Source: Mesorhizobium sp. B2-7-1
GTDB lineage: Bacteria; Pseudomonadota; Alphaproteobacteria; Rhizobiales; Rhizobiaceae
NCBI RefSeq assembly: GCF_006440735.1
Contig: NZ_VFUA01000002.1
Location: 62,001 to 126,000, forward strand
DNA length: 64,000 nt
Direction: 5' to 3'
Part shown: piece by piece, positions 1 through 64,000 of the stretch
Layout: each line of letters opens with the position of its first letter
Numbering within the stretch: the first letter of the stretch is position 1
Notes under the pieces: generated by a model
The model's database searches: none
Seen by the model: the letters and a program-made list of their open reading frames with translations, nothing else
Told to the model about the DNA's origin: nothing
Translations under genes and position numbers: made by a program

Positions 1-291
1 GAGGCCTCATACTTCCAGGTCAACGTCTTCGCCAAGACCCTCGAGCAGACCGGCTCGATGGACACCGAAATCCTGCGCGCCTCGGTGATGGGGTCGGAAT
101 TTGAGGCGCCGCAAGGCGATGTCGTCATCAACTCGACCTGGGGTCATGCGGATCTGTGGACCCGCATCGGCCGCGCCAACAGGCAGGGTCAGTTCGACCT
201 CGTCTACGAATCGCAGAGTTGCGTCCGGTCAGATCCGTATCTGCTTGGGTACGGGCGCAGCCTTCGCCAGCAATCTCTGGAACTGACCTGA
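1..291 (+). CDS. amiC: AmiC-like amide sensor, C-terminal end (partial)
   Basis: The frame is open from base 1, so only the last 96 residues are present. They match the C-terminal lobe of periplasmic-binding-fold proteins of the AmiC type (VVINSTWGHADLWTRIGRAN, then DPYLLGYGRSL). In Pseudomonas, AmiC is a cytoplasmic amide sensor that sequesters AmiR until an amide is bound. The identification rests largely on context: the next gene, 26 bases on, encodes an ANTAR regulator, and an amidase gene lies downstream. A transport binding protein of the same fold is the alternative. The start is outside the window. Confidence 0.75.
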   Translation, partial: EASYFQVNVFAKTLEQTGSMDTEILRASVMGSEFEAPQGDVVINSTWGHADLWTRIGRANRQGQFDLVYESQSCVRSDPYLLGYGRSLRQQSLELT

Positions 292-316
292 CCGACGGCA
301 ACAAGGGAGGACAATC

Positions 317-985
317 GTGCAAGAGACCGTCGATATGAGAAATCGTGACAAGGCCGGGCAGGCGGGAACCACGCGAAAGGATGCGGGACACTTCGCCCAG
401 GCCGCCTCCGCTTCTGCCGCCAAGTCTCTGTGGCACCTCAAGGTCGCCGTTATCGTCGAACGCGATGACGATGGCGAACGCCTGTTGCGCGAATTGCAAA
501 GGCTGCGCTGCGAAATCCATCATGAATGGCCGATGCCGCCGCAAATATCTGTTCACTACGACGTCGTCTTCTGCGCTCTTTCTCCCGATCTGCCGCAGCG
601 GCTGCCCTGGATTCCGGGAGAGCCAGGCGCTGCCTTGGTTGTCGTCGATCGCAGCGAGGGTCCGCTCGATCTGAAGCTTCTGCACAATTGCGCGGCCCAC
701 GGCGTGCTCCACTATCCCACGACCGCGCGAACCGTGCAGGCAGTGCTGTCACTGGCGCGCAGCCACTTCCTCTACGAGCGTCGTCTGCGAGGGCGCATCG
801 ACAAGCTGGATGAGAGCCTGCGCACCATGCGCAGCGTCGAGCGCGCAAAATCGCTTCTGATGCGGGTGAAGAACATCACCGAGGAGGAGGCCTACAACCA
901 TCTGCGCCGGCAGGCGATGGAGCGGCGTGTGACGATCGGCGCCGTCGCCAACGCCATTGTTGACTCGCACGACCTTCTCAGTTAG
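317..985 (+). CDS. amiR: AmiR-like ANTAR transcription antiterminator
   Basis: A 222-residue protein started by GTG with a GGGAGG ribosome site 6-7 bases upstream. The N-terminal two-thirds is a receiver-like pseudo-domain (VAVIVERDDDGERLLREL). The C-terminal 67 residues (about 156-222) form a coiled coil and ANTAR domain (SVERAKSLLMRVKNITEEEA, then AYNHLRRQAM). ANTAR proteins bind paired hexaloop RNA hairpins and prevent termination. A matching leader with an overlapping terminator begins 14 bases after the stop codon. With AmiC it should switch on the downstream transporter and amidase genes when amide is present. Confidence 0.9.
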   Translation: MQETVDMRNRDKAGQAGTTRKDAGHFAQAASASAAKSLWHLKVAVIVERDDDGERLLRELQRLRCEIHHEWPMPPQISVHYDVVFCALSPDLPQRLPWIPGEPGAALVVVDRSEGPLDLKLLHNCAAHGVLHYPTTARTVQAVLSLARSHFLYERRLRGRIDKLDESLRTMRSVERAKSLLMRVKNITEEEAYNHLRRQAMERRVTIGAVANAIVDSHDLLS

Positions 986-998
986 CGTTTTCGAATTG

Positions 999-1039
999 GC
1001 GGCAACGGTGCCGCTCACGAAATACGGGTAATGGAACCT
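999..1039 (+). promoter_or_regulatory. ANTAR target: two hexaloop hairpins in the leader RNA
   Basis: Hairpin P1 has stem GCGGC/GCCGC (999-1003 with 1010-1014) and six-base loop AACGGT. Hairpin P2 has stem GGGT/ACCT (1026-1029 with 1036-1039, one G-U pair) and loop AATGGA. Both loops carry A at position 1 and G at position 4, the known ANTAR recognition signature. The 3' arm of P2 (1036-1039) is also part of the 5' arm of the terminator at 1035-1074, so the two structures exclude each other. AmiR binding to P1-P2 would free transcription into the ABC transporter operon. Confidence 0.85.
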
Positions 1040-1074
1040 CACGGCATTCGCGGAAGCGAGGCGTGGGGTTTTTT
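1035..1074 (+). terminator. Attenuator (intrinsic terminator) of the amide operon leader
   Basis: Stem AACCTCACG (1035-1043) pairs with CGTGGGGTT (1062-1070) over nine pairs with one G-U. An inner TTCGC/GCGAG hairpin lies inside, and T1071-T1074 completes a six-T run. It sits 122 bases upstream of the operon's first gene and shares bases with ANTAR hairpin P2. Confidence 0.85.
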
Positions 1075-1130
1075 GTTGCGAACGACAGGGTTCGCGAGCG
1101 GCATAGCGCCGTAGACATCAATGGCAACAG

Positions 1131-1175
1131 GGCCTCGAAACGATCTGCTTTGCGCAGTTCGCTTCGGGGCCTTTT
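1131..1175 (+). terminator. Second terminator-like hairpin before the transporter genes
   Basis: GGCCTCGAA (1131-1139) pairs with TTCGGGGCC (1163-1171), nine pairs with one G-U, followed by TTTTG. An inner CTGC/GCAG stem lies within. It stands 22 bases before the GTG of the binding-protein gene. No convincing tandem A1/G4 hexaloop pair was found just upstream, so its relation to AmiR is open. Confidence 0.6.
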
Positions 1176-1196
1176 GCGTTTTCAGGGGAGAAAAAG

Positions 1197-2444
1197 GTGA
1201 ATAAAGACCGTCGCAGTTTTCTGAAGGCCACCGCAGCGCTCGGCACGGTATCGCTCGTCGGGTTCCCGCATATCTGGAGCAAGAATGCCTCGCTTGCGCG
1301 AGCCGCCGATGGCCAGATCAAGGTCGGCGTCCTCTTCTCGCTGACCGGCACTACGGCCATCATCGAGGAATCGCTGAACAAGGCCACGATCATGGCCATC
1401 GAGGAGATCAATGCCGCCGGCGGCATCAACGGCATGCAGATCATACCCGTGGTGGAAGACCCGGCGTCGGACCCGGCCACCTTCGCCGAAAAGGCGCGCA
1501 AGCTGGTGCTGTCCGACAAATGCGTCTCGGTGTTCGGCTCCTACACCTCTGCCAGCCGCAAGGCGGTGCTGCCGGTGTTCGAGAAGCAGAATAATCTTTA
1601 TTGGTATCCGACCCTCTATGAGGGGCGCGAGTGCTCCAAGAACGTCATCTATACCGGCGCCGTGCCCAATCAGCAGCAGGATGATTTCGTGCCCTGGCTG
1701 GTCAAGAATTTCGGCAAGCGCTGGTACCTGATCGGCTCGAACTACATCTATCCCAAGGAAGAAAACAACTACTGCAAGAAGATGCTGGCCGAACTCGGCG
1801 CCGAAGTGGTGGCCGAGGAATACGTCCCGCTCGGCCATTCCGAATTCTCGTCCGTCATCAACAAGCTGAAGGCGGAGAAGCCCAACGTCATCTTCTCGAC
1901 CGTCGTCGGCGACTCCGTCGTGGCGCTGCACCGGCAGTACCACGCGGCCGGTCTCGATCCCGCGACGATGCCGATGGCAAGCCTCACCACCTCGGAGAAC
2001 GAGGTCGCGGCGATGGGCGGCGAGGCGGCGGCCGGGCACTTCACCTCGGCGCCTTACTTCATGGTCTGGGATTCGCCGGAGAACCACAAATTCGTCGACG
2101 CCTACAAGAAGCGCTGGGGTGGCGACAAGGTCACCCACTTCGTGTCCGAGCCGTCTTACTTCCAGGTCCATCTGTTCAAGCAGGCGGTTGAAAAGCTCGC
2201 AGGCAGCGACATCACACCCAACGCCATCCGCGAGGCGGTGAAGGGCCAGGAGATGGTGGCGCCGCAAGGCAAGGTGCGCATCGAGCCGGAGAACCTCCAC
2301 ACCTGGCTATGGCCGAAGATCGGCCAGTGCCAAGCCGACGGCCAGTTCAAGATACTCAAGCAGACCGACGATTGGCTGGAGCCGGTGCCCTACAAAGCCT
2401 ACCCGAACCAACGGTGCACGGCCGAAGGCCTCAAGCAAATCTGA
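1197..2444 (+). CDS. urtA: UrtA-type amide/urea ABC transporter substrate-binding protein
   Basis: A 415-residue periplasmic binding protein started by GTG after AGGGGAGAAAAAGG. Residues 3-10 (KDRRSFLK) are a twin-arginine motif followed by a hydrophobic stretch and a likely signal peptidase site near ARA-A (residue 36), so export of a folded protein through Tat is expected. The type-I binding fold follows (KVGVLFSLTGTTAIIEES) with the UrtA/FmdD hallmark WYPTLYEGRECSKNVIYTG. It heads a five-gene importer operon between amiR and amiE. Short-chain amides or urea are the likely ligands; AmiC relatives are the paralogous alternative, but the signal peptide and permease neighbours argue for transport. 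Confidence 0.88.
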   Translation: MNKDRRSFLKATAALGTVSLVGFPHIWSKNASLARAADGQIKVGVLFSLTGTTAIIEESLNKATIMAIEEINAAGGINGMQIIPVVEDPASDPATFAEKARKLVLSDKCVSVFGSYTSASRKAVLPVFEKQNNLYWYPTLYEGRECSKNVIYTGAVPNQQQDDFVPWLVKNFGKRWYLIGSNYIYPKEENNYCKKMLAELGAEVVAEEYVPLGHSEFSSVINKLKAEKPNVIFSTVVGDSVVALHRQYHAAGLDPATMPMASLTTSENEVAAMGGEAAAGHFTSAPYFMVWDSPENHKFVDAYKKRWGGDKVTHFVSEPSYFQVHLFKQAVEKLAGSDITPNAIREAVKGQEMVAPQGKVRIEPENLHTWLWPKIGQCQADGQFKILKQTDDWLEPVPYKAYPNQRCTAEGLKQI

Positions 2445-2505
2445 GACCGCGAGACGAAACCGGCGGCGCTGCCTCCAGCGCCGCCAGCTCCTCGGAAGGC
2501 ATGCC

Positions 2506-3375
2506 ATGGACATCGTCGTATCGCAGCTCATGACCGGCCTCAGTATTGCATCGATCTTGATGCTGGTCGCGCTTGGCCTCGCCATCATCTATGGCGTCAC
2601 CGGCGTCATCAACCTGGCGCATGGCGAGTTCGTCATGCTCGGAGCCTATGTCGCCTGGGCGCTCCAGGCGGAGTTCGGCATGGGCCTGCTTGCGAGCCTG
2701 GTGCCGATCTTCCTCATCATGGCAGCCGTCGGATGGCTGGTCGAGGTGCTGGTCATCAGCCGCCTCTACGGTCGTCTTCTCGACACGATCCTTGCCACCT
2801 GGGGCATAGGCGTCATGGCGCAGCAAGCCGTGCGCCTCGTTGTCGGCGGCGAGCTTCGCTACGTGCAGATGCCGGAGTCGCTGTCGAAGAGCGTGACGAT
2901 CCTGGGCGCGACGGACTCGGCCTATCGCCTGTTCATCCTGTTCGTCGCGCTCGCCCTCTTTGGCGTGACATGGGTGATCTATCGCTACACGAATTTCGGA
3001 TTGAAGCTCCGCGCCATCACCCAGAACCGCGCGGTCGCCTCCAGCTTCGGCATCAACACCAGCCGCATCTATCGCCTGACCTTTGCTTACGGCGCCGGCA
3101 TGGCCGGTCTTGCCGGTGCGCTCGTCTCGCCGTTGAAAAGCGTCTCGCCGGAAATGGGCACCACCTATGTCGTCGACGCCTTCATGGTCGTTGTGCTCGG
3201 CGGCACGCAAAGCCTGATGGGGACGCTCGCGAGTTCCGGCATCCTGGGCGAGCTGTCCGGCTACCTCGCCTTCTACTCCAACGACACCATCGCCAAGGCA
3301 TTGGTCTTGGTCGCCATCGTCGCACTCATCCGGTTCCGGCCGCAGGGGCTCTTCACGGCCCATGCGCGGACCTAA
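2506..3375 (+). CDS. urtB: UrtB/LivH-type ABC transporter permease
   Basis: A 289-residue inner-membrane permease of the branched-chain amino acid/urea (HAAT) family, hydrophobic throughout. It carries the family's INLAHGEFVMLGAY segment after the first membrane helix and VVVLGGTQSLMGTL near the end. The ATG at 2506 follows the binding-protein gene by 61 bases. It should pair with the next permease to form the translocation pore. Confidence 0.9.
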   Translation: MDIVVSQLMTGLSIASILMLVALGLAIIYGVTGVINLAHGEFVMLGAYVAWALQAEFGMGLLASLVPIFLIMAAVGWLVEVLVISRLYGRLLDTILATWGIGVMAQQAVRLVVGGELRYVQMPESLSKSVTILGATDSAYRLFILFVALALFGVTWVIYRYTNFGLKLRAITQNRAVASSFGINTSRIYRLTFAYGAGMAGLAGALVSPLKSVSPEMGTTYVVDAFMVVVLGGTQSLMGTLASSGILGELSGYLAFYSNDTIAKALVLVAIVALIRFRPQGLFTAHART

Positions 3376-3412
3376 GGCCGCTCAAGACATTCAATCCAGG
3401 GAAACAGCAAAA

Positions 3413-4540
3413 GTGTCCGGCAAGACAAAAACCGAGATGGCGATCTATGCAGTGGTGTGCCTGGCAATACTGCTGGTGCCGGTGTTTCTCGACGACGCGT
3501 TCCTGCTCAACAAATATGCCCGCTATCTCGTGCTCGGCATGCTGGCCGTCGCACTCAGCCTGTCCTGGGGCTATGCCGGCATCCTCAACCTCGGCCAGGC
3601 CACCACCTTCGGGCTCGGGTCCTATTGCATGGCCATGGCGCTCAAACTGAAGACCATTCCCGTCCATACTGGTTCTGACGGCCTGCCGGACTTCATGGTC
3701 TGGAACAATGTCACCGAGCTGCCCTGGTTCTGGAAGCCGTTCTATTCGATGAGCGTCGGCGTCGCGGCCGGCATCCTGATACCGGCACTGTTTGCCGCGC
3801 TGCTTGGCTGGTTCATGTTTCGCGGCCGGGTCACCGGCGTCTACGCCGCGATCACCACCCTGGCAGCGATGGTGGTGGTACAGCTTCTGATCATCGATCA
3901 GCAGGCTTATACAGGCGGCTTCAATGGCATCACCGATCTCGCGCAGTTCGACGTCGCCGGCTTTGCCTTCGATGCCTATGGGCCGGCCATCTACTATCTG
4001 GTCGCTATCTGCCTGACGGCGTCGTTGTTCATTGCCTTCGCGATCACCAAGAGCAAGGCCGGCCTCATCGTCCAGGCAATACGCGACGAAGAGGATCGGG
4101 TGCGCTTTTTCGGCTATGACGTCGCGCTCTACAAGATCTTCGTCTTCTCGGTTTCGGGCGCAATCGCCGGTGTTGCCGGCATGCTCTACACGATCGTCAT
4201 GGAGTTCGCCTCGCCGACTTTCCTCGGCGTGCCGATCTCACTTTCGGTGGTGATCTGGGTGGCTGTCGGCGGCCGCCAGAGCCTGCTCGGCGCCATGCTC
4301 GGCGCGCTGATCGTGACCGGCATGCAAGGTGCGCTTTCGGAATCGGAAACCTTTCTCGACAGCTGGACGCTGATCATGGGCCTGCTCTTCGTGCTCGTCG
4401 TGCTATTCCTGCCGAAGGGTATTGCCGGCGCGGTCGAGACGATCGCCGGGCGTTTTGAGCGCAGGCGCACACTTGCCCGACGGCAGTCGCGACGGGCCGA
4501 CACCGTCGGCGAGGCTCCCCGCCTGGAGCGCCTGTCATGA
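3413..4540 (+). CDS. urtC: UrtC/LivM-type ABC transporter permease
   Basis: A 375-residue permease of the LivM/UrtC class (LGMLAVALSLSWGYAGILNL, GQATTFGLGSYCMAMALKL, VAVGGRQSLLGAMLGALIV). The GTG at 3413 is preferred because AGGGAAA lies upstream and it avoids overlap with the preceding gene. An ATG at 3362 in the same frame would add 17 residues and overlap by 14 bases. The stop codon overlaps the next ATG by four bases, so it is coupled to the ATPase gene. Confidence 0.88.
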   Translation: MSGKTKTEMAIYAVVCLAILLVPVFLDDAFLLNKYARYLVLGMLAVALSLSWGYAGILNLGQATTFGLGSYCMAMALKLKTIPVHTGSDGLPDFMVWNNVTELPWFWKPFYSMSVGVAAGILIPALFAALLGWFMFRGRVTGVYAAITTLAAMVVVQLLIIDQQAYTGGFNGITDLAQFDVAGFAFDAYGPAIYYLVAICLTASLFIAFAITKSKAGLIVQAIRDEEDRVRFFGYDVALYKIFVFSVSGAIAGVAGMLYTIVMEFASPTFLGVPISLSVVIWVAVGGRQSLLGAMLGALIVTGMQGALSESETFLDSWTLIMGLLFVLVVLFLPKGIAGAVETIAGRFERRRTLARRQSRRADTVGEAPRLERLS

Positions 4541-5292
4541 GCAGCCCCCAGCTCGTCATCGATCAGGCACGAGTTTCCTTCAGCGGATTCGTTGCCGTCT
4601 CCGATCTCACGCTCAGCGTCGGCCAAGGCGAATTGCGCTGTCTTATCGGGCCGAACGGCGCCGGCAAGACGACGGCGCTCGACCTGATCTGCGGCAAGAC
4701 GCGGCTTGCGTCGGGTGCGGTGCGCTTTCAGGACAAACCCATTCATCGCCTGAGCGAGCACGCCATTGCGAGGGCCGGCATCGGTCGCAAGTTTCAGGTG
4801 CCGAGCGTATTTCGCGACCTCAGCGTCTGGGACAATTTGCATATAGGCCGCTCGGCTCGCCCCGGCGTGCTGTCCAACCTGCTCAGCTTCGGGCAGGGCG
4901 ATGACAAGGTGGAAATCGAAAGGCTGGCGGAGCTGGTCGGCCTCGAAAACGATCTCAAGACGCCTGCCGCGCATCTGTCACATGGCCAGACCCAGTGGCT
5001 GGAGATCGCGCTGATCCTCGCACAAAATCCTCTGCTTATCCTGATAGACGAGCCGACCGCCGGCATGACCCAGCAGGAGACGAAGAAAACCGCCGAACTG
5101 TTCTGCGGCTTGCGCGGCAAACACACGCTGATCGTCGTCGAACACGACATGGGTTTCGTGCGCGATATCGCTGAGACCATTTCCGTGATGCACCAGGGCA
5201 AGTTGCTGGCCGAAGGAACGATCGGCGAGATCGAGGCCAACCAGGCGGTGCGCGACGCCTATCTCGGCTCGGGAGGGATCGGCCATGCTTGA
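4537..5292 (+). CDS. urtD: UrtD-type ABC transporter ATPase
   Basis: A 251-residue cytoplasmic ATP-binding subunit. Walker A is GPNGAGKT (residues 38-45), the signature is LSHGQ rather than LSGGQ, and Walker B with its glutamate is LILIDEPTAGM. The LSHGQ form and the partner protein downstream match the UrtD/UrtE pairing. It overlaps both neighbours (four and eight bases), indicating translational coupling. Confidence 0.9.
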   Translation: MSSPQLVIDQARVSFSGFVAVSDLTLSVGQGELRCLIGPNGAGKTTALDLICGKTRLASGAVRFQDKPIHRLSEHAIARAGIGRKFQVPSVFRDLSVWDNLHIGRSARPGVLSNLLSFGQGDDKVEIERLAELVGLENDLKTPAAHLSHGQTQWLEIALILAQNPLLILIDEPTAGMTQQETKKTAELFCGLRGKHTLIVVEHDMGFVRDIAETISVMHQGKLLAEGTIGEIEANQAVRDAYLGSGGIGHA

Positions 5293-5980
5293 GCTTGCCA
5301 ATGTCGATGGCTTCTATGGCCGCAGCCGCGCCCTTCAATCCGTGTCGCTGAACGTCGAGGCCGGCGACTTCTTCTCCGTGCTTGGCCGCAATGGCGTCGG
5401 CAAGACCACGCTGTTGCGCACCATCCTCGGGCTGATGAGCCGCACCACCGGCTCGATCCGGCTCGACGGCGAGGAACTGGTCGATCAGCCGACCCACAAG
5501 CGCGCTCTGGCCGGCGTCGGCTACGTTCCGCAGGGCCGGGGCATTCTGCCCGCCTTCACGGTGCGCGAGAACCTCATGGTCGGCACATTCGCCGCCAAGG
5601 ACGGCGGCGGGCGCATCGCCGAATGGGTGCTGGAGCTCTTCCCCATCCTCAAGGAATTCCTCGGCCGGCGCGGCGGCAATCTTTCCGGCGGCCAGCAACA
5701 GCAACTCGCCATTGCGCGCGCGCTGCTGTCTGAGCCCAAGGTCATGCTGCTTGACGAGCCGACCGAAGGCATCCAGCCCAACATCGTCGAGCAGATCGAG
5801 AATGTGCTGATCGATCTCAACCGCAAGCAGGGCCTGACGATAGTCCTGGTCGAACAGAACATCGCCTTCGCGCGCCGCGCCTCGCGGCACTTCGCCATTC
5901 TCAACCGCGGCAGCGTAGCGGTCGGCGGCCCGATCGGTGAGCTCAGCGACGACATGATCCACCAGCATCTGGTTGTCTAG
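5285..5980 (+). CDS. urtE: UrtE-type ABC transporter ATPase
   Basis: A 231-residue ATPase of the LivF/UrtE class. Walker A is GRNGVGKT (residues 34-41), signature [12 protein letters not shown], Walker [17 protein letters not shown], with the family's C-terminal [20 protein letters not shown]. It is the second nucleotide-binding subunit of the importer and ends 34 bases before amiE. Confidence 0.9.
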
Positions 5981-6014
5981 ACGGACACCGGCAAACCCGA
6001 GGAGGAAACAGCAA

Positions 6015-7052
6015 ATGTATCACGGCGATATTTCGAGCAGCAACGACACGGTTGGCGTTGCCGTCGTCAACTACAAGATGCCACGCCTGCATACGCGCGA
6101 GGAGGTGCTGGCCAACGCCCGCAACATCGCCAAGATGGTGGAAGGGATGAAGACCGGTCTGCCCGGCATGGATCTCGTGATCTTCCCCGAATACTCGACC
6201 CACGGCATCATGTACGATCAGAAGGAGATGTACGAGACGGCCTCATCCATCCCCGGCGATGAGACCCGGATATTCGCCGAGGCCTGCAAGAAAGCCCGCG
6301 TCTGGGGCGTCTTCTCGATCACCGGCGAGCGACATGAAGAGCACCCCAACAAGGCGCCCTACAACACGCTGATCCTGATGAACGACAAGGGCGAGATCGT
6401 GCAGAAATATCGCAAGATCATGCCCTGGGTGCCGATCGAGGGCTGGTATCCCGGCGACTGCACCTATGTCTCCGACGGCCCCAAGGGCATGAAGATCAGC
6501 CTGATCATTTGCGACGATGGCAACTATCCAGAGATATGGCGCGACTGCGCCATGCGCGGGGCCGAGCTGATCGTTCGCTGCCAGGGCTACATGTATCCCG
6601 CCAAGGAACAGCAGATCCAGATTTCGAAGTCGATGGCCTGGGCCAACAACGTTTATGTCGCCGTCGCCAACGCGGCCGGCTTCGACGGCGTCTATTCCTA
6701 TTTCGGCCACTCGGCGATCATCGGTTTCGACGGGCGCACGCTGGGCGAATGCGGCACCGAGGAGATGGGCATCCAGTATGCGCAGCTGTCGACCTCGCTG
6801 CTGCGCGATGCGCGCAAGAACATGCAGTCGCAGAATCACATCTTCAAGCTGCTGCATCGTGGCTATACCGGCCTGATAAATTCCGGCGACGACACGCGCG
6901 GACATGCCGTTTGCCCGTTCAATTTCTACAGGCAGTGGATCACCGATCCGGAAGGCACGCGCGAGAAGGTCGAGGCGATAACCCGACAGACTGTCGGCAC
7001 GCCCGAAAGCCCGATCGAAGGCATTCCCAACAAGGTGGCAGCCCATCGCTAG
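6015..7052 (+). CDS. amiE: Aliphatic amidase
   Basis: A 345-residue nitrilase-superfamily amidase that hydrolyses short aliphatic amides to the acid and ammonia. It starts like Pseudomonas AmiE ([20 protein letters not shown] after three residues) and is about the same length. The Glu-Lys-Cys triad is visible: Glu59 in FPEYS, Lys in QKYRKIMPW, and Cys in [18 protein letters not shown]. The ATG at 6015 has GGAGGAAA ten bases upstream; a longer frame from 5973 has no such site. It is the last gene of the transporter operon and is followed by a strong terminator. Confidence 0.95.
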
Positions 7053-7070
7053 AGGGATGGCTCCTCCCAA

Positions 7071-7108
7071 GCGCCGCGGCCTGCGAGGGGCTGCGGCGCG
7101 CCATTTTT
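7071..7108 (+). terminator. Intrinsic terminator after amiE
   Basis: GCGCCGCGGCC (7071-7081) pairs with GGCTGCGGCGC (7089-7099), eleven pairs with one G-U, loop TGCGAGG, followed by GCCATTTTT. It ends the amide operon and implies a separate promoter for the two genes downstream. Confidence 0.85.
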
Positions 7109-7140
7109 AAAGCCGTATGATGTCGCATCTGGAGATTGAA

Positions 7141-7983
7141 ATGGACCATGGGACTGGCCCTGCGGCGGTGCGTGAGGCCAAGGACGATGCACTGAACGAC
7201 TTTCGCATCGCCGCCGAGCCTTTTTTCCGACCTGTGGGCAATGAAGTTGCGCTGTTCGAAGCGGCCTTTGCCTCCCGCATGCCGGTGATGCTGAAGGGCC
7301 CGACAGGTTGCGGCAAGACACGTTTCGTCGAGCATATGGCGTGGCGGCTCGGACGGCCGCTAATCACCGTTTCATGCCATGAGGACATGACCGCGTCCGA
7401 TCTCGTGGGGCGTTATCTGCTCGACGCGGACGGCACGGTCTGGCACGACGGTCCGCTGACTCTGGCCGTGCGGGCAGGCGCCATCTGCTATCTCGATGAG
7501 ATCGTCGAGGCACGCCAGGACACCACCGTCGTCATCCATTCGCTGACCGACGATCGCCGCATCCTGTCGCTGGAAAAGAAAAACGAGGTGCTGAAGGCGC
7601 ATCCCGACTTCCAGCTCGTCATCTCCTACAATCCCGGCTACCAGAGCGTGCTCAAGGACCTGAAGGAATCGACCAAGCAGCGTTTTGCGGCCATCGCCTT
7701 CACCTATCCGGACGAAGCGGTCGAGACCGAGATTGTTGCGACCGAGTCGGGGGTCGACCGCCAGTTGGCCACGACGTTGGTGCGCATTGCGCATCGCGCG
7801 CGCAACCTGAAGGGGCATGGACTGGAGGAGGGCGCTTCCACCCGGATGCTGATCAATGCCGGCCTGCTCGCCCGTCAGGGCATCTCCATCGAACAGGCTT
7901 GCGAGGTCGCCCTGGTGTTGCCGCTCACCGACGATCCCGACATGCGCGACGCGCTGAAGTCCGCCATCGCGGCTTGTATCTGA
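7141..7983 (+). CDS. MoxR/NorQ/CbbQ-type AAA+ ATPase
   Basis: A 280-residue AAA+ ATPase of the NorQ/CbbQ group. Walker A is GPTGCGKT (residues 53-60) and Walker B ICYLDEI (115-121). It also has SCHEDMTASDLVGRYLLD, usual in NorQ proteins, and a C-terminal lid domain. The ATG at 7141 is chosen because GGAG lies seven bases upstream; the in-frame ATG at 7117 lacks a site. Such ATPases work with a VWA partner to mature or activate metalloenzymes (nitric oxide reductase, Rubisco). The partner gene follows five bases after the stop. The substrate here is unknown; proximity to the amide locus is suggestive only. Confidence 0.85.
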   Translation: MDHGTGPAAVREAKDDALNDFRIAAEPFFRPVGNEVALFEAAFASRMPVMLKGPTGCGKTRFVEHMAWRLGRPLITVSCHEDMTASDLVGRYLLDADGTVWHDGPLTLAVRAGAICYLDEIVEARQDTTVVIHSLTDDRRILSLEKKNEVLKAHPDFQLVISYNPGYQSVLKDLKESTKQRFAAIAFTYPDEAVETEIVATESGVDRQLATTLVRIAHRARNLKGHGLEEGASTRMLINAGLLARQGISIEQACEVALVLPLTDDPDMRDALKSAIAACI

Positions 7984-7988
7984 CGACC

Positions 7989-10238
7989 GTGACGGAGCGA
8001 GCGCCGGCGCCGGCCAGGCGCGATGCGACCCATGAGGAGGCACCGAACCTGCAAGTGCGTGACGCCTTCCCCGGCGACTTCCATCCGGCATGGATTCGCG
8101 CATGCCGCCGTTTGTCCGGCGCTGGCTATGGCGAGGCGGTTTCCGACGCTTACATGCGTTACTCGCCCGAGATATCGAGGCTTGTCTCGCCGCCAGTGGC
8201 CATAGATCTGGCCGACCTCGTCTCGAGGCTCGCCATTCGATCCGGACGGACTGCGGCTTGCCTGCTGCCCGAGCAGGCAATCGCTGTCATTCGGAGTGCG
8301 GGAAAAGACCAGTTCCCCCGCTGGCTGCGCCTCATCGAATATATCAGCACCAGCGCAGCGGAATCGGTGCCGCTGGTGCTTGGCCAGATGCCGTGGCTTT
8401 TGGGGCAGGCCGAGCTCGACGGACTGGAATCATGGGTGCGCATCGGCATCAGGACAGCCGAAGGCGATCCGCAGAGGCGGCTGCGCTTCTTCAAGCTGGA
8501 AGATGCCGCAGCACTTCTATGGCTGCAACGGACCAGCGGGCAGATAGGCTTTGCCGATATGGAGTCACGCCTGAAGCCATTCCTCACCGCGCTGTGGGGC
8601 GACACGCCGCCGCTGCGCGAGACGCCGGCCAACGCCCCCGAGCAGGCGCGACGCCGGGCCGGCTTCGACGGCAATGTGGTGCGCTTGCCCTCATCCTTCC
8701 CCGGCTTCCAGCCCGCTGACAGCGAACGCCTCTACCGTGCGGCGGTCGCCCATCTGGCCGCGCATCTGCGCCTCACGCGAGAGCGCTTCCCTGTCGGCGG
8801 CCTCAAGCCGGCGCAGATCGCGCTGGTTTCACTGATCGAGGATGCTCGCGTCGAGCAGTTGGCCTTGCAAGAATTGCCTGGACTGGCGCGGTTGTTCCTG
8901 CCGTTTCACACGGTGACCACGGCCGCCACCGCCCCGGCGCTGTTCGCGCGGCTTGCCCGCGCGCTTGCCGATCCCGCCTTCGAAGACCCCAACCCTTGGG
9001 TCGCCAAAGGCCGTGACGCATTTTTCGCTTCCAGAGACGATTGGCACGATCAGCAACTCAGCCGCCGGATAGGGAATCTCCTCGGCAACGATCTCGGCCA
9101 GATGCGGGTGCAGTTCGATGCCAAGAACTATGTCGTGCAGCCGCCTTACCGCGACGACAATCTTGGCCTGTGGGATTTCGGCGATGACGACCAACCGGCC
9201 GAGGAGGCCGAGCACGTCCTGTCCGCCGCGCGTCTACGGCAAGAGGACAATGACGAACGTCCCGACCGCGCCGAACCCGAGAGCAATCCGGATGGCGATA
9301 TCGGCCGGTTCGAGGTGGAGGACCTGCCGTTCGATGGCGTGCTGGTGGCACGCTATCCCGAATTCGACTATGTCACCGGCCGCGACCAGCCGGATTGGAC
9401 TTCGGTGAAGGAATATCAGGCCAATGCCGGCGCTCCCGCCGAGCGGATTCTCCGGCTGCGCGAACAGCGTGCCGATCTGGCCAGCAGGCTGACGGCGCTG
9501 ATCCGTTCGGCTCGTGTCAGCCGCGCCGAACGCCTGCGGCGACAATCGGAAGGCGAGTTCCTCGACATCGATGCCTGTATCGACGCGGCCATTGCACGGC
9601 GCATCGGCGAGTCACCGAGCCCGCGCATCCATGGCCGCTATGAGCGCCGCAGCCGAGACCTGTCCGTATTGCTTCTGCTGGATATTTCGCAGTCCACCAG
9701 CGAACGCGTTCGCGACGGCAAGCAGACTGTGCTGGAGGTCGAGTGCCAAGCCGCCGCGCTTCTGTCGCAAGCCATGTCCGGCCTCGGCGATCCCTTTGCA
9801 ATTGCAGCATTCTGCTCGGACCGCCGCGAGGATGTGCGCTATATCAGGATCAAGAATTTCAGCCAGCCATACGATGGATTGGTCGAGGCACGGCTGGCGG
9901 GCCTGCAAAGCGGCTTCTCGACCCGCCTCGGCGCAGCCATACGCCACGCCGCCGCCGACCTTGCCGGCCAACGCAGCTACAGGCGCTTGCTGCTGGTCGT
10001 TACCGATGGCGAACCATCGGACATTGATGCCGATGATCGCCGCTATCTGGTCGAAGACGCGCGCAAGGCCGTGCAAGGTCTCAGCCGGTCGGGAATGAAT
10101 ACATTCTGCGTCGGCCTCGATTCCAGCGCGGAGGCCTCTCTCGAACGCATCTTCGGCCAGAAAAATGCCATCAGCATCGCCACGGTCGAGCGACTAACGG
10201 AGCTGTTGCCCAAACTCTATCTGACACTCGGGAAGTGA
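7989..10238 (+). CDS. NorD/CbbO-type VWA-domain protein
   Basis: About 749 residues, started here at GTG 7989, five bases after the ATPase gene; TTG 7974 is an alternative and the first ATG lies about 55 codons further in. The N-terminal part is helical and unannotated. The C-terminal VWA domain has an intact MIDAS motif (LLLLDISQSTSE near residue 565, with DxSxS) and VVTDGEPSDIDADD. This is the standard partner of the preceding MoxR-type ATPase, acting as substrate adaptor in enzyme activation. The target enzyme cannot be read from the sequence. Confidence 0.85.
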   Translation: MTERAPAPARRDATHEEAPNLQVRDAFPGDFHPAWIRACRRLSGAGYGEAVSDAYMRYSPEISRLVSPPVAIDLADLVSRLAIRSGRTAACLLPEQAIAVIRSAGKDQFPRWLRLIEYISTSAAESVPLVLGQMPWLLGQAELDGLESWVRIGIRTAEGDPQRRLRFFKLEDAAALLWLQRTSGQIGFADMESRLKPFLTALWGDTPPLRETPANAPEQARRRAGFDGNVVRLPSSFPGFQPADSERLYRAAVAHLAAHLRLTRERFPVGGLKPAQIALVSLIEDARVEQLALQELPGLARLFLPFHTVTTAATAPALFARLARALADPAFEDPNPWVAKGRDAFFASRDDWHDQQLSRRIGNLLGNDLGQMRVQFDAKNYVVQPPYRDDNLGLWDFGDDDQPAEEAEHVLSAARLRQEDNDERPDRAEPESNPDGDIGRFEVEDLPFDGVLVARYPEFDYVTGRDQPDWTSVKEYQANAGAPAERILRLREQRADLASRLTALIRSARVSRAERLRRQSEGEFLDIDACIDAAIARRIGESPSPRIHGRYERRSRDLSVLLLLDISQSTSERVRDGKQTVLEVECQAAALLSQAMSGLGDPFAIAAFCSDRREDVRYIRIKNFSQPYDGLVEARLAGLQSGFSTRLGAAIRHAAADLAGQRSYRRLLLVVTDGEPSDIDADDRRYLVEDARKAVQGLSRSGMNTFCVGLDSSAEASLERIFGQKNAISIATVERLTELLPKLYLTLGK

Positions 10239-10697
10239 GTGCGGGTTGGTCACAGAGCGTCGACTGTCTGCTTGCTCTCACTGTTCCGACAAAAGAACTC
10301 TTGGATAGCGGTGGCATTGAGAACGGGCGTATCCATGGCGACCCAGCCGTGCCGGGATCGCAATCAACAACGCTGAATGACTGGCGTAAGGGCATTTTGG
10401 CCGAGTTGGATCAGGTGGCCGACGCGGGAGAACGCTACGGCCTTTCCCCGCACTCGCCGAGCTGCCTATTCCGGCTTCGCTGCTATGGCTGAGTTAGGTC
10501 GCAGTTGCGGCCCGCGTCAAGGGCTGGTCTTCCTCGACTCCGCGCGAAAATAGCTCGCGGAGCCCGGAGGAGCCGTAGCTTTTTACCTTCTTTGTGATCG
10601 GGGCGGAGACCTTCGACAAGTTGCGGCCCGATGCCATCAAGCGGCGGCCTCGGAACATTCTTGAGCGCCGGCAGTTCAGCGCTAAAGGGATGGCTTC
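10239..10697. other. Intergenic region without a recognised gene
   Basis: 459 bases. A short frame at 10235-10492 has no ribosome site and no recognisable family. The only supported element is the stress-type promoter at 10652-10676. Confidence 0.5.
10652..10676 (+). promoter_or_regulatory. EcfG-type promoter for the 10698 lipoprotein
   Basis: GGAAC (10652-10656), 16 bases, AGTT (10673-10676). The gene starts 21 bases further on. Confidence 0.65.
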
Positions 10698-10901
10698 ATG
10701 AAACGATTGGCTTTGTTGGTGGTCGCGGGTCTCATCGCAGGATGCAGCGATAACGGCGTCGATGGCTCGAAGACGAATTCGGTCAGCAACCAGCCGCCGG
10801 ATAAGAATCCGCAGGTCGAAAGGGATCCAACTGCGGAAACGAGCACTGGCGGCGACCAGCAGGGCGTCCAGCCCGCTCAGCCAGCCGCCCCAAAGAAATA
10901 G
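10698..10901 (+). CDS. Small lipoprotein
   Basis: A 67-residue protein with a lipoprotein signal peptide: basic start MKR, hydrophobic core, lipobox LIAGC with Cys16. The mature part is short, polar and low-complexity (Asn, Asp, Pro, Gln). It resembles small stress lipoproteins of rhizobia and has an EcfG-type promoter directly upstream. No function can be given. Confidence 0.75.
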   Translation: MKRLALLVVAGLIAGCSDNGVDGSKTNSVSNQPPDKNPQVERDPTAETSTGGDQQGVQPAQPAAPKK

Positions 10902-10909
10902 GAAGTACT

Positions 10910-11089
10910 TTGGCCGACAGAACGAAAGCAGGCTCGAAATCGGATCGCGCTCCTGAACGTGACGCCGAGGCCCAGTCCGAGAAGCATCACAAGGGCGGCA
11001 GGAACGACGGCGTCGTAAGCGCCGATCCGCGCGTTATCTCGGGAAAGAAGGATGGCGATGCGACCTTTCCGATCAAGAAAGACGAATGA
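10910..11089 (+). CDS. Small hydrophilic protein, TTG start
   Basis: A 59-residue frame starting at TTG 10910 with AGGAAG a few bases upstream, eight bases after the lipoprotein gene. The product is strongly charged (KKDGDATFPIKKDE at the end; many Lys, Arg, Asp, Glu) and resembles the disordered stress proteins elsewhere in the window. It is probably co-transcribed with the lipoprotein. The non-ATG start makes it easy to miss. Confidence 0.6.
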   Translation: MADRTKAGSKSDRAPERDAEAQSEKHHKGGRNDGVVSADPRVISGKKDGDATFPIKKDE

Positions 11090-11130
11090 TCCGCTTAAGG
11101 CGTCTCGAATGGTCACTCCAGTAAAACTGC

Positions 11131-11415
11131 ATGCCCAATTTTCGTTTTGAGACCGTGGCTGGTGGCCGCTCCAGCATGATCGAGGAAGACTTTGCAAGTA
11201 TCGACCTGGCCAGTCCCAAGGCTGTTGAATTGGCGAAGGCAGCGGCGAGTTCTTTTCCGCCAGGTGCCGACCATTCAGACTCCCACGTCAAAGTCTATGA
11301 CGACGCGGGCTATCTGATCGCGACCGTCAATTTCTCCGATGTGCTGGGAGACGATCCATTGGACGAAAAAACCGACCCGCCCAATGAAGAGCCGGGCGTG
11401 TTGCGCTCTGGTTGA
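11131..11415 (+). CDS. DUF6894-like small protein
   Basis: A 94-residue protein with the layout of small rhizobial DUF6894 proteins: MPNFRFETVAGG, an acidic middle (EEDFASIDLASPKAVELAKA) and a strand motif near the end (HVKVYDDAGYLIATVNFSDV). Function is unknown. No clear promoter was seen just upstream. Confidence 0.6.
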   Translation: MPNFRFETVAGGRSSMIEEDFASIDLASPKAVELAKAAASSFPPGADHSDSHVKVYDDAGYLIATVNFSDVLGDDPLDEKTDPPNEEPGVLRSG

Positions 11416-11780
11416 ATTTCGATCGCCAGACCAACGCTACTGTTCAAAAGATCACGCTGCGCCCAGAAACGTTCATTGCGAGCGCTCATTTTTAAGCCAA
11501 ACTCTAACGCAGGCCTTGTCCCTCCAGATAGCGCACGGCCCGACGCATCAGACCCTCCGCCAGAAAGGTTCGTGACGCCGGACTGCCGGATGGGGCTGCT
11601 GGCGGAACATTTCGCTCCACTTCGGACTGACTTGAGCGGCGCGTCTCCTGCCGAGGGAGGAGGACGAGTTGCGGGTAGGAACTGCGCTCGAGGTGCATCC
11701 AGCAACTCGACAGGAGCCGCGACATGAGAGACGGATGGCGTCCGTGGGTCCCTGCCAAACACCTTAAACCCTCGCATGAG

Positions 11781-11805
11781 GGAACGAAAGTAAGTCAGCG
11801 CAGTT
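11781..11805 (+). promoter_or_regulatory. EcfG-type promoter for the 11839-12835 gene pair
   Basis: GGAAC (11781-11785), 16 bases, AGTT (11802-11805), 33 bases before the TTG at 11839. Confidence 0.65.
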
Positions 11806-11838
11806 AATCTGTCTCTCATCCTACTCAGGAGGCCGACA

Positions 11839-11916
11839 TTGGGTCGCGGTATCTTGCTCTGGCTTTTGGGAATTCCTATCCCGATTATCATTCTGATCAT
11901 GCTCTTCGCTCGGTGA
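11839..11916 (+). CDS. 25-residue membrane micropeptide
   Basis: TTG start with AGGAGG six bases upstream. The product is one hydrophobic helix with basic ends (GRGILLWLLGIPIPIIILIM, then LFAR). I recall similar micropeptides as frequent in rhizobia. It lies seven bases before the next gene and shares its stress-type promoter. Function unknown. Confidence 0.65.
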   Translation: MGRGILLWLLGIPIPIIILIMLFAR

Positions 11917-11923
11917 GGGGCCG

Positions 11924-12835
11924 GTGATGGTCGATCTTGTATCGTCGGACACGCGATCTGACCCAACGGTCGAGGCGTCGTCCTCAGCGGTTAGTTGGGG
12001 ACCGATAATCGCGGGCGCACTAGCCGTCTCCACGCTGACAGTCATCCTCATGTTGGTCGGCGCTGGGCTGGGACTTTCCTTCATTTCGCCTTGGAGCGGA
12101 TCAAATCCCTCGCCGACCGCGACAGCGGTTGCGGCAGGCGTATGGCTGGTCATCGTACAATGGCTGTCGTCCGGCGTCGGGGGCTACCTGGCGGGACGAT
12201 TGCGCACGAAATGGGTCAGTGTTCATACCGATGAGGTCTATTTCCGTGACACTGCCCATGGTTTCTTGGCTTGGGCTCTAGCCACTCTTCTTGTGGCTGG
12301 CGTGTTCAGTTCCGCGCTGTCCTCCATCGTTGGTGCGGGGGTCCAGGCAGCCTCCACCGTCGCGTCGGGCGCGGCGATGGGAGCGTCGGCGGGTGCGGCG
12401 GCCGGAAACCCCGCGACAGACACCCTGGGCTACTATGTGGACCAGCTATTTAGGCCCACGGACTCCGGTGCGGCCGTGGTCGCCGGTAACCAGACCCAGA
12501 ATGCGGCGGTCGGCGAAGTTTCGCGGATTCTGGTAGCGAGCGCAGCCTCAGGTCAAGTATCGGCTGAAGACAAGGCTTACCTAGGCCGTGTCGTGGCATC
12601 GCGAACCGGACTCTCGCAGGCGGACGCCACCAAGCGGGTTGATACGGTTCTTGCTGGTATCGAGGAGGCGAAAAACAAGGCGAAGGCAGCCGCGGACAAA
12701 GCTCGAAAGGCCAGCGCTACCTCGGCGCTCATAGGCGCGCTTTCGATGATCATCGGAGCCTTCATAGCGAGTGTTGCAGCCACTATCGGCGGGAGACAGC
12801 GAGACGAAGAGGAAGCGCTTTTTCTTAGGGGATGA
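11924..12835 (+). CDS. Membrane protein of the type often labelled 'PhnA-like'
   Basis: A 303-residue membrane protein (GTG 11924 or ATG 11927). Hydrophobic segments lie near residues 25-50, 70-95, 113-140 and 268-290, with VGGYLAGRLRTKW after the second. The Ala/Gly-rich middle is followed by a charged region rich in Ala and Lys before the last helix. Rhizobial relatives are labelled 'PhnA-like' without evidence for phosphonate metabolism. Promoter and position suggest a stress-induced envelope protein. Confidence 0.7.
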   Translation: MMVDLVSSDTRSDPTVEASSSAVSWGPIIAGALAVSTLTVILMLVGAGLGLSFISPWSGSNPSPTATAVAAGVWLVIVQWLSSGVGGYLAGRLRTKWVSVHTDEVYFRDTAHGFLAWALATLLVAGVFSSALSSIVGAGVQAASTVASGAAMGASAGAAAGNPATDTLGYYVDQLFRPTDSGAAVVAGNQTQNAAVGEVSRILVASAASGQVSAEDKAYLGRVVASRTGLSQADATKRVDTVLAGIEEAKNKAKAAADKARKASATSALIGALSMIIGAFIASVAATIGGRQRDEEEALFLRG

Positions 12836-13577
12836 GGAGTCGATCGACAGGCACCTCCGTGTTGGAACAATGTTTTCTTGGTGAGCACGCGAGTAACGGG
12901 CCAACGACCTCGATCAAGAAGGTCGAGTATGATCCGGCCGGCTCCTATCGGTCTGGTTTGTGACCAGACGCCCTACTGAGGTCTATGCGGCATTCCGCCC
13001 GCATTTGTCAAAGGCCGCTACTTCAACGACTACATTCACAACCACTTTCACTATCGTATATCGCGCCTTTAAGATGCGGCCGCGGCGCTTCAGAAACGCG
13101 CCTTTCCTTCGCCAGCCGCCCGATACGGCGTGCCACACCGTCGATCCACCTGCGTTTCAAAAGTCGGTCTGGAGTTTGACCGGCGCGGGAAATCCTTCGA
13201 CAAGTTCGGCGAGCCTGTCCGGGGCAAGTGCGCTCGATGCGCGCCCTGTCGGGGCCGCGACGGTCGGGCGCTATTATGACCCGCGCGACGCGGACGTGAT
13301 CGGCAGAACAACTCGGCATGAAGGCTGCGTGCAAGTACTCCGCGAGACGCTCGACAAGTTCGCTGAGGGTAAGGCTAACCAGTGCGCGCTGCTGGCATTT
13401 AACCCTCTATACCCGCGCCTCATCGAGAGAGGCGCGGCCTGCGCTAAAGACTTGGATAGCTCCCGCGGTGGGGCACTTCAGAGGGTGTTCTCGCTGCTGG
13501 TCTTGCCGGAATCACCCCACACCAAATCTCCCTTGGAGACTTTCTGGTCCGGCGGCGCCGGCCGCCTCTAGGCGCCA
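12836..13577. other. Intergenic region without a recognised gene
   Basis: 742 bases. An open frame at 12960-13571 exists but starts without a ribosome site and matches nothing recognised. A perfect hairpin GTCTGGT/ACCAGAC (12951-12969) has no T-run. No other element is seen. Confidence 0.5.
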
Positions 13578-14042
13578 TTACTCCCGCACATGGGTGAAAA
13601 AGCGGAATACCGGCCAACCGGCAATTGCTTCGCGCAATTTTCTGAAAAGCTCCCCTTCCTTTTCGATGGCAGACCGAACCTGCACGGCAGCCCATCCGGC
13701 TTTCATTGTGCCGCCGACATGACAGTGACAAACAATTGCGTGCAACTGCCAATCCGCTAGCTCGAAGAAGCGCTTGGCTTCGCCATACGTATCGTTCTTC
13801 AATCCTTGCGCGCATAAGATTGGATCGGCGAAAGCGACGCTGAGCGGCGAGCCGAGGCATTGGGCTTTCTCGCGCACTTCAAAGGTCATGTATTCCGTAC
13901 CGGGAAAGGCGGCGAGGCACCGCTCGGGATTTCGCTCGAGAAGCGCTGCCCAACGTTCCAAACGCTGACGTCGCGGCATGACCGGGAAGATCGCTTCGAC
14001 TTGCGCGACGCCATTCAGGTCTTGAATTGTCTGATGTTTCAT
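13578..14042 (-). CDS. Conserved hypothetical protein, stress promoter
   Basis: A 154-residue soluble protein. The ATG at 14042 is chosen because AGGAGA precedes it; the frame extends 15 codons further without support. Recognisable stretches are MPRRQRLERWAALLERNPER and FELADWQLHAIVCHCHVGG. I do not recognise the family. A bidirectional EcfG-type element lies about 80 bases upstream. Confidence 0.7.
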   Translation of the reverse strand: MKHQTIQDLNGVAQVEAIFPVMPRRQRLERWAALLERNPERCLAAFPGTEYMTFEVREKAQCLGSPLSVAFADPILCAQGLKNDTYGEAKRFFELADWQLHAIVCHCHVGGTMKAGWAAVQVRSAIEKEGELFRKLREAIAGWPVFRFFTHVRE

Positions 14043-14476
14043 GGCCGTCTCCTGTTGCGAGGCGCTCTGCCTGCAGCAAACTCGCACAGGCCGGAGTTGC
14101 CTAAGTCGTTCTACGCAAGGGAACCTGCATTCGGTGGGGAAGTTCCATTGCCGAGAAAATTTAAGGTGCCCGCTCCTGCCTCCAATTCTTCAGTTCGCGT
14201 GGGCCTTCCGAGTGCAAACGGACTATGGCGTTTGACCCGCCGCCACTAGCCATTGAATGGGCGCGTGGGCATCGCTCACCTGGAGCGAGTGGCAACGAGC
14301 ATCGGCCCAAATGGCGGATTGCCGGCTATCGACATCTGTCCGGGGGGCCGTGGCAAGGCGATCAACGCTTCGCGTGACTGATGTCCATGACGTCGAAGCT
14401 GCCCGCAAGGCAACGATGAGCCATGGTATAGATTGGATGAGCGGCGGCAAACCGAGCCTCGCCCGTCGATGGTCGC
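14043..14476. other. Intergenic region with only a promoter element
   Basis: 434 bases. It holds the palindromic promoter at 14120-14146. I see no gene in the remainder; the small frames here look like shadows of the neighbouring broken response-regulator gene. Confidence 0.5.
14120..14146. promoter_or_regulatory. Palindromic, bidirectional EcfG-type promoter
   Basis: Minus strand: GGAAC (14146-14142), 16 bases, GGTT (14125-14122), serving the gene starting at 14042. Plus strand: GGAAC (14120-14124), 16 bases, AGTT (14141-14144). Each -35 box overlaps the opposite -10 box. No plus-strand gene follows, so only the minus direction has an obvious target. Confidence 0.65.
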
Positions 14477-14837
14477 TCACGCCTGCGCAGCCGGGGACAG
14501 TCGAAGTGCGTTGCGAACCGCTGTAAGCAGTGACGTTGACGCATAGGGCTTCACCAGCCAGCCGAGGGGCTCCGCTGCCGCGGCCCGGCTGCGGGTAGCC
14601 TGATCGGAATGCGCGGTCGCAAAAACCGAGTGGAGGCCGTAGGTTCCGAAACAATTCCACAGCGGTCTCGATGCCGTCCATTCGTCCGGCAAGGCGGATA
14701 TCCATGACGGCCAGAACCGGGTGCCCGGATGCGGCTATTTTCAGAGCCTCTTCGCAGGGCGCTACGGCCGAGACGGCGAAACCGGCAGCCACCAGAGTAT
14801 TTTCGGTCTCCATGGAGATAAGGTAATCGTCCTCCAC
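14477..14837 (-). pseudogene. Frameshifted single-domain response regulator
   Basis: CheY-like receiver broken into two frames. The first part has the acidic pocket (RILVVEDDYLISMETE, the codons before GTG 14837 included) and phosphoacceptor Asp (VLAVMDIRLAGRMDGIETAV). The second part in another frame has SVFATAHSD and GWLVKPYASTSLLTAVRNAL. Removing one A from the coding strand near 14644 restores ELF-RTYGL and a continuous receiver. No ATG lies upstream before an in-frame stop, so the start may be lost too. Call as pseudogene unless the base is a sequencing error. Confidence 0.75.
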
Positions 14838-15158
14838 GACCAGAATCCGCGCTGGACCCGCGGGCCCTGTCCGGCTGGAAGTCTGGCCGTCGGTCGCCAG
14901 AGCGCTATCTGTTTTGTCCGGCGCGTTTGTAGGCTAATCGGGGTCGCGGATGAGGAGCGTCACCGAACTGACGGTGGAGCGCCGTGCCGCTGGCGCGCTG
15001 CGCCCGGCAAGGGAAGCTGCGCCGCGGCGCACGCCGTCACTATCGTCGGGTTGCATGCCGCGCCCTTGCCCGCCTTGCTCTTCGCGGCCTCCTGTTTGTG
15101 CCCGAAGGGGGCGAGCGTGAAATGGAAGGGAGGCGCCGCGAAGGTGCGCGAACGAAAA

Positions 15159-16208
15159 ATGGATAAAGCAGAACTTGAAAGGCTGAAGGACAAGGTGCCC
15201 TGCGCAGCGGTGCTGGAACGTGCGGGGTTCGCCCTCGACATCAAGCAGAGCACCCGCAAGGCGATGAAGTATCGCCGCGATGCGGCGATCATCATCGTCA
15301 TCCATGACGGTAAGGGCTGGTTCGACCCGCTTGGCGACGACAAGGGTGACGTCTTTCGCCTGGTCGAACATCTCGAGGGCGTGCCCTTCGTCGAAGCCAT
15401 GAACGATGTCGCCTGTCTCGTCGGCTTCGTGCCATCCGGGCCGGTCCGGCAGCGGGAGTCCCGCGATCGCGAGCCCGATCTGTCCATTTCGGAACGCTGG
15501 CAAGCCCGACGCAAGCCGTGGCGAGGATCGGCAACCTGGTGCTATCTTACCGAGGCCCGACATCTGCCCGAACACATCATCCGCGTTGCGGTCGCAGCTA
15601 GTGTCCTGTGCGAAGGTCCGCATGGCTCGATGTGGGCGGCCCATGTCGACGCCGGTGGCGCACTCACCGGCTGGGAAGAGCGCGGCCCAGAGTGGCGGGG
15701 CTTTGCCACCGGCGGCGCCAAGGTGCTGTTCCGGCTCGGCCGACCCGGTGCGCTTCGCCTTTGCGTCACCGAAGCGGCGATCGACGCCATGAGCCTTGCT
15801 GCGCTCGAGAGCTTTCGCGCCGACACGCTCTATCTCAGCACCGGCGGCGGCTGGTCGCCAGCGACCGATGCGGCGCTCCGCGCGCTTGTCGCGCGGCTCA
15901 GCGTCCGGCTCGTTGCGGCAACGGATAACAACAGGCAGGGCGACATATATGCCGGCCGGCTGCTCGCTCTCGCGGGTGCGGCAGGCTGCGGTTGCGAGCG
16001 TCTGCGCCCGGTCGCTGATGACTGGAATGCCGATCTGAAGACGAGAATTGGGGAAGGAGGAGAGGGGGAGAAAACCGAGGGCCGCATGCCCGCCGTTCGC
16101 CTCAAGGGTGAAGCTTCGCCCGGCTCGCGCCGGCCCTTGACCCGCCCGGGCGGAGAGGCGGCCGCGGGGGAAGGGTCCAGAAGGGCCGAAGAAGATGGTG
16201 ATCCATAG
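15159..16208 (+). CDS. DUF3991/toprim-domain protein of mobile-element type
   Basis: A 349-residue protein starting at ATG 15159; a longer open frame upstream (from 14721) overlaps the broken regulator and is not supported. It carries a zinc-finger-like/DUF3991 start (VPCAAVLERAGFALDIKQST) and a toprim core (LRLCVTEAAIDAMSLAALES, then VAATDNNRQGDIYAGRLLAL). Such primase-like proteins are typical cargo of rhizobial integrative elements and plasmids, beside a large SNF2/methylase gene. The remains of such a gene lie at 19.4-21.9 kb. The tail after residue about 295 is low-complexity. Confidence 0.75.
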   Translation: MDKAELERLKDKVPCAAVLERAGFALDIKQSTRKAMKYRRDAAIIIVIHDGKGWFDPLGDDKGDVFRLVEHLEGVPFVEAMNDVACLVGFVPSGPVRQRESRDREPDLSISERWQARRKPWRGSATWCYLTEARHLPEHIIRVAVAASVLCEGPHGSMWAAHVDAGGALTGWEERGPEWRGFATGGAKVLFRLGRPGALRLCVTEAAIDAMSLAALESFRADTLYLSTGGGWSPATDAALRALVARLSVRLVAATDNNRQGDIYAGRLLALAGAAGCGCERLRPVADDWNADLKTRIGEGGEGEKTEGRMPAVRLKGEASPGSRRPLTRPGGEAAAGEGSRRAEEDGDP

Positions 16209-16252
16209 GGGATGAACCGCGCTCCGGCCGCTCAAGGCCAAGGAGCGTCCCT

Positions 16253-16417
16253 ATGATCCAATCCTCCATCCGCAAGATCTACTTCGGCGTCGCCGATCGC
16301 CGGCAGAAGTTCGAGGGCGTGGATATTGTTCGGGAGATGCGTGGAAGCCACACCTCACAGCACGGTTTCGAAAGCGCAGCACAAAATCAGATGCCTGCAC
16401 GCTGCGCCGGAACGTAA
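16253..16417 (+). pseudogene. 5' fragment of a mobile-element gene
   Basis: ATG after AAGGAGCG, then IRKIYFGVADRRQKFEGVDI and VREMRG, which reads as a genuine N-terminus; beyond about residue 32 the frame looks non-coding and stops at residue 54. I interpret it as the start of the gene that normally follows the toprim gene, cut by a deletion. Too short for a family call. Confidence 0.45.
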
Positions 16418-16641
16418 CGAAGCGACTTCCGTGCAAAGAATGCACACAAGCCGTCTCCATCGGAGGGGACGCCGCAAGCGGCCGACGCATACGGGGATTT
16501 GGGGTCCGGTACATGAAAGCGTCGGCCGCCAGGTTTGGGCGGGGGCGCGTCTCAAATGACGCTCGGGTAGATTAGGCGCGCTGTTTGCGCCTTCAATTAG
16601 GATGCCCTGATATGGTGAATGAGCGGTTACTATCCACAGGC

Positions 16642-16833
16642 CTATTTGAAGGCGTACTTGTAAACCGCGCGGTTGCTTTCCTCGGTGACGCGCACCCATT
16701 GCGCTTCATCACGGCGACCCTGGACCTCCTTCTTGGTCCCGACCGTCGCGGCCTGCCACGGTGTGTCGGCGATGACAGTGTAATGGGAGACCGGCGTGTC
16801 GCCGGCCATCTCCTCGACCATGTAGCTCTTCAT
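16642..16833 (-). CDS. Small conserved hypothetical protein
   Basis: 63 residues (MKSYMVEEMAGDTPVSHYTV; then DTPWQAATVGTKKEV). Its ATG overlaps the stop of the upstream minus-strand gene by four bases, so the two are coupled. I do not recognise the family. The pair is driven by the divergent stress promoter it shares with Ku. Confidence 0.7.
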   Translation of the reverse strand: MKSYMVEEMAGDTPVSHYTVIADTPWQAATVGTKKEVQGRRDEAQWVRVTEESNRAVYKYAFK

Positions 16834-17078
16834 CCGCTCTCAACTTCGGCCGCAGCCGCTTGTTCCTTTCGGTCAGAGTCGCGAAGCCTTGCCGTCAGTG
16901 CTTCAAGCGCCTCCACGTCGGGTGCGTATTGGGCCGCGTGCGCCGGATACCGTTGCATCTGCTGGCGATAGAACGTCAGCCATTTCGGCAAGTCGGCAAT
17001 CGGGAACGTCCCTCGCCAAATGCCTTTCTCGAGCGTGAAGGTTCCCGCCGCCGAATCGTAAATCGCTTTCGTCTGCAT
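16830..17078 (-). CDS. Small hypothetical protein upstream of the 63-residue gene
   Basis: 82 residues from ATG 17078 (KAIYDSAAGTFTLEKGIWRG, TFPIADLPKWLTFYRQQMQR), with a charged Ala/Glu-rich tail. First gene of a two-gene minus-strand operon about 25 bases after the promoter at 17108-17132. Function unknown. Confidence 0.65.
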   Translation of the reverse strand: MQTKAIYDSAAGTFTLEKGIWRGTFPIADLPKWLTFYRQQMQRYPAHAAQYAPDVEALEALTARLRDSDRKEQAAAAEVESG

Positions 17079-17105
17079 GCTTGCCTGATAGCATTGGTCG
17101 GAGCG

Positions 17106-17132
17106 GGAACCATGCTCGGCGCCAACTGTTCC
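17106..17132. promoter_or_regulatory. Palindromic, divergent EcfG-type promoter (Ku / 17078 operon)
   Basis: Plus strand: GGAAC (17106-17110), 16 bases, TGTT (17127-17130), 31 bases before the Ku ATG. Minus strand: GGAAC (17132-17128), 16 bases, GGTT (17111-17108), 30 bases before the ATG at 17078. The two promoters occupy the same 27 bases in opposite orientation. Confidence 0.75.
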
Positions 17133-17160
17133 ATGTGATTGGATCGGTGAGGAACAACAC

Positions 17161-17985
17161 ATGGCGGCGCCACGCGCGGTTTGGAAGGGCTTTCTAAAAG
17201 TCGGGTCGGTCGCCTGCGGGGTCAAGTTGGTGGGTGCGACCACAGAGGCCGGGAAGGTCCATTTCAAGATTCTGAATCGCCAAGACGGCTTGCCAGTCAA
17301 AAGCGCCTATATCGATGAAGAGACTGGCGAAGTCGTTCCCTCGGAGGACCAGATCAAAGGCTTTGAGGCGGAGAAGGGCGACTTCCTCGAGATAGAGCCT
17401 GACGAGATCAAGAAGCTGAAGCTCACGTCGCAACATACGCTGGACGTGGAAGGCTTCGTTTCGATCGACGATATCGACACGCGTTATCTCGAAAAGCCCT
17501 ATTATGTCGTCCCATCTGACGGCGCCGCTGTCGAGGCGTTTTCGGTGCTGCGTGAAGCCATGGCCAAGAAGCGGGTCGCGGCGCGATCCTGCGTTGTTCT
17601 TTACCAGCGGGGCCGGGAGGTTATCATCCAGCCGTTCGGCAAAGGAATGCTCCTGACGGAATTGCGCACCCATAACGAGATGGTTTCAGAGCGCAGCGTT
17701 TTCGACGATCTGAAGAGCCCGAAGTACGACAAGGATCTGCTCGAAATTGCCGGGCTCCTGATCGACAAAAAGGTCACGAAGTTCGACCCGTCAAAGTTTG
17801 AAGACACCTACGAGGATGCGTTGATCGCTATGATCGACGCCAAGCGCAAAGGCAAGAAGCCGCCCAAGCCGGCGCCAAAGCCGAAGGAGAATGTCGTCAA
17901 CCTGGCAGCGGTGCTGAAGAAGAGCCTTGCCGCGGAGGGTATCAAGGGATCGGCAAAGGCAAAGCCTGCGCGAAAATCGGCCTAG
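17161..17985 (+). CDS. ku: Ku protein, non-homologous end joining
   Basis: A 274-residue bacterial Ku homodimer subunit that binds double-strand breaks and recruits LigD. It has the typical start (AVWKGFLKVGSVACGVKLV), the core (YLEKPYYVVPSDGAAVEAFS, LREAMAKKRVAARSCVVL), and a Lys/Ala/Pro-rich C-terminal tail. No ligD is visible in the window. In Sinorhizobium some Ku genes are known to be under the general stress sigma factor; the promoter at 17106-17130 agrees. Confidence 0.95.
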   Translation: MAAPRAVWKGFLKVGSVACGVKLVGATTEAGKVHFKILNRQDGLPVKSAYIDEETGEVVPSEDQIKGFEAEKGDFLEIEPDEIKKLKLTSQHTLDVEGFVSIDDIDTRYLEKPYYVVPSDGAAVEAFSVLREAMAKKRVAARSCVVLYQRGREVIIQPFGKGMLLTELRTHNEMVSERSVFDDLKSPKYDKDLLEIAGLLIDKKVTKFDPSKFEDTYEDALIAMIDAKRKGKKPPKPAPKPKENVVNLAAVLKKSLAAEGIKGSAKAKPARKSA

Positions 17986-18058
17986 CCGGTTCCTCAAAGC
18001 CGGCGTCGCCGTGATAGACTGCCCGGGATGCTCGCGTTCCTTTTTCGTGGGAAACTCT

Positions 18059-18652
18059 ATGTGCAACGATTATGAGCAGCACGTCGCTTGGGCTGAATAT
18101 TGCCGGATGATGGCGTCGCTGGCGCTCAAGGTCTCGGCCCATCAAACCGAATTAGACCTACCGCAGGCAGACGATGTCCGCATCAATGATCCGGCGCCGA
18201 TCATGCGCGCTGCCGGGGAGGCGATCGAACTTGCCTCCATGACGTTCGGTTTTCCCCCTTCGGGATCGAAAGGCGGGCCAGTATTCAATTTCCGATCGGA
18301 GGACCGCCGTTTTGCTGATAGCAACCGTTGCCTCGTGCCGGCGTCGGCGTTCTTCGAATTCAGAGGCACCAAATACCCAAAGGCGAAACACCGCTTCACG
18401 CTGAATGGATCGCTGTTCCTGGCCATCGCTGGACTCTGGCGTGAGGCGGCCGGCAACAAGCCGCCCACCTTCACTATGCTGACGACCGATCCCGGGCCGG
18501 ATGTCGAGCCATATCACAATCGGCAGGTGGTCGTGCTTCAGCCCGAGAACTGGAACGCCTGGCTCGACCTGTCGAAACCAGAGAGTGAGCTATTGCGACC
18601 GCTGCCGGCCGGGTCGCTATCCGTTGAGACTGTGCGGCCAGAGCGGTCCTAA
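18059..18652 (+). CDS. SRAP (YedK/HMCES-type) abasic-site protein
   Basis: A 197-residue SOS-response-associated peptidase family protein. Cys2 follows the start directly (MCNDY), the residue that crosslinks to abasic sites in single-stranded DNA. The active-site Glu (CLVPASAFFEF) and His (EPYHNRQVVVL) are present. ATG 18059 is the only start that places Cys at position 2. It lies 73 bases after Ku on the same strand and is probably co-transcribed, forming a DNA-repair pair. Confidence 0.9.
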   Translation: MCNDYEQHVAWAEYCRMMASLALKVSAHQTELDLPQADDVRINDPAPIMRAAGEAIELASMTFGFPPSGSKGGPVFNFRSEDRRFADSNRCLVPASAFFEFRGTKYPKAKHRFTLNGSLFLAIAGLWREAAGNKPPTFTMLTTDPGPDVEPYHNRQVVVLQPENWNAWLDLSKPESELLRPLPAGSLSVETVRPERS

Positions 18653-19029
18653 TCGCGCAGGGCTTCGGGCACGCTGAGTGGTCCCATTTCCAGAATTCGC
18701 TCGTAGGCGCCCTGGCGGCGCCAGACGCCACGAGGGTGTCCGTTCTCTCGGTCACGCTTCGGATCGAAAGCGACGCCGCCGAAGTGGTCGAAGAAGGCCA
18801 CCGCGACTTCGCGATCGGCGAAGCAGTGCAACCGCCATTGTTCCTGCTTGCCGTCTTCCCAAATCGCGGTCACCGCTCTTGTCCGGCAGGACATGCTGCG
18901 CTCGTCAAGAAACCGCCTAATCAGCGTGTAATTGCGGTCCATGCAGATGTCGTCTGGCAACGCGACCTGGTGCGGCATATCGCGATCGATGGTCGACGGC
19001 GGTGGAATGCTGCGGCTGCGCCTTGTCAT
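18649..19029 (-). CDS. Hypothetical protein
   Basis: 126 residues. The middle reads like a folded domain (RAVTAIWEDGKQEQWRLHCF, ADREVAVAFFDHFGGVAFDP); the first 30 residues are basic and poorly conserved in appearance, so the true start may be internal (for example Met18 or Met30). Its start overlaps the stop of the upstream minus-strand gene by four bases. Family not recognised. Confidence 0.6.
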   Translation of the reverse strand: MTRRSRSIPPPSTIDRDMPHQVALPDDICMDRNYTLIRRFLDERSMSCRTRAVTAIWEDGKQEQWRLHCFADREVAVAFFDHFGGVAFDPKRDRENGHPRGVWRRQGAYERILEMGPLSVPEALRD

Positions 19030-19328
19030 TCTAGCAATTCAAGCCGCAGCTCGCGCGGCACTTCTGGCCAGCCCGCACAACAGGCCTCAAGGGCAGCCTT
19101 GTTAGCTTTCATCCAGACCGCCGCAGCAGCATCGTCGTCTTCGGTAGGCTCTGCGTCCTCGGAAAAGCTTTGGCCGTCCCATCCTTCGAGGGCGAACATT
19201 CCGTCGGCGGCTTCCTCCGCAGTGATGCCGGCCTCGGCAAAAACGGCCTCCGCGGCAGATATACCGCGAGCCACTTCTTCGGGCGAAGCGCCTTCTAGGT
19301 TTAGGGTCATCTTCATGGATGCCTGCAT
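19026..19328 (-). CDS. Acidic hypothetical protein
   Basis: 100 residues, strongly acidic (SPEEVARGISAAEAVFAEAG; AEPTEDDDAAAAVWMKANK). An internal ATG at 19316 has AGG at good spacing and may be the true start. First gene of a two-gene minus-strand operon. Function unknown. Confidence 0.6.
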   Translation of the reverse strand: MQASMKMTLNLEGASPEEVARGISAAEAVFAEAGITAEEAADGMFALEGWDGQSFSEDAEPTEDDDAAAAVWMKANKAALEACCAGWPEVPRELRLELLE

Positions 19329-19428
19329 ATTGCCGACAGTGAACGAAATGAGAACAAAAAAGTCAAGGGACCCATTGACCGGCTAGGAATTTGTTCTCTA
19401 TCTCAGACGGATCAGCAGGAACTCATGA

Positions 19429-21950
19429 ATGGCACGGGCGGCTCGCTCGGCTGGCGGAGCTATGGGCAAAACAGCAGAGGACAATTTCAAGGTCGAGGTC
19501 TGGGACCGGGAGGAGTCCACACTGGTCGAAACCATCTCGCGGTCGCCGGATTTCATCGTGTCGCAGGCGGGATGGCAGGCTGCAATCCGGCGGCGGCCCG
19601 GAATGCTGCTCATTCATCGCAAGGCCGCGCGAGAATTCCTGGCGCTTTATCCGACGGCGCGCATCCTCGTCGCCGACGAGACCAATTTCATCAAGGACAG
19701 GCGGCATCGCTTCCTCAGCCGCGCGGCCACGGCCAGCTGGGACGCCATCATCATCACCCACTCCGCCTTCCGCTTCATCAGCGTTGCGTCCGCATTCGAA
19801 CAGCAGATGATTGAGGGCGAGCTCGCGCTCTATGAGGTCCTGCTCACCAAGGTCGAGAACGGCGATCGCGTCTCGCGCAAGCGCCTCGAGCGGCTGAAGG
19901 AGGGCCTCAAGGAACGTCTGGAGGCCCTTGCCACCCGCAAGGACGACCTGCTCACCATCTCCGAGATCGGCGTCGATCAGATCATCGTCGACGAGGCGCA
20001 GGAGTTCAGGAAGCTCTCCTTCGCCACCAACATGTCGACGCTGAAGGGGATCGATCCGAATGGCTCGCAGTGCGCCTGGGACCTCTATGTGAAATCCCGC
20101 TTCATCGAGACAAGGAATCCGGGCCGGGCGCTCGTGCTGGCCTCCGGCACACCGATCACCAACACGCTGGGCGAGATGTTCTCGGTCCAGCGCTACCCCG
20201 GCTACGCGGCCCTGACCGAGCGCGGCCTGCACGAGTTCGACGACTGGGCTTCGACATTCGGCGATGTCACCACCGAGCTCGAGTTGCAGCCCAACGGCAA
20301 ATACAAGCCGGTCACCCGCTTCGCCACTTTCGTCAACGTCCCGGAGCTGATCGCCATGTTCCGCTCCTTCGCGGACGTGGTCATGCCCGAGGACCTGCGC
20401 GACTATGTCAAGGTGCCGATGCTCTCGACGGACACGCGCCAGATCAGGACGTCCAAGCCCTCGGCCGCATTCAAGCGCTATCAGGTTCTCCTCGATGCCC
20501 GCATCAAGGCAATCGAATAGCGCGAACGCCCGCCTGAGCCCGGCGACGATATCCTGCTCTCGGTCATCACCGATGGCCGCCATGCGGCGATCGACCTGCG
20601 TCTGGTCCATCCCGACAATGACGATGAGCCGGACAACAAGCTCAACGACCTTGTCGCCAATGCCTACTGTATCTGGAAGGAGACGGCCGACAGCGCCTAC
20701 GTCCGGCCGGACGGCAAGCCGTTCGAGCGCACCGGCGCCGCGCAGATGATCTTCAGCGATCTCGGCACCATCAACGTCGAGACGACACGTGGGTTCTCCG
20801 CCTATCGCTGGATCCGCGATGAATTGGTGGGCACGGGCGTGCCGGCGGCCGAGATCGCCTTCCTGCAGGATTTCAAGAAGTCCGAGGCCAAGCAGCGCCT
20901 CTTCGGCGACGTGCGTGCCGGCAAGGTCCGCTTCCTCATTGGCTCGTCCGACACGATGGGCGCCGGCGTCAACGCCCAACTCCGGCTCAAGGCGCTGCAT
21001 CATCTCGACCTTCCGTGGCTCCCGTCGCAGATCGAGCAGCGCGAGGGCCGCATCCTGCGGCAGGGGAACCAGCACGACGTCGTCGACATTTTCGCCTACG
21101 CCACCGAAGGCTCGATGGACGCCCAGATGTGGAAGAACAACGAGCGCAAGGCCCGGTTCATCGCTGCGGCGCTATCGGGCGACACCTCGGTGCGCCGCCT
21201 CGACGACCTCGGCGAAGGCCAGGCCAACCAGTTTGCCACGGCTAAGGCCATCGCGTCCGGCGATCCGCGCCTGATGCAGAAGGCGGGCCTCGAAGCTGAC
21301 ATCGCGCGGCTCGAGCGGCTGCGGTCCGCGCATCAGGACGACCAGTTCGCCATTCGCCGGCAGCTCCGTGATGCCGAGCGCGACATCGAATACTCGACAC
21401 GCCGGATTGCCGAGATCGGCCAGGACCTGGCGCGGCTGGTTCCGACGACGGGCGAGGCCTTCGGCATGCGCGTTGGCGACCGGATATTCACGGAGCGCAA
21501 AATCGCCGCCGCGCGCTGATGACCGAGATCCTCGCCCTGGTGCAGCTCCAGCACGTTGGCGCCCGCGCCATCGCCACGATCGGCGGATTCGAAGTCGAAT
21601 ACTCCGGAGAGCACTTCGGCCAGGACGGGTATCGCTACGCCACCATGCTGGTGCGTACTGGATCCGGGACGGAAATCGAGCTGCCCGTCACCACCACGCC
21701 ACCGGGCGCGATTGCCCGGTTGGAACATATCCTCGATGCCTTCGAGGATGAACAGGGATGCTATCGTCATCGCCTCTGCTACGCGCAGAAGCGCTTGGCG
21801 ACCTATCGGTCACGCGACGGTGTCACATTCGCTTTCTCGGACGAGCTCGCCGACAAGCGCCGACAGCTTGCCGAAACCGACAAATCCCTGGCGCGTGACA
21901 TTGAGGTGCATGGCCAGAGGGGACGCGAGCAGCCGGCGCCTAGATTAACC
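19429..21950 (+). pseudogene. Broken SNF2-like helicase of an integrative element
   Basis: The C-terminal portion of a very large helicase/methylase protein. Seen are motif II (VDQIIVDEAQEFRKLSF), motif III (LVLASGTPITNTLGEMF) and motifs V-VI (IGSSDTMGAGVNAQLRLKAL, IEQREGRILRQGNQHDVV). The 5' part with Walker A is missing. A stop TAG at 20518-20520 stands where GAA-CAG-CGC is expected, so a CAG-to-TAG nonsense change is likely. A one-base loss near 21505 then shifts the C-terminal end (MTEILALVQLQHVGARAIAT) to another frame until about 21950. Three independent lesions make function very unlikely. Confidence 0.85.
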
Positions 21951-22195
21951 GAGTCGCGTTCGTCGTCGATCAGCCCAAGCCGGGCCGAAAGCTCCGGGCG
22001 CGTTCTGCAAAACCGCGCACAGCGCTCCGTCATAAACTCCTCGAACGGTCGGCGCGCGAACGCGTTATCGCGTTTTCATTTGATCGCGCCACCTCGTATC
22101 GGCGGCGAAATCACCGGCCGACAAATCGGGACGCCCTGTCTCGACATGGTAATCTCTCGCGCATTCGACGCCGCTCCACCGCAGCTTTCGCTGCT

Positions 22196-22639
22196 TTAGT
22201 GCGAGCCGGACGAAAACTGCTCCAGGGTAACGCAGAGATTAGCTATCGCGGGAGGCGCCTTCTGATTGAGCACCCTCGTCAGCCGCTCATCAGCGGTCAC
22301 GAAGCGCCAATTCCTGCTCATCGCCAGACAGATGTACATGCAATCGTAGGCCGGATGGCCAATATCCGTCGCCAGTTCGGTCGCCTTGGCGAGCAACCCG
22401 CGCATACCGAACAATTCGATATCGCTGCGCTCGAGCAAATTCGCTGCGAGCTTCGCCTCCTCGCGGCTGAGTTCGCCGCGCTGAATCTTCTTCCATAAAA
22501 TGTTGGCGCACTCGACCGTCAGAAGCTCCGGCGCCGCCAAACGATGCCTTTGCCGCAAGCCAAGCGCGAGAGGCGTGCCGTCTTCTTCCACCACCCATTT
22601 GACGGCGATGCTGGCATCGATGACGAGCGTTTCCGTCAC
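22196..22639 (-). CDS. vapC: VapC-family PIN-domain toxin
   Basis: A 147-residue PIN-domain ribonuclease. The four acidic residues are in place: Asp8 (LVIDASIAVKW), Glu in LTVECANILW, Asp in AYDCMYICLA and Asp in FVTADERL. The start overlaps the antitoxin gene's stop by four bases, the usual toxin-antitoxin arrangement. Expected to cleave RNA when freed from its antitoxin. It sits inside the decayed mobile-element region. Confidence 0.9.
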   Translation of the reverse strand: MTETLVIDASIAVKWVVEEDGTPLALGLRQRHRLAAPELLTVECANILWKKIQRGELSREEAKLAANLLERSDIELFGMRGLLAKATELATDIGHPAYDCMYICLAMSRNWRFVTADERLTRVLNQKAPPAIANLCVTLEQFSSGSH

Positions 22640-22875
22640 CGCTCGTCACGTCCTTCGCGCAGCAGGACCTCGGCGGGCGTCTGCTTGCGCCGCCCAGTGA
22701 GCTGCCGCAACTGGGCCGCCAGTTCATCGAACGAGGGTTCGACCTCCGTTTCCAAAACCTGTCTCAGAATCTCGCGATGTTCGGCTTCAGCCGAGCGCCC
22801 ATGTCGGGCGGCCCGCCTCTTGAGCTTGGCGATTAAGTCGTCGTCCAGATTACGGACGTGCAGATTCCCGGCCAT
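22636..22875 (-). CDS. vapB: VapB/FitA-type antitoxin
   Basis: A 79-residue ribbon-helix-helix antitoxin (MAGNLHVRNLDDDLIAKLKR, RAARHGRSAEAEHREILRQ). ATG 22875 has GGAGG five bases upstream; longer readings of the frame are unsupported. It should bind VapC and the operon's own promoter. Confidence 0.88.
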   Translation of the reverse strand: MAGNLHVRNLDDDLIAKLKRRAARHGRSAEAEHREILRQVLETEVEPSFDELAAQLRQLTGRRKQTPAEVLLREGRDER

Positions 22876-23120
22876 GGGGCCCTCCATGCTCTCATTGAGC
22901 ACAAAGATAGCAATCGATGGCCTCCTGATCAAGATTTCCGCCGATCGCGGTGCAGCTCGCCAAACTCGCAGTCTGTTCGGATTTGAGGAGAGAAAAAAGG
23001 GGAGGGGAAAAGAAAGAAGGACCGTTCGCAGACCGGGTGGTGCGCCGACGCTGGCGCTCAATCGCGCCCGTCGCGATCCCGGCCCGTCATCCTGCGCAGG
23101 GCTGAAGAAGCCCCGCTCGT

Positions 23121-23324
23121 CCAGTCGCCGACGATAAGCCAGTTAAAGTCACAGTCGAGCTACCGGCGCCACTCCATCGCGACCTGGTCAGGTATGCGGA
23201 GATCCTTGGACTCGACACCGGGAAGCTGCGAACCGATCCCCTGCGTTTGATCGTGCCGATGCTTGAGCGGTTCATTGCATCGGATCGCGGCTTCGCGGCG
23301 GCGAAAAGGGTGCCGAAGTCTTAG
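23121..23324 (+). pseudogene. DUF2274 fragment (conjugal transfer remnant)
   Basis: The frame PVADDKPVKVTVELPAPLHR followed by DLVRYAEILG and LIVPMLERFIASDRGFAAAK is the typical DUF2274 protein encoded after trbI in conjugation clusters. An in-frame TGA lies at 23103-23105 and no start codon follows it, so the N-terminus is lost. It marks the former conjugation region of the element. Confidence 0.7.
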
Positions 23325-23429
23325 TTGAGTTGCCTCGGAACGTGCGTGTCAACAAGTGCGCGGGCGATGCCTGCTCTGCCTGCGTCGCGATGGCTTGGTC
23401 GTCCCTGCTCCGGTCGCGCTTTGTCGGTC

Positions 23430-24203
23430 CTATCCGCCTAGGTCGATCCAGGCGGGTGCATGATCGCTCGGTTTTTCCCATCCACGGGTCTCGACATCGA
23501 CATCGGCAGCTCGAACGGTCTCCGCCAGCGACGGGCTTACGAGCAGATGATCCATCCGTAGACCTGAGCTTCGGTCGTAGCCGCCGCGATAGGAGAAGTT
23601 CCAATAGGTGTAGATGCCTTTGCCGGGGTGGACCCGGCGCGTCGCATCCACCCACCCAATGCCCAACATGCGTGCGTAAGCTTCCCTGCTTTCCGGGAAG
23701 AAGACGGCATCGCCCACCCAGCGCCTCGGAACTACGGCGTCGATTTCGGTTGGAACGACATTGTAGTCGCCACAAAGGACGGTGCGCTCTGGTAATAGCG
23801 ATCCGCTGTACTCAATCAGACGTTCGAGCCAACGTAACTTGTAGTCGAACCTGGGACCTGGCGCCGGATTTCCATTGGGTAGATAGATGCAGCCGACGAC
23901 CAGCTTGTCGACCTCCGCCTCCAGATAGCGGCTGTGCGTGTCATCGGGATCGCCCGGCAAGCCGCGGCGGCGCTCGACCGGATCCCTCCCACGCGCCAGA
24001 ATAGCCACGCCGTTGTAGGATTTCTGGCCGTGCCAGACAGCGCCATAACCGGCGTCTCGGATGGCTTCGATCGGAAATTTGTCGTCGGATGTTTTCAGCT
24101 CCTGAAGGCAGATTACGTCATAACTCGTCTCGCCGAGCCACTTCAGGAGCACAGGCAGGCGGCCGTTGACCCCATTGACGTTAAAGGTCGCGATCCTGGG
24201 CAT
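23430..24203 (-). CDS. xthA: Exonuclease III (ExoIII/XthA family)
   Basis: A 257-residue AP endonuclease/3'-exonuclease. Conserved motifs are present in order: ATFNVNGVNGRL, CLQELKTSDD (metal Glu), SYNGVAILARG, LCGDYNVVPTEIDA, SGLRMDHLLVS and KPSDHAPAWIDL (catalytic Asp-His). It acts in base excision repair at abasic sites. Encoded on the opposite strand from Ku and SRAP a few kilobases away. Confidence 0.95.
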   Translation of the reverse strand: MPRIATFNVNGVNGRLPVLLKWLGETSYDVICLQELKTSDDKFPIEAIRDAGYGAVWHGQKSYNGVAILARGRDPVERRRGLPGDPDDTHSRYLEAEVDKLVVGCIYLPNGNPAPGPRFDYKLRWLERLIEYSGSLLPERTVLCGDYNVVPTEIDAVVPRRWVGDAVFFPESREAYARMLGIGWVDATRRVHPGKGIYTYWNFSYRGGYDRSSGLRMDHLLVSPSLAETVRAADVDVETRGWEKPSDHAPAWIDLGG

Positions 24204-24273
24204 TGCTGATCTCCCTGCGTGGCTTCGCCTGGACTTGCAACGCGAGAAGCAGATGTGGGTTCAACTTCTTCGT

Positions 24274-24298
24274 GGAACTGTTCGTCCGACCGACGGTT
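24274..24298 (+). promoter_or_regulatory. EcfG-type promoter for the 24329 gene
   Basis: GGAAC (24274-24278), 16 bases, GGTT (24295-24298), 30 bases before the ATG. Confidence 0.65.
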
Positions 24299-24328
24299 GA
24301 AAATTGGTGTCAACTCATGGAGGCTTGC

Positions 24329-24505
24329 ATGGCCAGCGGCGACAAATCGAAATCCACTGAAAACCAGGAGCGCCAACCCCGGAAAGACACAGATCGAGAA
24401 AAGCAGGAAGCGGCCGCGAAAACGCCCGGCAAGACCAACGACTGGGATCGCGACGCCGTGCATGGCGACGGCGACACGGTCGGCATTGAGCCGGGCACCG
24501 AATAG
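24329..24505 (+). CDS. Small, highly charged stress-type protein
   Basis: 58 residues, almost entirely charged or polar (KSKSTENQERQPRKDTDREK, then WDRDAVHGDGDTVG), probably disordered. ATG 24329 has GGAGG five bases upstream. The promoter at 24274 points to the general stress response. Function unknown. Confidence 0.65.
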   Translation: MASGDKSKSTENQERQPRKDTDREKQEAAAKTPGKTNDWDRDAVHGDGDTVGIEPGTE

Positions 24506-24675
24506 TCCGTTCGCAGAGGCTGTGACATGTGTTTTCGGGAGCGTCCATTGCACGTCAATCTGCGGGACCGGGAGGTGCATTGACGCTGTTGGACGGATGG
24601 CTTCGAATGAGGCCAAGCACGGATTGTGCGGCTTTTCGTGTTGAAGCGAACTCTATCGGAGATCTATTTAAAGGG

Positions 24676-25317
24676 ATGCCCGCCCGCCGAAAGATCGACC
24701 CGACCACCAAGCTGGTCGCGGAGTGGCCTCTTTCCCCGGCTGCGACACGCGGATCGTCTGTGAGAGCCAGGGACATCTTCCTCGAAATGCGCGCCCGCCT
24801 GGCGTGTGACTTAAGAGATCTGCTCCGCATCGAGTCCCGCGTGCTTACATTGCGCCTGCCGGAGGGCTCGGATGTCGATGTTGATGCGGCATCGGCGATC
24901 GTGTCCAAAGCTATGCGCGACATCGAGGACCTGCCGGTGATCCCTCGCGAAGTCGAGGACATCCTGGCGATCTCCTCCGGCGAGCGGCACCGCTGGCTGA
25001 GGGACGGTCGCTTGCAGAGCGCCGGAACCAGAACGGTCAAACTTCGCGGCCGCGCTCGCAAGATCACCTTTCATGTGTTCGACCCGCGCCACATCGAAGA
25101 TGTGCTCGATCGTGACCTGGTCACCGGCTGGCGGGAAGAAGACGCGGCGAGAGCTGCCGAGAATAGGCGCCGGGCGGCCGTCAAGGCCGCCCTCAAACGT
25201 GCCCAAAAGAGCGGTCGTGCGGCTGCGGGAATTTTCGCTTGGCCCCATCGAAGAATGGAGAATGGAAGTCTCGGACGAGGAGGGCCAATTGCTCCTCTCG
25301 GTCACTGTTCGCATTGA
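24676..25317 (+). CDS. Hypothetical protein with aberrant C-terminus
   Basis: 213 residues from ATG 24676 (MPARRKIDPTTKLVAEWPLS; RVLTLRLPEGSDVDVDAASA; ERHRWLRDGRLQSAGTRTV). I do not recognise the family; the middle suggests a helical DNA-associated protein but this is only an impression. After about residue 190 the frame turns into unlikely sequence, while the other frame reads as the end of a DUF6894 protein, so the 3' end may be a recombination junction. Confidence 0.55.
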   Translation: MPARRKIDPTTKLVAEWPLSPAATRGSSVRARDIFLEMRARLACDLRDLLRIESRVLTLRLPEGSDVDVDAASAIVSKAMRDIEDLPVIPREVEDILAISSGERHRWLRDGRLQSAGTRTVKLRGRARKITFHVFDPRHIEDVLDRDLVTGWREEDAARAAENRRRAAVKAALKRAQKSGRAAAGIFAWPHRRMENGSLGRGGPIAPLGHCSH

Positions 25318-25330
25318 ACGTCACGAGTGA
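25220..25330 (+). pseudogene. DUF6894-like 3' remnant
   Basis: In the frame ending at 25330 the sequence LREFSLGPIEEWRMEVSDEE, then GQLLLSVTVRIERHE, matches the usual C-terminus of small DUF6894 proteins. There is no start of its own; it overlaps the end of the previous frame. Confidence 0.45.
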
Positions 25331-25457
25331 CGGCCGAGCTACAGATGGAGATAATTCGGGGTGAAGTCTGCATATGCTTTGAGGCGTACGACATCGGGAA
25401 TATGAACGATATTTTCCCGGAAGGTGACCAGTCCGGCCTCCCGTAGCGACGCCGCAT

Positions 25458-25700
25458 ATGGCGCAGAACACGAACGCCCGTCGTTCGTCGATCGATGGGC
25501 GCACCACGCGGCATAGCGGCTATGCCGTCAGCCAGCGCATCCGCAAGCGCATTGAGGAGGCGTTTGGATGGATCAAGACGGTCGCCGGGCAGGAGAAGAC
25601 CAAATTGCGCGGCCGCGACCGCGTCGGGTGGGCCTTCACCTTCGCGGCCGCCGCTTACAATCTGGTGCGGCTGCCCAAGCTCATAGCGGCCCCGGAATGA
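25458..25700 (+). pseudogene. IS5-family transposase, C-terminal fragment
   Basis: 80 residues of the DDE transposase end: NARRSSIDGRTTRHSGYAVS, KRIEEAFGWIKTVAG (with the DDE Glu), RVGWAFTFAAAAYNLVRLPK. The N-terminal two-thirds and both terminal inverted repeats are absent, so it cannot move by itself. Confidence 0.85.
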
Positions 25701-26041
25701 CCGCGCCCGCAGGCTGCCAACTGATCGGCCGCTGGCGGATCATCGAAGCCGATCTGTGGGATCGCGGTTACCTCAACCTCGGTGGACCCGCAACCATCAC
25801 CATCGGACCCGACAACAAAGTCGAGATCGCCTTTGGCGCCCTGCAAGCCGGCCTCGATTTGAGCTACTGCCCCTCGATAGCTCACTTCACATGGAGTGGA
25901 TGTGACGAGATGGATGAAGTCACAGGCGATGGCCATGCCGAATTGCTCGACGACGGCTCGATCGAGATCACATTCGCCTACCACAACGGCGACGAGGCCA
26001 TCCTCAAGGCTATGCGTCAGGCTTCTTCAACAGCCTCCTAG
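25697..26041 (+). CDS. Small protein coupled to the IS5 remnant
   Basis: 114 residues (CQLIGRWRIIEADLWDRGYL; EIAFGALQAGLDLSYCPSIA; DEMDEVTGDGHAELLDDGSI). Its ATG overlaps the transposase stop by four bases (ATGA). I recall similar proteins as common next to IS elements or alone in alphaproteobacteria; none has a known role. It appears intact. Confidence 0.7.
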   Translation: MTAPAGCQLIGRWRIIEADLWDRGYLNLGGPATITIGPDNKVEIAFGALQAGLDLSYCPSIAHFTWSGCDEMDEVTGDGHAELLDDGSIEITFAYHNGDEAILKAMRQASSTAS

Positions 26042-26200
26042 AGGTCGAACCTGGAACGCTTCTCCGCAACGTTCCGCAGGCGCAGTAGCGGGGACCCCGA
26101 ACTCGCGTGAGGCAGCGATCGCAAAGCGATTCTCGTCTTCCTGTTTGGAACATCCCGGCGCGCCAAATATTAGGACGCCCTAACGTCAGGGGAGCACGGG

Positions 26201-26761
26201 ATGAGGTTTGTTGCTATCATGGATCCGACCGACGAATGGCTGGTCTTCGACCGATCAACTGATCTCCCGGCAGAAGTGAATAACAGGCCGCTCATTGGGC
26301 TATCGCAATCGGAAGCCGAGCGCCTGGCAGATGAGGCCAATGTCCAACTATTGTTGCGCGAGGGATCAGCTCTGTCGCGAGCCTTGTTCCCCAGCATGCC
26401 GCGACCACTCAATTTTGAATGCGGTAACCTTCGGTGCGCCTTACAATGGCTGAATGCCACGGTGTGTGTTCGAAGTTGCGACAAACGGGCAAAGCTTTGC
26501 CGACGTCCTGCATACGCATCGCGCCCGCCGACGGCACGCCAAACCGCTCTCGTTCGGCGGATCGGACATCGTGATCATTTCCGTGTCCTGGTATCTCGAG
26601 GAGCCGAGAATCGAAACCCACTGAATGGCGCCGCCGCCTCGCAAAAAGTTTCGGTCGAGCGATGGAAACAGGAACGTTCCTATTTCTCAGACATTCTCAG
26701 TCTGCACCCTAGTCCACTCCTCCTTCCTGGGGCCGGAACATTGTCATCCAGAGAAAATAAT
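26201..26761 (+). other. Open frame running in-frame into the sigma gene
   Basis: From ATG 26201 the frame is open through the sigma-factor gene to 27322. The first 60 or so residues look like a real small protein (MDPTDEWLVFDRSTDLPAEV, IGLSQSEAERLADEAN). About residues 85-185 look non-coding. I read it as a small gene that lost its stop, not as an N-terminal domain of the sigma factor. Confidence 0.4.
26671..26695 (+). promoter_or_regulatory. Weak EcfG-type promoter candidate before the sigma gene
   Basis: GGAAC (26671-26675), 16 bases, CATT (26692-26695): one mismatch to the -10 box. If used, the sigma factor would drive its own gene. Confidence 0.35.
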
Positions 26762-27322
26762 TTGCCGAACCCCGGCACCGACCAGATTTCAATCGTCGAT
26801 CTCATTCCCGCCTTGCGGGCTTTTGCGCGGACCTTCTGTCGCGCGCCTGACGATGCCGACGACCTTGTGCAGGAAACGCTGACCAAGGGGCTTGCCAATC
26901 TGGACAAGTTCGAGCCGGGTACGCGCCTGAAGTCCTGGCTCTTCACCATCATGCGCAACACGTACTACACGCGTGTCAAAGCAGCGGCCAGGGAGGCGCC
27001 CGGGCTGCTTGACTGCGCCTCCAGCCGGCCGATTTCGGAACCCTCGCAAGATTGGTCTGTTCAAACCAGGGAAGTGCATCACGCCATCCAGAAACTACCT
27101 TCGCAACAGCGCGAGGTGCTGATGCTGATCGGCGTGCTGGGCGTCAGCTACGACGAAACCGCCGAGATATGCGGCTGCGCCGTCGGCACGGTCAAAAGCC
27201 GCCTCAACCGCGCACGTGCCAGCGTTCTGGGGTTTCTTGGGGAGAACTCGCCTAAGGCGCTGATCGAGCGGCGCCGCCAGCTGTCCGACAATCATTGGGA
27301 TACGGAAAGCGGCACGCGCTAA
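26762..27322 (+). CDS. EcfG-like ECF sigma factor
   Basis: About 186 residues from TTG 26762 (TTG 26741 is another choice). Region 2 is complete (FARTFCRAPDDADDLVQETL, GTRLKSWLFTIMRNTYYTRV) and region 4 ends in the EcfG-typical EICGCAVGTVKSRLNRARA. EcfG factors direct the alphaproteobacterial general stress response from GGAAC-N16-NGTT promoters and are held by NepR and released by PhyR. More than twenty such promoters lie in this window. It may be one of several EcfG paralogues of the genome. Confidence 0.85.
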   Translation: MPNPGTDQISIVDLIPALRAFARTFCRAPDDADDLVQETLTKGLANLDKFEPGTRLKSWLFTIMRNTYYTRVKAAAREAPGLLDCASSRPISEPSQDWSVQTREVHHAIQKLPSQQREVLMLIGVLGVSYDETAEICGCAVGTVKSRLNRARASVLGFLGENSPKALIERRRQLSDNHWDTESGTR

Positions 27323-27408
27323 CGCAGGTGCGTGGCGGTCGAGTTTTACAGCATGTCTCCCGGGAGTCGGCCAGGTTCGGGATAAAGATATGCTTAAAAT
27401 CAAAGACA

Positions 27409-27450
27409 TAAAGCAGGCCGCATGAATCCTTTTTCACGCGACCTGCTTTA
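27409..27450. terminator. Hairpin between convergent genes
   Basis: TAAAGCAGG (27409-27417) pairs perfectly with CCTGCTTTA (27442-27450). Read on the minus strand it is followed by a T-rich stretch, so it probably ends the 27478-27666 gene and may also stop the sigma transcript. Confidence 0.5.
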
Positions 27451-27477
27451 AGTGCGTAAAGTAGGCTATTTAGTGGT

Positions 27478-27666
27478 TCACGACCGCTCTGCTCCTGCCG
27501 CATCGGCTCTGCGCTTTTCAGTCAGCGCGGTTTGCAATTCGCGTGCAAGGTTGATGAGACGGTCAGGGACCTTCTCCCGCTCGATAGCGGCCAGCAACGA
27601 TGCGATCTCCCGGTCCAAGCCCTGGTTCGCTTGGGCGCAAAGACCGCTCTCTCTCGTGCGAGACAT
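27478..27666 (-). CDS. Small protein, possibly NepR-like
   Basis: 62 residues. The core LLAAIEREKVPDRLINLARE recalls the NepR anti-sigma signature (EPVPDRFLDLL-like). It faces the EcfG-like gene convergently, unlike the usual nepR-ecfG operon. The second half is charged (LTEKRRADAAGAERS). The NepR link is an inference from a short motif and position; a relative with the same pattern lies at 55753-55941. Confidence 0.55.
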   Translation of the reverse strand: MSRTRESGLCAQANQGLDREIASLLAAIEREKVPDRLINLARELQTALTEKRRADAAGAERS

Positions 27667-27809
27667 CGCATTCTCTTAACAAACAGAGGCCCCATCAATC
27701 TCACTGAGGCATACCCGGTCCGCGTTTGCGAAGCGCGTGCCGCAGACCGTGGGATTTCCCATCCGTTGTCAGCGGATTTCGTGGCAACGGATGATCTCGG
27801 AGCATCAGC

Positions 27810-28028
27810 TCAGTCCTTGGTAAGGCGGTTCGCCGCGTGGTCCTGATACTGATCGAACTTGATCCGGTTGCCGTCCAGACCGCGTTGCTCGGTATGCTGC
27901 TTCTTGTCCCGGTTCGACAGGACATCGTTCTCGCCAACCATATCTTTTTCAAGCGTTGTCTTCGCTCCGGTTCCGGAACCCTTGCCCTGACTGCCGCGGC
28001 CGATGTGCTTCTTGCCGCCGGTCGCCAT
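27810..28028 (-). CDS. Small basic stress-type protein
   Basis: 72 polar residues (MATGGKKHIGRGSQGKGSGT; LEKDMVGENDVLSNRDKKQH), probably disordered. ATG 28028 is favoured by GGAGAA upstream. The promoter at 28072-28096 is a clear EcfG type. Function unknown. Confidence 0.7.
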   Translation of the reverse strand: MATGGKKHIGRGSQGKGSGTGAKTTLEKDMVGENDVLSNRDKKQHTEQRGLDGNRIKFDQYQDHAANRLTKD

Positions 28029-28071
28029 TGTTCTTCTCCTGGTCTGCCTGCGTGAAACTCTTCGGCGACCG

Positions 28072-28096
28072 AACTGCCGCTCGCGCGTTATGTTCC
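28072..28096 (-). promoter_or_regulatory. EcfG-type promoter for the 28028 gene
   Basis: Minus strand: GGAAC (28096-28092), 16 bases, AGTT (28075-28072), 44 bases before the ATG. It overlaps nothing but the 60-base gap after the methyltransferase gene. Confidence 0.7.
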
Positions 28097-29002
28097 GCCG
28101 CTCCGACGGACAACGAAGACCGTGCCGTCCCAACTGCCGAAAGGCATTTCGCCGTCGACCAGGACATCCATGCCAAATGCACGGGCAAGACGGTTAGTAT
28201 CTGCGGAATCGGCGTCCGGCGAAGTCCGGTAGGAATAGTTGAGTATCGCCGCCATTCCTCCTTGCCGCAGCACGCGCGCAATCTCGCCGAAATGCCGCTC
28301 AGCAACCCCGGCAAGCACCAGGTAGGGAAAACTGTCCATGGCCAGCACGCAGTCGAAGCTCGCATCGGCAAAATCACCGAGGTCAAGGCCCAAGGTCAGA
28401 TGAAATTCCACATTTGCAAGGCCGGCGCACCGCCGGCGCGCGATGTCGATCATCCCGGGCGAGATATCGATGCCAACGACATGTCCTGCCATGGCGCCGA
28501 GCACATATTCGAGGCGGCCGATACCGCAGCCGATATCCAATATGTGTTTGTGGGCGCCGAGCAAGCCCTGACGTTCCAGCCACAATGCAACCTCTCCGGT
28601 TGTGGCCGAAAGCCTGTCCTCGTCGCCCAACGACGACAATTGCACGCTGGCCGCTGGGGAGATGGCTACCGCCCGATCGAAGCCGCCGGCCAGCCGCTCG
28701 ACGGTCATGGCGTCCGTTTCACCGTCGGCACGGTCATGCGACACGCAGGCAGCCGCTCTGCGGACCTCGTCGAAGGCGGCGGCCTTACCACGAAGGGTCG
28801 TCGCGATGTCTTCCAACCAGCATCGCCGGGAGATTCGACCAGAGCGCATGTCCAGTGCGATATCCGCGAGTTGCATCGGGCTGGTCGCCTGATCGACATT
28901 GACGGCCAACCTGGCTACCGCGTTGTCGACGGAGAGGTCGTCGGCCATGCAGTCCTCGAGGAGGCGGCTGGCAACGGCCCTGGTTCGCCCCGAGGCGGTC
29001 AC
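28088..29002 (-). CDS. Class I SAM-dependent methyltransferase
   Basis: 304 residues from GTG 29002, overlapping the upstream stop (GTGA). An N-terminal helical part of about 110 residues precedes the SAM fold: motif I HILDIGCGIGRLEYVLG, then VGIDISPGMIDIARRR, ASFDCVLAMDSFPYLV and VARVLRQGG-like sequence. It is the last gene of the nine-gene operon that begins with inositol phosphate synthase. The acceptor is probably a sugar of the encoded glycan; this is context only. Confidence 0.8.
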   Translation of the reverse strand: MTASGRTRAVASRLLEDCMADDLSVDNAVARLAVNVDQATSPMQLADIALDMRSGRISRRCWLEDIATTLRGKAAAFDEVRRAAACVSHDRADGETDAMTVERLAGGFDRAVAISPAASVQLSSLGDEDRLSATTGEVALWLERQGLLGAHKHILDIGCGIGRLEYVLGAMAGHVVGIDISPGMIDIARRRCAGLANVEFHLTLGLDLGDFADASFDCVLAMDSFPYLVLAGVAERHFGEIARVLRQGGMAAILNYSYRTSPDADSADTNRLARAFGMDVLVDGEMPFGSWDGTVFVVRRSGGT

Positions 29003-29988
29003 GGTGCTGTGCTCCGGGTCCAGACCTTCTGCGCTGTCCAGCGATCGATGGCGCCCCAGCCATATTTGTAGCCTTCCCGGCCGCGCAGAAAATCGAACTC
29101 GCGCGCGCCTTCGTTCGCGGCCTCGGTGATGGCATGGCCGATCAGGATCGCGCCGGGGCTTTCGTCTGCATAAGCCGGGTCGAAACCACCGAGATAGGCA
29201 TAGGCTCGGTCGCGGTGATGAAATCCATAATAGGCGCCGACCACGGCGTCGCCGATCTGGATCGTTAAGCATCGCGCCAGGCCGTTGTCGGCAAGCCGCG
29301 GCAGGGCCCTGCGATGAAATTCCACGGCCATATCGGACAGCACGCCCCCGCCATCGCCAGCCCAGCGCGCGCCATGCAGCCGCATCAGCCTATCGAGAAA
29401 TCTCTGCGGATCGGACTCGCCGCGGCTGATAACAACGGGTCCTCTTCGTTGGGCAGCTCGCTCGGCGCGGCGCAACTGACGTCTTCGTCTTGGTGGAACC
29501 GAGCGGGCGAGAGTTGGATCGCCGTCGAGCATGAGCACGGGACAGGCGTGCGCCATAGACCGGTGCTCTTCGGCATCCCGGAGCTCAAGGCTCAGCGACA
29601 CGGCATCGGCCGAGAGGTCGGGCAGGATCCACTGCGACCATTCCAGCGACAGAGCAGCTTCGGCGATAGCGGCGCCGGCCTGCACCTTCAAGGCCGGCGC
29701 ACACAGAACGTCGAGATAGTCGCTCAATGAGATGCCGATGGGCAGCAGGCGCAAGCCGCTCTCATGCCTTTCGATATAGAGCGGCGCCAGGCCTGCGAGA
29801 TCGTCTCCGGTCCACACGGCAATCATCGCGAGATTGCCTGGCGCGAATGTCCGCCACCACGGAATGAGCCAGGCAGGAGACTGGAACGGCGTCGCCGAGA
29901 CACTTCGCGACCAGAGCCGCCACCAACACGGCTCCAGCTCTTCAAATGCTTCCGGATCGTGAATGATCTCGGTGCGCAGACCGCCCAT
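28999..29988 (-). CDS. GNAT acyltransferase, CelD/FemAB-like
   Basis: 329 residues with the two-lobed layout of CelD/BioF2-type GNAT proteins: FQSPAWLIPWWRTFAPGNLA, VPPRRRRQLRRAERAAQRRG, and the CoA-binding half VVGAYYGFHHRDRAYAYLGG, ending EFDFLRGREGYKYGWGA. Such enzymes often acylate polysaccharide sugars. It overlaps the upstream gene by one base and the downstream gene by four. Confidence 0.85.
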   Translation of the reverse strand: MGGLRTEIIHDPEAFEELEPCWWRLWSRSVSATPFQSPAWLIPWWRTFAPGNLAMIAVWTGDDLAGLAPLYIERHESGLRLLPIGISLSDYLDVLCAPALKVQAGAAIAEAALSLEWSQWILPDLSADAVSLSLELRDAEEHRSMAHACPVLMLDGDPTLARSVPPRRRRQLRRAERAAQRRGPVVISRGESDPQRFLDRLMRLHGARWAGDGGGVLSDMAVEFHRRALPRLADNGLARCLTIQIGDAVVGAYYGFHHRDRAYAYLGGFDPAYADESPGAILIGHAITEAANEGAREFDFLRGREGYKYGWGAIDRWTAQKVWTRSTAP

Positions 29989-31049
29989 CAGGCGGTTCCC
30001 AGCAACGCGCGAGCGGCGCCAAGCTTGGCCAGCGCTTCATAGGCATTCATATAGGATGTGATCATGCCTTCCAGGGAGAAGCGGCGACGCGCCTCGGCCC
30101 GGCATGCCTCATGGTCCAGGGCTCCGGAATCTACGATGGCTGCCGCCATCTCTTCGACGTCGTTGACCAGGAACCCGGTCCTGCCGGGTTGGACGACATC
30201 GAGAAGCGCGCCGTTCGGAAACGCGACGACAGGTGTGCCGCAGGCGAGCGCCTCCATCGCCACAAGTGAGCTTGTTTCGGCGGCAAGGCTGGGAATGATC
30301 AGGCAGCGGGCGGCGTTGAGCAGCCGCCGCTTCGCCAGAAAGCCGAGCGGTCCAAGAAAGCGCCGCTGCCGATCGAGACGGGGACAGACCTCGTCGGCAA
30401 AGTAACGCAGATGGGTCTCGTAGCGATAGACCTTGCCAGCGATTGCCAGGGGAACGCTGGCTCGCCTTGCTGCTTCCTGCGCGAGATGGATGCCTTTTTC
30501 AGGGCAGATGCGGCTGAGGATCAGCGCGAAATTGCGTCGCGATCGTGGCTCATGCAGCGCCTCGATATCGACGCCGTTCGGAATGGGTGGCGCTAGTCTC
30601 GATCCCGCCGGCGCTGTGCTGTGCTGCGCCGGCGAGACCGCGTGCAGCCACAGGTCCTCACGTGATGGCGCAAGCACCTCGGACGGATACCAGTCAAGCG
30701 GCAGGTGCAACGTCACCAGCGTTGGGCCGTCGCAGGGCAGATAGGCATCGAAGTCGATGCCGTGGAGATGCACGACATCGATCGGCCAGCGGGCGCGGGC
30801 GGCTGCGATCGCATTGCGATGCACTTGATGGGCACGATCCTTCGCCTCCTCATCAAGCACACCCGCTTCGGTGGGTGTTTCGACCAGGGTTCCGGCCGTC
30901 TGCGACCCCTGGCATGCCACGACGATGGAACGATGGCCCTGTCGCACCAGCGCACGATCCAACGCCGAGAGGACCTGCTCGGCGCCGCCGACCGCGTCAG
31001 GCCCGACGGGGGCGAGGGGGTAGGCGACGTTGAGGACAGTCAGTGTCAT
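29988..31049 (-). CDS. GT4-family glycosyltransferase
   Basis: 353 residues, GT-B fold. N-terminal glycine-rich acceptor loop ([20 protein letters not shown]), donor half with [23 protein letters not shown] and the EX7E motif in [20 protein letters not shown]. Retaining, nucleotide-sugar dependent. Part of the minus-strand glycan operon. Confidence 0.9.
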
Positions 31050-31067
31050 CGCTGATCGCGCCCGCCC

Positions 31068-32003
31068 TCACCATGCCGCCGACACGCGCTGCCTTGGTGC
31101 CATGTCCTCGCCGATCGCGGGAGCGTAGCGGCGGATCATCGCCGCGCAGAACTCGGCGAATTCCTCAGGGACCTGGGGCGGACTGGTGTGATGAGGCTGC
31201 AGACCGCGATGCTCCGGCGTGAAGCAGAAGGTGACCGTGACGTTGAAATCAGCGAGCGCTTCCATCTGGCGATCGAACCAGTCCAGCGCATTCGGCCGAA
31301 AACTGTCGGCCCAGGACAACCCGGTGCGCAGGTGGGTGACGCCCAGACGCTGCATCCAGGCAACAGCGTCGTCCAGCCGATGGTCCTCATAGTGGAACCA
31401 TTGCACCAGGCCCATTTGGGGAGTGTGGCGCACGAACTCCTCGAGCGCAGGCTTGGGCGTGCCGTCCTCGCGCAGCAGGCCCATGTAGAAATGCCTGTAA
31501 TAGGACGAACCTTCCGCTTCGCGATGGCGTGTCGTCGCCTCCCAGGAACGCGGCAGATCATAGAGGCTGTACCACTGCACGCGCGGCGCAAGTCCCAACA
31601 AAAGCTTCGCCGTCCGGCGCAAGCCCCAGACTTGCACCTCCTCGGCGCCGAAGGTCGACACACCGACTTCGCTGACCCACACCGGAATGTCGGCGACCGT
31701 CGCGATCTCTCCGAGCTTGTGAGGCCACTCGTGGATTTGCCAGAGGTTCCAGTCGAGCGGAAAGCCATGCACGGCGACGGCGTCGACATGGTCGAGCACG
31801 CCGAACTCCTTCATGCGCGTCATGAAGCCGGCATCGATCGGCGAAATGCCGCCCAGCACCTTTGTAATGGCAGGATTTTCTCGGCCGATTGCGTCAGCCG
31901 CCAGCGTCGCCATCGTGGCAAACCGGCGCCAGTCCGGGTCGAGCTCCGGATCCCAGTGCGATTTGTTGTTGGGCTCGTTCCAGATCATGGCGGCTTCAAT
32001 CAT
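31068..32003 (-). CDS. TIM-barrel glycoside hydrolase-like protein
   Basis: 311 residues from ATG 32003 (AAGGAGAG upstream). Clan GH-A features are visible: acid/base Glu10 in MIWNEPNNKSHWDP and a probable nucleophile in PVWVSEVGVSTFG. No signal peptide is present, so it should act in the cytoplasm, perhaps on a glycan intermediate or as a transglycosidase. It overlaps the upstream methyltransferase gene by eight bases. Confidence 0.8.
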   Translation of the reverse strand: MIEAAMIWNEPNNKSHWDPELDPDWRRFATMATLAADAIGRENPAITKVLGGISPIDAGFMTRMKEFGVLDHVDAVAVHGFPLDWNLWQIHEWPHKLGEIATVADIPVWVSEVGVSTFGAEEVQVWGLRRTAKLLLGLAPRVQWYSLYDLPRSWEATTRHREAEGSSYYRHFYMGLLREDGTPKPALEEFVRHTPQMGLVQWFHYEDHRLDDAVAWMQRLGVTHLRTGLSWADSFRPNALDWFDRQMEALADFNVTVTFCFTPEHRGLQPHHTSPPQVPEEFAEFCAAMIRRYAPAIGEDMAPRQRVSAAW

Positions 32004-32757
32004 GGGTCTCTCCTTTCGAAGGATAGACGGCGGCGGTGCCGATCGGTTCGCCGGACGCGCGGCAGAAATAGATCTCGTCTTCAGGGTGAAGCAGAATCTC
32101 GAAACCGGCGCTGCGCAGCATCGCCTCGGTGCAGGCGCGGTTCGGAATCCACCAATTGGTGGGGTCATCGGCGTAGCGATGCTCGATGAAATGCAGCTTC
32201 GGAAATTCGGGCTGGTCGAACAGGTCGCGCGTCCAGAAATGGTAGTTCTGTTCGAGCGCCAGCACGTCGCCGCTGCCGCGCTGCATCGACTGGAAGATCA
32301 TCAGGTCGTCCGCGACATGCGCGCGGATCAGGTCGAGCGCCAGGAGGGGGTGGCGCAGGTGGTAGAGCACGCCCATGAACAGCACGATGTCGAACCGCTC
32401 GCCTAGCGAGGCGACGTCATAGACCGACAGTTCCCTGAACTCGATGTCGCAGTCCGCGATCTCGGCGGCGAAACGGGCCTGGGCAAGATAGGCCTGGTCG
32501 AAGTCGACGCCGAGCACCCGATCGGCGCCGCGCTTCTTCATTTCGATCGAGTAGAAGCCGGCGTTGCAGCCGATATCGAGCACCGATTTACCCGAAAGAT
32601 CAGACGGAATGGCATCCGCGAATTTGCGCCATTTGATCAGCGGGTAGTTGCCGAGGAAATGATCGGGGGCGGTCTCCACGCCCGCCAGTTCCATGTTGTG
32701 GAACCACGGCCCCAATGCGTCGATGCGCCGACGTATTTCCGTGCTGGAACGCAGCAT
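31996..32757 (-). CDS. CmoB-like SAM methyltransferase
   Basis: 253 residues. SAM motif I is KSVLDIGCNAGFYSIEMKKR, followed by RVLGVDFDQAYLAQARFAAE and FDIVLFMGVLYHLRHPLLAL. The C-terminal segment HFIEHRYADDPTNWWIPNRA resembles CmoB-like methyltransferases placed in glycan clusters. From memory, a TIGRFAM family of cluster-associated methyltransferases fits, unverified. Confidence 0.85.
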   Translation of the reverse strand: MLRSSTEIRRRIDALGPWFHNMELAGVETAPDHFLGNYPLIKWRKFADAIPSDLSGKSVLDIGCNAGFYSIEMKKRGADRVLGVDFDQAYLAQARFAAEIADCDIEFRELSVYDVASLGERFDIVLFMGVLYHLRHPLLALDLIRAHVADDLMIFQSMQRGSGDVLALEQNYHFWTRDLFDQPEFPKLHFIEHRYADDPTNWWIPNRACTEAMLRSAGFEILLHPEDEIYFCRASGEPIGTAAVYPSKGETHD

Positions 32758-32759
32758 GG

Positions 32760-33563
32760 CTAAGCTCCTTCGCCTGGAACGGTTGGCGCTGGCGAGCAGT
32801 CCTGCGCGGCGACCATCGGCAACGTCCCATCTTCAACCGCATCGTTGCGCTCGAGCAGCCTGAGCGCTGTGCGATAGCCGTTGAAAGTACCGACATCGAC
32901 ATAGGCGGTCCCGGCCTTGACGCCGTAAGCCTCGCCTCCCGCCGCAAGATATGCGTTGACCAGAGTTCCGAAATACTCGTCAAAACCGTCGCGCTGGCGC
33001 CAAAGGGCGGCAAGCTCATGGAAGATACGGCCCGGCATCTTGAAGGCCCCCCAGACCCAGTTCGTCGCGGCGTCAGCTTGCTTGACTTGGATTTGCTCGA
33101 TCCGCCCGTTTCCATCGAGGACGACAGCGTCGAACAATTCCGGGCGATCGACCGGAAACATCAGGAAGGACAGCCGGTCGTCGGCCAGGCGGCAGAAGCC
33201 GTCTTCTGGAAACCAGATCGTGTCCGGAAGGCCGACCAGGACCGTTTCTTCAGGCGTGACAAGCGGTGCCGCGCGGAAGATCGCGTCGCAAAGCCCAACC
33301 GGAGAAGGCTGCGCTACGAAGATGGCCGCGGCGTCGTCATAGCCGCCGGCGTAATATTCGAGGATATCCGACTTGCCGGAACCGATGATGAAGCAGATGC
33401 GATCAACGCCGTTGCAGACCATCCGTCGCACCAGATACTCGCTCACCGCGCATGGGCGCTCGATCTGGCCATCCAGCCGGCTGCCGACCGGCAGCAGCTC
33501 CTTGGAGAAACCCAACGGCTGAATGCGGCTGCCGCGACCGGCGGCAGGCACGATGCCCAACAT
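32760..33563 (-). CDS. Sugar nucleotidyltransferase (RmlA/GalU-like)
   Basis: 267 residues. The signature GIVPAAGRGSRIQPLGFSKE-LLPVG binds the nucleotide and sugar phosphate, followed by FIIGSGKSDILEYYAGG and VLVGLPDTIWFPEDG. It should activate a sugar-1-phosphate for the glycosyltransferases around it. The exact sugar is not evident. One base of overlap with the upstream gene. Confidence 0.85.
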   Translation of the reverse strand: MLGIVPAAGRGSRIQPLGFSKELLPVGSRLDGQIERPCAVSEYLVRRMVCNGVDRICFIIGSGKSDILEYYAGGYDDAAAIFVAQPSPVGLCDAIFRAAPLVTPEETVLVGLPDTIWFPEDGFCRLADDRLSFLMFPVDRPELFDAVVLDGNGRIEQIQVKQADAATNWVWGAFKMPGRIFHELAALWRQRDGFDEYFGTLVNAYLAAGGEAYGVKAGTAYVDVGTFNGYRTALRLLERNDAVEDGTLPMVAAQDCSPAPTVPGEGA

Positions 33564-34663
33564 CAGACAACTTCCTCCATTGTGCCACTCGCCATGGACG
33601 AAAAAGCGTCGTTCAGGATACGGTCCAATTCGGCAGCGCGATGCGCGGATGTGTGCTCGTCGAGGACGCGCTCCTGGGCGCGGCGGCCGAGCGTGGCAAT
33701 CTCACTGTCCGACAGGCCGAGCGCGGCAACGACATCGCCTGTACTGTCCGCCAACAGAATCTCGCTGCCAGGCGTGAAGAAGCTGTCGAGGCCGGCCCAG
33801 TCGTCCGAGATGATCGCGGTGCCGCAAGCGGCCGCCTCGAAGAGACGGCCTGACGGGCACCAGCCCTGTCGCGCCATCGCCTCGCGGGTGACATTCAGCG
33901 TCAGGCGCGAGGAGGAAAAGAAGGCCGGGTGGTCGGCGGGCGGCAGGTGCCTGACGAAATAGATGTTGCTGCTCCAGGGGAAGTCCTGCGGGTACTGCGC
34001 CCCGCCTATGACGAAACGGCGGTTCGGCAGTCGGGCCGCTGGAGCGACGAGCAGTCTTTCCACCCCCGCCTGCCGGTCCGCGGCATAGGTCCCGAGATAG
34101 GACAGATCGCATGCGAACTCGGGCCTGGACTGCGCCGGCCGGTGTCGGTTGGGGTCGACATGGCCGTAAAGCGGCAGGACATAATGTGCGCCAAGAATGG
34201 TCTTCAGTGTGTCGATCACCGGCCCTCCGGTATAACTCAGGACCAGATCGAAATCGCGCAGGCCCTTCGGCTCGAAATAGGCCGGGTAATCACCTCGCTC
34301 GATGCTCGCCAGCGTCACGGGTGTATCGAGGTCGTAAAACACCTTCAGGCCGCGACAGCTTTCGTTGGCTAGGCGCGAGGCCTCCACGGCGTCCGGACAA
34401 TAGGAGGTGACGATGACGACCTCGGCTTCCCATATCGCGGCCTCGGCGCCTTGGCGGATGGACTCCCAATCCTGGTAGAGAACGATATCGCCGCCGCTCA
34501 GCCGGTCGATGTCCCTGGCACCGGCGTAGTAGGGCGTATCGCGCTCGAAAAAGCTGATCGACCAGCCAAGCCGCGCCAGCGCCCCAATCAGTCCGCGCCA
34601 GAGCGTGGCGTGCCCGTTACCCCACGAGGATGTGACGGTGAGGCCGAAAATGACCATGCGCAT
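33563..34663 (-). CDS. CgeB-type glycosyltransferase (first of four)
   Basis: 366 residues of the CgeB family (MRMVIFGLTVTSSWGNGHAT; ISFFERDTPYYAGARDI; GRLFEAAACGTAIISDDWAG). Near-identical motifs occur in the proteins at 39625, 40731 and more distantly 41822, so these are paralogues. Such GT-B enzymes lack a signal peptide and act on the inner face of the membrane. The donor sugar is unknown. Confidence 0.85.
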   Translation of the reverse strand: MRMVIFGLTVTSSWGNGHATLWRGLIGALARLGWSISFFERDTPYYAGARDIDRLSGGDIVLYQDWESIRQGAEAAIWEAEVVIVTSYCPDAVEASRLANESCRGLKVFYDLDTPVTLASIERGDYPAYFEPKGLRDFDLVLSYTGGPVIDTLKTILGAHYVLPLYGHVDPNRHRPAQSRPEFACDLSYLGTYAADRQAGVERLLVAPAARLPNRRFVIGGAQYPQDFPWSSNIYFVRHLPPADHPAFFSSSRLTLNVTREAMARQGWCPSGRLFEAAACGTAIISDDWAGLDSFFTPGSEILLADSTGDVVAALGLSDSEIATLGRRAQERVLDEHTSAHRAAELDRILNDAFSSMASGTMEEVV

Positions 34664-34677
34664 CGGTTACCGCTCCG

Positions 34678-35270
34678 TCAGGCGATTTCATTCAAACGGA
34701 TCAGCTTGGAGCCCCAGTCGCCGTGGACGACCGTTGTGATGGAGGCCGGCGCGATGTCGAAGCGGAAGCAATCGCCGAGCTGCAGACCGAGGATCGCGCA
34801 GACAGCCGCCTTGATCACATCGGCATGGCTGACAAGCGCGATGCACTGACCCTGTCCATTTTCGCGCAGCGCGTCCATCAGGCCGATCATCCTTTGCTGG
34901 ACATCCAGCATGGTCTCGCCGCTCGGAGTGCGGGCGCTCTGGCGCTGCTCGTTCCAAAGCCGCCAGCTTGCATCGCCGTTCAGTTCTTCGAAGGTCTTGC
35001 CCGACCACTCGCCGAAGTCGATCTCGTCGAGTTCTCTGCAGATCGCGAACTTCTCAATCTGACAAGCGATGGCGATCGGCTTCGCTGTTTCCAGTGTGCG
35101 CTCGCGTGGGCTGCTCAAGATCGCCGCGAGCGGCTCTCGCGCCATCCGTCGCGCGAGATGCAGCGCCTGAGCTTGGCCAGCTTCGCCGAGGCGAACGCCT
35201 TCAAGCCGCCCGGCCAAGTGCGACCCGACATGATCATGCGCCGCGTGGCGAATCAGAAAAAACGTCGTAG

Positions 35271-35274
<4 letters not shown>
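34678..35274 (-). CDS. Histidine phosphatase (phosphoglycerate mutase family)
   Basis: 198 residues. The phosphohistidine motif is [20 protein letters not shown] (RHA instead of RHG), Glu in [20 protein letters not shown], and the second His in [15 protein letters not shown]. Immediately follows inositol phosphate synthase with a four-base overlap, so dephosphorylation of inositol phosphate or a sugar phosphate is plausible (inference). Confidence 0.85.
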
Positions 35275-36374
<1,100 letters not shown>

Positions 36375-36418
36375 GAAACCGCTGCCTCTTCTAGTTGGAG
36401 GTAAGTTCCTCGGCGCCG

Positions 36419-36443
36419 AACCGGGAGTGGCCGCGAATGTTCC
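36419..36443 (-). promoter_or_regulatory. EcfG-type promoter of the inositol/glycan operon
   Basis: Minus strand: GGAAC (36443-36439), 16 bases, GGTT (36422-36419). It stands 45 bases before the GTG of ino1 and is the only promoter candidate seen for the nine minus-strand genes down to 28088. Confidence 0.7.
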
Positions 36444-36548
36444 TTCCCGCTGCGAAAAATTGCTCGATCTCCAAAAAACTGCCGGCCTGATTCCGGATCA
36501 AACAGGCGCGGCTCTGCGTTGGCGGCCAGACAGCTGGGAAGGAGCCGT

Positions 36549-38282
36549 ATGGTCATCTTCGGCGACCACAAGCGAACGCGTAGCGCACAGCAGCTCAGGG
36601 AGGCTGTCTTGGCCGCCGCTGGAGCAATCGGCGATCTGCCTGCCGGCATCGAACGTCATGCTGCTGTGGTCGATCTTTTCGTCACCGCCTCTGAACTTGT
36701 GCAGGGCCTTGCCGATGCGGAATTCGACAGCAAAGGTGTCGACAGCAGGTCGTCGAGGCAGAAGCTGGGTTCTGAAATCCTTGTCGAGTTGTCGCGGGAA
36801 ATCCTGCGATCTTGGCGACAAGGATTTGCCCGAAGCGGAGGGCTCGATGCATCGCTGCTTGCAAAACTTGCCGCCATCGACTGCGGCAGCCCAATAACCA
36901 CCGGTCCGGCTGAAGGCTTCGCGCTGTACGCACTCTACCCGGAAACCTATCTGCTTGCGGCGCTGCAGTCCGGCCTCGACGCAAACACCTGTGTCATCGG
37001 GATCCGCAGCATCGGTCTCGGCCTGGCAGCAATGGTCGCAGCCGCCCTCCGAGCACCACTGCCCCTGAGCGTGAGGCCGATTGGACACCCCTTTCGCCGG
37101 CACGTCTGCGCTGCGCCCGAACTGATTGGTGACTGGCGGGACAAACCAGAAGCCAGATTTGCGATCGTGGATGAAGGCCCGGGCCTCTCCGGCAGCTCAT
37201 TTCATGCGGTTATAACCTGGCTGGAGGAGCAAGGCATTTGCCGAGAGCGCATCCACCTGTTCCCAAGTCACCGCGGGGGGCCGGGCGCACACGCTTCGGC
37301 AGACATCCAGGAGATGTGGAGCCGCTGCCGATGCCATGTCGCGGACTTCGAAGCAGCCTTCGATGGATGCGTCGCGCCGAGCCTTCGACAATGGATGGCG
37401 AACCTCCTCGGCAAGGCTGATGTCGAACTCAGCGAAATCTCCGGCGGCGAATGGCGCAAACATATCTCAGTGACGTCCGACCATTGGCCGCCTGCATTTC
37501 CGGCATTCGAGCGGCGCAAATTCATGCCTTCGGCCAGCGGTGAGCGCTGGCTGGCGAAGTTCGCGGGCTTCGGCGAGAGCGGAGGTCGCAAGCTGCGTAC
37601 GGCCAAGGCACTGCACGAAGCGGGCTTTGGCGCTCAGCCGGTCGGACTCTGCCACGGTTTCCTGGTCGAGCGCTGGATCGATGCCGACAGGCTGGACCGG
37701 GTAGGGATGGCAAGGGATCTGCTGATCGAATGGCTTGGGCGTTACCTCGGCTGGCGAGCCGCCAGGCTGCAGACGGACGAGAGCGGCGCGTCGTTGGACC
37801 AACTCGCGCGCATGTCGGTGCAGAACTGCGAGGAGGCGCTGGGCAAGACGCCGGCGGATGCCTTGCAGGCATGGTTTGCCTGTCAGCCATCACCGGGTCC
37901 GACGCGCCGGGTCGAGATCGATGGACGGCTGCACGCTTGGGAAATTCTGGTCCACCCGGACGGGAGCCTGCTCAAGACGGACGCGGTCGATCATTGCCGA
38001 TCGCACGATCTTATCGGCTGTCAGGGCATAGAATGGGACATTGCCGGCGCGCGGGTCGAGCACGACCTGTCCGCCGCCGAGCTTTCGAAGCTCATCGGCC
38101 GCATCGAGCGGACGATATCTATCAACAGGGCCCTGGTCTACTATCTCGAGCCCGGCTATCTCGCATTTCAGCTCGGCCTCTGGACGATTGTAGGGCAATC
38201 GGCCAACGACGAAGACCGGATGCGTGCGACGCGCCAAGTCGAACGTTACAAAACCGGAATTGTTCGGCTTCTGGGCTGTTGA
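36549..38282 (+). CDS. Phosphoribosyltransferase/kinase-like fusion, unrecognised
   Basis: 577 residues from ATG 36549 (AAGGAG five bases upstream; an upstream ATG at 36519 has no site). Residues about 115-260 form a type-I phosphoribosyltransferase-like domain with PRPP motif [17 protein letters not shown] (205-221). The C-terminal half recalls aminoglycoside-kinase folds: [32 protein letters not shown] and [14 protein letters not shown] know no characterised enzyme with this layout. It is transcribed divergently from ino1, between the two glycan operons, and may act on a phosphorylated intermediate (inference). Confidence 0.65.
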
Positions 38283-38300
38283 GGACCAAGCACGCAGGAG

Positions 38301-38486
38301 TCAGTCCAGCCTGCGCAGCATGTCGGCTTCCTGCTCCAGGATGCTCGCCACTTCTTCCCGTTGCAGATGCGTCATCATCAGGCTGACGCAGCACTCGAGA
38401 TAGGTGATGGAAGCTCTTCGCAGGAAAGCGGCGGTTTGCACCGCCGCCATCTGCTCGATGTCCTTGACTGGTCGCTTCGGCTGCAT
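38301..38486 (-). CDS. Small helical protein
   Basis: 61 residues from ATG 38486 with GGAGGAAGAG upstream (MQPKRPVKDIEQMAAVQTAA; HLQREEVASILEQEADMLRR). Predicted helical, two adjacent Cys in YLECCVSLMM. A near-match promoter GGAAC-N16-GATT lies at 38516-38541. Function unknown. Confidence 0.65.
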   Translation of the reverse strand: MQPKRPVKDIEQMAAVQTAAFLRRASITYLECCVSLMMTHLQREEVASILEQEADMLRRLD

Positions 38487-38566
38487 AGCTCTTCCTCCGT
38501 CGCGGTTGTCATGCCCAATCGCGATCTCGGTTGGTTGTTCCGCCCCAAGGGAAAGAAGCCGGTGAC

Positions 38567-39601
38567 TCAAAGCTGCAGGTTCTGGAGCTTTCCGATACCT
38601 GCCCTGTCGATCACCGCCATGGGCTCCATCGCCGCCTCATCGAGCTCCGTAAAGTAGCTGATCGTCTGGAGCAGGCCCTGCCTGAGCGGTACCCTGGGAG
38701 ACCAGCCTAGCAATGCTTTCGCGCGAGCTATGTCGGGACGCCGCCGACGGGGGTCGTCCTGAGGCAGAGGCAGGAATTTCACCGGCGATCTGGTGCCGGT
38801 CAGTTCGCGCACCAGCTTTGCCAACTCGAGGATCGAAAATTCTCCCGGATTGCCGAGATTGACCGGCTGGTGCGGATTGGGATCGACATCCATCAGGCGG
38901 CGCAATCCCTCGACCAGATCGGTGACATAGCAGAAAGAGCGGGTCTGCAGGCCATCACCGAAGATCGTCAGCGGCCGTTTCTCGATCGCCTGCATGACCA
39001 GGTTCGAGACGATGCGGCCGTCCGCGGGGTCCATCCTGGGCCCATATGTGTTGAAGATGCGGGCGACGCGAACGTCGGCCATCTCGGCTCGGAGATAATC
39101 GAAACAGAGCGTTTCGGCGCCGCGCTTGCCCTCGTCGTAACAGGCCCGCGGTCCGGTGCAGTTGACGTGGCCGACATAGTCCTCGCGCTGCGGATGCTGT
39201 TCCGGATCGCCATAGACTTCGCTGGTTGATGCCTGCAGGAAGCGCGCGCCATTGCTGGCGGCCAGCTCCAAAAGATTGAGGGTCCCGATGACGCAGGTGC
39301 GCGTGGTGTGGATCGGGTCGGCTTGATAGCGAGGCGGCGATGCCGCGCAGGCCAGATTGAAAACGCGATGGACAGGTTCACCGAGTTCCAGCGGGGTGCA
39401 AACGTCCTGCTTGATCAGTCGAAAGCGCACCTGACCAACCAGCGAGCTGATATTCTCCATTCTGCCGGTGAGGAAATTGTCGACGCAGATCACGCGATAG
39501 CCGTCACGCAGCAGCGCCTCGCACAAATGCGAACCGAGGAAACCGGCACCGCCGGCAACAAGCGCCGTCCGTGTATGTTCAGCTCTTTTTGATCGCCGCA
39601 T
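38567..39601 (-). CDS. UDP-glucuronate decarboxylase-like epimerase (UXS type)
   Basis: 344 residues, extended SDR. NAD motif GGAGFLGSHLCEALL, ASTSEVYGDPEQHPQREDY, catalytic YDEGKRGAETLCFDYLRA, and RIFNTYGPRMDPADGRIVSN, all typical of UDP-xylose synthases. It should make UDP-xylose for the cluster's glycosyltransferases. Last gene of the 47.5-38.6 kb operon. Confidence 0.85.
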   Translation of the reverse strand: MRRSKRAEHTRTALVAGGAGFLGSHLCEALLRDGYRVICVDNFLTGRMENISSLVGQVRFRLIKQDVCTPLELGEPVHRVFNLACAASPPRYQADPIHTTRTCVIGTLNLLELAASNGARFLQASTSEVYGDPEQHPQREDYVGHVNCTGPRACYDEGKRGAETLCFDYLRAEMADVRVARIFNTYGPRMDPADGRIVSNLVMQAIEKRPLTIFGDGLQTRSFCYVTDLVEGLRRLMDVDPNPHQPVNLGNPGEFSILELAKLVRELTGTRSPVKFLPLPQDDPRRRRPDIARAKALLGWSPRVPLRQGLLQTISYFTELDEAAMEPMAVIDRAGIGKLQNLQL

Positions 39602-39624
39602 CTCGATGGTCTCCTGTCTGCCGC

Positions 39625-40734
39625 TTATGCTGCACTTTCGACGTCCAGATCGATCGCCGTGCGGGCGTCGACAGACGGCGTCAGCGCCGAAACGAATTCA
39701 CCTGCCCTAGCAATGGCCGTATGTCTTGAAAGCACCGACGCGCGCGCGAGTCTGGCCATGTCGAGCCTAGCCCGCTCGGATTTGGCGCTGAGGATCTCCT
39801 CGACATCTGCGGCATTGGTCGCGGTCTCGATCGCCGGTCCCGGGAAAAAATCGTCGAGCCCAGGCCAGCGGTCGCTTATGATCGGCGTGCCACAAGCAGC
39901 GGCCTCGAAGAGCCGCACGCTAGGCGACCATCCTGCCGCGATCATCGACGCCCGCGTAAGGTTCAGCGTGTAACGCTGGCGGCTGTAGAAAGCTGCATGT
40001 TCGGAAGGCGGCAGGTGCTCGATCCGCTCGACATTGTCCGGCCAGGCGATGTCGCAGGGATATTGCGAGCCGGCAACGACGAAGCGGCGGTCCGGCAAGC
40101 GGCGCGCAGGCTCCAGAAGCAGCGCTTCCAATGAGGGCTGCCGGTCCGCGCTATAGGTGCCAAGATAGCCAAGGTCCCATTCGATGGCTTGTCTGGTGCG
40201 ACGATGCCGCGTTGGGTCCACCGAGCAGTAGAGCGCCTCCGCCCGGCGGGCGCCGAACTCGGACTTCAGCCGCGCCAGCGTAGGTCCGCCGGTGAAGGAG
40301 AAATAGACGTCGAAATAGGGGATCTGCCGGTGGGCAAGATAGTCGCAATCGTCCTCGGCAACCCGCGTAAGCGTTACCGGGGTATCGATGTCGTAGAAGC
40401 AGAACTGTCCCGTGCACAGCGAAGCAAGATCGTCGATGATTGCCCGGCCTTCCGGCACGAAGGAGCCCATCACCACAGCGTCAGCCCGCTGCAGCTCCTG
40501 TCTATGGCTGCAGCGCAGCTCCGAGACCGTCTCGTAATAGCGCAAGTCGCAAAAATCGGGATCGCGCAGGTCCCGGTGATGCGCGTACCAGGGAACGTCG
40601 CGTTCAAAGAAGGTGATGCGATGGCCGAGCTCGTGAAGCGCGCGGAGCAGTCCCCGAAAAGTTGTCGCGTGGCCGTTGCCCCAGGACGAAGACAGGGAAA
40701 GGCCGAGGAAAACGATTTCGAGCGGTTTCGTCAT
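39625..40734 (-). CDS. CgeB-type glycosyltransferase (second of four)
   Basis: 369 residues, closely similar to the 33563 protein (EIVFLGLSLSSSWGNGHATT; ITFFERDVPWYAHHRDL; VRLFEAAACGTPIISDRWPG). GT-B fold with conserved C-terminal donor site. Overlaps the upstream gene by four bases. Confidence 0.85.
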   Translation of the reverse strand: MTKPLEIVFLGLSLSSSWGNGHATTFRGLLRALHELGHRITFFERDVPWYAHHRDLRDPDFCDLRYYETVSELRCSHRQELQRADAVVMGSFVPEGRAIIDDLASLCTGQFCFYDIDTPVTLTRVAEDDCDYLAHRQIPYFDVYFSFTGGPTLARLKSEFGARRAEALYCSVDPTRHRRTRQAIEWDLGYLGTYSADRQPSLEALLLEPARRLPDRRFVVAGSQYPCDIAWPDNVERIEHLPPSEHAAFYSRQRYTLNLTRASMIAAGWSPSVRLFEAAACGTPIISDRWPGLDDFFPGPAIETATNAADVEEILSAKSERARLDMARLARASVLSRHTAIARAGEFVSALTPSVDARTAIDLDVESAA

Positions 40735-41825
40735 TCTGCAGCCTCCATTGCCCGGCGCTCGAAATGCGCCTTGAAGATGTCATCCACCAACTGGGCTCTC
40801 AGCGTATAGGTATGCTCGGCCAGAACGCGCCGCAGCGCTGCCGCGCCGATCGCCTTCGCCCTTTGCGGCGTCAGCGTGCACATGATCTCGGCGACATCGG
40901 CGCCGTCCCGCGCGACCAGAATCTCTTCGCCGGGGGTAAGAAACAATTCGATGCCGAGCCAGGCGTCGGTGATCAGGCATGCGCTCGCGCCCGCCGCCTC
41001 GAACACGCGGGTGGCGGGCGAAAAGCCGTTGGTCGCCATGCTGTCGCGGCTGATGTTAAGCACCGCTTTCGGCGTGACGTTGAAAGCGTTGTGGTCGCGC
41101 GTGCCGACATGGCCGAGCCACGACACGTTTGACGGCAAGGGCTTGTCTCCCCAACCGGAGCCGCCAAGCAGGAAGCGTTGACCGCTAAGCGAACGGGCTG
41201 GATCGAGGAAGAAGGCATCCACGCGCGCCTCGCGGTCGGGAAGGCGATTGCCCAGGAACGCCAAGTCACAGGCAAAGCGCGAATTGGCGGAGACCGGGTG
41301 ATGCGTCTCCGGATCGAGCGCGTTATAGATCGGTATGCACTCCGCTGCGCCAAGAGCACGATAATCCCAGACGACCGGGTCGCCGCCGCCATAAGTGAGC
41401 ACCAGCCCGATCCTCTTCAGAGCCTCGTGTAACGGGTGTTCGGCGTCATTGCGCAACTCGCTTAGGGTCGCTGGCGCGTCGACATCCCAGAAGACGGTCA
41501 GCGCATCTGGGCGGGCATTGTCGAGGACTGCCTGCAGCAGCGCATCGTCTTCGAAGCCGACGCCGCTTGCCGTGACCACGACGTCTGCCTGCGCGGCGCG
41601 CGATGCAACTTGCATCAGCGCGTGCGGGGTCGGCTCGTAGACCACGACGCTGCACCAGTCCGGCGCCTCGATGTCGCGGTGCTGCTGCCGATCATAGACG
41701 TTGGGCTCATAAAAGACGATGTCATAGCCGCGCTGCGAAAGCGCCTTGAGCAGGCCCCGGTAATAGGTGGCCGCGCCATTCCAATAGGACGACAGCAGGC
41801 TCGATCCGTAAAAGGCGATCTTCAT
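40731..41825 (-). CDS. CgeB-type glycosyltransferase (third of four)
   Basis: 364 residues from ATG 41825 (MKIAFYGSSLLSSYWNGAAT; VFEAAGASACLITDAWLGIE). Less similar to 33563 and 39625 than those are to each other. Four-base overlaps with both neighbours. Confidence 0.85.
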   Translation of the reverse strand: MKIAFYGSSLLSSYWNGAATYYRGLLKALSQRGYDIVFYEPNVYDRQQHRDIEAPDWCSVVVYEPTPHALMQVASRAAQADVVVTASGVGFEDDALLQAVLDNARPDALTVFWDVDAPATLSELRNDAEHPLHEALKRIGLVLTYGGGDPVVWDYRALGAAECIPIYNALDPETHHPVSANSRFACDLAFLGNRLPDREARVDAFFLDPARSLSGQRFLLGGSGWGDKPLPSNVSWLGHVGTRDHNAFNVTPKAVLNISRDSMATNGFSPATRVFEAAGASACLITDAWLGIELFLTPGEEILVARDGADVAEIMCTLTPQRAKAIGAAALRRVLAEHTYTLRAQLVDDIFKAHFERRAMEAAE

Positions 41826-42952
41826 GCGGCGGCCTCCGTTGCGGGTTTGATTTCGGCCGCGTCGCGATTGCCGCATGCGGCGAGGATGGCGAACAATTCG
41901 TCGGCGCGGTGCCGGCATGTGTGCCGCGACAGGATGGTCTCCAGCCCCGATGCGGTCAGCGCTTCCGCAAGCTGACTATCGTTCAGCACGTCGCGGAGGT
42001 GGCCTCGCATCTCGGCGCCGTTTCGGGCGAAGAGGAAATCCGTTCCGGCACGGAACAGCCCTTCGACATCCGACCATGGCGCAGACACAAGCGGAATCCC
42101 GCAGGCCAGTGCCTCGAAGATGCGAATTGTCGGAATGCCAGGCAGGCTCTCCCGGTAGGGCCTGCGCGGGATGTGCATGGTGACGCGATGCCGCGCGAAG
42201 GCCTTCGGCACATCTGCATTGGCGATCCAACCTTCATAGTGCAGGCCGGCATCCGCGAGGGCCGTCAGCGCATCCGGCGGATAGCGCACGCCGTGAATGG
42301 TTCCCGATGGCCTAAGCGCGCTTGCCGGCTGGATCAGAAATTCGTCGATCTCGGCGCTGCGTTCGTCGTCGCCCCAATTGCCGATCCAGACGAGGTCGGA
42401 GACGGGGTCGATTTTCGGGCACGGCTTGAACAGCCGGTCGTCAGCCGCCTCATGCCACGTGAAGACCCGTTTGCCCCAGCCGGCACGAAGGTAGCTCTCC
42501 CGCAGCACTTCGCCAAAGACCAACACGCCATCATAATGATGGAGTTGAAGCGCTGCGATGGCCTGCGCCGCCGAGATGGCGCGATGATGAGTGTCGTGGA
42601 ACAGTAGCGTGAAATCGCCACCCTGGCCCCGGATGCGGCCGATGCGAGCGATGAGTTCAGGGTCGGTCCATTCATGAACGATGACGACGTCTGCGCTGGC
42701 GAGCCACGACTCGTGCTGGAAACCCGCGTCGTAGGTGACCGCCATCAATTCCGGAAAATCCTTGCGAAAGCGCTCGACGGCGAAGGGGCCTTGCTCGGCG
42801 AGGAGGTTCGATCGGCTCCAGCCGTCGGCGGGCTCCAACGCGACCACCTCATGGCCGCGCGCGACAAGCTCGCGCATGGTGCCGCGCTGGAAATGCGCGT
42901 TGCCGTGGTTCCAGTCGGAAACCGCCGAATGGGTGTAGAACAGAAAACGCAT
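41822..42952 (-). CDS. CgeB-like glycosyltransferase (fourth of four)
   Basis: 376 residues from ATG 42952, two bases after the preceding stop (TTG 42958 would overlap it). Segments: MRFLFYTHSAVSDWNHGNAH, VFGEVLRESYLRAGWGKRVF, RIFEALACGIPLVSAPWSDV. More distant paralogue of the other three; donor and acceptor unknown. Confidence 0.8.
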   Translation of the reverse strand: MRFLFYTHSAVSDWNHGNAHFQRGTMRELVARGHEVVALEPADGWSRSNLLAEQGPFAVERFRKDFPELMAVTYDAGFQHESWLASADVVIVHEWTDPELIARIGRIRGQGGDFTLLFHDTHHRAISAAQAIAALQLHHYDGVLVFGEVLRESYLRAGWGKRVFTWHEAADDRLFKPCPKIDPVSDLVWIGNWGDDERSAEIDEFLIQPASALRPSGTIHGVRYPPDALTALADAGLHYEGWIANADVPKAFARHRVTMHIPRRPYRESLPGIPTIRIFEALACGIPLVSAPWSDVEGLFRAGTDFLFARNGAEMRGHLRDVLNDSQLAEALTASGLETILSRHTCRHRADELFAILAACGNRDAAEIKPATEAAA

Positions 42953-42954
42953 GG

Positions 42955-44055
42955 TCAACGCCCCGCCGCGGTTGTCGCCGCCCGATCGTAGATGTCTCGC
43001 ATCTGTGCCGCCTGCGCGCTGAGCGGGAATTTGCGCGCCCGTCGGGCGGCGCGCTGGCCAAACCGGCGTCGCAGGTTTTCATCACGCGAGAGTCTGGCGA
43101 TGCAGCCGGCAAGCGCATGCGGATCGCGTGCGTCGAAGAACGTCGCCGCCCCGTCCCAGATCTCCCGGTAGGTCGCGATGTCCGCCAGCACCAGCGGGGT
43201 GCCCGCAAAGGCAGCCTCCAGAGTGGCCAGCCCGAAAGGCTCGTAGAGCGATGGCGAGACAAAGATGTTGGCACGCGCCATCAGCTGCCGAACCTCGAAA
43301 TGGCTTATCGAACCTAGTGACAGGGCATGATCGAAGAATGCGCGCTGTCCATCCGGGCCTTCAGTTTCGCCCACAGCAAAAAGGGGGAGGCCACACAAAG
43401 CAGCGGCGGCATCGAGCACCGATGCGTTTTTCCCCTCATCCCACCAGCGCGCGGCCGCGAGAACGAACGACTCGCGGTGCGCAGCTGTAGGGGCGGGGAG
43501 GGCACCATTATGCACGACGTCCAAGCCCGCGATCGAGCCGTAGCAGGCTTCGAGCATGTCGGCGTGGCTTCTGCTCGGCGCGACAACCGCTTGGGCGCGG
43601 TCAAAGCCCATCCGATTGCGCTCTCGTTGCCAGGTCCAATCGCCGACGGCCATTTGCGCCCGCACCACATGCAGCCATGTCACTACGCAGGAATGCGACA
43701 CTGCGACGATAGGACAATTCAGTTCGAGGCCGGCTGCCTGCGCCGGGGCATTGAGGTGCACGAGATCGATCGCATAGGCCGACGCAATCTCCTGCAATTC
43801 GCAAGGCAGCTGGTCGAGATCTTTCTCGTCGCGCGTCATCCAGTCCGGCGGGCATTCGAGCCAAATCAGCGTGGCGAAAGACCGCGCCTCCCGGACCTGT
43901 TCCGGAGAAGGTTCCGGTCCCAGCCCGGCGAGCACGACGCTGTCGCCGCCGGCCGCCAGCTCGCGCGCCAGGTCAAGCGAATAGCGCCAGACCCCGCCAA
44001 CGGCGTCGGTCGTCATCAGGATGCGCCTCGGACGCTGGATCAGTGATTGCAGCAT
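42955..44055 (-). CDS. GT4-family glycosyltransferase
   Basis: 366 residues, GT-B. Acceptor-side RILMTTDAVGGVWRYSLDLA, donor-side VLAAARWWDEGKNASVLDAA and the EX7E region FVSPSLYEPFGLATLEAAFA. The gene overlaps the upstream radical-SAM gene by 16 bases. Confidence 0.88.
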   Translation of the reverse strand: MLQSLIQRPRRILMTTDAVGGVWRYSLDLARELAAGGDSVVLAGLGPEPSPEQVREARSFATLIWLECPPDWMTRDEKDLDQLPCELQEIASAYAIDLVHLNAPAQAAGLELNCPIVAVSHSCVVTWLHVVRAQMAVGDWTWQRERNRMGFDRAQAVVAPSRSHADMLEACYGSIAGLDVVHNGALPAPTAAHRESFVLAAARWWDEGKNASVLDAAAALCGLPLFAVGETEGPDGQRAFFDHALSLGSISHFEVRQLMARANIFVSPSLYEPFGLATLEAAFAGTPLVLADIATYREIWDGAATFFDARDPHALAGCIARLSRDENLRRRFGQRAARRARKFPLSAQAAQMRDIYDRAATTAAGR

Positions 44056-45332
44056 GAGGACTCCAACTCAGCCAGCGCACGCGGGCGCTGGTCCTGGATA
44101 TCGCTGAATGATCGGAAGGAGGCGAGGTAGTGCTCATGCGCGCGCTCCCAGGCGACATCGTCGGGCTCGCCCCAAAGCTCGCGATAGCTGGGGGAGCTTG
44201 GATACGGATAGAGCGGTACGGGCTCGCTTGCCCAGACGCCGTGATTGATCAGGTGCTTGCGCCAGTAATCCACCAGCGCCGGGTCGTCTTCGACCATACC
44301 GATCAGATTGGCCTGGACGAAAGGCACGTTGCGGCGGGCGTCGATGAGAAGCGCGGCCAGATCCTCGGTGTTGAGCCGGCAGCGCTTGGCAAGCATCGCA
44401 CGGCCTTCTACCGTCAGGCTTTCAAGGCCGGCTTCGATCGAGACGCAGCCGGCCTTGCCAAGCAGCTCGAGCAGCTCTGGCTTCCAAAGGTCGATGCGAG
44501 TCTGGACACCGAACTGGACATCGCGCTCGACCAGCGCCTCCAGCAGCGCCTTCTGCGGCAGGAAGATTTCGTCGATGAAATAGATATAGCGGACGCCTTG
44601 CGCGATCAGCCCGTCGATCTCGGCGATGACGGCATCGTGCTTCCTACGCCGATAGGCATCGCGGAAATCGATCTTGGCGCAGAAGCTGCAATTGTAAGGG
44701 CATCCGCGCGAGGCTTCCACCTCGGCGCCGGACCCATTCTGGACGGTATCGAACCGGTGGTGGTGGTGGCTGTGCGCCGCGACCCAGTCGGACGGCCAGG
44801 CGAGCGCTGGATGATTGACGAACGGGCTGGCGTGCACGCCGCCATTGCACACCGGAAAGTTGTTCTGGAGATAGGCTGTATGCGCAACCTTGCTCCAATC
44901 GCTCTCCTGTGCGAGCGCTGTCACAACCTCCTCGCATTCGCCTCGTACGACGATATCGACGCCGAGCTTGCGTAGCGTCGGCGCGGGCGTCGCCGAGCCG
45001 TGCGGTCCCACCGCCACGGTGCGTCCGCCGCGTCCGGCGAGATGGTTGAGGAATTCCCCGGGAACGCGCAATTCGGGCGGCGCGCAGCGCCAGAACAGAT
45101 AGGTCGGCGCGGTCGTCACCACTGTCATATCCGGCGCGAATGACGCCACACGCTCGGCCAGCGCCGCATTGTCGAGGGCCTGTAGTTGTCCGTCCAGCAT
45201 CAGAACGTCGTGCCCATCGGCGTCCAGCATTGCGTTGGAATATCCGAGCTCCAGCGGCAGATGCGGCTGGCGGCAGCCGAAATAGATACTGTGCTCGTAT
45301 GTCCAGTACGGATTGACCAAGGCTACCTTCAT
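44040..45332 (-). CDS. B12-binding radical SAM protein
   Basis: 430 residues from ATG 45332. An N-terminal cobalamin-binding-like domain (HDVLMLDGQLQALDNAALAE; GPHGSATPAPTLRKLGVDIV) is followed by the radical SAM cluster motif CPYNCSFC in EASRGCPYNCSFCAKIDFRD and a TIM-barrel half (GCVSIEAGLESLTVEGRAML). Reactions of this class include methylation at unreactive carbon and ring rearrangement. From memory a TIGRFAM family for rhizobial oligosaccharide-type clusters fits; not verified. It is the most distinctive enzyme of the locus. Confidence 0.85.
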   Translation of the reverse strand: MKVALVNPYWTYEHSIYFGCRQPHLPLELGYSNAMLDADGHDVLMLDGQLQALDNAALAERVASFAPDMTVVTTAPTYLFWRCAPPELRVPGEFLNHLAGRGGRTVAVGPHGSATPAPTLRKLGVDIVVRGECEEVVTALAQESDWSKVAHTAYLQNNFPVCNGGVHASPFVNHPALAWPSDWVAAHSHHHHRFDTVQNGSGAEVEASRGCPYNCSFCAKIDFRDAYRRRKHDAVIAEIDGLIAQGVRYIYFIDEIFLPQKALLEALVERDVQFGVQTRIDLWKPELLELLGKAGCVSIEAGLESLTVEGRAMLAKRCRLNTEDLAALLIDARRNVPFVQANLIGMVEDDPALVDYWRKHLINHGVWASEPVPLYPYPSSPSYRELWGEPDDVAWERAHEHYLASFRSFSDIQDQRPRALAELESSCCNH

Positions 45333-46402
45333 GCGACGTACCTCGTAGCTTCTGGGCGCGATTGGAGGCGATGCCGCAGCAGCCAGCTGGCGAGATCGCA
45401 GACGCCTTCGCGCCATGGCACGTGCGCCTGCCAGCCGATCGCGGCCTGCAGCTTGCGTGTATCGGCAACGAAAAAGGGCTGGTCCCCGACCCGCTCGTGG
45501 TCGTGGCGGATCGCGACGTCACGGCCGACCATGTCGGGGATCTCCGCCAGCAGCACGCGCAGGCTGACCGCGTTGCGCGGGCCGCCGCCCAGATTGAACG
45601 CCTGGCCTTTCAAGTCTTCGATCCTGGCCAACACGCCGCGATAAGCGGCGACCGCATCGGACACATGCAGAATGTCGCGCACCTGCCTGCCGTCGCCATA
45701 GATCGTGATCGGCTGGCCAGAGAACGCGCTCAAAAGGAAATGCGCGACCCAGCCCTGGTCCTCGGTGCCGAACTGGCGCGGCCCGTAGATGCAGCTCATA
45801 CGCAGCACCGCGGTCGGCAGTCCGTAAGACTTGGAATAATCGAGCACATACTGATCGGCCGCACCCTTCGAGCAGCCATAGGGCGTGCAGAAATCAAGGC
45901 CGACGTTCTCATTGACGCCGCTCGTACGCACTTCCTCGTCGAGCGGTTCATAGTGATCGCCGGCTTGCCGCACCGCGATCTGAGGCAGGCTGCCATAGAC
46001 TTTGTTGGTGCTGGCGAAGACCACGGGGGCTCTAGTGCCGCGAGCCGCTTCCAGAACGTTGAACGTTCCTTTGAGGTTGATGTCGAAATCTTGCGCGGGA
46101 TCGGTCAGACTGGTCGTCACGGCTGTCTGAGCGGCGAGATGGAAAATCGCTTTGGCCGGCGCCAGGGCCGTGGCCAAGGCGCCAAGATCGCGTATGTCGA
46201 TGATTTCAGTGCTCAGCCGGTCACCATGCTTTTGCGCCAGCCAGTCGAGGTTCTGCTCGACGCCCGGACGGCTGAGATTGTCGACCACCAGTACTCTTTC
46301 GCCATCGGACATCAGGCTGTCGGCGAGATTGGAGCCGATGAAGCCGCTGCCGCCAATGATAGCGACTGGGGCGTTGCGGGCGTGGCGGCGCGTCTGGGTC
46401 AT
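45329..46402 (-). CDS. NAD-dependent epimerase, CDP-paratose-epimerase-like
   Basis: 357 residues, extended SDR: AIIGGSGFIGSNLADSLMSD, FASTNKVYGSLPQ, catalytic FCTPYGCSKGAADQYVLDYS, and RMSCIYGPRQFGTEDQGWVA. The last two segments are characteristic of CDP-paratose/CDP-tyvelose 2-epimerases, but the substrate cannot be fixed from sequence. Four-base overlaps on both sides. Confidence 0.85.
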   Translation of the reverse strand: MTQTRRHARNAPVAIIGGSGFIGSNLADSLMSDGERVLVVDNLSRPGVEQNLDWLAQKHGDRLSTEIIDIRDLGALATALAPAKAIFHLAAQTAVTTSLTDPAQDFDINLKGTFNVLEAARGTRAPVVFASTNKVYGSLPQIAVRQAGDHYEPLDEEVRTSGVNENVGLDFCTPYGCSKGAADQYVLDYSKSYGLPTAVLRMSCIYGPRQFGTEDQGWVAHFLLSAFSGQPITIYGDGRQVRDILHVSDAVAAYRGVLARIEDLKGQAFNLGGGPRNAVSLRVLLAEIPDMVGRDVAIRHDHERVGDQPFFVADTRKLQAAIGWQAHVPWREGVCDLASWLLRHRLQSRPEATRYVA

Positions 46403-47505
46403 GAGACCAATCCCCGCTCTTCCAGCTCGCGCCGCATGTCGGCGCCGCGATCGATGACGATGCTGTTGCGAACCCAGGCCGCGAATTCGCCGAGCGAATT
46501 CTCCAGGCGATGCTTTGGCTCGAAGCCGAGCAGTTCGCGGGCCTTGGCAATATCGGCAAAGCAGTTGCGGATGTCGCCGGAACGCGCCTTGCCCAGGATT
46601 TCAGGCGGGCGCTTGGGAATGCCCATGGCCTTGGCGAGCAGACGTGCCACCTCGCTGATCGAGTAGGCGCGTCCACTGCCGATATTGACCACATGCCCGG
46701 CAGCCTGACGTTGCTCCAGCGCCAGCCGAAACGCTGTGGCGACATCGCGTACATGCACGAAGTCGCGCTTCTGCTCGCCATCCTCGAAGATCGTCGGCCG
46801 CTTGCCGTTGGCCAGGCGTGAGGCGAAGTTGGCGAGAACACCGGTATAAGGATTGGAAAGCGCCTGTCCGGCGCCGAAGACGTTGAAGAGGCGCAACGCC
46901 GCCGCGTCGATGCCATACGCCTGCCCGAAGATCAGCACCGCGCGCTCCTGCGCATATTTTGTCAGCGCGTAGATCGAGGCTAGATCGGGCCGTTTCTCCT
47001 CGTCTGTGGCGATTGGCGACAGCGTCTCGCCGGATGCCGATTTGAGATCCCACAGGCCCTCCCTGATCTCGGCAGGCTTGCGGCGCGCATTGTCGATCCG
47101 CTCGCCGTCCGGTGTCTGGTAGAGGCCTTCGCCGTAGATGCTCATCGAGGATGCCACGACGATCCGTTGGACCGGATGCTTGATCAAAGCTTCGAGAAGG
47201 GTCGCGGTGCCGAGGTCATTGGTGCCGACATAGCGGGCGATTTCGTACATGGATTGACCAACGCCCACCTCGGCCGCCAGATGGATGACCGCGTCGACAT
47301 CCGAAACCGCGTCGGCGACCGCATCTCGGTCGCGCACGTCGCCCTTGATCAGCTCGGCTCCGGTCGGAATATTGATGGCTTCGGCGCCGTGCACCTGGTC
47401 GACAAGCGCATCGAGCAGGCGCACCTGATAACCATGGTTGCTGAGCTCCTGGGCGACGTGGCGGCCGATGAAGCCGCACCCTCCCGTAACCAACACATGT
47501 TTCAC
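46399..47505 (-). CDS. NAD-dependent epimerase/dehydratase
   Basis: 368 residues from GTG 47505 (GGAAGGG upstream): VLVTGGCGFIGRHVAQELSN, VASSMSIYGEGLYQ, catalytic SIYALTKYAQERAVLIFGQA, LRLFNVFGAGQALSNPYTG. First gene of the eight-gene operon to 38567. A longer open frame upstream crosses the promoter and is rejected. Confidence 0.87.
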   Translation of the reverse strand: MKHVLVTGGCGFIGRHVAQELSNHGYQVRLLDALVDQVHGAEAINIPTGAELIKGDVRDRDAVADAVSDVDAVIHLAAEVGVGQSMYEIARYVGTNDLGTATLLEALIKHPVQRIVVASSMSIYGEGLYQTPDGERIDNARRKPAEIREGLWDLKSASGETLSPIATDEEKRPDLASIYALTKYAQERAVLIFGQAYGIDAAALRLFNVFGAGQALSNPYTGVLANFASRLANGKRPTIFEDGEQKRDFVHVRDVATAFRLALEQRQAAGHVVNIGSGRAYSISEVARLLAKAMGIPKRPPEILGKARSGDIRNCFADIAKARELLGFEPKHRLENSLGEFAAWVRNSIVIDRGADMRRELEERGLVS

Positions 47506-47540
47506 GATATGTCCCTTCCGGATTTGGTTTCGGCGCCCCG

Positions 47541-47565
47541 AACTGCGCGGCAAAAGGTTTGTTCC
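47541..47565 (-). promoter_or_regulatory. EcfG-type promoter of the second glycan operon
   Basis: Minus strand: GGAAC (47565-47561), 16 bases, AGTT (47544-47541), 36 bases before GTG 47505. Confidence 0.75.
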
Positions 47566-47627
47566 CTGCTTCAACAAAGTTCCCGCCTGAGGAGACGGCA
47601 CTGCCTGGCGGAGGGCATCCACCCTCT

Positions 47628-47652
47628 GGAACATTGCCGGTTGGCCGCTGTT
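47628..47652 (+). promoter_or_regulatory. EcfG-type promoter for the 47692 gene
   Basis: GGAAC (47628-47632), 16 bases, TGTT (47649-47652), 39 bases before the ATG. It diverges from the promoter at 47541-47565. Confidence 0.65.
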
Positions 47653-47691
47653 AGGACAGCTCAACGGTCCCGCTGCGAGAAAGGGAGTTCC

Positions 47692-47964
47692 ATGTCCGAG
47701 GCCAAGACAACCACCGATCACGACGAGATCCGGAAATGGGTAGAAGAACGAGAGGGACGACCGGCCGTCGTCCGCACGAAAGGCGAAGGCGGCATCCTGC
47801 GCATCGATTTCGGCGAGCCTGAGGATTCGTTCGACGCTATCGAGTGGGACGAATTCTTCCGCATTTTCGACGAGAACGATCTGGCTTTCCTGCATCAGGA
47901 TAAAGCCGGCACCGGCGGAACGAGCCGCTTCAACAAATTCGTCGAGCGCAGCCGGAAGGGCTAG
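47692..47964 (+). CDS. Small stress-type protein of rhizobial families
   Basis: 90 residues after AGGGAG (TTTDHDEIRKWVEEREGRPA; GILRIDFGEPEDSFDAIEWD; EFFRIFDENDLAFLHQD). Relatives are sometimes mislabelled as glucan branching enzyme; nothing here supports an enzyme. Intact, stress promoter upstream. Confidence 0.75.
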   Translation: MSEAKTTTDHDEIRKWVEEREGRPAVVRTKGEGGILRIDFGEPEDSFDAIEWDEFFRIFDENDLAFLHQDKAGTGGTSRFNKFVERSRKG

Positions 47965-48162
47965 GGTGTTTCACCGTTTCACGGAAACGGCAAAACGCCT
48001 ATCTCTTTGATTTGACACAATCCCGCACGGAAAACCGCTTTACATTTTTCCTGGAATTGCTCTGGTTGGTTGAGAAGCTGGTGTCATGGCGCCGTTGGAG
48101 GAGGGGAGGCCCTGCAACGGCGCTGCGGCAAGCGGTCAGGTTGCCGCATTTGGTCGTGCCGT

Positions 48163-48402
48163 TCAATCGAGCGGCTTGTCCGTCGGCCTGGGCGTCGGCC
48201 CGGCCTGGGGCCGCCTGCCGGCATTGCGGTTGGCAACACGGTTGTCGAGCGGCGAGGCCGATGGCTCTCGAGCGCCCGCTGTCTTCGGAGCGGTGGGCGT
48301 CGCGCCCGCATCGCTGTCCTGCGCGTCGCGATGGGGGTGTGGAAGTCCCTCCGGGTCGGTCGACTTCACCGCGGGCTTGGATGTGTCTTTCGGTTGAGCC
48401 AT
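48163..48402 (-). CDS. Disordered hypothetical protein
   Basis: 79 residues, rich in Pro, Ala, Arg and Asp (MAQPKDTSKPAVKSTDPEGL; VANRNAGRRPQAGPTPRPT). No family recognised. It lies just downstream of the Zn-alcohol-dehydrogenase gene on the same strand. Confidence 0.6.
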   Translation of the reverse strand: MAQPKDTSKPAVKSTDPEGLPHPHRDAQDSDAGATPTAPKTAGAREPSASPLDNRVANRNAGRRPQAGPTPRPTDKPLD

Positions 48403-48432
48403 TTTCGAACCTCTCTGCCTAGATGCGCGCGA

Positions 48433-49611
48433 TCAGCCGTGCGGGCGCATGACCACCTTGATGCAGCCGTCCTGCTTGTCGCGGAACGTCTTGTAGAGGC
48501 CCGGTCCCTTCTCCAGGCCGGCACGGTGGGTGATGACGAAGGTCGGATCGATCTCGCCACTCAGCACCTTCTGCAGGAGCGGCTCGAGATAGCGCTGCGT
48601 ATGGGTCTGGCCCATACGAAATGTCAGCCCCTTGTTCATCGCCGCACCGAATGGAATATGATCCACCAGTCCGATATATACGCCGGGCACCGAGATGGTG
48701 CCGCCCTTGCGGCAGCAATAGATCGCCTCGCGCAGCACATGCGGCCGGTCGGTGCCGAGATAGACGGTGGCCTTGGCCTTATCGAGCATGGAATCGGGCG
48801 TGGCGGTCGCGTCGGCCTCGGTGCCGACGCAGTCTATGCAACTGTCAGGGCCGCGCCCGCCCGTAATGGCCATCAGCGCATCGTAAATATCGGAATTGCT
48901 GAAATCGAGCGTCTCCGCCTTGCCGTAGTCGCGCGCCATGGCGAGCCGCTCCGGCACCTTGTCGATGGCGATGACGCGCCCGGCGCCGAGCATCCACGCG
49001 CTCTGGATGGCGAACTGCCCAACCGGTCCGCAACCCCATATGGCGACCGTGTCGCCTTCCTGGATGCCGGCGTTCTCGGCCGCCATGTAGCCGGTGGGAA
49101 AGATATCGGAGAGGAACAGCACCTGCTCGTCATCGATGCCGTCGGGCACCTTGATCGGTCCGACATCGGCAAAGGGCACGCGCAGGTATTCGGCCTGTCC
49201 TCCCCAATAGCCGCCGACCAGATGCGAATAGCCGAACAGCCCCGCGGGCGACTGGCCCATGACCTTCGCGGCCTGTTCGGCATTGGGGTTCGACCGGTCA
49301 CAGAGCGAGAACAGGCCGTTCTGGCAGAACCAGCACTCGCCGCAGGAGATGTTGAAGGGCACGACGACGCGATCGCCCTTCTTGAACTTCGTGTGAGCGC
49401 GGCCCACTTCCACCACTTCGCCCATGGTCTCGTGGCCCAGCACATCGCCCGATTTCATCGTCGGCATGTAGCCGTCCATCAGATGCAGGTCCGAGCCGCA
49501 TATGGCGCAGCAGGTAACCTTGATGATGATGTCGCGGTCATTCTCGATCGCCGGATCGGCGACCTGGTCGCAGCGAATGTCGCCTTTGCCATGCCAGGTC
49601 AAAGCTTTCAT
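48433..49611 (-). CDS. Zinc-dependent alcohol dehydrogenase
   Basis: 392-residue medium-chain dehydrogenase. Catalytic zinc ligands in [19 protein letters not shown] and [12 protein letters not shown], structural zinc Cys cluster in [19 protein letters not shown] motif [15 protein letters not shown]. It is of the glutathione-independent formaldehyde-dehydrogenase-like type common in stress regions of rhizobia. ATG 49611 lies 42 bases after a clear EcfG-type promoter. The substrate is unknown. Confidence 0.88.
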
Positions 49612-49652
49612 CGGGTTGTTCCCATGGTTGTCGATGCTTAGCGGTACGGCCG

Positions 49653-49677
49653 AACTCGCGCTGGGCGGGAATGTTCC
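49653..49677 (-). promoter_or_regulatory. EcfG-type promoter of the alcohol dehydrogenase gene
   Basis: Minus strand: GGAAC (49677-49673), 16 bases, AGTT (49656-49653). Confidence 0.7.
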
Positions 49678-49697
49678 CGAATCAGAACCCGCGTTTT

Positions 49698-50481
49698 CAG
49701 CCATTCTTCGCCGAACCCGGCTCGGCCATATTGCGGTGCTGTTCGGCAAGCGTGCCGGCCGGTGTGACATGGGCGGCGGCGACCTGCATCTTGTTCTTCC
49801 AGCCGCTGACGACCTGCTCCTCGCCGGCCATCACGGCATCGTAGCCGTCCTTGGCCACATCGGCCGGGTTGTCCTTTTTTGCGTGCCGACTTCGGTGTCC
49901 ATCATGTCGGCGCGCTCGAAGAAGCGCGTCTGCGTGGCCCCCGGCATCAGCACGGTCACGCTCACGCCGCTGTCCTTCAACTCATGACGCATAGCAATGG
50001 CAAAGGAATCGATGAAGGCCTTGGTGCCGTTGTAGACTGCCTGGAACGTGCCCGGCATGAAGCCGGCGATGGAGCCGGTGAACAGGATCCTGCCGCGACC
50101 GCGCTCCACCATTTTGCGGCCGAGCCGATGGGCGAGATAGACGGTGCCGGTGATGTTGGTGTCGATGACGCGGCGTGCCTCGCTCCAATCCTGGCCGACG
50201 AAGCCCCGGCCCAGACCTCGGCCCGCGTTGAGGAAAAGAAGATCGATGTCGCGCTCGCCGATCCTGGCGATCAATTTGTCGGCGCCGTCCTCGCTTGCAA
50301 GGTCGGCTTCCACGGCGTCGACCGAGACGCCATGCGACTGGAGCGCCTCTGCAGCCCGTTCGATGGCCGGCTCGTCGGCGACAATGACAAGATCTTAGCC
50401 ATCCCTGGCGCAGAGTTTCGCGAGTTCCTTGCCGATGCCGCTTGATGCGCCGGTGACGACCGCCAGTTTGCCGTTTTCCAT
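49698..50481 (-). pseudogene. Short-chain dehydrogenase with stop and frameshift
   Basis: Classical SDR parts are all visible: LAVVTGASSGIGKELAKLCA, LLFLNAGRGLGRGFVG, catalytic YNGTKAFIDSFAIAMRHELK. Codon 29 is TAA (after LCARDG) where Tyr would be expected. A run of six A at 49875-49880 (coding strand) is one base short; adding it restores an ending ([20 protein letters not shown]) to the TGA at 49700-49698. Two lesions make it non-functional, although its EcfG-type promoter is intact. Confidence 0.8.
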
Positions 50482-50506
50482 TCGATCCTCCTGAGTTGTT
50501 TGGCCG

Positions 50507-50531
50507 AACAACCGGTCGAACCGAATGTTCC
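50507..50531 (-). promoter_or_regulatory. EcfG-type promoter of the broken SDR gene
   Basis: Minus strand: GGAAC (50531-50527), 16 bases, TGTT (50510-50507), 26 bases before the ATG at 50481. Confidence 0.6.
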
Positions 50532-50576
50532 TTGGGCAGGATTTCCGCATGGTTGAATTGCAATACGCCGGACGAA

Positions 50577-50602
50577 GGAACCGGGCGGGCGCCCCGGCTG
50601 TT
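50577..50602 (+). promoter_or_regulatory. EcfG-type promoter for the 50624 gene
   Basis: GGAAC (50577-50581), 17 bases, TGTT (50599-50602), 22 bases before the ATG. Confidence 0.55.
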
Positions 50603-50623
50603 GGAATCAACAGAGCTGCAGCC

Positions 50624-50830
50624 ATGTGACTCTTTTCCGATCTGAACAAGAAGCTGACCGAAAACCTCTATGCCCATGGCAGCTATCTGAGCGATCCTAG
50701 CGCCGACCTGCCAAGGCGGGTGGAGGAGACGGTGGATCTTCTCATGCCTTTCGTACAGCCCGAGGCACCCGAAACCGTGAAGCTGCAGATTCTGGGCACT
50801 ATCCACGAGCATATTTTTGACGAGGAGTAG
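50624..50830 (+). pseudogene. Small gene with stop at codon 2
   Basis: ATG 50624 is followed by TGA, then 65 clean codons: LFSDLNKKLTENLYAHGSYL, PRRVEETVDLLMPFVQPEAP, LQILGTIHEHIFDEE. The protein-like content and position after an EcfG-type promoter show a former gene. No other start is placed well, so it is either recently dead or started at a rare codon downstream. Confidence 0.6.
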
Positions 50831-50860
50831 CCGCGGCGGCCCCTCGTTCCGCCGGCGACA

Positions 50861-51022
50861 CTAATCGCGGGACACTTTCAGCCGTCGTCTCGAACGCCGG
50901 GATCCATGCTGCTTTTCCGCTTCGCGCAGCACCCGCACGATTGCGTCCACTGGAGAGGGGTGCGTTGCAGGCTGTGCTTCCCAGCGCCACAAATGGCGAA
51001 ACAGACTTTTCAGGCTCAACAT
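50861..51022 (-). CDS. Small basic hypothetical protein
   Basis: 53 residues from ATG 51022 with AGGAGG upstream (MLSLKSLFRHLWRWEAQPAT; VDAIVRVLREAEKQHGSRRS). EcfG-type promoter 24 bases before the ATG. Function unknown. Confidence 0.6.
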   Translation of the reverse strand: MLSLKSLFRHLWRWEAQPATHPSPVDAIVRVLREAEKQHGSRRSRRRLKVSRD

Positions 51023-51045
51023 GGCAAAGCCTCCTTGCCCTATCG

Positions 51046-51070
51046 AACCTCGAACGAGGAGCGATGTTCC
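51046..51070 (-). promoter_or_regulatory. EcfG-type promoter for the 51022 gene
   Basis: Minus strand: GGAAC (51070-51066), 16 bases, GGTT (51049-51046). Confidence 0.65.
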
Positions 51071-51078
51071 TTTAGCGG

Positions 51079-51198
51079 CTACCGGAAGACAGCGGCGAAA
51101 AGAAGTGCGGCCGCGGCCAAGATAATCAGCGCGACAACGACCAGGACCGGGTCGTTCCTGCGCGGCTGCAGGTCGGGAGCGTTCTCCGGCGGTCGCAT
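51079..51198 (-). CDS. Tail-anchored membrane micropeptide
   Basis: 39 residues from ATG 51198: a short polar N-terminus (RPPENAPDLQPRRN) and one hydrophobic helix to the end (PVLVVVALIILAAAALLFAA). The frame can be extended to a GTG at 51363, but that part is low-complexity. No clear ribosome site; moderate support only. Confidence 0.45.
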   Translation of the reverse strand: MRPPENAPDLQPRRNDPVLVVVALIILAAAALLFAAVFR

Positions 51199-51432
51199 TG
51201 CATTGGCAAAGCTCGCCTGATTCGTGAAATTGGGTATATACCCTGCAAAGTGACCTACGGGGACTTGGCGCAGCGGCGGCCTCTGCATCGGTTTCCAGAG
51301 GGGCGGCCGCCGGATCAAAGCCGGGCGTCTTATCCTGCGAGGCGCCTGCTTGGATGTCGCCACGCTGCCCTGTCGGAGATCGCAACTTCGATGGCATTCG
51401 CCGTCTCCTTTACCCCGAAAGGACCCGCTATT

Positions 51433-52056
51433 TCAGTGCAGCAACGAGCTTCCGCGGGCGCGCGCGATGCCGCGCATGATACCATTGAGCCAGTCGGCAG
51501 TGGATGAGCCGGCAGGTTTGTTGTCGATGTCCTCAAGTGCACTTTCCAAGGTCAGTTCGACCAGGCGATCGGAGGCTCTGGCATCGTCCAGAAGCAGGCG
51601 CGCGGCGAGCCGGAGTTTGGGCAACAGCGAGACCACGTCGTCCGCCACTGATGTCGGTTGCGCAACAGTAGCGGTCGTTGGCTCAAGCAGCGGTTCTGGC
51701 GAGCACAGCGCGTCGGCGAGGGCGGTCCGGCTTGAAGACTTGCTCAGGCTGCTTGCGAAACGCAGATGCTCGGGAATGGCGATCCGGTCACAGCCGCTGA
51801 AGAATACGAACGGCACGTTGCGGCTCATCAACTCGTCCGCAATCGGGAAAACGTATTTGCCCTGGAGATCAACGTCCAGGATGGCCGCCTCGGCTGTCTG
51901 CGCGTGTTGTTCGGCCTGCTCTACGGTCGCGACCGGCCCGAGGATAATGGCGCCCATGTCGGAAAAGAACTTGGCTAGATCGCTGGCCAGCAGCCACTCG
52001 TCTTCCGCGATCAAGAGGTGAAGTCCCCTGAGGTTTCGCACGCGAAGCTCCTTCAA
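51433..52056 (-). CDS. Receiver protein with C-terminal sigma-region-2-like domain
   Basis: 207 residues. Residues about 11-118 are a receiver: acidic pocket LLIAEDEW (Glu18, Asp19, Glu20), phosphoacceptor Asp61 in AAILDVDLQG, and FVFFSGCD. Residues 143-197 (SLLPKLRLAARLLLDDARAS, DRLVELTLESALEDID, WLNGIMRGIA) align without gaps to region 2 of the EcfG-like protein at 26762, with about 19 of 54 positions equal by eye. There is no region 4. PhyR has the reverse order (sigma-like first, receiver last). A perfect GGAAC-N16-CGTT promoter precedes the gene. A role as a switch that binds a NepR-like protein is an inference. Confidence 0.75.
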   Translation of the reverse strand: MKELRVRNLRGLHLLIAEDEWLLASDLAKFFSDMGAIILGPVATVEQAEQHAQTAEAAILDVDLQGKYVFPIADELMSRNVPFVFFSGCDRIAIPEHLRFASSLSKSSSRTALADALCSPEPLLEPTTATVAQPTSVADDVVSLLPKLRLAARLLLDDARASDRLVELTLESALEDIDNKPAGSSTADWLNGIMRGIARARGSSLLH

Positions 52057-52150
52057 CTCGCATTTCGACGTGATGAGACCTCGGCCCTAGGGCATGCTGC
52101 GCCAACACCGGCGCGCGTGAAAATGAGGTCGCTGGGAAGCCAGATCGTAG

Positions 52151-52175
52151 AACGCGGTGACGGGTGAACCGTTCC
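52151..52175 (-). promoter_or_regulatory. EcfG-type promoter of the receiver/sigma-like gene
   Basis: Minus strand: GGAAC (52175-52171), 16 bases, CGTT (52154-52151), the full consensus. It lies 95 bases before the ATG at 52056, leaving a leader of about 85 bases. Confidence 0.75.
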
Positions 52176-52222
52176 GGCCGCTCGCGGCGCACGTCCGATA
52201 TCGATACGGCAGATGACTACAT

Positions 52223-52247
52223 GGAACCATCTCCCCAGCCTGCGGTT
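52223..52247 (+). promoter_or_regulatory. EcfG-type promoter for the 52285 gene
   Basis: GGAAC (52223-52227), 16 bases, GGTT (52244-52247), 37 bases before the ATG. Confidence 0.65.
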
Positions 52248-52284
52248 CGGCACGAGGCGGGGTGTCGGCCGGGAACCATGAACC

Positions 52285-52467
52285 ATGACGTTGGACGGCG
52301 AGGCCTCCAGAGACCACAACGAGCGCGAGAATGCCGAACGTGTTCGCAATCTTGCCGAACGAGCAGGAATTCCAAGCGGGTTGGCGCTCGCGCTGATTTT
52401 GAAATACGGCAACGATCCAGACGTGCTCGATCGCGAGGCGGCAAAGCTGAAGCGCGACGCGGGATAG
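52285..52467 (+). CDS. Small charged hypothetical protein
   Basis: 60 residues (ASRDHNERENAERVRNLAER; LALALILKYGNDPDVLDREA), probably helical. Stress promoter upstream. Family not recognised. Confidence 0.6.
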   Translation: MTLDGEASRDHNERENAERVRNLAERAGIPSGLALALILKYGNDPDVLDREAAKLKRDAG

Positions 52468-52548
52468 GAACTGCGTCGTGCTGAACGACCCAATGGGTCC
52501 TCATCCTGATGTATTCGTCTTTCCGGTCTGGTTGAGTTGCTTGCAGCG

Positions 52549-52967
52549 ATGTTCCTCGAGGTGAATGCCCTGGTCATCGCCACAATGATCGCCACCTCCT
52601 TCGTCCACGAAGCGATAGCACTTTAGGACGTGCGCTATGCGACCACAGCGCGCACGGTGAGCCCTATCGAACAGCATGTGCACAGCTTCCTAGAGATGAT
52701 CCCACTGATGGCCTGATCATCGTGGTGGCGCTGCATTGGGGCCAGTTCCTTGCGCTGTTCGGAGCTGGATCTGAGAAGGCTCGCTTCGATCTCTCCTGGA
52801 AGGAACAGCAACTGCTGGTGGCATACATTGCCGTCGTGATGATTGTGATAGCGCCGTTCGAACTGCTGCCCTATGCGGAGGAGTTCTTCAGAGGCTTGCG
52901 CCAACTCAGGCCGGTCGTGCCAGCCAAGGCCAGACGGCATGAGCCCGGCGATACCGCTAAGCGGTGA
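52549..52967 (+). pseudogene. Membrane protein with nonsense and frameshift
   Basis: Frame from ATG 52549 reads FLEVNALVIATMIATSFVHE then AIAL-stop-DVRYATTARTV; TAG stands where TGG (Trp) is expected. It continues EQHVHSFLEMIPLMA, then loses one base and resumes in another frame (IIVVALHWGQFLALFGAGSE; VAYIAVVMIVIAPFELLPYA). With both corrected it is a two- or three-helix membrane protein. Two lesions, so a pseudogene. Confidence 0.7.
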
Positions 52968-52985
52968 GGCGGCTGATCGGCAATG

Positions 52986-53010
52986 GGAACGCCGTGCTCG
53001 GGCCGATGTT
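52986..53010 (+). promoter_or_regulatory. EcfG-type promoter for the 53038 gene
   Basis: GGAAC (52986-52990), 16 bases, TGTT (53007-53010), 27 bases before the ATG. Confidence 0.65.
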
Positions 53011-53037
53011 ATCCTTCATCCAACCGGAGATAGCGTC

Positions 53038-53352
53038 ATGAGGGACAGCCAGAACCGCCGCGAGACCGGCGCCAGGAAACATCCCGCCAGCTCCGGTCCG
53101 GACCCGAGCGACCAGCTTTCCCAGGATGCCGCGGGCAACGAAAAGCCCCATGTCGAACCGGGCCTGAGCCCCAAACAGGACGAGGTCGAGGACAAGACCC
53201 ATCAATCGGAGGGCCGCAATCCGCGGCGGCAGCCGACACCAAGCCCGTCGACGGAAAAGAGTTCGGGCGCTGGCCCGGCAGTCGCGGAGCACTGCAAGGA
53301 CGCCAAGGCGCCCAAGAGCGGTCGTCAGCCCGGCGCCTATGTGAACGAGTGA
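53038..53352 (+). CDS. Disordered stress-type protein
   Basis: 104 residues, polar throughout (MRDSQNRRETGARKHPASSG; PKQDEVEDKTHQSEGRNPRR), with few hydrophobic residues. Resembles other small hydrophilic proteins in the window; function unknown. Confidence 0.65.
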   Translation: MRDSQNRRETGARKHPASSGPDPSDQLSQDAAGNEKPHVEPGLSPKQDEVEDKTHQSEGRNPRRQPTPSPSTEKSSGAGPAVAEHCKDAKAPKSGRQPGAYVNE

Positions 53353-53477
53353 GCAGCCACGCCCATGAAACATAGCGTGACTTCTAAGTTCGGGGCCACC
53401 CCTCGGCTACTGATCCCGGCATCGCGACGGATAGTCCCTCCGGGCTGCCACAACAACGGCCGGCCGGAAATGAAGAA

Positions 53478-53843
53478 ATGGACAGCTTCAGAGACGGGCA
53501 GGCACGGTCTCGCCCTGCCAAGTCCGCAGGCGCGGTTAAGGGTACGGCTGGCGTTGCCGGCAAGCGTTCTTGCGAGTTTTCTTTGCGTTTCGGATCGGCG
53601 CACCAGGCGCCGGCGGGCTGGCGCTACGAGCCGTCCTGCTGCGCCGGAGTGGACTGCTATCAGGCGCCGCCGTCGGACGTGAAGGAGACGAAATATGGCT
53701 ACCAGCTCTCGACCGGAGAATTGATCCCCTACAGCGACCACCGCATCAAACGATCGCGCGAATATCTTCACGAGCGCAAGCCTGGAGGCGATAATAAGTC
53801 CCTGCACTCCTTCTGCCTTTATGTTCCCGATCATGGGATGTGA
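53478..53843 (+). CDS. Secreted-type conserved protein, N-terminus probably frameshifted
   Basis: 121 residues. The C-terminal part (APAGWRYEPSCCAGVDCYQA; YGYQLSTGELIPYSDHRIKR; SFCLYVPDHGM) is a Cys-containing module I recall in exported rhizobial proteins. The N-terminus in this frame is not a signal peptide, whereas the neighbouring frame just before it reads RVRLALPASVLASFLCVSD, which would be one. A one-base indel near 53600 is therefore suspected. No promoter match upstream. Confidence 0.5.
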   Translation: MDSFRDGQARSRPAKSAGAVKGTAGVAGKRSCEFSLRFGSAHQAPAGWRYEPSCCAGVDCYQAPPSDVKETKYGYQLSTGELIPYSDHRIKRSREYLHERKPGGDNKSLHSFCLYVPDHGM

Positions 53844-53878
53844 GCCGGGCGGTCCGGCCGCCAGATCGTGAGCGAAGA

Positions 53879-53903
53879 AAGGCCCGCCTTCCTGGCGGGC
53901 CTT
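53879..53903. terminator. Bidirectional terminator hairpin
   Basis: AAGGCCCGCC (53879-53888) pairs perfectly with GGCGGGCCTT (53894-53903), loop TTCCT. It lies between convergent genes; T-richness is modest on both sides. Confidence 0.65.
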
Positions 53904-53924
53904 CATTGCGCGATAGCGAGGGGC

Positions 53925-54236
53925 CTACTTATTGCAGTTCTGCATGTCGGACGTGGTGGTCCCGCTGGCCGTGTTGTTCTGGATGTCGTTGCCGGCCGCG
54001 CCCTTGCACCGGTCGCCGATACCGCCGGAGGGATTATTAGTGGTGCTGTTTGTGGCGTTAGGATCAAGCGTGCCGCCATTGCCGTTGTTGTTCATGCCAT
54101 TGGTGCCGGTGGTGGCGCCTGCGCCGTTGGTGCCGGTCGTAGAGCCGGTCCCGTTGCCGCCGGATCCGTTGGATTGTGCCATGGCGGATGTGGCCAGGAC
54201 GATTGCGACAGCGGAAGCCGCGATGAGTCTAATCAT
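53925..54236 (-). CDS. Exported Asn/Gly/Thr-rich repeat protein
   Basis: 103 residues. Signal peptide MIRLIAASAVAIVLATSAMA is followed by a low-complexity Asn-Gly-Thr region with repeated TGTNGxG-like units and a short Cys-containing end (IGDRCKGAAGNDIQNNTASG). Ribosome site GGAGACC. EcfG-type promoter 42 bases before the ATG. Periplasmic or surface; role unknown. Confidence 0.7.
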   Translation of the reverse strand: MIRLIAASAVAIVLATSAMAQSNGSGGNGTGSTTGTNGAGATTGTNGMNNNGNGGTLDPNATNSTTNNPSGGIGDRCKGAAGNDIQNNTASGTTTSDMQNCNK

Positions 54237-54277
54237 GGGAGGTCTCCTGTTTGATCGCCTGATTGCGATATCAGTCA

Positions 54278-54302
54278 AACAAGAGACTCCCGTTGATGTT
54301 CC
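54278..54302 (-). promoter_or_regulatory. EcfG-type promoter for the 54236 gene
   Basis: Minus strand: GGAAC (54302-54298), 16 bases, TGTT (54281-54278). Confidence 0.65.
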
Positions 54303-54330
54303 TGTCTGGCAACGCGAGAGAGTTTAATTG

Positions 54331-54552
54331 CTATTTTGTCAATGAAACAACATGTGACGCGTGGGTTTTCTGGCGCGGATTGATCCCGTCTGCCGAGTTC
54401 GTGTCGTGCTCGACATGTCCCTCGACCGTGTTCTCGCCCTGCTCCAGGTCGTCGCCCTCCTTGATGGTGCCCTTGAAGGTCCCGATGCCAGGATCGTTAC
54501 TCATATCGGCGTCGCTCGGCTTTTTCGATTTCGGGTGCTGGTTTCCGCTCAT
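54331..54552 (-). CDS. Small acidic stress-type protein
   Basis: 73 residues from ATG 54552 (MSGNQHPKSKKPSDADMSND; GTIKEGDDLEQGENTVEGHV). Polar and likely disordered. A near-match promoter (GGAAC-N16-GGTG) lies upstream. Function unknown. Confidence 0.6.
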   Translation of the reverse strand: MSGNQHPKSKKPSDADMSNDPGIGTFKGTIKEGDDLEQGENTVEGHVEHDTNSADGINPRQKTHASHVVSLTK

Positions 54553-54655
54553 GGCCGTTCCTCGCTGGGCTTCCGCACCCCAAGGGGCGCCGTATGTTCC
54601 GGCGTCGGGCGACGAACGAATAGCGCACGCCTTCAGCAGTGATCTCGGGTTGCGA

Positions 54656-55446
54656 TATCGTCGGCCCTTGCGCGGACGTGGGGCCATTCCTTCACGCCGC
54701 GGGGCTCCGTACCTTCACGCGTGGCTGCGCGGATTTGGAAGGGCCCCGTTCCACTCCGGCGCGACGATGCGCTCGGGCGAGATCGCCGCCATGGCCCAGG
54801 ACACGCTGGACTTTGCCGACGCTATCGACCTCGAACGGTTCGCGATTGTCGGCCCAGATTGGCGCGCGCATAGCCTATCTGCTCGCCTCGGTCTTTCCGC
54901 GGAGGATAACATGCCGCGCGGCGCTTTCGCTGGGATGGCAACCCGGCCCGCCGCAGACCCCGCCTTTGGAACAGGCGAAGGCCTTCTGGTATCAGTGGTT
55001 CATGGCGACCGAGCGCGGAGGGAGTTCGTGCGATGGCACGATCACTCCTCGCGCGTTTCCAGTGGTACAGTTGGAGCCCGCCAGGCTGGTTCGACGACGC
55101 GCTGTTCGAGCAGGTGGCCAAGTCTTTCGCAAATCCGGACTGCCGGACGTGACGCTGCATTCCTATCGCGCGCGCTGGGGCGAGGCCGGATCCCGATCCG
55201 TGCTACGCTGAACTCGCGCGCAAGCAGATCGAAGCGAAGCTCATCTCGGTGCCGACCTTGGTCCTTCATGGCGAGGACAATCGCGTCGTTCTGCCGGTTT
55301 CGTCCGAAAGACAAGGAGCGCCATTTTACGGCGAGCTACCAGCGTGGGCTTCTGCCGGGCGTCGCCCATTTCCAGACCCGGGAGGCGCCTGAGCAGGTCC
55401 GCGAGGCGGCGGAGCCGTTCCTAGTTGACTTCGCCAAAACTAGGTG
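54656..55446 (+). pseudogene. Alpha/beta hydrolase in several frames
   Basis: Pieces of one haloalkane-dehalogenase-like hydrolase lie in different frames: LRGFGRAPFHSGATMRSGEI and DTLDFADAIDLERFAIVGPD, then AYLLASVFPRRITCRAALSL, FWYQWFMATERGG, then LVLHGEDNRVVLP and GVAHFQTREAPEQVREAAEP. The nucleophile elbow is not intact. At least three indels are needed to join them. Confidence 0.7.
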
Positions 55447-55479
55447 ATTGGCGCGAAGCAACCCTCGGCTTGGGCTAGG

Positions 55480-55643
55480 GCAATGAAGCCGATTTCGGCT
55501 CGTGCACCGGGCAGCGATTGCGTTCGGAGCAGAATTTCTGGGAATTGGCGTAGGCGCTCTGGCCGCATCCGCATCAAAGCGCCGATTGGCCAATGCGCTT
55601 CGACACCATGCCAGGGGCTGAAGGCGACACTGTTTTCGATCAT
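55480..55643 (-). pseudogene. Catalase C-terminal fragment, frameshifted
   Basis: The minus strand reads MIENSVAFSPWHGVEAHWPI then GALMRMR, and after a frame change SAYANSQKFCSERNRCPVHE. FSPWHxxxxHxPxGxxxR is typical near the end of a class of catalase-like heme proteins. Nothing upstream continues it. Only a tail fragment remains. Confidence 0.5.
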
Positions 55644-55693
55644 CTCGGCGCGTCACGTCAAGAAGCTTGTCGCCCAGCCCGATTAGCGGAACA

Positions 55694-55718
55694 GGAACCT
55701 TTTTTCCGCCAGTGGGTT
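55694..55718 (+). promoter_or_regulatory. EcfG-type promoter for the 55753 gene
   Basis: GGAAC (55694-55698), 16 bases, GGTT (55715-55718), 34 bases before the ATG. Confidence 0.65.
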
Positions 55719-55752
55719 AGTGGCAAGGCATTAACCCATGTTAGGGAGCGGC

Positions 55753-55941
55753 ATGGCACGCAAGGTTCGTCAAGTGCTCAGGTCGGAGGAGGAGTCTTCG
55801 GAGACGACGAGGCCGGAACGCGAGATGAGCGTCGCGTTGGACGCGTTGAGATATGAGGATGCGCCTACTCGGATGTTGGAGTTGGCGCGGAAGCTCGACG
55901 CAGCGATCGCGTTGCGTGCGCGCAAAGCTCGCCCGAATTGA
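55753..55941 (+). CDS. Small protein, possibly NepR-like
   Basis: 62 residues from ATG 55753 after AGGGAG (MARKVRQVLRSEEESSETTR; LDALRYEDAPTRMLELARKL). The pattern L-D-A-L-x5-P-x-R-hydrophobic-x2-LA-x-L matches the 27478 protein and loosely the NepR signature. Its own promoter is EcfG type, as expected for a feedback inhibitor. The link is inferred only. Confidence 0.6.
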   Translation: MARKVRQVLRSEEESSETTRPEREMSVALDALRYEDAPTRMLELARKLDAAIALRARKARPN

Positions 55942-55944
55942 CGT

Positions 55945-56387
55945 TCAACCGACGACGTTCTGATCGTCCCGATCCGGAACAATCATGGCCGGCATTTGTA
56001 CGCCTTTGAACAGGCCGATCGTGTCGGCATGCGCCTTGCGCTGCATCTCTACGTAAGGCTGATCCAGCGAGGCCGTCGTGCTCTGCAATCGTTCCAGATC
56101 ACCCTTATGCTCGGCATTGGATTGCGTCGGCATCTGCAATTTCTGCTCGCCGGCGATCTTCTGCAGCTTGGCATTCGCCGCACCGTGATCGGCGATCATT
56201 CGCTTGGCGAAAACCTTGATCTGCTGATCCTTCGCGTTGTCCTGCGCGATCTTGCTCGAATCAACTTCGAACATCCCGTCGATCGCAGCCTTGTTGACGA
56301 AGGTCTGCACGTCGTCAGCCGCGAAGGCCGGAAGGGCAATCATCAACGCGGCGGTCGCCGATGGAATAAGAATATCCGCATGCTCAT
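55945..56387 (-). pseudogene. DUF4142 protein, frameshift in the signal peptide
   Basis: The mature part is a DUF4142 domain (DVQTFVNKAAIDGMFEVDSS, IKVFAKRMIADHGAANAKLQ). ATG 56387 gives MSMRIFLF and then leaves frame; adding one C near 56364 gives MSMRIFLFPSATAALMIALP-AFA, a normal signal peptide. As it stands, only a short start at 56346 is available, too short for export. Either a recent frameshift or a base error. Promoter intact at 56418-56442. Confidence 0.7.
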
Positions 56388-56417
56388 GGCTCCAGGCTCC
56401 TTTGCTCCTTGGGACCG

Positions 56418-56442
56418 AACCATTGTTCGCTGCCTTTGTTCC
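56418..56442 (-). promoter_or_regulatory. EcfG-type promoter of the DUF4142 gene
   Basis: Minus strand: GGAAC (56442-56438), 16 bases, GGTT (56421-56418), 31 bases before the ATG at 56387. Confidence 0.65.
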
Positions 56443-56702
56443 CGCACAGACTCGCGTTTAGACTGACAAATGAAAACCCGCCGTTGTCGCCTGCGCGTTC
56501 GTGAATCGATCGGCTAAGTTCTAAGGCGGCTAGTCAACGCTCAGGCTGCCTCCGGCGCCATATTTGACGACGGCTCGCCGTCGCTCGTTGGTCGGCGCCG
56601 CGATTGTTCTTTCCGTTCGGAACATCTCACCGCAACCGGTCGGTTGCCGGCGGCTCCCTGTTGTCTGACACCGAGCGGCGCGGGCCTTCGTGTCGCTTAT
56701 CG

Positions 56703-57311
56703 CTAGCGCAGAACGTCGCGCACCAGCCCGAGGCCGAGCGCGTCTGCGGCATGGATGTAACAGTTCTGCGTGGCCCGTTGATAAAGTTCATCCGCACTGA
56801 GCGAGCTGCCTTCGACAAGCTCCCTGAAGCCTTCCATCTCTAGCTTTTCTGACGTCTCCAGCATCGCAAGCTGCTCGCGGACGATCTGGATGCAGGATCG
56901 CATCGGGCCGTTCAGCGCGATGCTCGTTTCCATGCGCCGCTCATGCACGAGAAGGACAGCATCTTCAGTCATGAAGCGGTAGCGTTTCGGAAAGGCAGCG
57001 AAGACCGTCACCCCCGCTGAATAGACCTTCGTCTTCCCGACACAGAAAGCGTCCCGGCCGGAATGCCGGCGGAAAAGCCGAACCTCGAGTGCCATGCGGC
57101 GAGCGGCATCCGCATCGCCGCCGCCCGTGTTCAACTCCATGACCATGTCCTGATCGTCTTTGCGGACGGACTCCAGGCGACCGAGGAAGAAGCTTACCGT
57201 CTCATCATCGATCAGGCCGTTGATGGAGATATTGGGCTGGAACAGAAGCTTTTCCCGGCTCGGGACCCGACCGTCCTGGTCATGTGAGACGCTGTCGTCG
57301 TGGAAAGCCAT
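56703..57311 (-). CDS. ClpP-like serine protease subunit
   Basis: 202 residues from ATG 57311. The ClpP fold is indicated by MELNTGGGDADAARRMALEV (glycine loop), nucleophile Ser98 in KVYSAGVTVFAAF, and His123 in VLLVHERRMETSI. It is shorter and diverged compared with housekeeping ClpP, and no Clp ATPase gene lies nearby. An EcfG-type promoter 31 bases upstream of the ATG makes it a stress protein. Substrate and ATPase partner unknown. Confidence 0.8.
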   Translation of the reverse strand: MAFHDDSVSHDQDGRVPSREKLLFQPNISINGLIDDETVSFFLGRLESVRKDDQDMVMELNTGGGDADAARRMALEVRLFRRHSGRDAFCVGKTKVYSAGVTVFAAFPKRYRFMTEDAVLLVHERRMETSIALNGPMRSCIQIVREQLAMLETSEKLEMEGFRELVEGSSLSADELYQRATQNCYIHAADALGLGLVRDVLR

Positions 57312-57341
57312 GGAATGCCTCACCGGAATGTTCCAACTCCC

Positions 57342-57366
57342 AACCGCCCATCGCCCCGTTCGTTCC
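57342..57366 (-). promoter_or_regulatory. EcfG-type promoter of the ClpP-like gene
   Basis: Minus strand: GGAAC (57366-57362), 16 bases, GGTT (57345-57342). Confidence 0.7.
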
Positions 57367-57385
57367 GCGGGGTTTCGCGGTTGCG

Positions 57386-57410
57386 GGAACCTCTATGCCA
57401 TCGTCCGGTT
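57386..57410 (+). promoter_or_regulatory. EcfG-type promoter of the DUF768 gene
   Basis: GGAAC (57386-57390), 16 bases, GGTT (57407-57410), 23 bases before the ATG at 57434. Divergent from the promoter at 57342-57366. Confidence 0.7.
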
Positions 57411-57433
57411 ATCTCGCGTCGAGGAGGTGCTCC

Positions 57434-57649
57434 ATGAATGCGACCAAGGAATTCCTGCGCAGCTGGCTAGAGGAGAATGTCGGCAACTTGCCGGCCGACA
57501 CCGAGGTCAGCGTTCCGATGCTGGCGCAGCAGTTCGAGCAGGACGCCGATGCCGCCGGCTATGGTCGCGAGGTGCGGGAGCAGGAGGTTGGCAACATTGA
57601 AGATGCCATCCAATGCGCGCTCGATAAAAAACCGACGAGAAAAATGTAG
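57434..57649 (+). CDS. DUF768-like small protein
   Basis: 71 residues after GGAGG (ATKEFLRSWLEENVGNLPAD; VPMLAQQFEQDADAAGYGRE; VGNIEDAIQCALDKK). DUF768 proteins are numerous in Mesorhizobium, which supports the assignment of the host. Function unknown; stress promoter upstream. Confidence 0.75.
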   Translation: MNATKEFLRSWLEENVGNLPADTEVSVPMLAQQFEQDADAAGYGREVREQEVGNIEDAIQCALDKKPTRKM

Positions 57650-57773
57650 AGACGGAATCGAATTCCGATGAGGCGAATTCGCTGACGCCGATTATCGATG
57701 CCCTGGAAGCTGCCGAGCCTGGCCAAGAGGCATCGGACGATAGCGAGGGCTTGCGGTAGTTGTCCGCAGTTGT

Positions 57774-57799
57774 GGAACAAAAGGCGGACGCCAGAGGTT
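57774..57799 (+). promoter_or_regulatory. EcfG-type promoter for the 57865 gene
   Basis: GGAAC (57774-57778), 17 bases, GGTT (57796-57799), 65 bases before the ATG. Confidence 0.5.
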
Positions 57800-57864
57800 T
57801 CAGCGCTACTCCGACTCAGGCACGGCAGCGACGTAGACATTCCGATCGAACGAAGGCGCATAGA

Positions 57865-58104
57865 ATGACGAAGTCTCCCGGAAAGAGCAGTCCCATCGGG
57901 TCGGGATCGAGGAGCGGTCAGGCGAACCGCCAAGCAAGGGCATTGCCTGAACAGGACCCTGCTGAAGGCTCGCGCAAAACAGTGGATCACGAGTTGGAGC
58001 GGCAGAAGCGCTCGCCTGAGTCCGACGACCAAAAGCCTGCACGACAGGCCCTGCGGGACCAGGTCGAGGAAGAGACGGAGCTGCCTCAGAAAGGGTCGGC
58101 CTGA
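57865..58104 (+). CDS. Disordered hydrophilic protein
   Basis: 79 residues from ATG 57865 (MTKSPGKSSPIGSGSRSGQA; HELERQKRSPESDDQKPARQ). Mostly Ser, Arg, Glu, Gln and Pro. An in-frame GTG/ATG further upstream is not supported. Function unknown. Confidence 0.6.
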   Translation: MTKSPGKSSPIGSGSRSGQANRQARALPEQDPAEGSRKTVDHELERQKRSPESDDQKPARQALRDQVEEETELPQKGSA

Positions 58105-58159
58105 TCGCGAGCAGCGCCGCCGCAAATGCCGCCTGCTTCCGCCACCCTGATTTCCAACC

Positions 58160-59120
58160 ATGACAGCAAAGCCGAGGCGAAACCTGTTTTTGTTGCTTGC
58201 GGCGGCGACGGTTGGCCTAGGCCTGTATAACGGTCTGCTTGCCAGCCGAGCCCTGGCTGCGTGCCCGCGCTGGAGCTTCATCCATCATCGCGGAACGAAG
58301 CTGCATTTCCTGGAGGCGGGCCATGGGCAATCCTTGCTAGTCTTGCACGGCAATGGTGCCTCGGCGGAAGACTTCACAACAAGCGGTATCTTCGACAAAG
58401 CCGCCGCCACCTATCATGTGCTTGCCTTCGACAGACCGGGCTTTGGCCTGAGCCCACGCCCGGCAGGCAGACCCTGGACCGCCGGCGCCCAGGCCGATCT
58501 CATCCAGACCGCCGCCGAAACACTTGGCATTGAGCGCTATATCGTTGTCGGCCATTCGCGGGGGCCGCCGTGGCGCTCGAGATGGCGCTTCGGCATCCCC
58601 GATCCGTCGCCGACGTTGTGGTGGTCGCCGGCTATCATTACCCGCCACCAAGGCTGGCCCATGCCATCTCCGCGCTGCCGGCGGTTCCGCTGATCGGGAC
58701 GGTGTTGCGCCATACCGTGCTGCCGCCGCTGGTCAGGCTGAGCTGGCGCTGGGCGATGAAAAAGATATTCCAGCCCGCAGCGATCGCGGCGCCTTTCGCG
58801 CAATGACAAGAGAGTTGGCGAGCCGCCCCTCACAACTGCGGTCCATCGCTGCTGAGTCCTTCCTGATGCTGGCGTCGGCACTGTTCCCAAACCGTCGATA
58901 CGCCGACATCGCCGTCCCTGTCGGGATCATTGCCGGCGCCGGCGATCAGCTGTTTGACGCCGAGGGCGAGGCGCTGCGGCTGCATGCCGAGATAAGCCGC
59001 TCACTTCGGGATATCGTGTCGGATGCCGGACATATGGTGTATCAAAGCAGTCCGCAGGCGATCTTGGCCATGATCGACAAGGTTACCGCTCTTGGCAACG
59101 TTTCGGGCCCCGGTCTCATG
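58160..59120 (+). pseudogene. Alpha/beta hydrolase with two frameshifts
   Basis: N-terminal membrane anchor or signal (LFLLLAAATVGLGLYNGLLA), then HGNGASAEDFTTSGIFDKAA and nucleophile elbow IVVGHSRG. One G is missing near 58562, after which the sequence continues in another frame (ALEMALRHPRSVADVVVVAG). A base is missing again near 58800 and the rest (SFLMLASALFPNRRYADIAV; DAGHMVYQSSPQAILAMIDK) is in a third frame. The elbow, acid and His all exist but not in one frame. Confidence 0.75.
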
Positions 59121-59168
59121 GACCTCTATTTAAGACACGCCTGCGTCCGCTCTGCCATGAACCATCGG

Positions 59169-60801
59169 TCAAGAACCGGACGGAAGCAGCAGGCTCGCGC
59201 ACAGATCCCGAATGACGTGAGGCAGAACATTGAACGCGTAGTGCGTGTGCAGTCGTTCAAGCGGCGTGTGATAGTCGCGTCCCCACGGACCGATGTTGAC
59301 TGTCGGCACATTTGCCAGGCCATGCCGGAGCGGCCAGCGCACGCTGTCTTTCCACGCAGGCGTGTTGCGGGCGACGATATCGAGCGAGGATTCGGCTGCT
59401 TCGCCGAAAAAGCTCATATCCGAGATTCCGGCGAAGTAATCGGCGCAGGCGATGGCGCTGCCATAGCGTTCGGCCGATTCGCGCGCGATCTGCATGGCGA
59501 TCGCTTTGAGCCGCATCGCCCCCGGCGCGTCGGAAAGGTTCGTCGGAAGATAGGGTATCGAGCCGAAGCCGGTGACGATCCCCGGGCCGGTCAGGCGGCT
59601 CAAACCCCAAGCTTCCTCGGTGATCAACCGGCATTTCTCCGGCAGCGTAAGATCGCCGTCAGCGATCAAGGCGGAGTATACATCGAGCCTGTCCTTTTCC
59701 TGCGGGCCAAGACGCCTGACGAGCGTCTCGAACCGGTAGAGCGGGACGGGTCTTGCAAGATTTGCAATGCCGTCCTGAGGCTGACTTCGGCGCGTGAGTT
59801 CGCGCTGAAAGTTCGATGCGGCTTCCGCGCAAAGCCGGTCGAAGCGGTCGAGCACTTCATCCGGTGTGCGGCGATAGCTGAGCACATTGAATGTGGCGAA
59901 GGCGGTTGCCGGCGTCGTGACGTCATATCCAGGCTTTCCGTCGCGGATTCCGAGCAGGCTAGGCGGGGTGCCGGGCGAAGAACCGCAATGTTCCGTCAGC
60001 TCGGTTGCCCATTCGACGCGCGCGGCGATGGAAGCGGTGAGCGCTGCCGCATTGATGCCGTTCAGCGGAAAGCCGCTATGGGTTGGGACGCCAACCACAT
60101 AGGCGGTCGGAAGCAGCTTGCCGACTGTCCCGAGCGCGATGATGCGCCCTTTCGAGCCGTCGCCGTCATCGGCGATCGCGTCGAGATTGACTGCCGCGAC
60201 AAGATCGAGACCGTGCTGCTCATTGATGTCGGTCAGCGAGTGGGCCGCCTTGCGGGCGCCTGCCGAATTGTTCTCTTCATCCGGCACCGCGATGAACAAC
60301 AGATTGCCTGCGGCATTGGCGGTTTCGGCGAAATCCGCGCATATCGCCAACCCGGCGGCAAGACCGGCCTTCATATCCAGCAAGCCGCGTCCGGCCAAAT
60401 ACTGGCCGCTCTCCAGGTCGGCGCGGGCTAGTCGGCGGCAGGCGTATCGGCGTCCCCCGGGAATTACGCAAGGCGCGCGTCAAAGCTTCAGGCCGCGTGG
60501 CCAGCTCTTCCAGCTCGCCGTAGTCTCGCGTTGCGACCGTATCGTAGTGACCGGTCAGAAGGACGGTCGAGCGGCCCGTCCCACGAAGCAGCATCGCCAC
60601 GCAATGCCGGCCGTCCCCGGGTCCTACCTCGATTGTCCGGACGTCGGCGTGGCGAAAGGCGGGGTCCTCCCGCAACTGCGCCGCCAGCCATGGACCGAAG
60701 GCGGCCTCGCCCTGCGTGCCGGTGACGCTCTTCTGGTCCGTGAGCGCGATTGCCCAGCTTCGGGCGCGCTCAGGCAATGTTTTGGCAAGGTCGCCGTTCA
60801 T
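59169..60801 (-). pseudogene. RocB-like M20 peptidase with one frameshift
   Basis: From ATG 60801 about 123 residues are in frame (WAIALTDQKSVTGTQGEAAF; VLLTGHYDTVATRDYGELEE with metal His and Asp). Near 60430 the frame changes, and RADLESGQYLAGRGLLDMKA continues with AVPDEENNSAGARKAAHSLT to the end at 59169. Joined, it is about 545 residues, the usual RocB-family length. A single indel separates it from an intact gene, so a sequencing error remains possible. Confidence 0.75.
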
Positions 60802-60953
60802 GATCGTCCCGATAGAGTTGGAAACATTGGTGAAGCTAAGGCGGGCATGGAAGCCGGCCAGCCTCAATACCACCGCAAAACCCGAGCACGGAGGAACTTT
60901 CCCGAGGCTGTAGCTTTATCCTCGTGATTTCAAGCGATTGCAACGAGGGGGAG

Positions 60954-61388
60954 ATGTTGCGCACCCTTGCCCGGCCGAGCTGGGCCTTCCTGCCCCTGCT
61001 GGCGCTGGCGCTTGCTTCCTGCTCTTCGTCTGAAACCGTCGACCAGCAATCAAAGCTTGCTGCCTCGACGGCGCAGGCAGCGGTGCTGGTGAGCGACGTT
61101 TGGCTCTCCGGCGCCGCGCCGTCCCGCTACGCATCCTCTGCCCTGCGGTCTTTCGCCGAGACACTCGCCGTTGCCGGCCGGCAAGTGGAATCGGCATCTC
61201 CGTCGGACCACGCGAAGCGAGATGCGCTGGCAGCGGCTATCAGCCGGCTGTCGAACGCGGCAGAGCGGGCCAAGAGCGCGGTCGAGGCCGAACAGCATGC
61301 GCAGGCCGGTCAGGCGCAACAGGAGCTTCGGGCGGCCCAAGGAGATCTCGCCACCGCCTATCGAAACTATTTTTCGCCGGAACGATGA
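60954..61388 (+). CDS. Lipoprotein, first gene of the Nramp operon
   Basis: 144 residues from ATG 60954 (GAGGGGGAG directly before). Lipobox ALASC in FLPLLALALASCSSSE; the mature part is Ala/Glu/Gln-rich and helical (AISRLSNAAERAKSAVEAEQ). Its stop overlaps the transporter's ATG by four bases. It may be a periplasmic or membrane-attached accessory of the transporter (inference). Confidence 0.75.
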   Translation: MLRTLARPSWAFLPLLALALASCSSSETVDQQSKLAASTAQAAVLVSDVWLSGAAPSRYASSALRSFAETLAVAGRQVESASPSDHAKRDALAAAISRLSNAAERAKSAVEAEQHAQAGQAQQELRAAQGDLATAYRNYFSPER

Positions 61389-62605
61389 AGAAGCTGCTGG
61401 AGATCTCACTTGGTGTCGTCACCAGCGTCGGGGGCTTCCTGGAGGTCGGTTCGATGGCGACGGCGGCGCAGGCCGGCGCGCTGTTCGGCTTCCAGCTCAT
61501 CTGGGCAGTCGTGCTCGGCACCATCTGCATCATCTTCCTGGTCGAGATGGCCGGCCGCTTTGCAGCGGTCAGTCATCACACCATCGCCGACGGGATCCGC
61601 GAACGGTTCGGCTTCAATGCGTTCATCTTGCCGCTGCTGGCGACGCTGCTGGTCAACTTCCTGGTTCTTTCCGCCGAGATAGGCGGTGTTGCGATCGCCG
61701 CCGAACTGGCCACGGGAATCAGCTTCCAGTGGTGGGCCTTGCCGGTGGCTTTCCTGGCATGGCTGCTGTTGTGGAAAGGCACATTCGGCCTCATCGAGAA
61801 AGGCGTGTCGATGCTTGGCCTCGTCACGCTCTGCTTCGTCGTCGGGGCCGTGATGCTCCGCCCCGAATGGAAAGAGGTGGCTGTCGGCGCCGTGCCCAGC
61901 CTGCCGCATCACGACACGGCAAAATACTGGTTCATGGCCGTCAGCATTCTCGGCGCCTCGATCTCGCCGTACCTTTTCATGTTCTATTCCTCGGGCGCGA
62001 TCGAGGATCAGTGGGACAAGAGCTATCTCGGCACCAATCGGGCGATTGCGGGCCTCGGCATGAGTTTCGGTGGCACGATTTCCGTGGGCGTTCTGATCGT
62101 GGCGGCGCTCGTGCTTGGCGCTCATGGCGTTGCCGAAGTGGACGACTACAACCAGCTCCCGTTGATGCTGATCCCAATATTCGGTTTCTGGGGCTTTGTC
62201 CTTTTCGTTGCTTCGCTGGCCATCGCCTGCTTCGGCGCCGCGCTCGAGGTGGCTTTGCAGCAGGCCTATCTCGTCGCGCAGGGATTCGGCTGGAACTGGG
62301 GCGAGGATCTCAAGCCCCGCGACGATCCCGGATTCAGCCTCGCCTACACACTGACGCTCTTCCTTGCCGCCATTCCGATTGTGCTTGGTCTCGATCCGTT
62401 GAAGCTCACCATCTTCTCGATGGCGCTGACCGCGGCCAGCCTGCCGCTGACAGTCGTGCCGTTCCTTTTCCTGCTGAATGACGAACGCTATGTCGGCGAG
62501 CACCGCAACGGCCTCATTTCGAACGCGGCCGTGATCTTCGTCACCGCGCTCGGCTTCGTGCTGGCGGTAGTGACCGTTCCGCTGCAGATATTCGGAGGCA
62601 CCTGA
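61385..62605 (+). CDS. Nramp-family transporter with non-canonical motifs
   Basis: 406 residues, about eleven membrane helices. Overall Nramp-like (FLVEMAGRFAAVSHHTIADG; FLVLSAEIGGVAIAAELATG; FGAALEVALQQAYLVAQGFG). Helix 1 has FLEVGSMATAAQAG where manganese/iron carriers have DPGN, and helix 6 has GASISPYLFMFYSS where they have MPH. So the metal-coordinating Asp, Asn and Met are not conserved. It may carry a different ion, as the magnesium and aluminium Nramp relatives do. The next gene starts one base inside its stop. Confidence 0.85.
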   Translation: MKKLLEISLGVVTSVGGFLEVGSMATAAQAGALFGFQLIWAVVLGTICIIFLVEMAGRFAAVSHHTIADGIRERFGFNAFILPLLATLLVNFLVLSAEIGGVAIAAELATGISFQWWALPVAFLAWLLLWKGTFGLIEKGVSMLGLVTLCFVVGAVMLRPEWKEVAVGAVPSLPHHDTAKYWFMAVSILGASISPYLFMFYSSGAIEDQWDKSYLGTNRAIAGLGMSFGGTISVGVLIVAALVLGAHGVAEVDDYNQLPLMLIPIFGFWGFVLFVASLAIACFGAALEVALQQAYLVAQGFGWNWGEDLKPRDDPGFSLAYTLTLFLAAIPIVLGLDPLKLTIFSMALTAASLPLTVVPFLFLLNDERYVGEHRNGLISNAAVIFVTALGFVLAVVTVPLQIFGGT

Positions 62606-62964
62606 TGCAGTTGCTGCGCGATATCCTGGACAAGCAGGTCGTCGACCGCGAGCAGGTCAAGATCGGCAAGGTGGATGGTTTGGTGGCTGAGCTGAGACGA
62701 GGCAAGCCGCCCAAGGTTGTTGCGATCGAGCTTGGCTCGATTTCGTTGGCACGCCGGCTTGGCGTAGTGCCCGGACGATGGACCGCCCGGCTTGCGGCAA
62801 GACTGAGCGGCAAGCGTCAGGCACGGCCGCATCGGATCGGGTGGAACAAGGTGCGCGACATCGGCGTCGACATCGAATTCGATATCGACGTGCGCCGGAC
62901 CAGAATCTTCTCCTGGCAGGACTGGCTGCGCGAACATGTGGTCGGTCGAATCCCGGGAGCCTGA
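62605..62964 (+). CDS. PRC-barrel-like protein 1
   Basis: 119 residues (LLRDILDKQVVDREQVKIGK, VDGLVAELRRGKPPKVVAIE, then WNKVRDIGVDIEFDIDV). The short beta-rich N-terminal pattern fits a PRC barrel. It is co-translated with the transporter by a one-base stop/start overlap. Confidence 0.7.
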   Translation: MQLLRDILDKQVVDREQVKIGKVDGLVAELRRGKPPKVVAIELGSISLARRLGVVPGRWTARLAARLSGKRQARPHRIGWNKVRDIGVDIEFDIDVRRTRIFSWQDWLREHVVGRIPGA

Positions 62965-62966
62965 TT

Positions 62967-63296
62967 ATGGCGACTGTGCATCTCGACCATCTTGCCGGCA
63001 GGCGCGTGCTCTCCGAGCACGGCAGGAGCATCGGCTATATCGAGGAGATCATCGCAGAGCGGCATGGTGACGACCTCGTCGTCACCGAATTCCATGTCGG
63101 GATATTCGCCGCGTTCGAGCGCCTGTCCGCCTCGACCATCGGCACCGCCTTGCTCGACGTCTTCGCGTTGCGGCGGCGTGAAGGCCTTTATCGCATTCCC
63201 TGGGACAAGCTCGATATTTCCGATCCGACACACCCCAGGCTGCTCTGCCCTGACGAGGAGCTTGCCGCTTTCAAGGCGCGGCCTGAGGGTAAATGA
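62967..63296 (+). CDS. PRC-barrel-like protein 2
   Basis: 109 residues from ATG 62967 (LDHLAGRRVLSEHGRSIGYI, EEIIAERHGDDLVVTEFHVG; YRIPWDKLDISDPTHPRLLC). Two bases after the previous stop, so the third downstream partner of the Nramp gene. Possibly a cytoplasmic regulator of the transporter, as in other transporter/PRC pairs. Confidence 0.7.
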   Translation: MATVHLDHLAGRRVLSEHGRSIGYIEEIIAERHGDDLVVTEFHVGIFAAFERLSASTIGTALLDVFALRRREGLYRIPWDKLDISDPTHPRLLCPDEELAAFKARPEGK

Positions 63297-63324
63297 CAAT
63301 TTGCTAAAAAGCTGCTCGTGCAGC

Positions 63325-63349
63325 GGAACATAGCAGCCGGCGCGAAGTT
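63325..63349 (+). promoter_or_regulatory. EcfG-type promoter for the 63376 micropeptide
   Basis: GGAAC (63325-63329), 16 bases, AGTT (63346-63349), 26 bases before the ATG. Confidence 0.7.
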
Positions 63350-63375
63350 CGGACTGGCATCGAGGAGGCTGCGCC

Positions 63376-63450
63376 ATGAACAGTGTCATCTATCTCATCG
63401 GTCTGATCGTCGTTGTGCTCGCGGTGCTTTCCTTCCTCGGTTTCCACTAG
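63376..63450 (+). CDS. 24-residue membrane micropeptide
   Basis: ATG with GAGGAGG upstream; the product is MNSVIYLIGLIVVVLAVLSF then LGFH, a single helix. Like the 11839 micropeptide it has a strong ribosome site and an EcfG-type promoter. Only eight bases separate it from the next gene. Confidence 0.7.
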   Translation: MNSVIYLIGLIVVVLAVLSFLGFH

Positions 63451-63458
63451 GAGGCACC

Positions 63459-64000
63459 ATGCAGCGCGAGAATGATCGGGGCCGCGAGCCCGCCGACTTT
63501 GCCAGGGCCAAGGACGAAGTTACCGACCGGATCCAGCAAGAAACCCAAAGCGCCGGCGAAGCGCTGCACGATGCCCGCGACGAAGTCGCGCGCAGGGCCG
63601 GAGCCTATGCGGCCGAAGCCCAGCAGGCCGTCACCGAAAAGGCCGAGCAGACGCAGCGCGATATCGGATCGAGCCTGTCCGCTTTCGGCGGGGCCTTGCG
63701 CGCCGCGAGCGATCACCTGGCCAACAGCGACCAGAGCGCGGCCTCGCAATTCATGCAGGATGCGGCGAACGGCCTGGAACGGCTGTCCTCCTCGTTGAAG
63801 GAGAAGCCGTTCGGACAGGTGCTTGAAGACGTCCAGTCCTTTGGCCGCCAGAATCCTGGAACGCTTCTTGCTGGTTCGGTTCTGGCGGGACTGGCACTTG
63901 GCCGCTTCATAAAGGCTTCGCCGCCGGGCACGCGTCGCCCGGCCCAGGACGCAGTCACGGCTGAACGCCCCCGCCAAACCGGCGTGGGAACAAGCACCCG
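63459..64000 (+). CDS. Membrane-anchored stress protein, 3' end outside the window
   Basis: 180 codons from ATG 63459 to the window end without stop. A long amphipathic Ala/Glu/Gln helix region (VTDRIQQETQSAGEALHDAR; AEAQQAVTEKAEQTQRDIGS) is followed by a short hydrophobic segment (PGTLLAGSVLAGLALGRFIK). The layout is that of rhizobial 'nutrient-deprivation-induced' proteins. Shares the 63325 promoter with the micropeptide. Confidence 0.7.
   Translation, partial: MQRENDRGREPADFARAKDEVTDRIQQETQSAGEALHDARDEVARRAGAYAAEAQQAVTEKAEQTQRDIGSSLSAFGGALRAASDHLANSDQSAASQFMQDAANGLERLSSSLKEKPFGQVLEDVQSFGRQNPGTLLAGSVLAGLALGRFIKASPPGTRRPAQDAVTAERPRQTGVGTST

Follow-up and report, generated by a model that had tools for sequence, protein, structure and literature searches.

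A receiver-sigma-2 protein of Mesorhizobium and relatives, a probable feedback element of the general stress response

Mesorhizobium sp. B2-7-1 encodes a protein in which a response-regulator receiver is followed by a sigma-2-like domain. The gene is located at positions 51433-52041 of the window, which is the whole stretch of 64,000 nucleotides analysed here. The protein, called rec-sigma2 below, represents what is apparently an undescribed, conserved family of bacterial switch proteins; no description of a receiver-then-sigma-2 protein was recognised in the open-access literature covered. Rec-sigma2 probably provides the general stress response of Mesorhizobium and its relatives with an additional feedback loop. 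In this response of Alphaproteobacteria it is reasonably likely to serve as a sigma-2 decoy that is gated by phosphorylation.

As a decoy, rec-sigma2 would be phosphorylated at Asp56 by an HWE kinase, directly or through a single-domain regulator; HWE kinases phosphorylate the FATGUY receiver MrrA (PMC5964349). Phosphorylation would change the exposure of the sigma-2-like surface, either exposing or hiding it. The surface would bind an anti-sigma protein of the NepR type, for which the short protein encoded alongside is the likeliest candidate, and binding would shift the NepR/EcfG balance, at EcfG or at a paralogue. Rec-sigma2 would constitute a feedback arm because the gene is probably transcribed by EcfG itself. 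The sequences show the domain make-up, the conservation, the promoter motifs and the linkage, from which promoter use, phosphorylation, binding and the sign of the effect are inferred.

Gene, domain order and conservation

The gene and its two domains are:

51433-52041, minus strand: rec-sigma2 gene, 202 amino acids, GTG start
51700-52017, minus strand, approximate limits: receiver domain, from PDB matches and invariant residues
51457-51636, minus strand, approximate limits: sigma-2-like three-helix C-terminal domain, from Pfam, profile comparison and AF2 helices

A start at the TTG at 52056 is also possible (reading frame 51433-52056, minus strand, 207 amino acids). The sequence AAGGAG is located 6 nt before the GTG at 52041, and the N-terminus read from this GTG fits that of the relatives better than the N-terminus read from the TTG. 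Since the GTG start (202 amino acids) is preferred, the phosphoacceptor numbered Asp61 in the preliminary description is numbered Asp56 here. The protein consists of the receiver (approximately residues 9-114), a linker and the C-terminal domain (approximately residues 136-195). The preliminary description had placed the receiver first and the sigma-2-like domain last, had taken the phosphoacceptor to be intact and had found no region 4. The order is borne out by Pfam, by PDB matches and by an alignment of 24 members. Glu13, Asp14, Asp56 (codon 51874-51876) and Lys101 are invariant in all 24. Region 4 is absent because the reading frame stops past the third predicted helix.

Seven of the 24 aligned members are Mesorhizobium orthologues, namely the window protein and matches of the first search. 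For members from beyond the family search, membership was judged from the length of the match, and for L192-L200 also from reading of the sequence; Pfam was not the basis. Left out were L029 and L030, which have the receiver only, L028, which is at a contig end, L026, whose match begins at residue 27, and L102, whose contig has the same length as that of L013 and which is probably the same genome.

The first search returned 22 loci, 20 of them in Mesorhizobium. With a profile, full-length or nearly full-length matches were obtained in at least 44 of 119 Mesorhizobium genomes, in addition to one partial match. Matches were also found in at least 19 of 297 genomes of the family (8 of 109 genera), in at least 12 of 347 genomes of the order (three families) and in at least 4 of 385 genomes of the class, including the window's own; the other three are labelled as same class only. 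These counts are lower bounds, because few candidates were scored per genome (up to 27 in Mesorhizobium, 10 in the family, 9 in the order and 8 in the class). Even so, rec-sigma2 is rare outside Mesorhizobium. It is present, though more rarely, in other genera and families and probably in other orders. Four plasmid records, from Shinella, Martelella, Ensifer and Mesorhizobium, match at least 80% of the query and are annotated "response regulator". A similar receiver is also present in a protein annotated as helix-turn-helix on a Rhizobium sophoriradicis plasmid (L191, 4977-6149), which is followed by two response regulators and a CheB-annotated gene and is possibly another receiver fusion.

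Substitution ratios were calculated for nine gene pairs. For the receiver, dN/dS was finite in eight pairs, seven of them having values of 0.06-0.17 and the closest, window-L009, a value of 0.56; one pair was saturated. For the sigma-2-like domain, the eight finite values were 0.13-0.28, and one pair was again saturated. By this measure, both domains are under purifying selection. A chance resemblance or a decaying gene is ruled out by the conservation of the family together with the dN/dS values.

Kinship of the two domains

The best Pfam and NCBIfam labels point to PhyR. Pfam PhyR_sigma2 matches the C-terminus of the window protein with E 4.3e-5 and 23.9 bits (curated cutoff 27), and with 27.2 bits in the genome search of the window protein and its neighbours. 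PhyR_sigma2 is also found in all 24 aligned members at E <= 1 (best 2.6e-9), and Sigma70_r2 in only three. However, the PhyR_sigma2 model exceeds its own cutoff on EcfG factors as well. The gapless identity to the window's EcfG-like factor that had been counted by eye, 19 of 54 positions, holds and was reached in none of 20000 shuffles of the stretch; the pairwise genome search of the window protein gave E 0.0017 for the same factor. When profiles were compared, the C-terminal domain matched the EcfG sigma-2 profile with E 3.4e-17, a profile of four other ECF factors with E 3e-14 and the PhyR sigma-2 profile with E 3.5e-8; two unrelated pairs used as controls had probabilities of 0.2 and 0.41 out of 100. 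The EcfG profile outscored the PhyR profile in each of the 24 members. This comparison is our own and not a curated one, since the sets were chosen by sequence patterns (17 PhyR from 30 loci; 11 EcfG and six copied in). The profile of the four other ECF factors beat the EcfG profile in 12 of the 24, and the source of the sigma-2-like domain is therefore ECF-type, but not surely EcfG.

The receiver likewise has its closest relatives elsewhere than in PhyR. The best receiver chains in the PDB are SdrG (E 1.5e-8) and a Sma0114-type chain (E 2.3e-8; entry 2lpm, Sma0114), and PhyR chains reach E 0.027 at best. Within its own genome, the nearest match of the receiver is a single-domain regulator (59 bits), the PhyR receiver scoring 12 bits. 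The best NCBIfam model is nevertheless PhyR (7.8e-9), narrowly ahead of PRK13435 (8e-8). The preliminary description had called the protein an inverted PhyR and had proposed a profile comparison with PhyR and EcfG. As a description of the architecture the name stands; as a statement of descent it is not supported, given that EcfG is ahead of PhyR in all 24 members and that single-domain regulators are the closest matches of the receiver, even though PhyR is named in the best labels of both Pfam and NCBIfam. Judged by these scores, rec-sigma2 is likely a separate fusion that reached a plan like that of PhyR, and not a rearranged PhyR.

Structure prediction said little about the fold. A full-length model based on 17 Mesorhizobium sequences was poor (pLDDT 52.3). 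For the isolated 72-residue C-terminal domain, AF2 predicted helices at 2-20, 28-43 and 51-70, with pLDDT 78.3 and pTM 0.53 in the best of five models and pLDDT 60-66 in the others. Foldseek placed sigma-2, PhyR and EcfG-NepR structures in ranks 1-11, none of them significant (E 0.49 or worse). A second aligner gave Z scores up to 4.8, compared to 4.6 for unrelated chains, which is the range of common helical arrangements. Thus, of the sigma-2 fold that had been proposed for the C-terminus, three helices at sigma-2 positions are predicted with moderate confidence, but a significant fold match was not obtained with either aligner; the outcome that would have refuted the proposal, a C-terminus lacking this fold, was not seen, though the fold was not strongly confirmed.

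Rec-sigma2 shares with PhyR a receiver, a sigma-like domain with a degenerate RNA polymerase contact region, an EcfG-type promoter and the frequent proximity of an HWE-type kinase, in addition to the database labels. However, PhyR has N-terminal sigma-2 and sigma-4 domains followed by the receiver, whereas rec-sigma2 has a receiver followed by sigma-2 only, and both domains score nearer to other proteins, the sigma-2-like domain to EcfG and the receiver to single-domain regulators of the same genome. Rec-sigma2 would work like PhyR in outline while failing the order and composition that define PhyR. EcfG (ECF15) and other ECF factors have sigma-2 sequence in common with rec-sigma2, which differs from them by the absence of sigma-4, the loss of the region 2.2 Q-E and the attached receiver. 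The FATGUY regulators SdrG, MrrA and Sma0114 possess the closest receivers, both in the PDB and in the own genome, but lack an effector domain, whereas rec-sigma2 has a conserved sigma-2-like domain at its C-terminus. In the literature covered, PhyR is the sole described case of sigma-factor mimicry by a response regulator.

Promoters and linked kinases

The sites and the sigma factor discussed in this section are:

52151-52175, minus strand: EcfG-type promoter GGAAC-N16-CGTT of the rec-sigma2 gene, GGAACGGTTCACCCGTCACCGCGTT
52223-52247, plus strand: second EcfG-type site, from the site search, ending in GGTT and facing away from rec-sigma2
26777-27322, plus strand, approximate start: EcfG paralogue with sigma regions 2 and 4, from genome and Pfam searches

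The perfect GGAAC-N16-CGTT promoter that had been noted upstream of the gene is present, and membership of rec-sigma2 in the general stress response is supported alongside it. Of 51 loci, 29 have a strict promoter (GGAAC-N15..18-[CG]GTT) in the 400 bp upstream of the gene and 22 do not, with a background of 0.048 per 400 nt. All 29 have a spacer of N16, though N15..18 was allowed; the loci are related, so these are not 29 independent events. L198, which has the same length as plasmid L188, is included in the 51 loci of the promoter and NepR-like counts and left out of the 50 loci of the linkage counts below.

The window harbors 11 GGAAC-N16-[CG]GTT sites compared to 0.80 expected, a number reached in none of 100 shuffles, and for this reason it looks like a stress-regulon island. 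Of these sites, the rec-sigma2 promoter alone ends in CGTT. The site at 52223-52247 belongs to a 60-amino-acid reading frame (52285-52467, plus strand), which diverges from rec-sigma2 and has no Pfam match. Another stress-signalling region is located on contig C68 of genome G000, at approximately 6.7-10.6 kb and 49-55.5 kb (L122, L002, L003, L035, L044); it encodes a second EcfG, a CheB-CheR-HWE kinase and several single-domain receivers, contains a weak NepR-like reading frame, and has five EcfG-type sites in its first 16 kb compared to 0.13 expected.

Linkage was counted within 7 kb of the gene in 50 distinct loci, five of which have a shorter flank on one side; the loci are related and the counts are not independent. 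A kinase resembling the HWE part of the L013 kinase is present in 36 (with Pfam results for two such kinases), a CheB-CheR-HWE kinase in 28, a single-domain receiver in 33 and an EcfG paralogue in 11. Any of the kinase, the single-domain receiver or the EcfG paralogue is found in 41. No HWE-type kinase was found within this distance in 14 of the 50 loci, including those of the window's gene and L009. In 14 of the 18 named Mesorhizobium loci (L009-L025, L027), the kinase is located upstream in divergent orientation and is followed by the single-domain receiver; such neighbours are absent from the loci of the window's gene and L009. The window's genome encodes a CheB-CheR-HWE kinase followed by a receiver on a contig other than that of rec-sigma2. 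It also has a canonical locus with PhyR, NepR and EcfG, as well as additional EcfG paralogues, including the one at 26.8 kb in the window.

These neighbours bear on an alternative function. Rec-sigma2 might, like SdrG and MrrA, serve chiefly in phosphotransfer or as a phosphate sink within the HWE kinase network, with a C-terminal domain that only docks the kinase or dimerises. The receiver is nearest to single-domain regulators in both the PDB and the own genome, and an HWE-type kinase and a single-domain regulator are often encoded near the gene. However, the C-terminus is conserved as a sigma-2 domain and NepR-like genes are frequent neighbours, neither of which is needed for docking, and this role is therefore considered unlikely.

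NepR-like genes and RNA polymerase contacts

A binding partner for the proposed decoy may be encoded by small genes, three features of which are found in the window:

55753-55941, plus strand: NepR-like small gene, the window's nearest to rec-sigma2, 3.7 kb away
55694-55718, plus strand: EcfG-type site 34 nt before the NepR-like gene at 55753, from the site search
27478-27666, minus strand: second NepR-like small gene, beside the EcfG paralogue, from the profile search; no match with Pfam

The surroundings of 51 loci (893 kb, six frames) were searched with a pattern and then with a profile at a cutoff of E < 0.3, the profile being seeded from matches at any position within the same 51 loci. 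The search revealed 41 small reading frames around the motif P-x-R-(M/L)-L-x-L-A-x-x-L, four of them weak (E 0.025-0.23). Thirty-five of the 41 are located within -1000..+2300 of rec-sigma2, in 35 of the 51 loci; the same profile search found none nearby in the other 16. A NepR-like frame is directly upstream on the same strand in 23 loci, 15 of which are Mesorhizobium, and 19 of these 23 frames end within 5 nt of the rec-sigma2 start. In L193 and L194, whose genomes are labelled as same class only, a weak NepR-like frame (E about 0.2) is located just after the gene, and the frame of an HWE-type kinase starts 973 nt after the gene start on the same strand.

The NepR-like profile matched the canonical NepR profile, aligned without the wrongly framed row L146, with a probability of 94.4, and NepR chains were the two best of 177,635 PDB sequences (E 0.0083 and 0.012). 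Pfam NepR matches only 2 of 21 small proteins (best E 0.0033). The second helix of NepR, with P-x-R and leucines, is recognised in the linked small proteins from the profile probability and the PDB. The preliminary description had singled out the small proteins at 27478 and 55753 as possible partners; both are NepR-like, as judged by the NepR-like profile search and by profile and PDB matches at the level of the family. The former and the EcfG paralogue at 26777-27322 are likely a second sigma/anti-sigma pair. The counterpart of the 55753 gene in L009, the nearest relative, is 0.6 kb upstream of rec-sigma2 and divergent. Two NepR paralogues of Methylobacterium extorquens have an EcfG-type site (PMC4814048), as does the 55753 copy.

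It is also conceivable, though quite unlikely, that rec-sigma2 binds the canonical NepR, competes with PhyR and damps the response, the small NepR-like gene being a separate regulator. The window's gene is conserved yet lacks a coupled NepR-like gene, and canonical NepR is present in its genome. Against this reading, 23 of 51 loci have a NepR-like small gene immediately upstream in the same orientation.

The small proteins share the P-x-R...L helix with NepR and the M. extorquens paralogues, but most copies coupled to rec-sigma2 differ from both in being helix-poor before P-x-R. The mean number of proline and glycine residues before P-x-R was 2.6 in coupled copies, 1.9 in canonical NepR and 0.57 in separate copies, and coupled and canonical sequences were poorly separated by this count; its pattern missed L027 and L196. 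Helix propensity was calculated for 9 of 16 coupled, 8 of 15 separate and 15 of 15 canonical segments. Near copies (L017, L020, L021, L022 and L027; L009, L110, L189, L195, L197 and L200) were dropped, as were L114 and L117 (too short) and L196 (missed by the pattern); L118 and L119, near relatives, were both kept. The helix cost before the motif was 0.37-1.14 in coupled copies (n=9) and 0.20-0.33 in separate copies (n=8; one-sided P 4e-5), compared to 0.27-0.47 in canonical NepR (n=15). Eight of the nine coupled copies are above the highest canonical cost of 0.47 (one at just 0.48), and L106, with 0.37, is below it. Separate copies are also more helix-prone than canonical NepR (two-sided P 0.001), and all eight are helix-prone. 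The test is suggestive only, because the segment was chosen after the sequences had been seen. It suggests that coupled copies tend to have a helix-poor stretch before the motif and that separate copies are helix-prone.

A lone sigma-2 domain might not be large enough to hold NepR. A wider picture, tentative but possible, is that of a miniature partner switch made from halves: a half-PhyR (receiver and sigma-2) and a half-NepR (the second helix) encoded in one operon, gated by a CheB-CheR-PAS-HWE kinase and transcribed by EcfG. Such a switch would have arisen independently of PhyR, by fusion of a single-domain receiver with an ECF-type sigma-2, with much of the linkage kept across several families of Alphaproteobacteria. 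The half-NepR beside the half-PhyR is only a lead, because representatives were chosen after inspection and the lineages are few. A second, separately assembled mimic with half of the sigma surface would show which halves of NepR and sigma carry the contact, and how a receiver gates a mimic from the other side. Rec-sigma2 is also a concrete candidate for a part in the poorly understood multiplicity of NepR and EcfG paralogues.

Finally, the residues of region 2.2 bear on whether the C-terminal domain could act with RNA polymerase. Region 2.2 reads D-D-L-V-Q-E/D in 11 of 11 EcfG factors (L for V in two), and its Q and E correspond to Q406 and E407 of sigma-70. In rec-sigma2, the second D is replaced by R in 19 of 24 members, the Q is kept in none (E in 23, A in one) and the position after it is acidic in only two, compared to 11 of 11 in EcfG. 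The beta-prime coiled coil is contacted mainly through region 2.2 (PMC4598750). Judging from the alignment, the residues that hold RNA polymerase in true sigma factors are lost in rec-sigma2. A true sigma factor is rejected, since region 4 is absent and these contact residues are lost, in agreement with the earlier statement that the protein cannot be a normal sigma factor. With the contact residues replaced in nearly all of the 24 members, it is most improbable that rec-sigma2 is half of a split sigma factor that works with RNA polymerase, as in the SigO-RsoA pair, with phosphorylation controlling assembly, even though our profiles place the C-terminal domain nearer to ECF sigma-2 than to PhyR and split sigma factors exist (PMC8103513). 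The contact regions of PhyR are likewise degenerate, according to the same source.
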